A stretch of 45,694 bases of DNA from Acidobacteriota bacterium. Lineage in GTDB: Bacteria > Actinomycetota > Acidimicrobiia > Spongiisociales > UBA5794. The notes under the pieces were generated by a model that saw only the letters and a program-made list of their open reading frames with translations, had not been told where the DNA came from and searched no databases. The position numbers and the translations under genes are program-made. The stretch is taken from positions 1 to 45,694 of the forward strand of contig JADFQA010000027.1 in assembly GCA_022562055.1 (NCBI GenBank). The letters are read 5' to 3'. Shown in pieces: positions 1 through 45,694 of the stretch (position 1 is its first letter; each line of letters opens with the position of its first letter).

Positions 1-854
1 TTCCGACCAGACTCAAGGCCTTTGCGAAGATTCGACCGAAAGACCTGGCACCGAACCCGCCGGCGATTGCCGAACGCACCACCGGCGAATCGATGGGTGA
101 CTCCGCCGAGAAGATGGCCCGCGAGAATGGTATCGCACGCGAAGATCAGGACGCGTTTGCGCTCCGCTCGCACCAGCACGCAGTCGCGGCTTGGGACGAA
201 GGGATCTTCGCCAACGAAGTCATGAGCTTCCCGGTCGGCCCCACATACAAAACAGTCGTCACCCGCGACAACATTCCCCGAAAAGACTCCACCGCGACCA
301 AGCTGGCGTCGCTGAAACCTGTCTTCGATCGCAAGTACGGCACCGTCACTGCGGGGAACGCATCCCCCCTCACCGACGGTGCCTCAGCCGTGATTCTCAT
401 GGAGGAAGCAACGGCGAAACGGCTCGGGTTTGAAAGCAAAGCAGCGATCCGATCGTGGGCTTTTGCATCAATCGACCCAGGGTGGCAACTATTAATGGGA
501 CCATCGTTTGCCACACCAAAAGCACTCGACAGGGCCGGCATGACACTTGCCGATATCGACGTCATCGACATGCACGAAGCATTCGCAGCACAGGTGCTTT
601 CCAACGTGCAGGCCTTCGAGTCGGATAGCTGGGCGAAGAAATACCTCAACCGCGACAGCGCCATCGGAACTATCGACATGGGCAAATTCAACATCTACGG
701 AGGCTCGATCTCGCTCGGCCACCCCTTTGCGGCAACCGGCACCCGCCAGATACTCACCATGGCGAACGAGCTTCAACGCCGCGGTGCCGGCACCGCGCTC
801 GTCACCCAATGCGCGGCCGGCGGTATCGGCGCGGCGCTCGTGCTCGAGCGATAG
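1..854 (+). CDS. fadI: Acetyl-CoA acyltransferase (FadI-type thiolase), 3' part
   Basis: This is the C-terminal part of a thiolase; the 5' end lies outside the window and the reading frame is open from base 3. It catalyses the last step of fatty-acid beta-oxidation, thiolytic release of acetyl-CoA from 3-ketoacyl-CoA. Visible family motifs are GESMGDSAEKMA, NASPLTDGASAV, the catalytic-His motif HEAFAAQ, GHPFAATG, and the C-terminal QCAAGGIGAA with the second catalytic Cys. The nucleophilic Cys region would lie upstream of the window. FDRKYGTVTAGN fits the FadI branch better than classic FadA. The stop is followed after 7 bases by fadJ, so the two subunits of the beta-oxidation complex are co-transcribed. 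The family is certain; FadI rather than FadA is likely. Confidence 0.93.
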   Translation, partial: PTRLKAFAKIRPKDLAPNPPAIAERTTGESMGDSAEKMARENGIAREDQDAFALRSHQHAVAAWDEGIFANEVMSFPVGPTYKTVVTRDNIPRKDSTATKLASLKPVFDRKYGTVTAGNASPLTDGASAVILMEEATAKRLGFESKAAIRSWAFASIDPGWQLLMGPSFATPKALDRAGMTLADIDVIDMHEAFAAQVLSNVQAFESDSWAKKYLNRDSAIGTIDMGKFNIYGGSISLGHPFAATGTRQILTMANELQRRGAGTALVTQCAAGGIGAALVLER

Positions 855-861
855 GAACACG

Positions 862-3039
862 ATGACCCAGCCAACATATAAAAACTTCTCATTCTCGATC
901 GACGATGGAATCGCCACAGTCCTTATGGATAAGGCCGGGGCCAAGATGAACTCGCTAACACCAGAGTTCGGCGCGGAGCTCAACGACATAGTGGGACTCG
1001 TCGAAACCGACCCAGACATCAAGGCTCTCATCATCGGGTCTGCAAAACGGAACAACTTCCTTGCGGGGGCCGACATCCCATGGCTGTTCTCGCTCGACGA
1101 TGCCGACGAGGCAATCGCCCTCCTGACGGATGGTCAGGCCATGTTCCAACGCATCGAGGACCTGCATACCAAACTGGGGAAACCCGTGGTTGCAGCAATC
1201 AATGGGGCATGTCTCGGCGGAGGGTGCGAGCTGGCCCTTACAGCGAGCATCCGAATTGCAACCGACAACAAGGCAACCGTTCTCGGCCAACCCGAGGTGA
1301 AGATTGGGCTGTTGCCCGGCGGCGGCGGGACGTATCGGCTCCCCAAACTTGTCGGTATCGCCACGGCGCTCGACCTCATCTTGACCGGAAAAAATGTCAG
1401 GGCTGCAAAGGCCAGAAGAATCGGTCTGGTCGACGAGGTCTGCCCGCAAGAGGTGCTCATGGATGTCGCCAGAGCACGCGCCAAGGCAGCTATCGGGGCA
1501 AAAACCTCGACACCTTCTGGTCTCGATCGGTTGAGGAGATTGCTTTCACCGCAGGGCATCCAGCAGCTCGCTCTAGAGGAGACACCGGTTGGCCGAAATC
1601 TGCTGTTCTCGAAGGCCGACGAAAAGCTACTCGCCAGCACAGGCGGCAACTACCCGGCGCCGATCGCTGCGCTGCGCTGCATACGCGCGGGTGTCGAACA
1701 AGGGGCGGAGGCCGGCAGTCGAGCTGAACTCGAAGAGTTCGCAAAGCTCGTCACCTCCGCCAAGGCAAAGGCCCTGATGTCTGTCTTCTTTGGCTCTACC
1801 GAACTCAAGCGCAACACCGGGATCGATAGCGATGCACTACCCAGAAAGGTTGAGAACGTGGGTGTACTCGGTGCCGGGCTCATGGGTTCTGGCATTGCAA
1901 CGGTGAACACGACGAAAGCCGGTGTGCACACGAGGCTCAAGGATGTGTCGGACGAGGGCATCACAAAGGGTTTGTCCTACATACGAAGAGTCCTCGGCAA
2001 ACAAGTCAAACGCCGCTGGATGTCTAAGGGTGATGCCGACAGGTTGATGTTCAAGGTCACCGGTTCCACCACATACGCGGGCTTTGAAAACATGGACGTC
2101 GTCATCGAGGCGGTGTTCGAAGACGTCGACCTCAAACGGTCGATGGTTGCCGAGATTGAAGCAATCACCCCAGACACGACAATCTTTGCGACGAACACCT
2201 CGTCGATCCCGATCACGGAGATCGCCAAAGGGGCAAAACGCCCCGGCAACATCATTGGCATGCACTATTTTTCGCCGGTCGAGAAGATGCCGCTCCTTGA
2301 AGTCATCGTCACTGACGCCACCGAGGACTGGGTGACAGCAACGTGTGTCAAACTCGGCAAGCGTCAAGGTCTCACGGTCATTGTGGTTCGTGACGGCGCC
2401 GGGTTCTACACCACCCGTGTCCTCAGCCCGTATATGAACGAGGTCGGACACCTCCTAGAAGAGGGGGTGTCTATCGAGGCGATCGACACTGCAATGGTCT
2501 CATGGGGGTTCCCCATCGGCCCGATCACACTGACGGATGAAGTCGGTATCGATGTCGGCGCCAAGATTGGCAAGATCATGCACAAGGCGTTCGGCGACCG
2601 GATGAAACCCGTGTCTGGATACGTCGCGCTCGTCGATGATGGGCGGCACGGACGCAAGAACGGCCGTGGCTTCTACACCTACACGGATGGGAAGAAGGGC
2701 GGTGTCGACGACTCGGTGTACGACGTGATCGGCGCTGCGGACCGCATCGATATGGACACGGAAACAATCCAACGCCGACTGTCGCTGCTTTTCATCAACG
2801 AGGCTGCGTTGTGCCTTGAAGAGGGCATCCTGCGATCAGCCCGCGATGGTGACATAGGCGCCATCTTCGGTCTTGGCTTCCCACCGTTTCGCGGTGGACC
2901 GTTCACCCACATTGACCAGGTCGGGGCCGTCACCATCGTCGAACAACTCGACGACCTTGCCGCCGCACACGGCGACCGCTACCAACCAGCCCAGATTCTT
3001 CGCACCCACGCCGCAGACGAGACCATGTTCCGAAACTAA
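862..3039 (+). CDS. fadJ: Fatty acid oxidation complex alpha subunit (enoyl-CoA hydratase/3-hydroxyacyl-CoA dehydrogenase)
   Basis: A bifunctional enzyme of 725 residues, close to E. coli FadJ in length. It hydrates trans-2-enoyl-CoA and oxidises the 3-hydroxyacyl-CoA with NAD+. The N-terminal crotonase domain (about 1-190) has oxyanion-hole segments NNFLAGADI and NGACLGGGCELAL, and the catalytic Glu region GQPEVKIGLLPGGGG. The dehydrogenase domain has the dinucleotide motif GVLGAGLMGSG (about 334-344) and the catalytic His in GMHYFSPVEKMPL (about His468). C-terminal HADH helices follow, including GFGFPP-like GLGFPPFRGGP. The ATG at 862 is chosen because AGGA overlapping the preceding stop gives a ribosome site, and because the reading frame upstream of it is just another frame of fadI. 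It is coupled to the thiolase immediately upstream. Confidence 0.96.
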   Translation: MTQPTYKNFSFSIDDGIATVLMDKAGAKMNSLTPEFGAELNDIVGLVETDPDIKALIIGSAKRNNFLAGADIPWLFSLDDADEAIALLTDGQAMFQRIEDLHTKLGKPVVAAINGACLGGGCELALTASIRIATDNKATVLGQPEVKIGLLPGGGGTYRLPKLVGIATALDLILTGKNVRAAKARRIGLVDEVCPQEVLMDVARARAKAAIGAKTSTPSGLDRLRRLLSPQGIQQLALEETPVGRNLLFSKADEKLLASTGGNYPAPIAALRCIRAGVEQGAEAGSRAELEEFAKLVTSAKAKALMSVFFGSTELKRNTGIDSDALPRKVENVGVLGAGLMGSGIATVNTTKAGVHTRLKDVSDEGITKGLSYIRRVLGKQVKRRWMSKGDADRLMFKVTGSTTYAGFENMDVVIEAVFEDVDLKRSMVAEIEAITPDTTIFATNTSSIPITEIAKGAKRPGNIIGMHYFSPVEKMPLLEVIVTDATEDWVTATCVKLGKRQGLTVIVVRDGAGFYTTRVLSPYMNEVGHLLEEGVSIEAIDTAMVSWGFPIGPITLTDEVGIDVGAKIGKIMHKAFGDRMKPVSGYVALVDDGRHGRKNGRGFYTYTDGKKGGVDDSVYDVIGAADRIDMDTETIQRRLSLLFINEAALCLEEGILRSARDGDIGAIFGLGFPPFRGGPFTHIDQVGAVTIVEQLDDLAAAHGDRYQPAQILRTHAADETMFRN

Positions 3040-3182
3040 GCCAAACGCAGCGGACCCGGCCAGTCTCGCCGCGGCCCGCGTGCTAGAACATTCGCGGCCC
3101 TGATGTTGACCCAGGTTGCCCCTGAAAGGGCGTAGGGGAATCCCTGATAGTTGTCTTGCGGTAGGTATGCGATCGTGTTTGG

Positions 3183-4142
3183 ATGAGGAACATCGCACAG
3201 CGACTATTGGCAACCTTCGGTCTCACCGTGGCGACGGTAGCCATTTCTGCGGCGGCGTTTTGGGTGCGGTGGCGGGCTGAGGACTCGGTGGCGTCGTACG
3301 TCGAGCTGGTCCTGATGTACATGATTCCGGTGTGGCTGACACGGGTCGCGATTGAAAAATGGCGTCTCAAGGACCGGCGTCTGCTGTTTGTCGCCGGGTC
3401 GCTGTTCGGGTGGATGGTTGAGGGTGTCCTTGTCGCAGCCACCTACGAAGCGCTTCCATTGTCAGTCTCATGGACCGCATTTGCATGACATGCGCTGCTG
3501 TCGGTGGTGTGGCTGTGAGATGTCTTTCCGCGCTGGATGATGTCACGTCCGTGGATGCCGCTCGCCGCCGGGATCGGTATCCTCCAGGGTGCGTGGGCGA
3601 TCATGTGGTGGACGGAAGACCCGACGCGGACAACACCGGCGGCGTTTACGATCTACACCGCAGCTACGGTTGTCGCGCTCGTTACCGGGTTTGGTCTGTG
3701 GCAATGGGCTCGCTCGCAGCATCCACTCAGTCAGCGGGCGGCGCAATAGGGAATCGCCGCACTCGCAATGTGGGGAACCGTAGCTGTCTTCATGCCTCTC
3801 CCGCTGGCCGTGCCTGTTGCGGTGTTTTTGTTCGGTGGCTCGATGCGGATACTGAAACACCGCACCCACCTCGAACCAGAGACACCGAGCTACCTGTCAA
3901 CACCGAAGGTTCCAGCGACCCGGCTTTTGGTATTCGGGGCTTCCGCGGTGTCATTCGCAGCCGTCACCTACACCGTTGCGTACAACATGAACGTGGTGGC
4001 CCAAACCTCGATCTGGGTGTATGTCGTGACCGTCCCTGTCGGCTGTTGGCTGCTGTTGCGCGGCCTGCGTGCGGCACACCACTCGGTCCCCGGCGCGGCC
4101 CGAACGCCCATCCCCCAATCAGAAGTGACCATTCTGCGCTAA
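3183..4142 (+). pseudogene. Polytopic membrane protein gene with three in-frame stops
   Basis: One reading frame runs across 960 bases and encodes a coherent hydrophobic protein (about 319 residues, roughly nine or ten membrane segments), but it is cut by TGA at 3486-3488, TGA at 3516-3518 and TAG at 3747-3749. There is no frame change: hydrophobic, tryptophan-rich sequence continues through each stop (WTAFA*HALLSVVWL*DVFPRW, then RAAQ*GIAALAMWG). Each stop is one transition away from a fitting sense codon (TGG for the TGAs, CAG for the TAG). No clear ribosome site precedes the ATG at 3183. The family is not recognised. It is best read as a recently inactivated gene; TGA recoding is unlikely because neighbouring genes end in TGA. 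Confidence 0.75.
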
Positions 4143-4200
4143 CACGCGCCAGTAGCCACTACAGTGCGGCAAACTCTAGAGACACCGTCGAGGGAGTCAC

Positions 4201-5751
4201 GTGCCGTTCACCGAGTATCAGGATTATGACGCCGTCGGGCTCGCTGAACTTGTGAGAACGGGGCAGGTCAAGCCTGTCGAAATCACAGAAGCCGCGATCG
4301 ACGTCATCACCGACCGCAACCCCGCAATCAACGCGGTCATCGATACCTACTTCGAGCGCGCCCTTGAGATTCTCAACAGCGAATCGCTGCCATCGGGTGC
4401 GTTCCACGGCGTTCCGTTCCTTCTCAAGGATCTCCAGGCCGAAGCCGGACTACCGGTCAGCTACGGGTCGGTGTTCTTCAAGGACTTTGTTGCGCCAGCC
4501 AGCGACACGATCGGTAAAAGGATGCGCAACGCCGGCTTCAGCGTGCTCGGGCGCACCGCGTCCCCCGAGTTCGGTCTCCTCCCGACCACAGAGTCTCGCC
4601 TGTACGGCCCGACCAACAACCCGTGGGATCTGACCCGCTCGCCGGGAGGCTCGAGCGGCGGCGCTGCGGCTGCCGTTGCAGCGGGAATGGTGCCAATGGC
4701 TCACGGCGGCGACGGAGGCGGGTCGCTTCGTATCCCGGCCTCGAACTGCGGATTATTTGCCCTCAAACCATCCCGCGGCACAATGCCACACCGCCCGAAC
4801 TCTCTCGCAGACCGTATCGCAATCGACGGATGCATCTCACGCACCGTGCGCGACACGGCGGCGTTTCTCGACGCGGTCGGGGGCGCAACGACCGGTGACT
4901 TGTGGCGGATGTCGATCGAGGGCCGCTCATTATTCGACGCGATCGACGTCACGGTCCGCCCTCTCCGCATCGCCGTGCGGACCACAGATCACCGCGGGAG
5001 ACCCGTGCACCCAGCGTGCCGAGACATGATCTCGAGCGTGGTTTCTCTGCTCGAAGAGTTGGGCCACACGGTCGTCGAACACACGACCAAGGTTGACGCG
5101 GAGCGGATGGAGGACGCATTCATGACACTGTGGGCAGTGTTACCTGCGACTACCTTTCGGGCCATTCTCGACGAGGCTCAAGAAACACGGAAGGGACTGA
5201 AGGCTCTCCGCAAAACGTTGGGTGACTACGCGACAATGCGAATCATTGCGAACCGCGTGGAGAAAGCGACAGGAAAGCCGGCCTTTGAGCCGTTCACCTG
5301 GGCTCTAATCAAACGAGCGCGCAGGCTTGGTGCTACCGACGTTATGCAGGCGTTTCAGAGACTCCAAGAGACGGCATACGTGTACGGTGACCTTTTCGAC
5401 GAGTACGACATCGAGCTGACACCAGTGCTCAGCACTCCCCCGGTCCGGACCGGCGAGATCGACCAAGACCAGCGAACAAACACTCTCGTCGACCAGCTCG
5501 CACGGTATGTTGCCTTTACACCGATTGCGAACTTCGCAGGGCTCCCCGCAATGTCGGTGCCGCTGCATTGGACCGAAAATGGTCTTCCCATTGGGGCCCA
5601 CTTCACGGCTGCACACGGTGGAGATGAGTTACTGATGCAACTTGCCCGCCAGCTCGAAGTCGCCCGACCGTGGAAGGACCACCGCCCGCCGGCACCGCCG
5701 ACAGCAGCGCCGGCGTCCGAAACGCAACCTGATCCGAATGGGTCCAGATGA
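4201..5751 (+). CDS. Amidase (amidase signature family)
   Basis: A 516-residue amidase-signature enzyme, a full-length member that hydrolyses an amide bond using a Ser-cisSer-Lys triad. Lys76 is visible in GVPFLLKDL, the cis-Ser at about 151 in SPGGSSGGAAAAV, and the nucleophile Ser175 in GDGGGSLRIPAS; the 24-residue Ser-Ser spacing is that of the family. No signal peptide is seen, so it is probably cytoplasmic. The GTG start at 4201 is preceded by GAGGGAG. Its substrate cannot be deduced: the family includes fatty-acid amide, aryl-acylamide and peptide amidases. It is not GatA, because no gatC or gatB is nearby. The stop overlaps the start of the histidine kinase (ATGA), so the two were translated together. 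Confidence 0.92.
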   Translation: MPFTEYQDYDAVGLAELVRTGQVKPVEITEAAIDVITDRNPAINAVIDTYFERALEILNSESLPSGAFHGVPFLLKDLQAEAGLPVSYGSVFFKDFVAPASDTIGKRMRNAGFSVLGRTASPEFGLLPTTESRLYGPTNNPWDLTRSPGGSSGGAAAAVAAGMVPMAHGGDGGGSLRIPASNCGLFALKPSRGTMPHRPNSLADRIAIDGCISRTVRDTAAFLDAVGGATTGDLWRMSIEGRSLFDAIDVTVRPLRIAVRTTDHRGRPVHPACRDMISSVVSLLEELGHTVVEHTTKVDAERMEDAFMTLWAVLPATTFRAILDEAQETRKGLKALRKTLGDYATMRIIANRVEKATGKPAFEPFTWALIKRARRLGATDVMQAFQRLQETAYVYGDLFDEYDIELTPVLSTPPVRTGEIDQDQRTNTLVDQLARYVAFTPIANFAGLPAMSVPLHWTENGLPIGAHFTAAHGGDELLMQLARQLEVARPWKDHRPPAPPTAAPASETQPDPNGSR

Positions 5752-7532
5752 CAGACCAGATCCGAAAACCGGAGCTCGAATCGACAGACCCATCGCCTGC
5801 GGACCTCGTCAACTCGCTTGGTGTCGCAATGCTTCAAACGACAGGCGCGGGCGTCATTGTGTACGCAAACCGTGCCGCTACCGGCTTGCTTGGCTACGAG
5901 ACGCGGGAGCTTGTCGGGACTCAACTTGGCGACCTTTGCGACGATGTCAAGAAACCGTCCAGTTGGTCGCGACTAGACGGCACTGCACTCTGGCTACACA
6001 CGAAAAGTGGGCGGTCGATCCGATGCGTCGTACAGTCACGACTACACAACGAGCACGGCGGGCGATCTCGATGTGTCGATCTGTTGCTAGTCCCCCTCAA
6101 CTCGGGCGGAGGCTGTTGGTCCATCAGAAAGTCTCTCCAGAACTGCCCTGGACCGGTCTCCAGCCGGAATAGTGATCACGGACAGCAACATCGAGATCAT
6201 CTACTCGAACCAGGCGATCCAGACCATGTTCGGTCGTACCGACGCGCAGCTACGCACTATGACGTTCACCGATATGATGCCCAAGGAGACCGCCGCTGAA
6301 GCAGTCGTACTCTCACAGCAGTTCATACGGGGAACGTTGGACGCCGGTCAGGTCGAGACCGACGCATTTCGAAGCGACGGCAGCACATTCAACGTCCATA
6401 TCACTGCATCCGCGGTGCGCGACGATTCGGGGGAACTCCTCTTCTCAATTTCCCATTGGGTCGACCTAACAACCAACCGCCACATAGCCGCCAGGCTCGC
6501 CCGTTCACAGGCGACGTTCGAATCAGCGTTTGTGGATAGTCCTGCGGGCATGTCCTTGCGGGACAAAACATTCGGTGCAATCCGCACCAACCGGGCAATG
6601 CGGGAGATACTCGGAAACCCAGCTCACCCTAGCGAAGGCGTCTTCAGCGTTCCTGAGGACGACACCGATTTCTGGGGATCGGTGCAGGATATTCGCGACG
6701 GTCGGTCGTCATCCTTCTCTCGCGAGTTGAAGCTGACCAACTCGCAAGGCGACACCGTGTGGGGTCTTTGCACCGTATCGGGCATTCAGACAAACGGTTC
6801 CCATGCCGGATTCTTGGTCCACTTTGTCGACGTCACCGGACAGCGAGTGGCGCGTCAGCGACTTACCGAGCTTGCCGCGTCAAAAGACGCTCTGGTGCGA
6901 TCGGTCAGTCACGAACTCAGGACACCATTGACCATTATCGTCGGGCTCGCATCCGAACTGACGGACCGCACTAACGACTTCGCCGCGGCCGAGCGGGATG
7001 AATTTATCCAAATGATCGCCAACCAGGCTACCGAAATGGCAGACCTGGTCGAGGACCTTCTGTCAGCAGCCCAATCGTCCGTGAGTGAGATACAAGTCGA
7101 CATCGTCGAACTCGATATCGTCGCGGTTGCAAAACAGGTCGTCGACTCGTTGAACATAGGCGCCGTCTCGATCAATGCCGAGCCGCAGCCGCTTGCGATG
7201 GGCGACGCATTCAGGGTGCGTCAGATCGTCCGAAACTTGCTCGTCAATGCTACAAAGTACGGCAAACTTCCATATGAGGTTGCCGTCACGAGCGAAGCGA
7301 CCATGTGCATCTGCGCGTGATTGACCACGGTGACGGCGTCCCAGACGCCGAGGCCGACGCTATTTTCCGGCGGTACTACCGCGCACACGACCCGGCCGGC
7401 CAACCCGGAAGTGTCGGCATCGGGCTTTCGCTATCGCGCCAACTTGCGGAATTGATGAACGGAACCCTTACCTATCTACGCGACGGTGACTCCACGGTAT
7501 TCGAGCTGCTGATCCCCAGGGCTGAGACCTAG
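5748..7532 (+). pseudogene. PAS-domain sensor histidine kinase with two frameshifts
   Basis: The parts of a roughly 595-residue kinase lie in three segments. From 5748, frame one encodes a PAS domain (GVIVYANRAATGLLGYE) up to about 6100. The frame then changes between 6090 and 6120; the new frame gives RSPAGIVITDSNIEIIYSN, a second PAS, a third PAS, the HisKA box SVSHELRTPLT and the N box RNLLVNATKYGK. The frame breaks again near 7303, after which DHGDGVPDAEADAIF (D box) and GSVGIGLSLSRQLAE (G2 box) complete the ATPase to the stop at 7532. No membrane segment is evident, so it was a soluble sensor. No response regulator is adjacent. The start overlaps the amidase stop. As read, it cannot make a working kinase, because phospho-acceptor and ATPase motifs fall in different frames. 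Confidence 0.85.
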
Positions 7533-7553
7533 CTGGTGGGACCCGTTACGCAG

Positions 7554-10406
7554 TCACTCCAGGTAGGCGTCGATCGGTGGGCACGAGCACATCACGTTGC
7601 GATCGCCGTACTGGTTGTCAATGCGGCTCACCGGCGGCCAATACTTGTCGGCCCGTAAGCCGGCAACCGGATAAGCGGCCACCTCGCGCGAATACGGATG
7701 CACCCATTCGTCGACCAGGAGGTTCTCCGCCGGATGGGGCGCGTTGCTCAGAGGGGAGTCGTCCAGCGGGTAGGTGCCATCGGCGACAAGGTCGACCTCT
7801 GCCCTGATCGCAATCATGGCATCGCAGAACCTGTCCAGCTCCTCAAGGCTCTCGCTCTCCGTCGGTTCGATCATGAGCGTGCCAACAACTGGAAACGACA
7901 TCGTCGGGGCGTGGAAGCCGTAGTCGATGAGACGTTTGGCGAAGTCGTCGACTGTAACGCCAACCTCGTCCTTGATGGGGCGGAGGTCGATGATGCACTC
8001 GTGAGCGACAAGACCGGCGTTCCCGGTGAACAAAAGCGGATAGTGCGCGCTCAGACGCCGAGCGATGTAGTTGGCGCTGAGGATCGCAACCTTGGTTGAC
8101 TTGGTGAGACCGCTGCCGCCAAGCAAAGCCATGTACGCCCACGAGATCGAAAGAACCCCTGCGCTGCCCCACGGCGCGGACGCCACAGCACCAACACCAT
8201 CACGGTGATCGTCCTGATCTGGGACGAGACCGTGCCCGGGGAGGAACGGGGCGAGATGCTTTTTGACACCGATCGGGCCGACCCCGGGTCCACCGCCACC
8301 GTGGGGGATGGCGAACGTTTTGTGCAGGTTGAGGTGCGAGACATCGCCGCCGAACTTGCCAGGTTTCGCCAAGCCGACCATTGCGTTTAGATTCGCGCCG
8401 TCCAGGTACACTTGCCCGCCATTCTCATGGACGATGTCGCACGCTTCGACAATCCCCTCTTCAAACACACCGTGGGTTGACGGGTACGTCACCATCAGCG
8501 CTGCCAGGGAATCCGCGTGTTCAACCGCTTTATCCCGCAAGTCGCTCAGGTCGATGTTTCCGTACTCGTCGGTGTTCACCACGACGACTTTCATACCAGC
8601 CATTGCAGCCGAAGCCGGGTTGGTCCCGTGCGCCGATGCAGGAATGAGGCACACAGTTCGATCGTGGTCGCCGCGTGACTGGTGGTACGCACGAATTGCT
8701 AACAGTCCAGAAAACTCGCCCTGCGACCCGGCATTTGGTTGCAACGACACCGCGTCATACCCGGTGATCTCACCGAGCCACGTCTCGACCTCATCGAAGA
8801 GTTCAAGGTATCCCGCCGCCTGATCAAGGGGGATGAACGGGTGCAGATTTCCAAATTCGGGCCATGTGACTGCCGCCATCTCGGTTGCAGCGTTGAGCTT
8901 CATCGTGCATGACCCGAGCGGGATCATCGCCCGGTCCAAGGCGATGTCTTTATCTTGAAGCTTGCGGAGATAGCGCATCATTTCGGTCTCGGAACGATAC
9001 GAATGGAACACCGGGTGTTCCATAAAATTAGAGGTCCGAAGCAGCGACCTTGGAATGCCCGTCGTTTTCTCGCCGGCGTGCTGGGCTCCAAAGATTTCGA
9101 GAACCGCATCCACGAATGGCGCCGTAGTGGTCTCGTCGAACGAAATCCCCACGGTGTCGTTGTCGACGAAACGAAAGTTGATCCGCCGCTCACGTGCCTT
9201 TGCGAGAATCTCGTCGGCACGATGCGGCACCGACACCGTGATGGTGTCAAAGAACGTGTTGTTCTTCACCTCGACCCCTGCCGCCTCCAGCCCTGCAACC
9301 AATGCAGACATATCGCCGTGGATTCTTGTAGCAATGGCAGTGATGCCGTCGGGGCCGTGATACACGCCGTACATGCCAGCCATCACAGCAAGCAGAACCT
9401 GCGCCGTGCAGATGTTGGAGGTTGCCTTCTCGCGGCGAATGTGCTGTTCGCGTGTTGCCAAGGTCAGCCGGTACCCGACTCTGCCGTCGGCGTCCTTAGA
9501 AACGCCAACCAACCGACCCGGCAAGGCCCGCTTGTACTCATCCTTCGTCGCAATATATCCCGCATGCGGTCCACCAAACATCATGGGGACGCCGAACCTT
9601 TGCGACGTGCCGACCGCGACATCGGCGCCCAACTCGCCAGGCGATACCAGCAACGTGAGTGCCAAGAGATCGGCGGCCATTGCGACCTTGATGCCACGCT
9701 CTTGGCACGAAGCCACAATTGGCGCTGTGTCTGCGATCGCTCCCGACACGCCCGGGTACTGCAACAGAACGCCAAACGGCTCAACGTCGGGCAGATCAGT
9801 GACGGGATCACCGACGATCAGAGTCAAACCAAGTGGCTCGGCGCGCGTGCGCAACACCTCGATCGTTTGCGGCAAAGCGTCTTGGTCAACAAAGAAGATA
9901 CCACCGCGCCGCCCCTTGGAAAGGCGATGCAACATGGCCATTGCCTCGGCCGCTGCGGTCCCCTCATCCAACAGCGATGCGTTCGATATTTCCATGCCGG
10001 TGAGATCGGCAACCATCGTCTGAAAGTTGATGATCGCCTCGAGGCGGCCCTGGGAAATCTCAGGTTGGTACGGCGTGTATGCGGTGTACCAACCCGGGTT
10101 CTCAAGCACGTTGCGCTGTATGACCGACGGGGTGATCGTGCCGTAATATCCCATGCCGATCATCGACGCAAACACCTCGTTCTTGGCGGCGAGTTCCTTC
10201 AACCGCTGGACGACCGCCACCTCCGACCGCGGGGCGGGAAGATCGAGGGATTCGTGAGAGCGAATGGATTCTGGAACCGCCGCCTGAACCAGATCGTCGA
10301 GACTGTCATATCCAATGGACGACAACATCGCGGCGATGTCGGGTTCACGAGGGCCGATGTGGCGAGCGATGAAGTCGGCATCTTGGCTATCGGTTGTTGA
10401 TGACAT
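7554..10406 (-). CDS. gcvP: Glycine dehydrogenase (decarboxylating), P-protein
   Basis: A 950-residue single-chain P-protein, the usual length for the undivided form. It decarboxylates glycine with pyridoxal phosphate and passes the aminomethyl group to lipoyl-GcvH in the glycine cleavage system. The N-terminus [17 protein letters not shown] is typical; the PLP-binding Lys is in [18 protein letters not shown]; other signatures are GSCTMKLNA and [12 protein letters not shown]. The start at 10406 is chosen because TAGGAG lies about 8 bases upstream and because the sequence above it belongs to the riboswitch leader. gcvT and gcvH are not in the window, so the rest of the system is encoded elsewhere. 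Expression is presumably switched on by glycine through the upstream tandem aptamer. Confidence 0.97.
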
Positions 10407-10426
10407 AAGCACAGCTCCTAACAACA

Positions 10427-10444
10427 CACGAGGGGTGCCTCGTG
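10427..10444 (-). terminator. Short hairpin between glycine riboswitch and gcvP ribosome site
   Basis: A perfect 7-bp stem (CACGAGG / CCTCGTG) with a 4-base loop lies between the second glycine aptamer and the gcvP ribosome site. No T-run follows on the minus strand, so it is not a textbook terminator. It is more likely part of the expression platform that controls access to the ribosome site. The role is inferred from position only. Confidence 0.5.
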
Positions 10445-10622
10445 ACTCGCCCCGTTCTGTCGCTAGGACCTGAGAGTTTCGCCGGAAATCCGGTTTTCCC
10501 CTTCGGTGAGACGCTGGTGCGGCTACTTTCCAGAGGCGTTTCTGTACTGCGGTACCTGGTGCCTGAGAGATTCCCGGGGCGGTTGCTCCTTCGGCGCCGA
10601 CACAGTGCGGACTCTCCCGCAG
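10445..10622 (-). ncRNA. Tandem glycine riboswitch upstream of gcvP
   Basis: Read on the minus strand, the leader has two consecutive glycine aptamers. The first begins GCGGGAGAGTCCGC and continues through CGCCGAAGGAGCAA to TCTCTCAGGCACC. The second contains CTCTGGAAAGT, CACCGAAGGGGAAAA and AACTCTCAGGTCC. These conserved blocks (GGAGAG, CCGAAGG, CTCTCAGG) in this order and twice over are diagnostic. The second aptamer has GGAAAG where GGAGAG is usual. In known cases this RNA turns gcv genes on when glycine is abundant. It ends about 40 bases before the gcvP start, with a small hairpin and the ribosome site between. Confidence 0.95.
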
Positions 10623-10732
10623 CACGTCATCAACGCGGGAATTGTACCAGTGATGTCAGAACCGTTCCAGTGTTCGTGCGCAGTAACACCCTGCAGCCGC
10701 GCGGCCCACCCTTGCGACGCCGACGAATCGGT

Positions 10733-11365
10733 TCAGACCGTCCCGCCATACTTCTGCGCGTACAGTCTTGCCGCCGAGCCGACCCAGTCATCGCGTTCGA
10801 TGCGCCCACGAAAAGCGTCAAGCGCGTCGTCTAGCTGCGAGACATCGTCCGCAGTCAGCGCCGCGATCTGTTGGAAGCTAGAGAACCCCATCTTGCGGAG
10901 AATGCCGTCCATCTTGGGGCCAACTCCATGAATGTGCTGCAGGTTGTCTTCAACGGATATCTCGCCCGCCGTGCGTCTGGCGATTTCGGCCACCCTTGCA
11001 CGAGCGTTCTCTTCGTAGGAATTGAGTTCGACAATTGGAGGCACGATGTCGGGCACACTATCCACACGTGAGAACAGTGTCGGCACTCCGCCATCGGCAT
11101 CGATGGCCTTATTGGTCAGATCGATGGTGAGATCTGAACGGACGGTATCGTACCGCTCAACGAGGGCAGCGTGGTCCGAAACAAGCCGCTCGTGCTCTGC
11201 GCGCAGTTCGGTGAGCCGGACCTCGGCGAGCGTTGCCCGCCGCGCCGCGTCGATCATGTCTTCGTTCGAGCGCTCAGCTTCTACAGCGAAAAAAGCGCGT
11301 GCGAGAAACCATGCGGCGACCGCGCCAACCAGCGCTGCACCAATCAATATTGCTAACGACCCCAC
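10733..11365 (-). CDS. Membrane-anchored helix-hairpin-helix protein
   Basis: A 210-residue protein of three parts. Residues 1-27 form one membrane segment (LAILIGAALVGAVAAWFLARAFF). Residues about 30-90 are charged and heptad-like, a probable coiled coil. The C-terminal 70 residues (NLQHIHGVGPKMDGILRKMG through DDWVGSAARLYAQ) form a helix-hairpin-helix fold like that found in FEN1-like or NuoE-associated small proteins. The GTG at 11365 follows AGGA by a good distance; the ATG two bases upstream is out of frame. The fold is a DNA- or protein-binding module, not proof of nuclease activity. It is transcribed divergently from dnaK. The function is unknown. Confidence 0.8.
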   Translation of the reverse strand: MGSLAILIGAALVGAVAAWFLARAFFAVEAERSNEDMIDAARRATLAEVRLTELRAEHERLVSDHAALVERYDTVRSDLTIDLTNKAIDADGGVPTLFSRVDSVPDIVPPIVELNSYEENARARVAEIARRTAGEISVEDNLQHIHGVGPKMDGILRKMGFSSFQQIAALTADDVSQLDDALDAFRGRIERDDWVGSAARLYAQKYGGTV

Positions 11366-11453
11366 ATGTTCCTATTTCGCTCGGCTGGCGTCCGATCGAC
11401 GCTGACTGACTTAGTGTAGGTCGACTTCCGCCGATAAACCCAACAAGATGGAA

Positions 11454-11481
11454 TATGACAATGTGTGACTCAGGTTATACT
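11454..11481 (+). promoter_or_regulatory. Probable dnaK operon promoter
   Basis: TATGAC (11454-11459) and TATACT (11476-11481) are separated by 16 bases, about 60 bases before the dnaK start, in a short AT-rich stretch. Downstream, CACTTAGA (11491-11498) also occurs upstream of clpB. A perfect HAIR operator for HspR (CTTGAGT-N7-ACTCAAG) is not present; GACTCAGG nearby resembles only one half-site. This is a prediction from sequence alone. Confidence 0.4.
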
Positions 11482-11542
11482 ATTGAAATACACTTAGACA
11501 ATCACAACATCTGACGAAGACACGTTCGGCAGGAGGATACTC

Positions 11543-13432
11543 ATGGGACAAGCAGTCGGAATCGACCTCGGAACCACAAACAGCGTCATCGCGGTGCTTG
11601 AGGGCGGCAAGCCAAAGATCATTGCGAACGCCGAAGGACACCGCACAACACCGTCGGTAGTGGCATTCGCCAAGAACGGCGATGTCCTCGTCGGTGACCA
11701 GGCCAAACGTCAAGCCATCACCAATCCAGACCGCACGATCCGTTCGGTGAAACGCCAAATGGGCGAGGATTGGTCTGCGAAAATCGATGGCAAGGACTAC
11801 AGCGCACAAGAAATCTCAGCCCGCATTCTGCAGAAACTGAAGCGCGACGCCGAGAAGTTCCTCGGTAACACGGTCACCGAGGCAGTGATCACCGTGCCCG
11901 CCTACTTTGGTGACGCGCAGCGGCAAGCGACGAAAGAAGCCGGCCAAATCGCCGGCCTCGAAGTTCTTCGTGTCGTCAACGAACCCACCGCTGCTGCGCT
12001 GGCGTACGGCATGGACAAGGATAACGACCATCAGATCCTCATTTTCGACCTGGGTGGCGGCACGTTCGACGTGTCGATACTCGAAATCGGTGAGGGTGTT
12101 TTCGAGGTGAAAGCAACGTCCGGTGACACGGACCTCGGCGGCGACGACTGGGACCAGGCTGTCATGGATTGGCTCATCACTGGGTTCAAGAACGACCACG
12201 GTGTCGACCTCGGCGCAGATCCAATGGCACTCACCCGTGTGAAGGAGGCGGCGGAGAAAGCAAAAATCGAACTGTCGTCGGTTACCGAAACCGAGATAAA
12301 CCTACCGTTCATCACCGCAACCGCCGACGGTCCGATCCATCTCCTCAAAAGCTTGACCAGGACCGAGTTCGAGCGGATGACTGAGTCCCTCGTCGAGAGA
12401 ACACGCAAACCATTCGACCAAGCGGTGAAGGACTCGGGTGTGGCTCTTAAGGACATTGCCCACGTCATCCTCGTCGGCGGGTCCACTCGAATCCCGGCAG
12501 TTCAGGCGTTTGTCGAACAACTCTCGGGCAAGGAAGCTCACCAAGGTGTGAACCCGGATGAGGTAGTCGCTCTCGGTGCCGCGATCCAGGCCGGTGTGCT
12601 CAAGGGCGACGTCAGCGGCATCCTGCTGCTCGACGTGACACCTCTTTCTCTCGGTGTCGAAACCGAGGGCGGGGTTACAAACGTCATGATCGAGCGCAAC
12701 ACGACCATTCCCACCAGACGCGCCGAGATCTACACGACAGCGGCTGACAATCAGTCCGAGGTAGAGATCCACGTGCTCCAGGGTGAACGTTCGATGGCAA
12801 CGGACAACAGCTCGCTAGGCCGGTTCAAGCTGATGGGGATCGTCTCTGCCCCCCGTGGTGTTCCGCAGATCGAGGTCACGTTCGATATCGATGCGAATGG
12901 CATCGTGTCGGTGTCAGCAAAGGATCTCGGCACAGGCAAGAGCCAGTCCGTAACGATCACTGGTGGCACGGCGCTGAGCAAGGACGAAATCGAGGAGATG
13001 ATCGAGGATGCTGAAGCGCACGCGAACGAGGATAAGGAGCGGCGCGAGGCCGCGGAAGTCCGCAACCAAGCAGATCAGCTTTCGCACAACATTGGAAAGC
13101 AGCTGGAAGAGCATGGCGACAAGTTGAGCGACGACGAGCGCGCCCCGATAGACGAGGCGCTCGAAGGACTCAAAACCTTGCTCGCCAGCGACGACCCATC
13201 GACTGAAGACCTGAAGTCTGCCACCGAGACCTTGGCTACATCTAGCCAAATCCTTGGACAGAAAATCTATGAGGCTTCGCAGGCAGATGCAGAGAGCGAC
13301 GCCACAGACACATCCGATGATGACGGCGTTGTTGAGGCAGAGGTCGTTGACGACGATGGGGCCGCCGATGACGTGGTCGAGGCAAATGCAGACGATTCAG
13401 ACGACGAAGCGGGAGACGAGGGCTCATCGTGA
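11543..13432 (+). CDS. dnaK: Molecular chaperone DnaK (Hsp70)
   Basis: A 629-residue Hsp70. The N-terminal ATPase domain shows [41 protein letters not shown] and [13 protein letters not shown]; the substrate-binding domain begins near [14 protein letters not shown]. It binds exposed hydrophobic segments of unfolded proteins in an ATP-driven cycle with GrpE and DnaJ, both encoded just downstream. The start follows AGGAGG (11531-11536). The C-terminal tail of about 45 residues is unusually rich in Asp and Glu ([19 protein letters not shown] and more). The stop overlaps the GTG of grpE. Regulation by the HspR repressor encoded at the end of the operon is expected. Confidence 0.98.
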
Positions 13433-14112
13433 GCAAAGGCACTCCCCCATCTGATGGTGCGGAGAATGTTTCCGCACCATCAGACCCTCCCGTTGTTGAG
13501 GTCGAGATCGTCGAAGCAGATCCCGGTACACAAGAGCCGGCAGCCAGCCACGAATCTGAGCTACCGCCGCAAGAGGGTGTCAGTTTTGTCGAAGAGGTCG
13601 GTGACGGCGGAGGTTTTGATTGGCCGGCCGACCCAGACGAGGCGTTCACCGCCGCGCTCGAACAACTCCGCGCAAGCCGCGAGGAGGCCGTCGATCTACG
13701 AGACAAGCTTCAGCGGATGACGGCGGACTTCGACAACTACCGCAAACGAGTCGAGCGAGACCAGTTCGACATGATTCGCAGGGCTGGAGAGCGAGTCATT
13801 GTGCAGCTCCTCCCGACACTCGACGCCTTCGATGCCGCACTCGCGTTTTCTCCCACGACGGATGGCGAGAAAAAGCTCCTCAAGGGCCTGGCGAGCACCC
13901 ACTCACAGCTCATGGATATGTTGAGCAAGGAAGGGCTTGAGACTACACCTGGCGCCGGCGTGGAGTTCGATCCGAAAATCCACGAAGCGGTGGCGGGCCC
14001 CGCCGACGGATCCGATGACCTGACAGTCTCACAAGAACTACGACGGGGTTACACGTTGCACGACAGAGTCGTCCGCCCGGCGCTGGTCGCGGTGGACAAA
14101 ACGCCCAGTTAG
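13429..14112 (+). CDS. grpE: Nucleotide exchange factor GrpE
   Basis: A 227-residue protein with the GrpE core. An acidic disordered N-terminus of about 80 residues precedes a coiled coil ([28 protein letters not shown]) and the C-terminal beta domain ([39 protein letters not shown]). It releases ADP from DnaK and acts as a thermosensor in studied bacteria. The GTG start overlaps the dnaK stop by four bases, indicating translational coupling and matched amounts of the two proteins. Confidence 0.96.
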
Positions 14113-14136
14113 TCAGAGCAAACGGATGGTGAAGTG

Positions 14137-15051
14137 ATGCGCAAGGAATGGATCGGAACGGACTACTACTCCGTGCTCGGCGTTTCTCGCGACGCGTCCG
14201 CCAAGAGCATCAAGAAGGCGTATCGCAAACTCGCCCAAGAACTCCACCCAGATACCAATACCGGCGACAGCGCAGCGGAGTCCCGTTTTAAGGAAGTATC
14301 CGAAGCGTACGACGTGATCGGCGACAATAAGAAGCGGCCCGAATACGACAAACTCCAAAGGCTCGGGCCGATGGGTGGTGGATTCGCCGGCCGCGGCCGC
14401 TCGGGTAGCGTCACATTCGAAGATCTGTACCAGAGCACGGGCGCCGGCAGCGCGTCGTTTGACATGCTCGGTGGTCTTGGTGATCTCTTTGGCGGCAGCA
14501 GACCACGGAACCGCCCCGGTCATGACATCAGTACGTCGCTGGCCATCAGCTTTCACGAGGGCATATCTGGGACGACAAAACAGATCAGCATCGACGGCGA
14601 GAAGATCAGGGTGCGGTTCCCAAAGGGCACGGTCGACGGCGCCAAGCTGCGCTTGCGGGGCAAGGGTGGCTACGGGTCGTCACCATCGAGTCCGCGAGGT
14701 GATCTCTACGTCGACGTACAGGTTGGATCGCACCCGATCTTTGACCGGCATGGGATCGACCTTCTGGTGGACGCCCCAATTACTTTTGTTGAGGCGACTC
14801 TTGGCGCAAATATCACCGTACCGACCCTTGACGGCAAGGTGACGTTGAAGATCCCGCCTGCAACGCAGACAGGGAAGATCTTTAGTGTCAAGGGACGCGG
14901 GGTGATCCCCGAAAAGGGCGATCCCGGGAACCTGTTGGTGACTGTCAACGTTGTGATCCCGGCCGACGTGACAGCAGAACAGCAGGCGCTGCTCAAGAAA
15001 TTCGCAGACAACAACGATGGCCCCGGCCCTCGCGAACACCTGGGAGTATGA
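14137..15051 (+). CDS. dnaJ: DnaJ-family co-chaperone without zinc finger
   Basis: A 304-residue type II (CbpA-like) J-protein. The J domain (residues about 9-73) has the essential HPD in ELHPDTNTGDS; a Gly/Phe-rich linker (GPMGGGFAGRGRSG) follows, then two C-terminal beta domains ending near VIPADVTAEQQALLKKFAD. The four CxxCxGxG repeats of classic DnaJ are absent. It stimulates the DnaK ATPase and delivers substrates. The ATG at 14137 is chosen; a GTG directly before it (14134) is an alternative. The hspR start follows one base after its stop. A second, zinc-finger DnaJ is probably encoded elsewhere, as is common in actinobacteria. Confidence 0.92.
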   Translation: MRKEWIGTDYYSVLGVSRDASAKSIKKAYRKLAQELHPDTNTGDSAAESRFKEVSEAYDVIGDNKKRPEYDKLQRLGPMGGGFAGRGRSGSVTFEDLYQSTGAGSASFDMLGGLGDLFGGSRPRNRPGHDISTSLAISFHEGISGTTKQISIDGEKIRVRFPKGTVDGAKLRLRGKGGYGSSPSSPRGDLYVDVQVGSHPIFDRHGIDLLVDAPITFVEATLGANITVPTLDGKVTLKIPPATQTGKIFSVKGRGVIPEKGDPGNLLVTVNVVIPADVTAEQQALLKKFADNNDGPGPREHLGV

Positions 15052-15052
15052 C

Positions 15053-15439
15053 ATGAACGAACGAGCACAGGCCGTCTACATCATCTCGGTTGCCGCGGAG
15101 CTCGCTGGCGTGCACCCCCAGACGCTACGCATCTACGAACGCAAGGGACTGATTGAGCCGTACCGTACCCCCGGCGGTACCCGGCGCTACTCGAACGAAG
15201 ACATCGAGCGGCTGGCGCTCATCCAAGAACTCACCAGCGTTGGGGTCAACCTCGAAGGAGTGCGGCGAGTTCTTGCCCTGCGCGAGGACAACAAACGTCT
15301 ACGGAGCCAGGTGGACAGGCTGCGACGACTCCTCGGCGACGCCGATCTACGAGCAAGCGGACGGACTGGGGCTGTCGTACACACGGTCGCGATACGCACT
15401 CTGCGGCGTCTTCCAGGGTCGCCCGAAGAGCTTTCCTAA
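15053..15439 (+). CDS. hspR: Heat-shock repressor HspR (MerR family)
   Basis: A 128-residue MerR-type regulator. The winged helix-turn-helix is seen at ISVAAELAGVHPQTLRIYERKGLIEPYRTPGG, with RRYSNEDIERL and LTSVGVNLEGV as the usual second part, and a short coiled coil (REDNKRLRSQVDRLRRLLGD) follows. In Streptomyces and mycobacteria HspR binds HAIR operators upstream of dnaK and clpB, with DnaK as co-repressor. It is the last gene of the dnaK operon, one base after dnaJ, which is the classic actinobacterial autoregulatory arrangement. GGGAG lies just before the start. Confidence 0.95.
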   Translation: MNERAQAVYIISVAAELAGVHPQTLRIYERKGLIEPYRTPGGTRRYSNEDIERLALIQELTSVGVNLEGVRRVLALREDNKRLRSQVDRLRRLLGDADLRASGRTGAVVHTVAIRTLRRLPGSPEELS

Positions 15440-15555
15440 ACGATTCGTCGGCATCCGGCTGGAAACGCGCGCACGATAAGGCGTACAATCAGCTCCGATT
15501 CGGGCGAGCGCCCGCCAATGGACGCAGGCTATGAATGTTTAGGAGATATAGGCTT

Positions 15556-16806
15556 ATGAAAAAGACAAGACTTTTCGGTCTCGCGGTCGGTTTCGCACTG
15601 ATAGCCGCTGCATGCGGCGGTGGGGTCGATTTCGACGCTGGAGTTCTCGGGGCCGTTGAGGTAGGACCTGATGAACAAATCCAGATCCGTTCGCTCCAGG
15701 CCATCACAGGAGATGTTGCCTTTCTCGGTATTCCAAACCAGCGAGGTACCGAGCTAGCGATCACCGACTTCGGCGACATAGAGGGGCACAGTGTCACAAT
15801 CGGCACCGGTCTCGATGACCTCTGCAACGCAGAGGGCGGACAGGCCGCCGCACAGACGATCACTGCCGATGACAAGGTCGTCGGAGTAATCGGTACGTCC
15901 TGTTCGGGAGCGGCCGCCGCGGCTTCACCGCTTATCAGCGACGCCGGCTTGGTGATGATTTCACCATCGAACACGTCGCCGAGCTTGACGTCAGACCTGA
16001 AGGGCAACGCCGGCAAGGACTACCGCCCTGGGTACTACCGGACCGCACACAACGACTTGTTCCAAGGTCAAGCAGTTGCGGAGTTTGCGTACAACGATCT
16101 CGGCATGCGCAAGGCCGCAGCGATCCACGACGGTGACCCATACACCGACGGCTTAGCGACGGCGTTCTCGGACGCGTTCCAGAAGCTCGGCGGTGAGATG
16201 GTCGTCTACACATCCGTCAACAAGGGTGACACCGACATGAGCGCAGTGCTCACCGAAGTCGCCGCGGGCTCGCCCGATATGTTGTTCTTCCCGATATTCC
16301 CGGCTGAAGGAATCCCCATTGCCCAACAGGTCGGTGGCGTCCCCGGTCTTGAGAACATCACCCTGATCGTGGCCGACGGGCTACTTGTCGACAACTTCAT
16401 GGAGATCCCTGAAGCGAGTGGCATTTACTACTCCGGGCCTGACTTGAACTTCGGCAACAACACGTCGCCGACCGGCACCAACGCCGAGTCGTTCCTGGCG
16501 GCGTACGAGGCTGCATACGGCGAGGCCCCGACGGCGCCTTTCTGGGCGCATTCCTACGATGCGACGATCATGCTGCTGACAGCGATTAAGAAAATCGCTG
16601 TGGTCGATGGCGACACTATCTTCATCGACCGCCAGCTTCTGCGTGACGAACTGGACAAGACGTCCGGCTTCTCGGGCATCATTGGGACTATCACGTGCGA
16701 CGACTTCGGTGACTGTGGTGCTCAGCGCATTGCAATCATCTTGAACAACTCGCCAAACGACCTGGACGCGGCGAAGGCAAACGTCGTGTTCACGTTCTCT
16801 CCCTGA
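15556..16806 (+). CDS. Branched-chain amino-acid-type ABC substrate-binding lipoprotein
   Basis: A 416-residue periplasmic-binding protein of the Leu/Ile/Val (type I) class. The start at 15556 follows AGGAG (15541-15545); the first 23 residues are a lipoprotein signal ending LIAAAC, so it should be anchored to the membrane by Lgt (also encoded in this window). The family pattern is clear: SLQAITGDVAFLGIPNQRGTE at the N-lobe and VVGVIGTSCSGAAAAASPLI around the ligand. The ligand may be branched-chain amino acids, amides or another small molecule; it cannot be read from sequence. It heads a complete importer operon (permeases and two ATPases follow after a hairpin at 16831-16860). Confidence 0.93.
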   Translation: MKKTRLFGLAVGFALIAAACGGGVDFDAGVLGAVEVGPDEQIQIRSLQAITGDVAFLGIPNQRGTELAITDFGDIEGHSVTIGTGLDDLCNAEGGQAAAQTITADDKVVGVIGTSCSGAAAAASPLISDAGLVMISPSNTSPSLTSDLKGNAGKDYRPGYYRTAHNDLFQGQAVAEFAYNDLGMRKAAAIHDGDPYTDGLATAFSDAFQKLGGEMVVYTSVNKGDTDMSAVLTEVAAGSPDMLFFPIFPAEGIPIAQQVGGVPGLENITLIVADGLLVDNFMEIPEASGIYYSGPDLNFGNNTSPTGTNAESFLAAYEAAYGEAPTAPFWAHSYDATIMLLTAIKKIAVVDGDTIFIDRQLLRDELDKTSGFSGIIGTITCDDFGDCGAQRIAIILNNSPNDLDAAKANVVFTFSP

Positions 16807-16830
16807 ACGACACTCATAAGTGAGCAGTAG

Positions 16831-16860
16831 GTGTGGCGCCGCCGAAAGGTGGCGCCACAC
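16831..16860 (+). terminator. Intercistronic stem-loop between binding-protein and permease genes
   Basis: GTGTGGCGCCGCC pairs with GGTGGCGCCACAC (13 bp, one G-T pair) around a GAAA loop, a GNRA tetraloop. It begins 24 bases after the binding-protein stop. Only a weak T-containing stretch (TTGG) follows, so it is more likely a partial terminator or an RNA-stabilising hairpin that keeps the upstream message abundant than a full stop signal. Confidence 0.75.
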
Positions 16861-16886
16861 TTGGTTCACGGGAAAGGCAGCACGGA

Positions 16887-17990
16887 GTGGTCTCCGCGAC
16901 AAAAACCAAAAAGACAATCACACAATTCCGCGACGGTTGGGTCGACGGATTTCTGTTGTTTATTCGTGTTGCGGCGCTCGTTGTCATCAGCATCGGAGCC
17001 ATCCGGTCGATAGCCATGACCATCAACGGCGACGGGACGACGATCGAAGCGTGGACCAACCTCGCCATTGCGGGTGTCGCCCAGGGTTCGATGTACGGCA
17101 TGCTCGCGCTTGGCTACTCCATGGTCTACGGCGTGCTCGGTTTCATCAACTTTGCCCACGGGGAGGTGTTCATGGGTGGTGCCATGGTCTCATTCTTTGC
17201 TGCCCAGAACCTGTTCGAACGCGGGGTCTGGGAGAGCAATTTTGCGCTGTCTCTCACCATCGTGCTGGTCGTGGCGGTGCTGACATCGACGCTGATAGCG
17301 GTCATTGTGGAGCGGGTTGCGTACCGGCCGCTGCGGAACGCACCCAGAATCATCCCGCTAATTACATCGATCGGGATCTCCTTTTTCATCCAATACACCT
17401 TTGCCGGTCTCTTTGGCGAAGGCATCAAGAACTATCCCCCACCCCCTAGCTACCTCCGGGATAAAGTCGACCTCTTTGGCGTTCTCCCCATTGAGGGGAC
17501 GAAGATCCTTGTGATAGTCGTCACGACCGTATCGATGCTTGGGCTGTACTACTACGTGCAGAAAACCAAAGCCGGCCGATCTATGCGGGCGGTGGCCGAG
17601 GACAGAGAGATCGCCGCGCTGATGGGAATCAACGTCGATCGAACAATCGTGTCGACCTTTGCAGTGGGCGGGGCAATGGCCGGCGTAGCTGGCATCCTGT
17701 GGGCACTACTGTTTCGTAGCATTTCGTTTATCACCGGTTTTCTACCGGGGATCAAGGCGTTCACCGCGGCAGTGCTTGGCGGGATCGGCAATCTTGCTGG
17801 TGCCATGGTGGGCGGCCTCGTTCTTGGTTTGCTCGAGAGCGTCGGGACGATTCTTATACTCGGCGGCTGGGGAATACCGGGCGCCGGCAACTTGAAAGAT
17901 GTCATCGCGTTTAGTGCTCTGGTGCTCGTCCTCATCTTTAGACCCCGCGGCCTGTTTGGGGAACGCTTGACACACGAGGATCGTCCATGA
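16887..17990 (+). CDS. livH: Branched-chain amino-acid-type ABC permease (LivH family)
   Basis: A 367-residue inner-membrane permease of the LivH type with about eight membrane segments. Characteristic blocks are AGVAQGSMYGMLALGYSMVYGVLGFINFAHGEVFMGGA, RSMRAVAEDREIAALMGINVDRT (the coupling-helix region contacting the ATPases) and GIKAFTAAVLGGIGNLAGAMVGG. The GTG at 16887 is chosen because GGAAAGG lies about 9 bases upstream; an earlier in-frame ATG would put the N-terminus inside the intercistronic hairpin. The stop overlaps the start of the second permease (ATGA). It forms a heterodimeric pore with the downstream LivM-type protein. Confidence 0.93.
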   Translation: MVSATKTKKTITQFRDGWVDGFLLFIRVAALVVISIGAIRSIAMTINGDGTTIEAWTNLAIAGVAQGSMYGMLALGYSMVYGVLGFINFAHGEVFMGGAMVSFFAAQNLFERGVWESNFALSLTIVLVVAVLTSTLIAVIVERVAYRPLRNAPRIIPLITSIGISFFIQYTFAGLFGEGIKNYPPPPSYLRDKVDLFGVLPIEGTKILVIVVTTVSMLGLYYYVQKTKAGRSMRAVAEDREIAALMGINVDRTIVSTFAVGGAMAGVAGILWALLFRSISFITGFLPGIKAFTAAVLGGIGNLAGAMVGGLVLGLLESVGTILILGGWGIPGAGNLKDVIAFSALVLVLIFRPRGLFGERLTHEDRP

Positions 17991-19792
17991 CCGCGCTAGC
18001 GGCAGGACGCCGTAGGTCAGTTGCGGATTTCGATATCAAGGAAGTGGTCGTACACGGCGCGCTTGCGGCGCTCGTGATTTCTTTCATTGCCGCCATCGGC
18101 ATGCTCGAAGAGCTCGACAACCGCATCCTCATCACACCGGTACTCAGCCTCGGCTACCTAACCATTGCGTGGGCGCCCTTCCTATTCGGGTACAGAGCGA
18201 GCCACGAGAAGACCATCGAGGGGGTTGAGCCACCAACCAAGGGTCTGCGAGACATCGTCGTCGGCGGTGTCGTCGGTTTGGTTGCCGGCCTCATCGTGTC
18301 AAGCTTTGGATGGCTCGCCCAAACCATGGATCTCACCGGCGTGTTCATCCACACCGGCGAGCGCATGCAGTCAGCGTTGTTGTTTGGAAAAAGTCCCGCC
18401 GTCGGATTTCTACTCATGGTTCTGTTCTCGGTGACACTCGGCGTCTTTGGTGGCGCACTCCACGTCATTCGTCCCCGCATACGCTCGCTCGTAGCCGTCT
18501 CGGTTGGGACGACGCTAGTTTTCGCTCTTTTCGAGGCGGATGTAAAGCAGCTGTTCAAGGGGTTGCGTATAGAGGGACTCGGAAAGATCGTATACGCCCC
18601 GGCCGGCGGCCTCACCGTGGTCACAGCAGTGGCCGTCACGGCAATCGTGGTGCTGATCAAGATCTACGGCAAGGGGCGAGGACCAACGGCGACGTACCAG
18701 CGGATCAAGAAACACCACAAGAACCTGACCCCAGAAATCAGGAAACGCAATAACTGGTTCTGGACTGCAGCGGGGATTGGTGCGTATCTGGTAATTCCGC
18801 AGATCCTTGGACGGTCCTTGAGCGAGACCGCGGTCAACATCGGGCTCTTCATCATCCTCGGCATCGGGCTCAACATCGTCGTTGGACAGGCCGGCATGCT
18901 TGATCTGGGTTACGTTGCGTTCTTTGCGGTTGGGGCGTACGGCATTGCGATGCTCACATCACCGTTCCGCCCGGCACAGTGGATCCCGCAACTCGACTTC
19001 TGGGTTGCGCTCCCGATCGTCATCATCGTGGCAGCGTTTGTCGGGATACTCGTCGGCACACCGGTTATCAGAATGCGTGGAGACTACCTCGCCATCGTAA
19101 CTCTCGGATTCGGAGAAATCACCCAAAAGTTGTTCCTCTCTGACTGGTGGAAGCCAGTGGTCGGCGGCGCTCAAGGCATCACAAATGTGCCGTCGGTAAC
19201 CATCGGTCCTATCGAATTCGCCGGGGCGAATTCGAAAATGGTGTTCTATCTCGTCGCGGTCCTGGTTGGCGGAACGTTCTTGGTCTCGCAACGTCTGGAA
19301 CACTCTCGGGTCGGTCGATCGTGGGCCGCATTGAGAGAAGATGAACAGATCGCAGAGGCGACAGGGATCAACACCGTCACATCGAAGTTGCTGGCGTTTT
19401 TGATCGGCGCGGTGATCGCAGCGCTCGCCGGTGCCTTATTCGCTGCGAAAGTCGGCTCTGTGTTCCCGTCAAGCTTCAAGCTCTTGGTGTCCCTCATCAT
19501 CCTCGTCGTCATAATCGTCGGCGGCCTAGGAAGCTTGCGTGGCGTTGCGATCGGGTCAGTTGTGCTTATCGGTCTGCTTGGCGGCCCAACGCTGCCCGGC
19601 CTCCTGAGAGAATTCGGTCGATTCAAGCTGCTAATTTATGGAATCATCCTCATCTACATGATGCTCAAGAGACCCGAGGGGCTGTTGCCAAATGTGACGC
19701 GCGCGCGAGAACTCCACCACGACGAGCTGAAACAAGACGACTGGCTCAACAAGGTCTCAGACGTGGACGGCGAGTCGGGGGTGACGGCGTAG
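17987..19792 (+). CDS. livM: Branched-chain amino-acid-type ABC permease (LivM family) with long N-terminal membrane extension
   Basis: A 601-residue protein. The C-terminal part, from about residue 280, is a standard LivM permease (GIGLNIVVGQAGMLDLGYVAFF, RMRGDYLAIVTLGFGEI, SWAALREDEQIAEATGINT as coupling helix, IIVGGLGSLRGVAIGSV). The first 255 or so residues are extra: at least six further hydrophobic segments (about 20-40, 46-68, 90-110, 136-161, 166-183, 207-227), followed by a basic loop. Typical LivM proteins are about half this length or somewhat more. The start overlaps the livH stop and the stop overlaps the next start (TAGTG), so the operon is tightly coupled. The function of the extension is unknown. 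Confidence 0.92.
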   Translation: MTALAAGRRRSVADFDIKEVVVHGALAALVISFIAAIGMLEELDNRILITPVLSLGYLTIAWAPFLFGYRASHEKTIEGVEPPTKGLRDIVVGGVVGLVAGLIVSSFGWLAQTMDLTGVFIHTGERMQSALLFGKSPAVGFLLMVLFSVTLGVFGGALHVIRPRIRSLVAVSVGTTLVFALFEADVKQLFKGLRIEGLGKIVYAPAGGLTVVTAVAVTAIVVLIKIYGKGRGPTATYQRIKKHHKNLTPEIRKRNNWFWTAAGIGAYLVIPQILGRSLSETAVNIGLFIILGIGLNIVVGQAGMLDLGYVAFFAVGAYGIAMLTSPFRPAQWIPQLDFWVALPIVIIVAAFVGILVGTPVIRMRGDYLAIVTLGFGEITQKLFLSDWWKPVVGGAQGITNVPSVTIGPIEFAGANSKMVFYLVAVLVGGTFLVSQRLEHSRVGRSWAALREDEQIAEATGINTVTSKLLAFLIGAVIAALAGALFAAKVGSVFPSSFKLLVSLIILVVIIVGGLGSLRGVAIGSVVLIGLLGGPTLPGLLREFGRFKLLIYGIILIYMMLKRPEGLLPNVTRARELHHDELKQDDWLNKVSDVDGESGVTA

Positions 19793-20583
19793 TGGCCATT
19801 CTCGAAGTGACTGGCCTGAAGAAGACCTTTGGTGGGGTGCAAGCTCTTGGCGGCATCGACTTCCATGTTGACGAGGGGGAGATAGTCTCGGTGATCGGGC
19901 CAAACGGCGCCGGGAAAACGTCTTTCTTCAACGTTATCACCGGGATCTTCACCCCCGACGAGGGAGACATCGTATTCGAGGGAGAGAACATTGCAGGACT
20001 CACCCCTTCTGCAATCACCCACCGCGGTATCGCACGAACCTTTCAGAATGTGCGGCTCTTTCCGAACTTGAGCGTAATTGAAAACGTCATGGTTGGCCGC
20101 CACTGCCGCACAAGCCAGGGTGTGCTCGGTGCCCTGTTTCGAACAAAGGCGTTCCTCAAAGAGGAGCAAGAAATCGAAGATCATGCACGCCATGTGCTGT
20201 CGTTCTTTGGCACTCGATTGCGCGGCTACCGCGAAGACCAGCCGGCGTTTGCATTGTCATACGCCAACCGCCGCCGCCTCGAAATCGCCAGGGCAATGGC
20301 GACGGAGCCGAAGCTGCTGCTGCTTGACGAACCGACCGCCGGGATGAACCCCCAAGAAACGATCGAACTCGCCGGCCTTATCGGCAAGCTCCGCGACGAC
20401 CGGGGTTATACGATCGTCCTCATCGAGCACGACATGAAGGTCGTCGGCCGCGTATCCGATCGTGTCTTTGTGCTCGACCACGGTGTCAAGATCGCCGAGG
20501 GCGACTACGAATCAGTGTCGACCAACGAAGACGTGATCGAGGCATATCTCGGGAGACCGGCAAGCAATGCCGCAACAGCATGA
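19792..20583 (+). CDS. livG: Branched-chain amino-acid-type ABC ATPase (LivG family)
   Basis: A 263-residue ABC ATPase. Walker A is GPNGAGKTS, the Q-loop lies in RTFQNVRLFPNLSV, Walker B is LLLLDEPTAGMN, and the switch His is in VLIEHDMKVV. The C-terminal LivG-type sequence YLGRPA is present. The signature reads LSYANRRRLEIARAM instead of LSGGQ or the LPYGxQR usual for LivG. GTG start overlapping the livM stop by one base. It powers the importer as a heterodimer with the LivF-type protein encoded next. Confidence 0.95.
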   Translation: MAILEVTGLKKTFGGVQALGGIDFHVDEGEIVSVIGPNGAGKTSFFNVITGIFTPDEGDIVFEGENIAGLTPSAITHRGIARTFQNVRLFPNLSVIENVMVGRHCRTSQGVLGALFRTKAFLKEEQEIEDHARHVLSFFGTRLRGYREDQPAFALSYANRRRLEIARAMATEPKLLLLDEPTAGMNPQETIELAGLIGKLRDDRGYTIVLIEHDMKVVGRVSDRVFVLDHGVKIAEGDYESVSTNEDVIEAYLGRPASNAATA

Positions 20584-21305
20584 CGGATGCCAGGACGCCG
20601 GTCCTCGAGCTCAAGGACGTCAACACGCACTACGGGCCTGTTCAGATTCTCAGAGATGTCAACCTCACCATTTACGAGGGTGAGATGGTGTGTCTCCTTG
20701 GAGGCAACGCCTCTGGCAAGACCACAACCCTCAAGACGATTCTCGGGATGGTCACGCCAACATCGGGAGCAGTCCTTCTCAACGGCGAAGACATTTCGGG
20801 CATGTCGACCGCCCATATTGTTGAACGGGGCGTTTCGATGGTGCCGGAGAACCGCCGGCTTTTCGCCCGCATGACCGTTCGAGAGAACCTCGAAATCGGT
20901 GCCTACCTACGCAAAGATGATATCTCAGACGACCTGGAGCACATCTTCGAACTGTTCCCGCGGGTGAAGGAACGCCTGAGTCAGAAGGCGGGAACCCTCT
21001 CGGGCGGCGAGCAGCAAATGGTGGCTGTCGGTAGGGCCCTGATGTCACGACCGAAGGTTCTGCTGATGGACGAGCCGTCGATGGGTCTCGCCCCCGTGCT
21101 CGTCGCCCAGAACTTCGAGATCATCGACACGATCAATAAGGCAGGCACAACGGTGTTCATGGTCGAACAGAACGCCAACATGGCCCTGTCGATCGCTGAC
21201 AGGGGTTACGTATTGCAGACTGGCGAGATCGTGCTGCACGACACTGCCGAGAACTTGTTAGCGAACCCCCAAATGCGCACCGCCTACCTAGGTCACGCCG
21301 AGTAG
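20580..21305 (+). CDS. livF: Branched-chain amino-acid-type ABC ATPase (LivF family)
   Basis: A 241-residue ABC ATPase with Walker A GGNASGKTT, the LivF-typical MVPENRRLFARMTVRENLE, signature LSGGEQQMVAVGRAL, Walker B VLLMDEPSMGLAP and switch His replaced by Gln (FMVEQNANMAL), as is normal for LivF. Start overlaps the livG stop (ATGA). It is the last gene of the importer operon; the convergent gene at 21330 begins 24 bases later. Confidence 0.96.
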   Translation: MTDARTPVLELKDVNTHYGPVQILRDVNLTIYEGEMVCLLGGNASGKTTTLKTILGMVTPTSGAVLLNGEDISGMSTAHIVERGVSMVPENRRLFARMTVRENLEIGAYLRKDDISDDLEHIFELFPRVKERLSQKAGTLSGGEQQMVAVGRALMSRPKVLLMDEPSMGLAPVLVAQNFEIIDTINKAGTTVFMVEQNANMALSIADRGYVLQTGEIVLHDTAENLLANPQMRTAYLGHAE

Positions 21306-21329
21306 CTGATTCTCCACCAAAGCTCTACC

Positions 21330-21962
21330 TCACGCAACGAACGTGTCTCCGCCGGACTCTTGCACTACGAACGAAATCACCAGGTTCTGTCCAACCCAGC
21401 TTTCAAGCACTTCCGTCGCCCTCGCGTTTGCCACACCTTCGAAAATATCCCACGGCATAGCTTTCTCCACACGAGTCACCATCTGGAGACCCAATTTCGG
21501 CTTCACCTCGCCGCGAACGAGGTCCATGCCCTCCATCTCGACAACAGCGAGTCCCAGCGACGCACATCGACCGATGAACGTCGCCGCAATGTCCTTTGCG
21601 AAAAACCCTTCGCCCTCCTCGGCTCGGTACGCCGCCTGAGGATCAAACTCCTCAACGAGCGCGAGAGTTGCAGGATCTTCGTCGCCCCAAGTAGCGCCCT
21701 GGGGTTCACCGAGCGGACCGACCTGGTCGTCATCCTCGTAGAGGTCCTCGGGGGTGACGATCCGTTCGGCAAGCTCAAGCACCTGCACCAGATACCCAAG
21801 ATCGAGATCAAAGACCTCATCATCCGAATCGGAGTACACCTGGACGATTGGTGCGCCGCCGTCCCAGAACACCATTCCGATGAACTCTGAGTCACGCCAT
21901 ATTTCAACGACCGGCTCGTCAAAGTCTTCGCGTTCGGTTTCGACTATTCGTAGTGGGAGCAT
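21330..21962 (-). CDS. Uncharacterised acidic protein
   Basis: A 210-residue, strongly acidic, soluble protein with no signal peptide or membrane segment. The N-terminal 75 residues (PVVEIWRDSEFIGMVFWDGGAPIVQVYSDSDDEVFDLDLGYLV, alternating beta-like) look like a compact domain; an acidic linker (DLYEDDDQVGPLGEP) separates it from a second half (FFAKDIAATFIGRCASLGLAVVEMEG). The family is not recognised. It reads convergently into the liv operon end and divergently from the amidinotransferase-fold gene. ATG start at 21962 with no strong ribosome site visible. The coding character is supported by its length and balanced composition. Confidence 0.7.
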   Translation of the reverse strand: MLPLRIVETEREDFDEPVVEIWRDSEFIGMVFWDGGAPIVQVYSDSDDEVFDLDLGYLVQVLELAERIVTPEDLYEDDDQVGPLGEPQGATWGDEDPATLALVEEFDPQAAYRAEEGEGFFAKDIAATFIGRCASLGLAVVEMEGMDLVRGEVKPKLGLQMVTRVEKAMPWDIFEGVANARATEVLESWVGQNLVISFVVQESGGDTFVA

Positions 21963-22155
21963 TCGGGGATTCTACGCAAAACGCGACCAACATGCTTCGA
22001 GACAGCCGATAACGATATCGGCACCGATGATCCAACGGACAAGCAAGCGCGCCGCGTGACGATTTGTGGCGACGTCTTGGACCGTAGCCGAAGCCTCGGT
22101 CGGTATGCTAAGACGCCCGGGCCGACGTGGTCAACCGTCTCTTGGAGGTGACGTG

Positions 22156-22980
22156 ATGAACTGGGGCCGCCACTACCTGATGTGTCCACCCGATCATTTT
22201 GATGTCCTGTACGCCATCAACCCATGGATGGACATGGACAATCCCGTGGACCGCGACCTCGCCAAGGCACAGTGGCAGGCGGTAAAACACGCCATCAAGA
22301 CGGCCGGCGCAAGGGTTGACGTGCTACCGGCGCAGCCCGGCCTGCCCGACATGGTGTTCACCGCAAACCACGGAGTTGCCAAGGACGGCGTCTTCGTGCC
22401 GTCGCGGTTGCGTTACGAGGAACGCCGCGCAGAGAGTGATCACTCGACCGACTGGATGTCGCGGCACGGCTTCACGATTCTGCGGGCCGGAACCGAAACG
22501 GCGCACGAAGGATCTGGAGACTGCCTCCCCTGGGACGGGGACTTCATTGCCGGCTACGGGCAGCGCAGCGACCTGGCTTCGTGGGAAGACTGGGAAGATA
22601 GAACCGGCTGGACGATCCACAAGATTCGTCTCGTCGACAAACGGTTCTACCACATCGATCTCGTGCTGTGCCCGCTCGACGGCGAGCGGGCAATCATTGC
22701 ACCAACCGGTGTCGCCGCCGACGATCTCCCCCGCTTGCTCGAGCTTGTACCCGAGCCTCTCGTGTTGACTCCCCAAGAGGAGGTCTTGTTCATGATGAAC
22801 TCGGTGGTTGTCGGTTCCACGATTGTGATGCCGGCGTGCAACGACCGCGTCCGAGAAATCCTGACCGGGTGGGGCTTCTCGGTGGCAGTTGTAAACGTGT
22901 CCGAGTTCATCAAAGCCGGTGGCGCGGTCCGATGCCTCACGATGCCGCTCGATATCGCTGCGACTGACGCTGCAAAGTAG
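22156..22980 (+). CDS. Amidinotransferase-fold hydrolase (arginine dihydrolase ArgZ-like or dimethylargininase)
   Basis: A 274-residue guanidine-modifying enzyme. The N-terminus LMCPPDHFDVLYAINPWMD, the segment MVFTANHG (Asn71), AHEGSGD (Glu118), the catalytic His166 in RFYHIDLVLCPL and the catalytic Cys260 in GGAVRCLTMPLD are all present. Asn22 and Asn71 fall at positions that I recall being important in cyanobacterial arginine dihydrolase ArgZ/AgrE, which releases ornithine, ammonia and CO2. The alternative is dimethylargininase (citrulline plus amine). The start at 22156 follows GGAGG by 7 bases. It is a stand-alone gene; no arginine-catabolic partner is adjacent, so the substrate stays open. 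Confidence 0.85.
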   Translation: MNWGRHYLMCPPDHFDVLYAINPWMDMDNPVDRDLAKAQWQAVKHAIKTAGARVDVLPAQPGLPDMVFTANHGVAKDGVFVPSRLRYEERRAESDHSTDWMSRHGFTILRAGTETAHEGSGDCLPWDGDFIAGYGQRSDLASWEDWEDRTGWTIHKIRLVDKRFYHIDLVLCPLDGERAIIAPTGVAADDLPRLLELVPEPLVLTPQEEVLFMMNSVVVGSTIVMPACNDRVREILTGWGFSVAVVNVSEFIKAGGAVRCLTMPLDIAATDAAK

Positions 22981-22988
22981 CCGGCAAA

Positions 22989-23276
22989 CTACCGGCTAGA
23001 AACCTCGACGCCGCGCCAGAACGCCACATAGTCGGTGATCTCTGAGGCCGCGCCCTTTGGCTTTGGGTAGTACCACGCCGCGTCACGGTTTGAGGCACCG
23101 TTGACCTCGACGTTCAGATAGGAGGCCTTGCCCTTCCAAGGACACTTCGTGTGCGAACGAGAATCCGAGAAAAACTCGCGGTTGATAGAAGCAGGCGGAA
23201 AGTAGTGGTTTCCCTCAACCACGATCGTGTCGTCGCTCTCGGCTATCACGACGCCGTTCCATATTGCTTGAACCAT
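22989..23276 (-). CDS. DUF427 family protein
   Basis: A 95-residue protein matching the DUF427 pattern: AIWNGVVIAESDDTIVVEGNHYFPP at the N-terminus, then HTKCPWKGKASYL and AAWYYPKPKGAA, ending DYVAFWRGVEV. It is a small beta-rich soluble protein of unknown biochemical function, widespread in actinobacteria and proteobacteria. It ends 9 bases from the convergent amidinotransferase-fold gene. Confidence 0.9.
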   Translation of the reverse strand: MVQAIWNGVVIAESDDTIVVEGNHYFPPASINREFFSDSRSHTKCPWKGKASYLNVEVNGASNRDAAWYYPKPKGAASEITDYVAFWRGVEVSSR

Positions 23277-23381
23277 GAGTCTTCCTTTTGTCAGTCAACG
23301 AATCAACGACATCCGGGGCAACCGTATTCCAGGGAGAGCACCACCGTCAACAATACTCGCCCCGGAATCATCGAACGTCGT

Positions 23382-23456
23382 TTACTTCCTGAGCGCGTCC
23401 CGGATCTCGGTGAGCAGAACCGTGTGCTCATCCGGCGCTGGGGCTCCCTCTTCACC
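23382..23456 (-). pseudogene. Possible 3' remnant of a mechanosensitive channel (MscL-like) gene
   Basis: The minus strand ends with GEEGAPAPDEHTVLLTEIRDALRK and a TAA stop. This resembles the cytoplasmic C-terminal tail and helix of MscL (acidic/Pro-Ala linker then LLTEIRDLL). The sequence upstream has no MscL membrane segments in any frame that I can see, and instead runs into a short tandem repeat and the clpB promoter. It may be the surviving tail of a deleted gene, or a coincidence in a short stretch. Confidence 0.3.
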
Positions 23457-23510
23457 GCTGGCCTGACGCACCTGGACCGCCAGGATTGGTGCACAGAGCG
23501 AAATCGTAAT

Positions 23511-23545
23511 GGATCGGTCTGATGGATCGGTCTGATGGATCGAAT
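23511..23545. repeat. Short tandem repeat, 13-bp unit
   Basis: The unit GGATCGGTCTGAT occurs twice in direct succession and is followed by a partial third copy (GGATCG). It lies in the non-coding stretch between the MscL-like tail and the clpB promoter. It could mark a deletion junction. Confidence 0.85.
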
Positions 23546-23569
23546 CGCAAGACGCACGAGATGGCATAC

Positions 23570-23591
23570 TTGACAATGTCTCACTTAGATT
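23570..23591 (+). promoter_or_regulatory. Candidate clpB control region (HAIR-like element)
   Basis: TTGACA (23570-23575) lies about 85 bases before the proposed clpB start. CTTGACA-N7-ACTTAGA has the spacing of the HspR operator (CTTGAGT-N7-ACTCAAG) but matches only in part. CACTTAGA is shared with the dnaK upstream region. TATACT at 23609-23614 could serve as a -10 element, though its spacing from TTGACA is too long. This is a tentative assignment. Confidence 0.3.
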
Positions 23592-23658
23592 TTCTGGCAT
23601 AGAACGTCTATACTTTCGGTTGTAATGGTCGACAGGCAAGACCGAAGGGGAGTACACC

Positions 23659-26232
23659 ATCGACTCACAACGCTTTACGACAACAGCAAGCCAGGCAGTT
23701 AGGGACGCCCAGACGCTCTCCAAAGTTCGCAACCATGCATCAATTACGCCGGTGCATATCCTCAGTGCGCTGCTCGGTCAGAGCGACACGACCGTGCTGC
23801 CGACGCTTCAAGCCGCCAAGGCCGACCTCGGATCGCTTCAGCGGGCGATCGAGGAGTCGCTCGCCAAACTCCCGTCGGTGTACGGAGACAAAAGCGACGC
23901 AACTCTCGACGCCGCAGCGTCCACCGTGTTCGACGTCGCCGAAAGCGAGCGGACCACGCTCAAGGACGACTACTTGGCCGTCGAGCACATTCTGCTTGCC
24001 ATCAGCAAGACCTCGTTGCAAGAGCTTTTGACATCAGTCGGTGCGGACCACGCTTCGTTGCTCACCGCCCTCATATCCGTTCGTGGCTCGCAGCGGGTGA
24101 CATCGACCGACCCGGAAGCCACGCTCAATCCCCTCGAAAAGTATGGTCGCGACCTCGTCGCGGTCGCTCGCCTCGGCAAGCTCGACCCGGTGATCGGCCG
24201 AGATGACGAGATTCGCCGCGTCATCCAGGTGCTGTCGCGCAGGAGGAAAAACAACCCGGTGCTTATCGGTGAACCCGGAGTCGGGAAGACCGCAATCGCC
24301 GAGGGTCTCGCCCAGCGAATCGCAAACGGTGACGTCCCAACCGGGTTGAAGGACAAGAAAATCTTCGCACTCGACCTCGGTCTGTTGATCGCGGGGGCGA
24401 AGTACCGCGGCGAATTCGAGGAGCGCCTCCAGGCTGTGCTGAAAGAAATCACCGCCTCCGATGGGGAGATCATCACCTTCCTCGACGAGCTGCATACCTT
24501 GGTCGGGGCCGGCGCAGCCGAGGGATCGATGGATGCGTCGAACATGTTGAAACCGCTTCTTGCAAGGGGCGAGTTGCGCATGATCGGTGCAACCACTCTC
24601 GATGAGTTCCGCAAGTACATCGAGAAGGACGCCGCCTTAGAGCGCCGCTTCCAGCCGGTGCTCGTCGAAGAGCCGACCGTTGCTGACACAGTTGGAATCT
24701 TACGCGGCTTGAAGGAGCGCTACGAGATTCATCACGGCGTACGAATCACCGACGCCGCCCTGGTGGCCGCCGCGACCCTGTCTGACAGGTACATCACCGC
24801 GCGCCATCTACCCGACAAGGCGATCGATCTGATCGACGAAGCGGCCAGCCGTCTTCGCATCGAGATCGACTCGATGCCCGAGGAGATTGACGAACTCGAA
24901 AGACGCGGACGCCAGATCGAAATCGAGATCGCTGCGCTCGAGAAGGAAACGGACAAGACGGCTTTGGCGCGCCTGGAAACCCGCAAGTCAGAACTTGCAG
25001 TCCTTTCAGAGCAACTCGAAGAGCTAACAGCTCACTGGGACCAGGAGCGAGTGGCCATCGAAAAGATCCGCGAAGCAAAACAAGCGATCGAGGGTCTGAG
25101 GGCGGATTCAGAGCGGAGCGAGCGTGAGGGTGACCTGCAGCGGGCCGCTGAGATTCGCTATGGGTCTCTTCCCGCCGCCGAAACCGCGCTTGGTGACCTC
25201 CAGACGGCCCTAGCAAGCCTTCAATCTGACCTCACCATGCTGAAGGAAGAGGTCGACGAGGAGGACGTGGCTGAAGTCGTCGGCAGATGGACCGGCATCC
25301 CCGTGACGAAGCTCGTCGAGGGTGAATCCGCAAAATTGCTCAACCTCGAGTCACACCTCCACGACCGAGTGATAGGCCAGGACCGCGCCGTGGCTGCGGT
25401 TGCGACAGCGGTGCGTCGGTCACGCGCCGGCCTCGCCGACCCCCACCGCCCAATCGGATCATTTCTCTTCCTGGGTCCGACCGGAGTCGGCAAGACCGAA
25501 CTAGCTCGAACTCTCGCCAACTACCTGTTCGACGACGAACAGGCAATGGTGCGGTTGGACATGTCCGAGTACATGGAGAAACACTCGGTCAGTCGGCTGC
25601 TGGGCGCCCCTCCCGGATACGTAGGTTATGAAGAGGGCGGCCAGCTCACCGAAGCCGTGCGCCGGCGTCCATACTCGGTGATCCTGCTCGACGAGGTTGA
25701 GAAGGCCCATCCAGACGTCTTCAACGCCCTCCTCCAGGTGCTCGACGACGGCCGTCTCACCGATGGGCAAGGTCGCACTGTGGACTTCACCAATGTTGTC
25801 GTCATCATGACGTCCAACCTGGGCTCGGAGTTCATCACCGATGCCGACGACTCACAGACGATCCGAGAGAGAGTTATGGATGTTGTGCGGACCCACTTCA
25901 GACCAGAGTTCTTGAACCGTATTGATGACGTGGTGGTGTTCGACAGGCTCACCAAGGACCACCTGGCTGACATCGTAACGATCCAATTCCAACAGATTCA
26001 GCAGCGGGTCGCCGATCGGCAGATCAGTATCAGTCTTGACGATAAAGCGGTGACGTGGCTGGTGGATCACGGGTTCGACGACGTGTACGGAGCACGCCCG
26101 CTCAAACGCCTCATGCAGCGCGAGATCATCGACCGCCTCGCTAACCAGATCCTCGACGGCACGTCACAGAACGGTGATTCGATTCGAGTGACGGTATCGG
26201 GCGATGACGAGATCGAACTCACACCCGCCTGA
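23659..26232 (+). CDS. clpB: ATP-dependent chaperone ClpB, apparent ATC start
   Basis: A Hsp100 disaggregase that works with DnaK. Read from ATC at 23659 it has 857 residues, the family's usual length, beginning (I/M)[17 protein letters not shown], a normal ClpB N-domain. GGGGAG lies 6 bases before this ATC. No ATG, GTG or TTG occurs in frame between the stop at 23623 and GTG 23752, which would remove 31 residues of the N-domain. Walker A motifs are GEPGVGKTA (about 204) and GPTGVGKTE (about 606); the middle coiled coil ([19 protein letters not shown]) and sensor regions are intact, and it ends at [10 protein letters not shown]. Heat-shock control by HspR is expected. The gene is certain; the ATC start is inferred. 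Confidence 0.95.
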
Positions 26233-26304
26233 CAAAAGCATCAGGCCTGGCGCGGCGAGCGCTGTCGCGTTTGGCGTCTTGGACGTCCGCATTCGAGAAG
26301 CAAC

Positions 26305-26341
26305 TTGGACTATCATGTTATGTATGGTATTATAGATAACA
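26305..26341 (+). promoter_or_regulatory. padR promoter with overlapping inverted repeat
   Basis: TTGGAC (26305-26310), a 17-base spacer and TATTAT (26328-26333) form a good sigma-70-type promoter. The inverted repeat TGTTAT (26316-26321) ... ATAACA (26336-26341) straddles the -10 box. A PadR dimer bound there would block transcription, so autoregulation is likely. The stretch is markedly more AT-rich than its surroundings. Confidence 0.6.
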
Positions 26342-26370
26342 AGGTAAGCAATATTGCAAGGTACCTAGCA

Positions 26371-26718
26371 ATGCCCAGTGATCACAACTCACAACTCCTC
26401 AAGGGAGTTCTCGATATGTGCCTCTTGGCCATCATCAATGACGAACCGTCATATGGCTATGAGATGGCAACGAAACTCCAGGGGAGGGGTCTTCATCTGA
26501 TTAGCGAGGGAAGCATTTATCCGCTTCTCAGCAGACTTCAGAAACAGGGCCTCATCGACGGATACTTTGTCGAGTCTGCGGGAGGACCACCCCGCAAGTA
26601 CTACCGAATCGAACACACTGGTAGGCAACGGCTCAAGGAATGGACACAGGAATGGGACAGTCTCACGAACGGAGTGAAAGAGGTTCTCAATGGCGGCGGT
26701 TATGACATCACAGCGTGA
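26371..26718 (+). CDS. PadR family transcriptional regulator
   Basis: A 115-residue PadR-type repressor. The winged helix is typical: LLKGVLDMCLLAIINDEPSYGYEM, GLHLISEGSIYPLLSRLQKQGLI, and the wing GGPPRKYYRIEHTGRQRLKEW. The ATG at 26371 (MPSDHNSQLL) is preferred over an upstream in-frame ATG at 26305, because the upstream segment overlaps the promoter and the family starts close to LLKG. It controls the genes that follow; the effector is unknown. It overlaps the next gene by 29 bases, a common PadR-partner arrangement. Confidence 0.92.
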   Translation: MPSDHNSQLLKGVLDMCLLAIINDEPSYGYEMATKLQGRGLHLISEGSIYPLLSRLQKQGLIDGYFVESAGGPPRKYYRIEHTGRQRLKEWTQEWDSLTNGVKEVLNGGGYDITA

Positions 26719-27160
26719 CATCGACAAGATCGTCGCTGAATGCTCCGAGTATTGGACCGCCACCGGCGTGCCTCGCAAAACGGCGAGAGACATGACGGCA
26801 GAGCTCACGGCACATCTGTACGATTCCGTCGCCGCAGGCAATGCGCCGGCAACCGTCATAGGTCCCGATGTCAGGGGCTTCGCCGAGAGCTGGGCATCTG
26901 CGTATCGCGACCCGCGCGATCCCTCACAATTCATAAAAAGCCGCCAGTCACAACCGTGCCGTGGTGGACCGCAATCGGAGCTACCGCGCTCGTCATTGCA
27001 GCAGCGTTGGCAGTCGGAAAGGACAGCGAAGTGGACGAAGTTGGCATTCAGATCGCGTTTTGGGCGGCAACTGCTGTTGCGCTCGCGATTGGAGAGATAT
27101 TCACTGCGGGATTTTTCCTCATCAGCTTCGCCGCCGGCGCAGGTGTGGCCGCGGCGCTAG
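26690..27160 (+). CDS. PadR-partner protein with HAAS-like domain, probably frameshifted
   Basis: The first 85 or so residues (MTSQRDIDKIVAECSEYWTA, ARDMTAELTAHLYDSVAAG, VRGFAESWASAYRDP) resemble the HAAS domain found in membrane proteins encoded next to padR. After FIK, at the A-run 26933-26938 region (ATAAAAAGCC), this frame becomes Arg/Ser-rich nonsense. The -1 frame instead gives KKPPVTTVPWWTAIGATALVIAAALAVG, a membrane segment, and continues without a stop into NfeD. One extra A would join them. Either a base is lost here (mutation or sequencing error), or ribosomes slip at A-AAA-AG and make a HAAS-NfeD fusion. AAAGAGGT precedes the ATG at 26690. Confidence 0.6.
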   Translation: MAAVMTSQRDIDKIVAECSEYWTATGVPRKTARDMTAELTAHLYDSVAAGNAPATVIGPDVRGFAESWASAYRDPRDPSQFIKSRQSQPCRGGPQSELPRSSLQQRWQSERTAKWTKLAFRSRFGRQLLLRSRLERYSLRDFSSSASPPAQVWPRR

Positions 27161-27468
27161 CGGCAGCAGGAGTGAATCCACCAACGCAGATCGTGGCGTT
27201 CCTAATCGTCTCAGTAATCGGTCTGCTGTGGACACGAAAGTACGCCATCCAAGACAGACCCCCGCTCATCCCAGTGGGGGCGAACAGATTTCTCGGCAAA
27301 CAGGCCGTCGTCGAGCGCGACATCAGCCGACACACGGCTGGTCGAGTTCGCATCGGGTCCGAAGACTGGCGGGCAGTCACAGACGCCGATGAGGTGTACG
27401 AAACCGGTACAACGGTGAAAATCGTCGCGATACGAGGCACGAGTCTTGTCGTGACCGCCCAAGAGTAA
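27031..27468 (+). CDS. NfeD-like membrane protein
   Basis: A 145-residue NfeD-type protein: three membrane segments (IAFWAATAVALAIGEIFTAG, FLISFAAGAGVAAALAA, TQIVAFLIVSVIGLLWTRKY) followed by the C-terminal OB-fold (GKQAVVERDISRHTAGRVRIGSEDWRA, GTTVKIVAIRGTSLVVT). NfeD proteins are encoded with SPFH/stomatin partners, as here, and are thought to help organise membrane microdomains. The GTG at 27031 follows AAAGGA. The frame is open further upstream to the membrane segment of the HAAS-like gene, so a fusion form is possible. Confidence 0.85.
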   Translation: MDEVGIQIAFWAATAVALAIGEIFTAGFFLISFAAGAGVAAALAAAGVNPPTQIVAFLIVSVIGLLWTRKYAIQDRPPLIPVGANRFLGKQAVVERDISRHTAGRVRIGSEDWRAVTDADEVYETGTTVKIVAIRGTSLVVTAQE

Positions 27469-27511
27469 GTTCACACAACAAACATCGTAGGAATACGAAG
27501 AGGAGGAAAAA

Positions 27512-28429
27512 ATGGAAATAATTCTCGGAGTGGCACTCCCGCTGATCATTCTGGCGGCTGTCTTTGCAGGGGTGGCGTTCAAGATCGTCAGACAGTTCGA
27601 GCTGGGCCTTATCGAAAGGTTCGGCGAGTACAAGCGCACGACGGGACCCGGGCTTCAGTTCGTGTTCCCGTTCATCGAGAGCATCCAACGCATCGACATG
27701 CGAGAAATCGTCGTCGACGTGCCACCGCAGGAAGTCATCACTAAAGACAACGTCGTCGTCACCGTCGACGCCGTCGTGTACTACCAGGCGGTCGATCCCA
27801 AGTCGTTGGCGTACAACGTGCAAAACTTCGTGCTTGCCGCAACGAAGCTGGCGCAAACCAACCTGCGCAATGTTATCGGCGACCTCACTCTCGACGAGGC
27901 CCTTACATCTCGCGACATCATCAATACGCAGCTTCGAGATATTCTCGATGAGGCGACTGATGTCTGGGGTACCAAGGTCGTCCGTGTTGAGATTCAACGC
28001 ATCGACCCACCCGCCGACGTGACCCAGGCAATGCACCGCCAGATGAAGGCGGAGCGCGACCGGCGCGCCAACGTGACCGAAGCCGACGGTGAGCGTGAGG
28101 CACAGATACTGCGCGCCGAGGGAGTCAAGGAGTCAAGGATTCTCGAGGCCCAGGGCCAGGCCGGAGCGATCAGGGAGGTTGCTGACGCCGAGGCGTACCA
28201 AAAGCGCGTCGTCGCCGAGGGTGAGGCGCTTGCCATCATCCAGGTGTATGCCGCCATCCACGAAGGTCGACCAACTGATGATCTCATCAAGATCAAATAT
28301 CTCGAGGCGTTGCAAGGCGTGGCTAACGGTACCGCAACCAAGATATTCCTCCCGATGGAAATGGGCGCAATCATGGGCGCACTCGGAGCGGCGGGCGAAA
28401 TGCTGACGGGCGGAGGCAGCAGCTCGTAA
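27512..28429 (+). CDS. SPFH/Band 7 (stomatin/slipin) family protein
   Basis: A 305-residue SPFH protein. It has an N-terminal membrane segment ([20 protein letters not shown]), the SPFH domain ([70 protein letters not shown]), then a long helical coiled coil ([41 protein letters not shown]) and a Gly/Ser tail. Such proteins form large membrane-bound cages or scaffolds, often around FtsH-like or NfeD partners. AGGAGG precedes the ATG. It follows nfeD and belongs to the PadR-controlled group. Confidence 0.95.
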
Positions 28430-28454
28430 CCGGCTGATCAGAAGCTAGCTACGG

Positions 28455-28480
28455 AGGGGACGGCCGGTTGGTCGTCCCCT
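28455..28480. terminator. Hairpin terminator between SPFH gene and convergent peptidase gene
   Basis: AGGGGACGGCC pairs with GGTCGTCCCCT (11 bp, one G-T pair) around a GGTT loop. It lies 26 bases after the SPFH stop, between two convergent genes, and could end transcription from both sides, although only a short T-containing tail follows. Confidence 0.65.
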
Positions 28481-28547
28481 CTGTTGATCAACGGGTGCCC
28501 ACAACTTGGCCACAACCCCGCTGGGTCTCCCGACACGGAGACCCAAA

Positions 28548-30654
28548 TCACACCGTGGAGTCCCCGCCCCACGGATCTCCATCGTGCGACCCAGAATCCT
28601 GAGCCTGCATGGGAAGGGCAGCTTCTGCGGTTGAGCTAGCCCACGCGGCATGTCCCACCAGTCGCCGGTGACCGCGCCGCCTGCTGATCAGCAGGATCGA
28701 TAGGCCGACGATCGCGGCAACAAAGAAACCAACCACACCGGCCGCAATCCTCAGCCGCGTCTCCCCTAGAGTCTCGGCGTCGTCGAGAACTTGCGTGGCG
28801 AGCGCTGCATCGATCGGCACAGAGTCAATGTCGCCACGTTCGTAGGCGGCGCGGGCGGCGTCAAGGTTGTCTTGCGGGTCTGCTCCAAGCCACAACCCCA
28901 GTCGCATCGCAAGACTACGATCGGCTGCGACAACATCTTCGGAGGCGGCTAGCGCGTCAAGGCCCCGGTCGTGCTGGTTGATCGATGCCCGCACGGAGCT
29001 AAAACCGCCGCGGGTCATCTCGAAGTCGAGCGAGAACACGTCTTGAGTTGTGAGGCCCATGTCGGTAGCGCGAGCGACGAGCGTCAGCTCGAGTTCGTAG
29101 ACCGCAAGCCCTTCATCCATGCGTTGCACAGCGTCATCGAAATCCCAGTCCCCCATGGATTTGCGGATGAGATACGACGGCTGTCTTCCGGTCGTGGTCT
29201 GGAACGCCTGATACTTCTCGCGCGCAACCCTGCGAGCTTCCAATGTCTTCACCTCGTCTGTCTTCACGACTAGGTCGGCGAAGACATCAGTAGCAGTCTC
29301 GGATTCCCCAATCTCTTCGAAAAGATCGAGAAGGCGGCGCCAATCGTCCGGTTCCGCCCACGTCTCGGGCTCTGGTCGTCCAACGTATGCAATGGTGTCG
29401 CTCGCCGCATACAAGAGCACTTCAGCGAAGGCATCGCGACCAATCTCGGTGGTCAGATCATGGATCACCGACCACGATGCGTTATAGCCGTAGGCCTCGT
29501 GAGCATCCGTGAGATCAGACTGGACGTTCGGAAACACCCAAGCGTTGAGGTTCACAGCGCTCGTATCGAAGGCCGAGACCACGGTTGGAAACTCCCTCTC
29601 GTTGAACACTTCACGCAACACTATGGATGCGGCCTCCTCAGCAAACCCTTCGGTGATCCAACGTCCAACAAACAGATCGTCGTTGAACCAGGCATGCGAC
29701 ATCTCGTGGAGCACGATCTGTCGATCGACTTCCTCACCGATCTCGATCTGGATGCCATCCTCGACAAAAAACCACCCTCCAAACCCGGATATGTTGGGAG
29801 CGATCGACTCGGTGACGACGAGCGTGTCGTCGATCGGCCAGGCCAATCCGACAAGGTCTGCCAACGCGGGGAGCCCAAGTTCGAAAGTGTCAGATACCGT
29901 GTCGTACCATTGGTCATCGCCAGGCCAGTTTCTGATGGTGATGTTCTGGCCAGTGAATTCGTGGTCGGTAATGGTGAGAGCGTCATCGTTGATAGCGCCC
30001 ACCAACACAAACCACTCTTGAGGGTCGGCAATAGCCTTGGCGACTCGAACATCCTTGCCGGCCTCGTCTGTTTCCAGGGTCATACGCTCGCCGTCAAGGC
30101 TCACCTGGTAGTCATCGAGACCAACGAGCCTGACTTCGGCACCATCAGGATCGCCAAATGCAACCAGTTGGAAACCAACAAATGCGGAGTTCACCCGGGT
30201 CGAGTCTTCGGACCGAGGCTCCCCGCCGGGGATCTCGTACGTCACCGTGACCGTACGAGACCGCTTGAAGAAAAGGTTCGAGCGGAAATGCACAAGGGCA
30301 ACCGAAAACGAGTCTTCGTCTTCGGAGTCTTCGACCGTAACACGAAGCTCGCGTGTCCCGTCAAAGGCTGCTATGTTCGCAGCCTCGACTGGTAGCGGAA
30401 CAAAAAAACCCATCGTAGAAGTAGCGGGTCGTGACACCACCCTTCGTCGTGTTCGGCGTAGCGTTTGTCGCCTCGACATCGATGGTCACAGAGATCTTGG
30501 AATCAATGGACACGACTTCGTACGTAGTCACCGCGTCGATGTGCAACCCCTCCGAAGCATCGGCGGTGGGCACCACGACGCCGACAATGGTGACAAGAAT
30601 CGCAAAGGCAAACGAGCGACCCAGCGCACGAGTCACCAAATCCACGACCCTCAC
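28548..30654 (-). pseudogene. Membrane-anchored M1-like zinc metallopeptidase, one frameshift
   Basis: Translation from GTG at 30654 gives a signal peptide (SFAFAILVTIVGVVVPTADA) and a beta-rich domain as far as YFYDGFF. The frame changes at a run of seven T (30413-30419 on the plus strand), and the other frame continues VPLPVEAANIAAFDG to the end at 28548; removing one T restores a protein of about 700 residues. The catalytic motif is VLHEMSHAWFN with WITEGFAEEA downstream, as in M1 gluzincins (HExxH plus Glu), but only 14 residues separate H and E instead of 18. A C-terminal membrane helix (GVVGFFVAAIVGLSILLI) and basic tail anchor it. Either a recent mutation or a homopolymer error. Confidence 0.75.
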
Positions 30655-30711
30655 ATGGATTCTGGCGTCGAATCATGCCGGATACGGGCTGATTCGACGC
30701 CAGAATCCATG
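30654..30711. repeat. Perfect 22-bp inverted repeat with 14-base loop
   Basis: The left arm 30654-30675 (starting CATGGATTCTGGCG) is the exact reverse complement of the right arm 30690-30711. The loop can add three more pairs (GCC/GGC). It fills the space between the lgt stop and the start of the peptidase, both on the minus strand, and its last base is the first base of the peptidase GTG codon. No T-run follows, so a simple terminator is not convincing. Alternatives are a mobile palindromic element or a translation-control hairpin. Confidence 0.95.
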
Positions 30712-30729
30712 GGTTGGACGCTGAGCCTG

Positions 30730-31647
30730 TCAGTCGGCGTCGGCAACCGATTCCTCCGTAGCGCCCAACTTTGCACCTCGCTGAGCGTCCCCCTCTTGCG
30801 AGACGATATCCCCCCGTTTGAACGCGACAAAGAGTGCAACCCCGATCAAACCAGCCCCAAGACCTCCCCATTGGCTTCCCGTAAACGGCCCCATGACCGA
30901 GTCCGCAACCGTCCCAAGCTTGGCAGCGCCGAGGCGGGTGAAATCGATGAGGAACCGCTGAAAGCCGTACCACGCAAGCCACAACGCAAATATCTGCCCA
31001 TAACGAAATCGCCTGCTGCTGCGCACAAGCCAGACAAGCACACCAAGCAATATCGCCGCCCCGATCATGTCGTATAACCATGTTGGGTGATAGATGCCGC
31101 ATATGCCGTTGATAGCTTCGGCCGGACCGCACTCGAGCGAGTCGTGCTGCGGCGAAAGGTCGTTACCGGGCTTGACTGCATACCCAAGAAAAAACGTCGT
31201 TGCTGACCCGAGGTGCTCGACAATGAAGAAGTCCCCGACGCGGCCGACAACGGCGCCGATCGCAAACCCTGGCGCCGCCATGTCAAGCATCGATGCAGTG
31301 TCCATCCCGATACGACGCATCTTGAACCAAGCAACCAAGATGCCTCCGGCGTACCCGCCGAGAATCGAGAAGTCTCCCGCAAGGGATATGGCATCAGAAA
31401 ACTCGTAGCCGACGTCTCCGATGTGCGCCGGAACGGTGAAAAACCGGGCGCCGAGAATGGCGCCAACAAGACCCCAAGTCAGCACGCTGGAAACCTTGTC
31501 CGTATCGAATCCACGCCGTTGAGCGGCCTTGATGAGGAGTCCTGCGCCGACGATAAAACCGAGGCCTGCAAAGAGTCCATGGAGTGACAACGCAAGGGGG
31601 CCGAGTTCGAAAATCGGGACTGGGGGGTATGAGATAGATGCAATCAT
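30730..31647 (-). CDS. lgt: Prolipoprotein diacylglyceryl transferase
   Basis: A 305-residue integral membrane enzyme, about seven membrane segments. It transfers diacylglycerol from phosphatidylglycerol to the lipobox Cys of prolipoproteins, such as the two binding proteins encoded in this window. Recognised motifs are SLHGLFAGLGFIVG, GARFFTVP, SILGGYAGGI and HPTWLYDMI (family HPTQLYE), with RFLIDFTRLG near the C-terminus. The signature GRxGNF reads GRVGDFFIVEHLG, with Asp for the usual Asn, probably a lineage variant. The C-terminal tail is hydrophilic and acidic. The 22-bp inverted repeat follows its stop. Confidence 0.93.
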   Translation of the reverse strand: MIASISYPPVPIFELGPLALSLHGLFAGLGFIVGAGLLIKAAQRRGFDTDKVSSVLTWGLVGAILGARFFTVPAHIGDVGYEFSDAISLAGDFSILGGYAGGILVAWFKMRRIGMDTASMLDMAAPGFAIGAVVGRVGDFFIVEHLGSATTFFLGYAVKPGNDLSPQHDSLECGPAEAINGICGIYHPTWLYDMIGAAILLGVLVWLVRSSRRFRYGQIFALWLAWYGFQRFLIDFTRLGAAKLGTVADSVMGPFTGSQWGGLGAGLIGVALFVAFKRGDIVSQEGDAQRGAKLGATEESVADAD

Positions 31648-31822
31648 GCTGACAGCCTATTGCATTTGCCACGCTTGCGCAGGTCGAACCACATCGATTG
31701 CCGCGGCTGGCACGCACCGAAGATCCTCGACCACGAACTGATGGAGCTGCCAGATCCCCACCGCCCAACGGCACTCCGCTACGCTGCCTGTCAACGCAAC
31801 CCAGAGCCAGGAGACCTCGTAC

Positions 31823-32968
31823 ATGTCGATGAAGGACCGAGCAGAGCAAGCGTTCGACGCGGTGCAATCAGAACTCCACACCATCTCGCAGTGGATGTAC
31901 GACAACCCGGAAACAGCGTTCGAGGAGTTCGCCATTTCCGCCCGACTCGCCTCGTTCCTCGGACAGAACGGTTTCACGGTTGACTATCCAGCATGGGGTC
32001 TGGAAACGTGTTTCGATGCGGTTGCGGGTAGTGGAGGTCCAGAGGTCATCATCTGTGCCGAATACGACGCGCTACCCGAAGTTGGCCACGCCTGCGGACA
32101 CAACATCATCGCTGCCGCGGCACTAGGTGCCGGCGTCGCCCTTGCATCTGTGGCTGACGAACTCGCTATTCGCATCAGGGTTCTTGGCACGCCGGCCGAG
32201 GAAGCTTACGGCGGCAAAGTCGATCTTATCAACGCGGGTGCGTTCAAGAGTGGTACGGTCGCCATGATGATCCATCCGGCACCACACGATGTTGTGGACC
32301 CCAACTTTCTCGCCGTTGCACACATCGACATCGAATTCACTGGCAAGGAATCGCATGCATCGTTCGCACCACAGCTCGGTGTCAACGCCTTAGACGCCGC
32401 CGTGCAGGCGTACAACAACGTCTCGATGCTGCGCCAAGCGATCTACCCGACGGACAAGATCCACGGCGTGATCACCTACGGCGGTGGCGTGCCAAATGTC
32501 ATTCCAGCGTTCACGTCGATGTCGTGGTACGTCCGAGCCGCGACCAAGGAACGGCTCGACGAACTCTACGCCCAAGTGATCGCCTGCTTCGAGGCGGCAG
32601 CCACCGCGACCCGAAACACCCTCGAAGTGAAGAGCCGCGGCCATGTCTACAAGGACATTCAGAACAACAAGGTCATGGCAGACCTCTATGCGGACAACAG
32701 CGCATCGCTTGGACGCACAATGGGCAGAGGCGCGGATTATGACCCAAGCGCCGCCGGATCGACCGATATGGGCAACGTATCGCACGAGCTACCGACGATC
32801 CACCCAATGCTGGACATCCACTCGAACGGCGCTGTAAACCACCAGAAAGAGTTCGCTGCCCACACAACAACGGCAGACGGTCAGCAGGCCATCCGAGATG
32901 GAGCGCTTGCAATGGCGTATACCGCCATCGATCTTGCGGAAGGTGACCGTTGGGAAGAACTCGGGTAG
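31823..32968 (+). CDS. M20 family metallopeptidase/amidohydrolase
   Basis: A 381-residue dinuclear-metal amidohydrolase of the M20 family, closest in look to the M20D aminoacylase/aminobenzoyl-glutamate hydrolase group. The metal-binding segment CAEYDALPEVGHACGHN and the Glu-Glu motif GTPAEEAYGGK are present; the dimerisation domain (SHASFAPQLGVNALDAAVQAYNN) and VSHELPTIHPML complete the site. No signal peptide, so cytoplasmic. CAGGAG lies 10 bases before the ATG at 31823. The acyl-amino-acid or peptide substrate is not determined. The YbaK-like gene begins two bases after the stop. Confidence 0.93.
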   Translation: MSMKDRAEQAFDAVQSELHTISQWMYDNPETAFEEFAISARLASFLGQNGFTVDYPAWGLETCFDAVAGSGGPEVIICAEYDALPEVGHACGHNIIAAAALGAGVALASVADELAIRIRVLGTPAEEAYGGKVDLINAGAFKSGTVAMMIHPAPHDVVDPNFLAVAHIDIEFTGKESHASFAPQLGVNALDAAVQAYNNVSMLRQAIYPTDKIHGVITYGGGVPNVIPAFTSMSWYVRAATKERLDELYAQVIACFEAAATATRNTLEVKSRGHVYKDIQNNKVMADLYADNSASLGRTMGRGADYDPSAAGSTDMGNVSHELPTIHPMLDIHSNGAVNHQKEFAAHTTTADGQQAIRDGALAMAYTAIDLAEGDRWEELG

Positions 32969-32970
32969 TT

Positions 32971-33449
32971 GTGCCCGAGAAGACCAACGCCATGAGGGCG
33001 CTCGACGCAGCAACGGTCAACTACAGCGTGCATGAGTATGCCCTAGCCGAAGATGAGTTTTCGGCGGTAGCCGTGGCCGATCAACTCGGGCTACCGCATG
33101 GGCAAGTCTTCAAGACACTCTGTGTCCAAGCCAGCACGGGCGAGTACTGCTTTGCGATCGTCCCGGCAGGCACCAACCTGAGCCTCAAGGCGCTGGCGAA
33201 GGCAGCCGGCCACAAAAAGGTCGAGATGGTGCCGGTCCGTGATGTACGAGCGGTCACCGGGTACCCACGAGGATCGGTGACGGTCATGGCCGCGAGAAAG
33301 ATATTCCAGTCTACGTCGACACCTCAGCGCAGACATGGGACAAGATCGCAGTCTCAGCAGGGACGAGTGGTCTCCAGCTATTGCTCGTACCAGCAGCGTA
33401 TCTGAGGGTCACATCCGCGAAGCTGATCCCGATTGCCCACGGACCCTGA
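32971..33449 (+). pseudogene. ybaK: YbaK-like aminoacyl-tRNA deacylase, frameshifted near the 3' end
   Basis: From GTG 32971 the protein is a YbaK/EbsC-type Cys-tRNA(Pro) deacylase: ALDAATVNYSVHEYALAED, LPHGQVFKTLCVQAS, and the GTNLSLKALAKAAGHKKVEMV core. After VTVMAARK (about 33300) the frame breaks. The next frame gives DIPVYVDTSAQTWDKIAVSAG, then SGLQLLLVPAAYLRV and KLIPIAHGP to TGA at 33447-33449, the normal C-terminus. One missing G (AAGGAT read as AAGAT) explains it. As read the protein ends in a wrong tail at 33405. It may be a real mutation or an assembly error. Confidence 0.85.
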
Positions 33450-33522
33450 CACTAAGACCCCCTTCATTCGAGCCTCGGGCACCAGCCTCGGATCGATTTA
33501 CACAGCAGCCCGTTGTCGACGA

Positions 33523-34269
33523 TTACAGGATCTGGCTGAGGAACAGCTTCGTCCGGTCGTGCTGTGGGTTCTCGAAGAAGTGTTCGGGCGTTCCTTCTTC
33601 GACGACGAGTCCGTAGTCGAAGAACAACACTCGGTCGGCAACCTCTCTTGCGAAGCCCATCTCGTGGGTCACAACGATCATCGTCATCCCAGTCTCCGCA
33701 AGTTCCTTCATGACATCGAGGACTTCCTTGATCATTTCAGGGTCGAGCGCCGAAGTCGGCTCGTCGAACAGCATGATCTTTGGCTTCATCGCCAGAGCCC
33801 GTGCAATGGCAACGCGCTGCTGTTGACCGCCGGAGAGCTGTCCCGGAAACTTCTCGGATTGCTCGGGGATACCCACTCGCTCGAGGAGAGCTTGTACGTC
33901 TTCTTCAACTTCGGCGCGGGGCAGCTTGCGAACCCACAGTGGGGCCAGGGCGATGTTGTCGAAGACGGTGAGGTGTGGGAACAGGTTGAACTGTTGGAAC
34001 ACCATGCCGACCTCAGAGCGGATCTTGTCGATGTTACGAACATCGTTCGTCAACTCGATCCCGTCCACAATGATCGTGCCCTCTTGATGAGCTTCAAGCC
34101 GGTTGATACACCGAATGAACGTGGACTTTCCGGAACCAGAAGGGCCGATGACAACGACCACTTCCTTTTCCTTGACGACAGCGTCCACTCCCTTGAGAGC
34201 CTGAAAGTCACCGAACCACTTCTTCACGCCTTCACAGACGATCATGTCTTTATTGCCTTGTACGCTCAT
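33523..34269 (-). CDS. Amino acid ABC transporter ATPase (GlnQ/AapP type)
   Basis: A 248-residue ABC ATPase of the polar amino-acid family. Walker [11 protein letters not shown]-loop [13 protein letters not shown], signature [15 protein letters not shown], Walker [14 protein letters not shown] and switch His in [11 protein letters not shown] are all present and standard. It is the last gene of the minus-strand importer operon, 18 bases after the permease gene. The transported amino acid is unknown; the AapJQMP-like gene set suggests a broad or polar amino-acid substrate. Confidence 0.97.
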
Positions 34270-34287
34270 CTCAACTCCTCTAGACCT

Positions 34288-36171
34288 TTACCGCTCACCG
34301 ACGCCGAGCTTCTTCTCAAGACGTTGGCTCATCCGGGACACCGTGAAGGTGAACATCCAGTAGACAAACGCCGCGAAAATCAGGGGCTCAAGGAACACCC
34401 CAATAAAGTTATACGGCCGCGACTGCTGGTTGATCGCCTGTCTTGCGATGTGCAAGAAATCAAACAAACCTACGATCGTCACCAACGACGTGTCCTTGAA
34501 AATCGCGATGACCTGACCGACAAGGGCTGGGATCACTGCACGTAGTGCTTGCGGCAATGTGATGAACACCGTCATTTGCAACGTCGTCATGCCTAGGGCC
34601 TTGGCGGCTTCGGCCTGGCCACTGCCGACGGCCTGCAATCCGCCTCTGACATTCTCGGCGAGGTACGCAGCCGAGAACAGTGTCATAAAGATCAATGCCC
34701 GCATCACCAGCGACAAGCTAACGCCGGCCGGAAGGGCAACCGGCAACATGACGACAGCTACGAGTAGCCAAGTGATTAGCGGCACACCGCGAACGACCTC
34801 AATGTAGACAGTACTCATCATGCGGAAAATCGGCATTGACGAGGTCCGACCCAGGGCGAGCAAGACGCCCAGCGGGAAAGACAACACAATTGCGGTGATT
34901 GAGAGTAAGAACGTCAAGCCAAGACCGCCGATGAAGAAACTCACCTGAACATCGACGGTCGACACGGTTGTGATAATGATCACCGCGAAAGCAATGACAA
35001 CTGCAGTGACCGCCCATCCAATCGCATATCGGACTAGGGCTCTGCCAGCCCCACCAAAGGTTGGAGCGGCGAGCGCGAATAGGGCAAATGCAGCCAAGAG
35101 AATTCGGAAATTGAACGGTTCGATGAAGGGTGTCAACCCGTCAGGTATAGGAAGGATGCCCGGGAACGCGAAAACGACGAAGGCAACAACACCCACGATC
35201 GAAGCGAGGGCACCTCTCGCCTCTCCGGCTTCGGGTGACCCGAACCACAGAAGGGCGAATGCCCCGAGCACGGCGAACACCGCACCGGTCACCATAAACT
35301 TCACCAAGGTGTCAGAGTTAATTTGGGGATCGCGCAGAATCACAAGGGCGATAACGGGGAGAGACACCGAAAACGCAATCGTCAGCCACCTTCTGACTCG
35401 GGACTGATCGCCCTCAAAATTTGTGCGCAGATAGCTCACCACCACAAAAGTGGCGATTGTCAGAGCAAAGATGTACATCCACGGGTTTGCGGTGGTCTTG
35501 GCAATTGGTAATGCGTCGAGAATCCGGTCCGCCGGGACCTCGGGAGGACCTGCCCCCTCGATCGGAAACGCCAGTGTCGCAGTCTGCAAGAACACGATGA
35601 TCGCAACCATCGCACCGCCCACCAACCCCATGATTGGAATAGATTGAGCCTTACGCGTCTGCTCAGGCAAGCGCCCGAGGATCAATCCGCCACCCAGCGC
35701 AACGACACCGCCGATGCCCCAGAACCACGCGCTACCGACGGTTTGCCATTTCTCCGCACCGTCTGGCAGAAGAGCGGTTATCGCCAACAAGATAATCCCG
35801 ACGCCAATCAGGAGTTTGGCGAGATCCCGAGGTGCGATCTTCCCGCCAGCCTTATTCCAAGCAAGCATCGCTGCGATCAGGACAAACACGATGCCGACAG
35901 AAATCCACACCCGATGGATCTGTTCCTGGGGATACGACTGCACCATGAGGAGGCGGAGATTTGCAGTTACCGCGTCCCATCGGCGATCAGGGGCGAACCC
36001 CCACGAGACTGCGGACACGAACGAAAACAATGCGATGACTATTGACACAACCGAAAGCACGCCTGAACCCACCGACGAAAAGAGGTTCTCGCGCAGCCAC
36101 AGGACGGGACCACCAGGCGGAGGCTCTGGCGGAAGCTCTAGGACGTCGAGAGGTGAGAGATGGTCAGTCAT
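34288..36171 (-). CDS. Amino acid ABC permease (AapM-like) with about 400-residue extra membrane region
   Basis: A 627-residue protein. The permease core is C-terminal, about residues 410-620, with YIEVVRGVPLITWLL and the ATPase-contact motif EAAKALGMTTLQMTVFITLPQALRAV (about 521-546). The first 400 residues are hydrophobic, with about ten predicted membrane segments. AapM-type permeases have a shorter N-terminal extension, so this one is unusually long. It starts one base after the stop of the other permease, indicating coupled translation. The role of the extension (assembly, regulation or a fused transporter) cannot be told from sequence. Confidence 0.9.
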   Translation of the reverse strand: MTDHLSPLDVLELPPEPPPGGPVLWLRENLFSSVGSGVLSVVSIVIALFSFVSAVSWGFAPDRRWDAVTANLRLLMVQSYPQEQIHRVWISVGIVFVLIAAMLAWNKAGGKIAPRDLAKLLIGVGIILLAITALLPDGAEKWQTVGSAWFWGIGGVVALGGGLILGRLPEQTRKAQSIPIMGLVGGAMVAIIVFLQTATLAFPIEGAGPPEVPADRILDALPIAKTTANPWMYIFALTIATFVVVSYLRTNFEGDQSRVRRWLTIAFSVSLPVIALVILRDPQINSDTLVKFMVTGAVFAVLGAFALLWFGSPEAGEARGALASIVGVVAFVVFAFPGILPIPDGLTPFIEPFNFRILLAAFALFALAAPTFGGAGRALVRYAIGWAVTAVVIAFAVIIITTVSTVDVQVSFFIGGLGLTFLLSITAIVLSFPLGVLLALGRTSSMPIFRMMSTVYIEVVRGVPLITWLLVAVVMLPVALPAGVSLSLVMRALIFMTLFSAAYLAENVRGGLQAVGSGQAEAAKALGMTTLQMTVFITLPQALRAVIPALVGQVIAIFKDTSLVTIVGLFDFLHIARQAINQQSRPYNFIGVFLEPLIFAAFVYWMFTFTVSRMSQRLEKKLGVGER

Positions 36172-36172
36172 A

Positions 36173-37723
36173 TCAACGCTCCACCAGTGCCATTCGTCGG
36201 TTGTACCAGTTCACGACCGCGGATAACGACAAACTGAGGGTGAGGTAGAAAATCATCCACACAAGCACGATCGGCAATGACTGGCCCGTCTGATTCATCA
36301 ACGTCGAACCAACAGCAACAATCTCGGCGAAAGACACAGCAGTCCCGAGCGATGTGTTCTTCGCAAGGTTGAGGTATTGGTTTCCAAGCGGCGGAAGGAT
36401 GATGCGGAACGCTTGCGGCAGAATGATCAACCGCAGATACTGCGAACGCTTGAGACCGAGCGCTTGGGAGGCCTCCGTCTGCCCCTTGGCTACGGCGAGA
36501 ATCCCACCACGAACGATCTCGGCTATGAACGAAGCGGTATACAGCGTGACCGCCACCCACACCGAGAAGAACGCGACAGTTGCGAGAATGCCTGTGGTCC
36601 CGTATTGCACGAACCCGCCAGTCCCTCGCAGCTCGACGACCGGCTGCTGAACGACGAGCGGCGCACCCGAATCGCCGGTGAACTTGTCAGCAAACCAGTG
36701 GAACAAGTTGGCAACGCCATCTCGCAGTATCTCCGCGACGTTAGCAATCTCACCGCTTGGCTTGGTGAGATCGGTGCTTCCCAGTTTGAATGCAATCCAC
36801 ACAGCTACGACGGCAGAAAAGCCCGCAAAGATAATCCGGAAAATGTCGTCGTCGGTGAACTTGCCGAGTCCGGCAGGAGTGCGTTTGGAATCTAGAAACC
36901 GCTTGATCCACCAAGTCGCCGCCGCCACGGCAAGTGCAGCAAGCCCTGCCGACACCAAACCGGACGGGATTCCACCAATCGCGTCGCCGATGCCGTCCCA
37001 CAGACCACTCAAGAATCCCAAAATTGGATGGGCGAACCACCCGACAATCGCAACCCCAAGGACCGTGAGGAATGCAAACAACCCGGAGTGGCCAGCTTCG
37101 CCGGTGGCGTCTTGATGTGCCCGGCGCTTTTTCGCGACCTTGCGGGCAAGGTAGATTCCGAAGGCCACGATCATCAGCCATGGCCAGAACCCAGTGGATG
37201 GAAACACCCACGTCGATGCAATTCCCTTGTTCGACACCGAAAACAGCTTGGTCCCGATCGTGTCCTCGGTGAGACCGGGCCTCGAGATCAGTAGAGCCTG
37301 CCAGAAGAATATCTGGAGGAGCAACGGAATGTTACGAATCGTCTCGACATACAGTCCCGCCAGTTTGCTCACAATGAAGTTGCTCGACAACCGGGCGATC
37401 CCGATTACGGTGCCGAGGATTGTTGCCGCAATGATCCCCGAGAAGGCAACTCGAAGCGTGTTGAGGGCACCGACGGCCATGATTCTGAGACCGCTGTCGG
37501 GTTGCAAGTCAAAACCCTCGCGGACGGCGAAACCTGGTGGGCTGCCGAGCCAGTCGAATCCGAAGCTGATGTTCGACCGCCTGAAGTTCTCCGAAGCCTC
37601 GTTACCGAGAATCCTGAAGAACAGCAGCACGAGCGCTAGCACACCGAGCTGTGCCAGCCACTTGAGAACCGTGGCGTCCCGCCAAAACGGGGGCCGCTCC
37701 TGGGTGCGCACGGTTACCGCCAA
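36173..37723 (-). CDS. Amino acid ABC permease (AapQ-like) with large insertion
   Basis: A 516-residue permease split by an insertion. The first part of the pore (VGALNTLRVAFSGIIAATILGTVIGIARLS, YVETIRNIPLLLQIFFWQ) lies at about 83-150 and the second, with FIAEIVRGGILAVAKGQTEASQALGL, PQAFRIILPPLGNQYLNLAKNTSL, at about 397-470. The 230-odd residues between have further hydrophobic segments. AapQ-type proteins are known to carry an insertion here, but this one is longer than usual. It pairs with the permease encoded next and is preceded by the binding-protein gene and a strong hairpin. Confidence 0.9.
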   Translation of the reverse strand: MAVTVRTQERPPFWRDATVLKWLAQLGVLALVLLFFRILGNEASENFRRSNISFGFDWLGSPPGFAVREGFDLQPDSGLRIMAVGALNTLRVAFSGIIAATILGTVIGIARLSSNFIVSKLAGLYVETIRNIPLLLQIFFWQALLISRPGLTEDTIGTKLFSVSNKGIASTWVFPSTGFWPWLMIVAFGIYLARKVAKKRRAHQDATGEAGHSGLFAFLTVLGVAIVGWFAHPILGFLSGLWDGIGDAIGGIPSGLVSAGLAALAVAAATWWIKRFLDSKRTPAGLGKFTDDDIFRIIFAGFSAVVAVWIAFKLGSTDLTKPSGEIANVAEILRDGVANLFHWFADKFTGDSGAPLVVQQPVVELRGTGGFVQYGTTGILATVAFFSVWVAVTLYTASFIAEIVRGGILAVAKGQTEASQALGLKRSQYLRLIILPQAFRIILPPLGNQYLNLAKNTSLGTAVSFAEIVAVGSTLMNQTGQSLPIVLVWMIFYLTLSLSLSAVVNWYNRRMALVER

Positions 37724-37878
37724 GTCCTGGATCCTTTCTAGACAACGGATAGTGGGTGATCGTCACGGTAACTTAGCTAGCCGAACGTGTCATGCGCCAC
37801 TAGCTAGACGACCCTTACGAACACGACAGTCACTGGCGGGCGAAAAACGGACCCTAGCGGAGGCAAAACAGCCAAACG

Positions 37879-37912
37879 AAAGGGAGGGCGCACCCTCGTG
37901 CGCCCTCCCTTT
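37879..37912 (-). terminator. Strong stem-loop between binding-protein and permease genes
   Basis: AAAGGGAGGGCGCAC pairs perfectly with GTGCGCCCTCCCTTT (15 bp) around a 4-base loop, 20 bases after the binding-protein stop on the minus strand; CGTTTGGCTGTTTTG follows. It should stop most transcripts or protect the upstream message, letting the binding protein outnumber the permeases. Confidence 0.85.
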
Positions 37913-37932
37913 GAGATTCAACTTGGAGTTGA

Positions 37933-39021
37933 TTAACGCGCTGGTGGAGCGTAAATCAGCCCGCCTTCGTTGAAGCGTGCGTTGAAGGTGCCCTCGCGGA
38001 ACAACCCAATTGAGTTGAGGTTCTGGTTGTACACCTCTTCGTAGTTACCGACCTGCTTGATGACCTGGAAGAAGGCGTCTGCGGCCAGACCCATTGCGGT
38101 CTGAAGCTCACCCTCTTGGCCGAACAGGCGTCCGATCTCTGGTCCGTGGTCGCCGTCGACGTTCGCCGAGGTCACGCCGTTCTCATCAGCAATGATCATC
38201 GCATAGACGGTCCAGTTGATGATGTCGCCCCACTGATCGTCACCCTGACGGTAAACAGGACCAAGTGGCTCTTTCGAGATTGGCTTCTCTGGGAAGATCA
38301 CCCAGTTGTCGCCACCTTTGTCATTGGTTGCCTTGTGACCGACAAGCCCCGAACCGTCTGTTGTGACGAGGTCACAAGTGCCGGCGATGAACTTCTCAAT
38401 GGCCTCAGGGAACACCTCAACCGTTTCGAGCACAATCGATGCACCGGCGATGTTCGCCCACTCAGTGATGTTCTTCTCAGTGGTGGTACCAGCGTTGGTA
38501 CACAGGATTGCGCCATCAACGTCGGCAGCGCCTGAAGTTGTGGTGAATCGGCTGGCAAGACCCATGAGCTGCTGACCGTCGTAGAACGTGGTCGGAGCAA
38601 AGTTCATACCAATGTCCGTGTCGCGAGACTGCGTCCATGTGGTATTACGGATCAGGACGTCAATTTCGTTGTTCTTCAGAGCTTCGAAACGCTCTTTGGA
38701 TGTCAACGAACGGAACTCGACAGCGCTGGCATCACCAAGAACGGCAGCAGCAACGGCGCGACAGAAATCGGCATCAAAGCCGGTCATCGAACCATCAGGC
38801 TGCAACTCGGAGAAACCAACAGCGGTTCCACCGACACCACAGATCAACGTGCCACGAGCTTGCACTGCGGCGAGCGTCGTACCAGCGGTGACCTGAGCTG
38901 CCGGAACGGCTGTTGTGTCAGGTGCCGACGTGGTTGTGGTGTCATCGGCATCGCCACCGCCACCGCATGCTGCGGCGACAAGGGCGAACACAGCGACAAG
39001 AATAATTAGGCGCTTTTTCAT
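37933..39021 (-). CDS. Amino acid ABC substrate-binding lipoprotein (AapJ-like)
   Basis: A 362-residue class III-type solute-binding protein. The lipoprotein signal MKKRLIILVAVFALVAAAC is followed by a Thr/Asp/Ala-rich linker (DDTTTTSAPDTTAVPA). The fold is that of the polar amino-acid binding family: RGTLICGVGGTAVGFSEL, TGFDADFCRAVAAAVLG, VLIRNTTWTQSRDTDIGMNF (the AapJ-specific segment). The ligand is probably a polar amino acid such as glutamate, glutamine or aspartate, but this is an inference. The start has AGAGAGGG upstream, partly inside a small palindrome. It heads the operon that runs down to 33523. Confidence 0.95.
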   Translation of the reverse strand: MKKRLIILVAVFALVAAACGGGGDADDTTTTSAPDTTAVPAAQVTAGTTLAAVQARGTLICGVGGTAVGFSELQPDGSMTGFDADFCRAVAAAVLGDASAVEFRSLTSKERFEALKNNEIDVLIRNTTWTQSRDTDIGMNFAPTTFYDGQQLMGLASRFTTTSGAADVDGAILCTNAGTTTEKNITEWANIAGASIVLETVEVFPEAIEKFIAGTCDLVTTDGSGLVGHKATNDKGGDNWVIFPEKPISKEPLGPVYRQGDDQWGDIINWTVYAMIIADENGVTSANVDGDHGPEIGRLFGQEGELQTAMGLAADAFFQVIKQVGNYEEVYNQNLNSIGLFREGTFNARFNEGGLIYAPPAR

Positions 39022-40853
<1,832 letters not shown>

Positions 40854-40859
40854 GTCCCA

Positions 40860-42110
40860 GTGAACGTGATGTTGATCGGCGGCGGCGGACGAGAACACGC
40901 CATCGGCTGGAAAATTCGCCAGTCGCCGCTCCTCAAAAACCTCTTGAGCGTCCCAGGAAACCCCGGACTTGCTCAGCTCGGATCGGTGTATCCCGACCTC
41001 GATCCGACAGATGTTGAAGCCGTGTGCGACCTCGCGGTGGCAAACGCCATCGACCTCGTAATCATTGGACCGGAAGCACCGCTCGCCGCGGGACTCGTCG
41101 ACGCGCTCAATGCCGTGGGAGTGCGCGCCTTCGGACCGACCAAGGCGGGTGCCCGGCTCGAATCGTCCAAAGCATTCTCCAAGGACGTCATGCGCCGCGC
41201 CGGCGTACCAACCGCGAAATCTGCAACATTCACAGACGCAGACGAAGCCGCTGAATATCTGGCCAATTCAGAACCTCCTTACGTCGTCAAGGCGGACGGT
41301 CTCGCTGCCGGCAAAGGCGTTCTTGTCACTGAAGGTTTGCTGGCAGCACAGGGGTGGGCACGAAGCTGCATCGCCGGCCACTTTGGTCCCGCCGGAGAGG
41401 TCGTTGTTATTGAGGAGTTTCTCGAGGGCCGCGAGATTTCGATTTTCATGCTGTGTGATGGCAAAACCGCGATCGGGCTAGAGCCGGCACGCGACTACAA
41501 ACGACTCCTCAACGGTGCATACGGGCCGAACACCGGTGGCATGGGCAGCTACTCCCCCGCCAGGGACCTCCCAGCGAATCTTGTCGCAACCACGATTGCT
41601 GAGATCGTCCTTCCTGTGCTCCGAGTGCTCGCCGACGACGGCATCGTCTACAAGGGTTTCCTTTATGTCGGCCTGATGCTGACGGCAGATGGGCCAAAGG
41701 TTGTTGAGTTCAATTGCCGTCTCGGCGATCCTGAGACACAGGTTGTCCTCCCTAGGCTCGAAGATGACTTTCTCCAACTGGTCAGCGACGCCGTCGACGG
41801 GAATCTGCCGACAGACAGCCTTACGTGGAGCGCCGATGCACATGTCAACGTCGTCCTCGCTTCACCGGGCTACCCGGACAACGTTGAGACCGGGCATCTT
41901 ATAACCGGGGTCGACGACCTCGAAGGTTCCCTGGTTTTTCACGCCGGCACATCGCTCACCCCACGCGGTTTGGTCACGGCCGGGGGCCGAGTCCTCCACA
42001 TCGTCGGGAGCGGACCGAACGTTGACGAGGCTCGTGCCAATGCGTATACCAGCGCCGAACTCGTATCCTTTAGCGGCAAGCAGAACCGCACAGACATCGC
42101 CACGAATTGA
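40860..42110 (+). CDS. purD: Phosphoribosylamine-glycine ligase
   Basis: A 416-residue ATP-grasp enzyme making glycinamide ribonucleotide. Recognised segments are MLIGGGGREHAIGWKI, LVIIGPEAPLAAGLVDAL, YVVKADGLAAGKGV, RDYKRLLNGAYGPNTGGMGSYSP and VVEFNCRLGDPETQVVLPRLEDD. The GTG at 40860 is used; ATG 40869 is also possible. Seven bases separate it from purA. Glycine for this reaction links loosely to gcvP earlier in the window. Confidence 0.97.
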   Translation: MNVMLIGGGGREHAIGWKIRQSPLLKNLLSVPGNPGLAQLGSVYPDLDPTDVEAVCDLAVANAIDLVIIGPEAPLAAGLVDALNAVGVRAFGPTKAGARLESSKAFSKDVMRRAGVPTAKSATFTDADEAAEYLANSEPPYVVKADGLAAGKGVLVTEGLLAAQGWARSCIAGHFGPAGEVVVIEEFLEGREISIFMLCDGKTAIGLEPARDYKRLLNGAYGPNTGGMGSYSPARDLPANLVATTIAEIVLPVLRVLADDGIVYKGFLYVGLMLTADGPKVVEFNCRLGDPETQVVLPRLEDDFLQLVSDAVDGNLPTDSLTWSADAHVNVVLASPGYPDNVETGHLITGVDDLEGSLVFHAGTSLTPRGLVTAGGRVLHIVGSGPNVDEARANAYTSAELVSFSGKQNRTDIATN

Positions 42111-42159
42111 ACTTACGGCCGCGCCACTTGCAGATGCGGCTCGACATAATGGGAGAAAA

Positions 42160-42606
42160 ATGAAGGTCGCCATCCTGATGGGCTCAGACAAAGACAGGCG
42201 GATCATGGAACCTGCCAGCACCGTACTTGATGAACTCGGCGTGCCACACGAGGTCTATGTGATGTCCGCCCATCGAAATCCAGAACAGGTGAACACATTC
42301 GCCACGCAGGCCCGCGGCGCGGGATACGCGGCGATCATCTGCGGCGCCGGCAAAGCCGCCCACCTTGCTGGCGCGGTTGCCGCAAAGACAACGATTCCCG
42401 TTATCGGAGTCCCCATCGCAGCAGGGGCGTTGCAGGGCATCGACGCGCTGTATTCGACCGTCCAGATGCCGACAGGAATACCGGTAGCCACGGTCGCAAT
42501 CGACTCGGCTGCAAACGCGGCGTATCTTGCCGCAGCCATCATCTCAATTCACGACGACGAAATCGCAGAAAGACTTTTCGAATACAGAGAAAGCTGGAAT
42601 TCATGA
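42160..42606 (+). CDS. purE: N5-carboxyaminoimidazole ribonucleotide mutase
   Basis: A 148-residue class I PurE that shifts the carboxylate of N5-CAIR to CAIR. The motifs ILMGSDKDRRIM, VMSAHRNPEQV, IICGAGKAAHLAGAVAAKTTIPVIGVP and LYSTVQMPTGIPVATVAID are typical. The ATG at 42160 follows GGGAGAAAA. Some 50 bases separate it from purD. purK, its usual partner, is not adjacent. The stop overlaps the purB start (ATGA). Confidence 0.96.
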   Translation: MKVAILMGSDKDRRIMEPASTVLDELGVPHEVYVMSAHRNPEQVNTFATQARGAGYAAIICGAGKAAHLAGAVAAKTTIPVIGVPIAAGALQGIDALYSTVQMPTGIPVATVAIDSAANAAYLAAAIISIHDDEIAERLFEYRESWNS

Positions 42607-43901
42607 TCGAGCGTTACACCCGCCCCGAGATGGCAGCGATCTGGTCAGAAGAACGCAAGCTTGCTGTGTGGAAAGAGGTCGAGACGCTTGTCGTTGAAGC
42701 GTGGGTGGAGGAAGGGGTGGCACCTGCCGAAGCGGCAGAAGCTGTCCGTCGCGCTCCCGAGGTTGACCCTGTGGAGTGGAAGGAACGCGAGTGGGTGACC
42801 CACCACGACGTCGCGGCGTTCATCGACCTCCTCTCGGAGTCGACAGAGACGGGTGCCGAGTGGATTCACTACGGCCTTACCTCGTCGGACATCCTCGATA
42901 CCGCGCAGGGTGTAACAATGAAGGCTGCAGCCGAACTCCTACTGGGCAAGATTCGAGAATTGTTCGACGTTGTCAGCGAACGGGCTGTCGAGCATCGTGA
43001 CACGCTGATGGTCGGCCGCACGCATGGAGTCTGGGCGGAACCGACATCGTTTGGACTCAAGCTGGCGAACTGGGCCTTCGAGATCCAGCGTGGTTATGAC
43101 CGGCTCAGCCGAGCTAGGGACACGGTTGCTGTCGGCAAAATCTCTGGGGCTGTCGGTACCTATGCGCATACCCCACCGAACATTGAAGCGTACGTCTGCG
43201 ACAAGCTCGGAATCGGCATCGAACCGGCGTCGACGCAGATTACGCACCGTGACCGACACGCCGAGTTCGTCACGACGATGGCAATCATCGCCGCAGGTAT
43301 CGAGCGATTCGCAACCGAGATACGACACTTGCAACGTTCCGAAGTATCCGAGGTACGCGAGGCTTTCCACCCCGGCCAGAAGGGTTCTTCGGCCATGCCT
43401 CACAAACGTAATCCGATCGGATCGGAGAACGCATCTGGAATGGCGCGACTGTTGCGGGGCAACGCTGTTGCGGCGATGGAGAACATCGCGTTGTGGCATG
43501 AGCGCGACATCTCGCATTCGGCTGTCGAGCGCGTGATCCTCCCGGACACCTGTCTTGTGCTGGACTACACGCTGGCGAGGATGACCGCGATCATCGAGAA
43601 TCTTATGATCGATACCGACCGCATGCTTTCGAATCTCGAAAACACTCGAGGCCTCGTATTCTCCCAAGCGGTGTTCCTCGCGCTCATCGAGCACGGTTCT
43701 ACCCGAGATGACGCGTACCGCATAGTGCAACGCAACGCCATGATCGCCTGGGACACCGGTACCCAGCTCAAGGACGCATTGTTAGAGGACGACCGGGTGG
43801 AATTGGACGCAGAAATCATCGAATCATGCTTTACGGCTGAACGTTTTCTCCGCAACACCGGAATTGTGTTTGACCGACTAGCCGCGGTCGAGTTGTCATA
43901 G
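42603..43901 (+). CDS. purB: Adenylosuccinate lyase
   Basis: A 432-residue member of the fumarase/aspartase superfamily. It cleaves SAICAR and adenylosuccinate, releasing fumarate, so it acts in both the IMP and AMP branches. The signature GSSAMPHKRNPIGSENASG is present, with HYGLTSSDILDT, MVGRTHGVWAEPTSFG and RDISHSAVERVILPD. Translation is coupled to purE by a four-base overlap. It is the last gene of the purine cluster. Confidence 0.97.
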   Translation: MIERYTRPEMAAIWSEERKLAVWKEVETLVVEAWVEEGVAPAEAAEAVRRAPEVDPVEWKEREWVTHHDVAAFIDLLSESTETGAEWIHYGLTSSDILDTAQGVTMKAAAELLLGKIRELFDVVSERAVEHRDTLMVGRTHGVWAEPTSFGLKLANWAFEIQRGYDRLSRARDTVAVGKISGAVGTYAHTPPNIEAYVCDKLGIGIEPASTQITHRDRHAEFVTTMAIIAAGIERFATEIRHLQRSEVSEVREAFHPGQKGSSAMPHKRNPIGSENASGMARLLRGNAVAAMENIALWHERDISHSAVERVILPDTCLVLDYTLARMTAIIENLMIDTDRMLSNLENTRGLVFSQAVFLALIEHGSTRDDAYRIVQRNAMIAWDTGTQLKDALLEDDRVELDAEIIESCFTAERFLRNTGIVFDRLAAVELS

Positions 43902-43935
43902 AAACATTACCGAGCGTTATCGAGAGTTGGTGGAA

Positions 43936-44358
43936 TCAGCCGGACTGGTTCTGCATGTGATGAGCCAGATCGTGCATACGCGATTCGAGAAACACTCGTA
44001 TCTGATCGCCGATTCCGCAGTCGTCCATGGCTGCGTGCATGCATGAAAGCCACATCTCCACTTCGGCAGACCCGATTGCAAAGGGTGCATGACGCATACG
44101 CATCCGAGGGTGGCCGTACGCTTCGATGTACAGGTTTGGTCCCCCAAGCCATCCGCTCAGGTACTTAAACAGTTTGCCGACAGACACCGAGAGGTCGCGT
44201 GGCAGCATCGCCCGAATGATCGGGGCTTCCTCATGTATGCGCTTGTAAAACGACTCACACAACCTGCGGACACTGTCCTCGCCGCCAATTTCGAGGTAAG
44301 GGGTGTCAGCATCGCCCCACGGATGACGCGTTGTTGGCTCGCTCAGCGGTTGATCCAT
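43936..44358 (-). CDS. glbO: Group II truncated haemoglobin (GlbO-like)
   Basis: A 140-residue group II 2-on-2 globin. The GlbO signature YGHPRMRMRHAPFAIG with proximal His90 is exact; LCESFYKRI carries Phe37/Tyr38, and LSGWLGGPNLY and the Trp of EVEMWLSCM are also typical of the group. Members bind O2 or protect against peroxide and reactive nitrogen species; the precise job here is unknown. The N-terminal 16 residues are an extension over the shortest members. It is convergent with purB, 34 bases away. Confidence 0.94.
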   Translation of the reverse strand: MDQPLSEPTTRHPWGDADTPYLEIGGEDSVRRLCESFYKRIHEEAPIIRAMLPRDLSVSVGKLFKYLSGWLGGPNLYIEAYGHPRMRMRHAPFAIGSAEVEMWLSCMHAAMDDCGIGDQIRVFLESRMHDLAHHMQNQSG

Positions 44359-44486
44359 GAATCAATGTTACGCGAGTGACAATGGCCCGATCCCGCTCGG
44401 GTGCTGAGGTCGCGTACCAGCCCGCAGTGCACGTGTGAGAATCGGCTGCACTCGCTGCTAGCCTCCGCGCTTCGCAAGGGAGATGT

Positions 44487-45185
44487 GTGGTGAAGACGAG
44501 TGACAGTCCGCTCATTAGGCGGGCGGCGACAGATATGATCCCCCTGCTCATTGGTGCCCTCCCGTTTGGCATCCTATTGGGCATTACGATCGTTGAAGCT
44601 GAGCCGGTGAACAATGTGGTTGGCTGGCTGGGCAGCGTGATGATCTTTGCTGGCGCTGCACAAATAGCGATGACCAGCTTGCTCGGATCCGGAGGGTCGC
44701 TGTTGATTGTGATCGTCACGGGCCTCGTGATTAATGCGCGACACATGATGTACTCGGCTGCCCTTGTCGACCGGTTTCGCAGTCAACCCCGATGGTTTCG
44801 ATTCTTGGCGCCGTACTGGTTGATAGATCATGTATTTGCATTGATCGATACCCGCATTGACGACGAAATGTCGGACAGAGACTTCCGGGTCTACTGGCTG
44901 ACGATCGCCTTGACGTTCTACAGTTTTTGGCACGTGTTCGTCACCGCAGGGATGCTGCTGGGTCCGACGATCCCGCCGACGTGGCCCGTCGAATTCGCGG
45001 TTCCGGCGATGTTCGTAGCGATCGTGGTGCCTGCGATCAAGGACCGGCCAGCCGCAGTTGCGGCAGTCGTGGGGGCTCTTATCGGAGCCACAGCATCGAC
45101 ACTCCCGCTTGGTCTCGGCCTGATCGTGGGTGGGGCTGTCGGCATGGTTGCGGGTACGGTTGCGGATCGGCGAACCTATGCATGA
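44487..45185 (+). CDS. azlC: AzlC family branched-chain amino acid exporter subunit
   Basis: A 232-residue membrane protein of the AzlC (BrnF, YgaZ) family. The early segment DMIPLLIGALPFGILLGITI, then MIFAGAAQIAMTSLLGSG and INARHMMYSAAL are diagnostic; about six or seven membrane segments follow. With AzlD it exports branched-chain amino acids or methionine in studied cases. GTG start with GGGAGAT upstream. It overlaps azlD by eight bases. The opposite activity, import, is encoded in the liv-like operon of this window. Confidence 0.94.
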   Translation: MVKTSDSPLIRRAATDMIPLLIGALPFGILLGITIVEAEPVNNVVGWLGSVMIFAGAAQIAMTSLLGSGGSLLIVIVTGLVINARHMMYSAALVDRFRSQPRWFRFLAPYWLIDHVFALIDTRIDDEMSDRDFRVYWLTIALTFYSFWHVFVTAGMLLGPTIPPTWPVEFAVPAMFVAIVVPAIKDRPAAVAAVVGALIGATASTLPLGLGLIVGGAVGMVAGTVADRRTYA

Positions 45186-45483
45186 ACTCTTTGCGTACGC
45201 AGTCGTAGGTGCAGGGACCTACGTCATGAGATCAGGATTTATCCTTGCCGGTGCGGGCGCTGAATTGCCACCCGCCTTCAAGAGAACCCTCCGGTTTGTT
45301 GGACCTGCCGTCTTGTCCTCACTAGTCGCGGTCGATGTGGCCAACGGAGAAGGTATCTCGGCGTTCCTTTCAGGCCGCCCCGAGACGTTTGGCATTCTTG
45401 TCGCGGTCGCTGTTGCATGGTGGAAGAGCAACGTCATCCTTACCATCGCGGCGGGCGTTGCGGTGGTCTGGGTTCTTCAGTAG
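45178..45483 (+). CDS. azlD: AzlD family branched-chain amino acid exporter subunit
   Basis: A 101-residue membrane protein, the small AzlD (BrnE, YgaH) subunit: GAGTYVMRSGFILAG, RFVGPAVLSSLVAVDV and FGILVAVAVAWWKSNVILTI form four hydrophobic segments. The ATG at 45178 lies inside the end of azlC, indicating coupled translation and a 1:1 complex. Confidence 0.93.
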   Translation: MHELFAYAVVGAGTYVMRSGFILAGAGAELPPAFKRTLRFVGPAVLSSLVAVDVANGEGISAFLSGRPETFGILVAVAVAWWKSNVILTIAAGVAVVWVLQ

Positions 45484-45594
45484 TTCACCCCGTAGCTGTC
45501 GAGGCGACTGCTAGGGCTTTCCGTGATTCGAGCGAAGACCACCAACCCGTCTAAATCTGAAGGCTGTGACTAGACACCCCAGGCGCGGATCTTG

Positions 45595-45694
45595 TCAAGC
45601 TGCTTTTGTGGTGACGGCTGGTTGGCGGTGTGCCCAGGCTGTGTCTTCGTTGTAGATGGTGCCGTGTTGGAGGCATCCGTGGAGTATTCCGACG
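45595..45694 (-). CDS. IS110-family transposase, C-terminal fragment at the window edge
   Basis: The minus strand encodes GILHGCLQHGTIYNEDTAWA followed by HRQPAVTTKAA and a TGA stop (complement 45595-45597). Short sequences of the type xGxLHxCLxxxxxYxExxAW end many IS110/IS116/IS902-type transposases. Only the last 32 residues are inside the window, so completeness, copy number and activity are unknown. About 110 bases separate it from azlD, probably including one end of the insertion sequence. Confidence 0.7.
   Translation of the reverse strand, partial: VGILHGCLQHGTIYNEDTAWAHRQPAVTTKAA

Follow-up and report, generated by a model that had tools for sequence, protein, structure and literature searches.

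A REP-like family of dispersed palindromes in Acidimicrobiia with one copy between lgt and a peptidase gene

Described palindromic repeats and U-less hairpins

REP-type palindromes are most familiar from Proteobacteria, in which their spread is explained by RAYT transposases. GTAG REPs and REPINs with RAYT (PMC2817692, PMC3116915) are extragenic palindromes scattered through a genome, in which they can be copied, and in this they resemble the family reported here. The present family differs in that it has no GTAG, a longer perfect stem and no Y1/RAYT gene in its genus, and its copy number is about 20–55 per genome as against more than 100. CGTC-tagged REPs (Di Nocera et al. 2013, PMC3733652) are closer: they are small repeated palindromes near 3' ends in convergent and co-directional gaps and lack a dedicated transposase, and CGTC is also found in the constant end of the present family. 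They have an unpaired CGTC tag at one end, a stem of 8–9 bp, a loop of 4–5 nt and a CCA tail, whereas here CGTC is internal and pairs with GACG in a symmetrical stem; because this holds for all aligned copies (32/32), with stems of about 20 bp or more, we rejected assignment to the CGTC-tagged REPs as defined. CGTC-tagged REPs have been reported in Proteobacteria, Chlorobi, Bacteroidetes, Spirochaetes and Thermotogae, not in Actinobacteria, and it is still to be explained how families that lack a transposase originate and keep their uniformity (PMC3733652). In E. coli, REP hairpins at 3' ends are exonuclease barriers that stabilise the upstream mRNA and can attenuate transcription, and REPs can stall ribosomes if they lie no more than 15 nt from the stop codon (PMC12306157 and references there).

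Likenesses also exist to systems other than REPs. The U-less 'I-shaped' hairpin terminators discussed for actinobacteria are likewise G+C-rich hairpins 3' of stop codons without a T-run, but are defined by shape, whereas the copies described here have ends and subfamily arms in common across loci. The inverted DNA uptake sequences of Neisseria and Haemophilus are 10-mers in inverted pairs in gaps between convergent genes, as here; the 10-mer of the present family is, in contrast, not over-represented outside paired elements. An uptake sequence was rejected on this account, since, of the 13 occurrences of the 10-mer in 0.85 Mb, 12 are paired and one is isolated, with no excess of single sites. 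We found no paper on palindromic repeats of Acidimicrobiia in the open-access literature, and the REP-like family is apparently undescribed.

A perfect inverted repeat between lgt and a peptidase gene

The window, the whole stretch of 45,694 nt that was analysed, contains the palindrome in the gap between lgt and a downstream gene for a secreted M1-like peptidase, both transcribed from the minus strand. The features of the locus are as follows.

28548..30636, minus strand: secreted peptidase M1-like gene, downstream (weak PF01433 match, under the curated cut-off)
30645..30649, minus strand: GAGGG, Shine-Dalgarno-like, between the hairpin and the probable start codon, outside the stem
30652-30713, both strands: match to covariance model R1 (64.7 and 62.5 bits)
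30654..30711, no strand: palindromic element with 22-bp perfect arms and a 14-nt loop
30660..30669, plus strand: family-constant left end TTCTGGCGTC
30670..30695, no strand: variable inner 26 bp GAATCATGCCGGATACGGGCTGATTC, imperfectly palindromic
30696..30705, plus strand: family-constant right end GACGCCAGAA
30730..31647, minus strand: lgt, prolipoprotein diacylglyceryl transferase (PF01790)

The original prediction described a perfect 22-bp inverted repeat in the lgt-peptidase gap that lacks a T-run, and all three statements were borne out. The arms (30654-30675 and 30690-30711) are perfectly complementary and well above chance expectation: a 106-nt region folded as the minus strand, i.e. 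the sense strand of both genes, has a free energy of -56.5 kcal/mol compared to -33.3 ± 3.6 kcal/mol for shuffled sequences (z = -6.5), and perfect stems of at least 12 bp number 42 in 0.85 Mb of the real genome and none in two second-order Markov simulations of 0.85 Mb. A canonical intrinsic terminator was ruled out, as the stem is without a T-run. In the sense of transcription, the palindrome follows the lgt stop codon by 18 nt, just beyond the distance reported for ribosome stalling by E. coli REPs. Searched against Rfam families at the gathering score, the palindrome had no match; the sole match in the window was a glycine riboswitch aptamer (RF00504, 65.8 bits, 10540-10629, minus strand) upstream of a glycine dehydrogenase gene. 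Other perfect hairpins in the window are one of 15 bp (37879-37912) in the gap between a minus-strand substrate-binding protein gene and a permease gene, which does not belong to the TTCTGGCGTC/GACGCCAGAA family, and one of 14 bp (13450-13484) near the start of a grpE-like gene at 13429. In the distant relative G051 (L025), a perfect hairpin of 18 bp with an unrelated sequence (GTGTGCAAAAAGGAGTAC...) comes after lgt, so that long hairpins 3' of lgt recur with differing sequences.

The palindrome was also thought to touch the start codon of the peptidase gene. Its end does coincide with the first base of a GTG (30654-30652), but this is probably not the start codon. The peptidase N-termini of two congeners, MKPFRRAL (G002) and MHRFRRQL (G001), align with V-TRALGRSF encoded from GTG 30636-30634, and the stretch from the hairpin to that codon contains GAGGG; the upstream GTG is therefore an unlikely start. 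Judged from these sequences, the peptidase probably starts at GTG 30636-30634, 17 nt from the palindrome, and the hairpin therefore covers neither the Shine-Dalgarno sequence nor the probable start codon. The peptidase frame is broken near 30402-30408, close to a run of seven A on the plus strand, and is intact in both congeners; the break may be a sequencing error, a phase-variable tract or decay.

Copies, anatomy and placement of the family

A search of the genome for other copies of the 22-bp arm, proposed with the original prediction, returned only the window site, even with three mismatches allowed, as did a 20-mer with three mismatches. The result is a false negative, since copies vary in their arms and have only about 10 bp in common; the family was found by other searches. 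A scan for perfect hairpins over 0.85 Mb of the source genome, with 40 stretches of 20 kb each, revealed a cluster with TTCTGGCGTC...GACGCCAGAA in common, and the family has the form TTCTGGCGTC-N26-GACGCCAGAA (46 bp, some copies 48–49 bp). Exact copies of the pattern TTCTGGCGTC-N(12-40)-GACGCCAGAA number 11 in the source genome (G000), 14 and 16 in the two congeners (G001 and G002) and 13 in one genome from another family of the order, and most others have none; a reversed control pattern had no matches. Among about 85,000 species genomes, 57 stretches were found, nearly all in MAGs labelled Acidimicrobiia, Acidimicrobiales or Actinomycetota, and outside the Acidimicrobiia and Actinomycetota labels there were a few single, chance-like matches. 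A covariance model built from 32 copies gave 39, 57 and 109 strand-matches in G000, G001 and G002, corresponding to about 20, 28 and 55 copies, of which the window contains one, the palindrome at 30654-30711. With a stricter filter, at least 32 of the 99 genomes examined have family matches, and occurrence is patchy even inside one genus. We are thus highly confident that the palindrome belongs to a dispersed REP-like family, specific to this lineage, whose members are near-perfect palindromes of 46 bp.

Related elements occur in further genomes. In other Acidimicrobiales or Acidimicrobiia MAGs, related 46/47-bp palindromes form direct arrays of three with an 82-bp period (L155, 365-574) and of two (L141, 3346-3464). 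A CRISPR-like nature of the L155 array, considered for its 46-bp units and 82-bp period, was rejected, as the array has three units only and the DNA between them is repeated too. The order relative G038 has 13 copies of 48-bp elements with the same 10-bp ends (e.g. L106, 1501-1548), whose interior is conserved and poorly palindromic, with the end sequence recurring inside in partial form (AATTCTGGCGGG).

The 10-bp ends are near-constant in mismatch-tolerant and model searches, with variants such as TTTTGGCGTC and TTCTTGCGTAGC. The centre differs by subfamily (CATTTGGGC..., CAATAACGC..., CAATCGTGC..., CCTGACAC...) and in many copies is even and loop-free; the inner 26 bp at the window site, GAATCATGCCGGATACGGGCTGATTC, are related to the genome's own CAATCGTGCCGGATACGGCACGATTG subfamily. 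Of the 29 pairs in alignment A1, 19 changed on both sides, including outer pairs beyond the constant ends, and the covariation score is 0.416 as compared to at most 0.122 when slid. No GTAG or GGAG tag was found at the hairpin foot in this alignment. The A1 copies had been selected by their constant ends, so part of the end invariance reflects selection and is no evidence in A1. Since the ends are near-invariant beyond what an RNA hairpin needs, recognition by a putative protein is suggested.

Placement was assessed with gene calls from a crude hexamer-based caller. In a first set, 25 of 53 intergenic copies lay between convergent genes, as compared to 14% of background gaps of at least 60 nt (p = 8e-9) or, length-weighted, to a convergent background of 19% (p = 4e-6). 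A larger set (n = 75) comprised, by the same kind of crude gene calls, 29 convergent, 31 co-directional and 6 divergent sites, about 7 copies inside predicted genes and 2 at contig edges. Stop codons lay within 35 nt of 47 out of 60 copies, whereas 200 random placements in the same gaps gave 36.8 on average and 44 at most. This 3'-end bias is due mostly to G001 and G002 and is weaker in G000 alone (8 of 12 copies, 5.6 expected). The family thus has many copies, mainly extragenic and near 3' ends in convergent and co-directional gaps, as is the case for REP-like palindromes in the broad sense. T was not enriched 3' of the stem on either strand of the 75 copies (means of 2.6 and 2.4 in 12 nt), and only 4 of the 75 copies have six or more T in the 12 nt after the stem.

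Orthologous sites, function and spread

Comparison of flanks identified one occupied orthologous site common to all three genomes (L210/L239/L225), one common to G000 and G002 (L064/L215) and at least seven common to G001 and G002. At one of the sites common to G001 and G002 (L233 against L229), flank identity is about 80% as far as the element, but the inner 26 bp come from different subfamilies. Point mutation cannot account for this exchange; copying from another family member, by gene conversion, template switching or re-insertion, can. In G001, a 2-kb two-gene module lies between two palindrome copies (L234, 2039-4123), while in G002 a single copy joins the same outer flanks (L213, 2025), which points to recombination between copies. 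Another G002 copy, L263, is flanked by DNA similar to part of this G001 module. In two cases where G001 has a copy, the G002 counterpart looks like a decayed remnant and not a precise gap. A flank search in the congeners found no clean empty site or target duplication, the remaining sites being too diverged to read.

The comparison of the lgt-peptidase gap in relatives, also proposed with the original prediction, gave no family match at the window site in G001 or G002, the palindrome being absent from their gap, while several copies at other sites persist. The congener gaps are similarly long without the palindrome (about 85 nt, versus 77 nt at the window site) and thus argue for replacement of the spacer, not simple insertion. 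The suggestion of a mobile palindromic element is accordingly largely supported, although no transposase was found: the palindrome is one of a dispersed family of near-identical, putatively mobile copies, and both congeners lack it in this gap. The transposase families searched were Y1 and ISL3. The Y1/RAYT transposase (PF01797) is absent from G000–G002 and from 98 of the 99 genomes, with positive controls, and a RAYT-driven REP was ruled out, there being no PF01797 in the genus. A DDE transposase of the ISL3 type was rejected as mobiliser; it occurs once in G000 and is absent from the copy-rich G001, G002 and G004.

We consider it likely that the palindrome belongs to a REP-like family placed just after stop codons and serves lgt as an RNA hairpin at its 3' end. 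Given a REP-like family, the step to an RNA function at 3' ends is taken by analogy, and we regard it as evenly balanced. The lgt transcript would include the palindrome, and the long hairpin formed would mark the 3' end of the upstream message. It most likely would block 3'-5' exonucleases, as E. coli REPs do, and may partly punctuate read-through from lgt into the peptidase gene. Owing to its symmetry, a single copy could serve both messages where genes converge. Copies may have been spread or homogenised either through non-allelic copying, such as gene conversion and template switching, or through a putative enzyme recognising the constant ends.

Other readings account for part of these data. 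A purely selfish miniature element of the MITE or REP type, with a putative transposase and placement reflecting tolerated insertion sites, would agree with the constant ends, the many near-identical copies, their patchy occurrence across congeners, the exchange of subfamilies at an orthologous site and the recombination between copies. We regard it as doubtful, as Y1 transposase is absent and no target duplications were seen, the outer flanks co-vary too, several sites persist between congeners, and the two G002 sites examined are apparent decayed remnants, not clean empty sites. It is unlikely that the family is a conserved bidirectional terminator without a U-tract, assisted by a factor, instead of an mRNA stabiliser: downstream T is at background on either strand, constant 10-mer ends would be unnecessary, many copies including that in the window occupy co-directional gaps with the next gene near, and two congeners lack the palindrome at the window site, even though the hairpin is symmetrical, is enriched in convergent gaps close 3' of stop codons, and has other U-less hairpins for company in the genome.

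Constant ends at a fixed 46-bp spacing and the even, loop-free centres of many copies could also mark a binding site at which a regulator, nucleoid or chromosome-segregation factor reads the constant 10-mers in DNA. This is quite improbable, as sites between convergent genes would be unusual for a regulator, and recognition of duplex DNA needs no covariation of inner and outer arms, yet covariation is strong. An RNA hairpin controlling peptidase translation, as originally put forward, or a thermometer doing so, drew on the adjoining GTG and is compatible with the short distance to the probable start, but was not supported and is highly improbable: the Shine-Dalgarno sequence and probable start lie outside the stem, both congeners have the peptidase beside lgt without the hairpin, and family copies track gene ends, not starts. 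More speculatively, and with some reserve, the preferred 3'-end hairpins might double as a self-propagating or self-homogenising Acidimicrobiia family, in which a putative enzyme recognises TTCTGGCGTC/GACGCCAGAA and rewrites the inner arms in place, the copies serving as symmetrical 3'-end hairpins for convergent genes.

A transposase-less REP-like family is now found in a deep actinobacterial class, in an uncultured lineage. Persistence, decay, exchange of inner arms and recombination between copies can all be seen among its orthologous copies, so that comparison of the congeners can test how such families originate and remain uniform. The family further provides a concrete U-less 3'-end hairpin for the study of gene ends in these uncultured bacteria.
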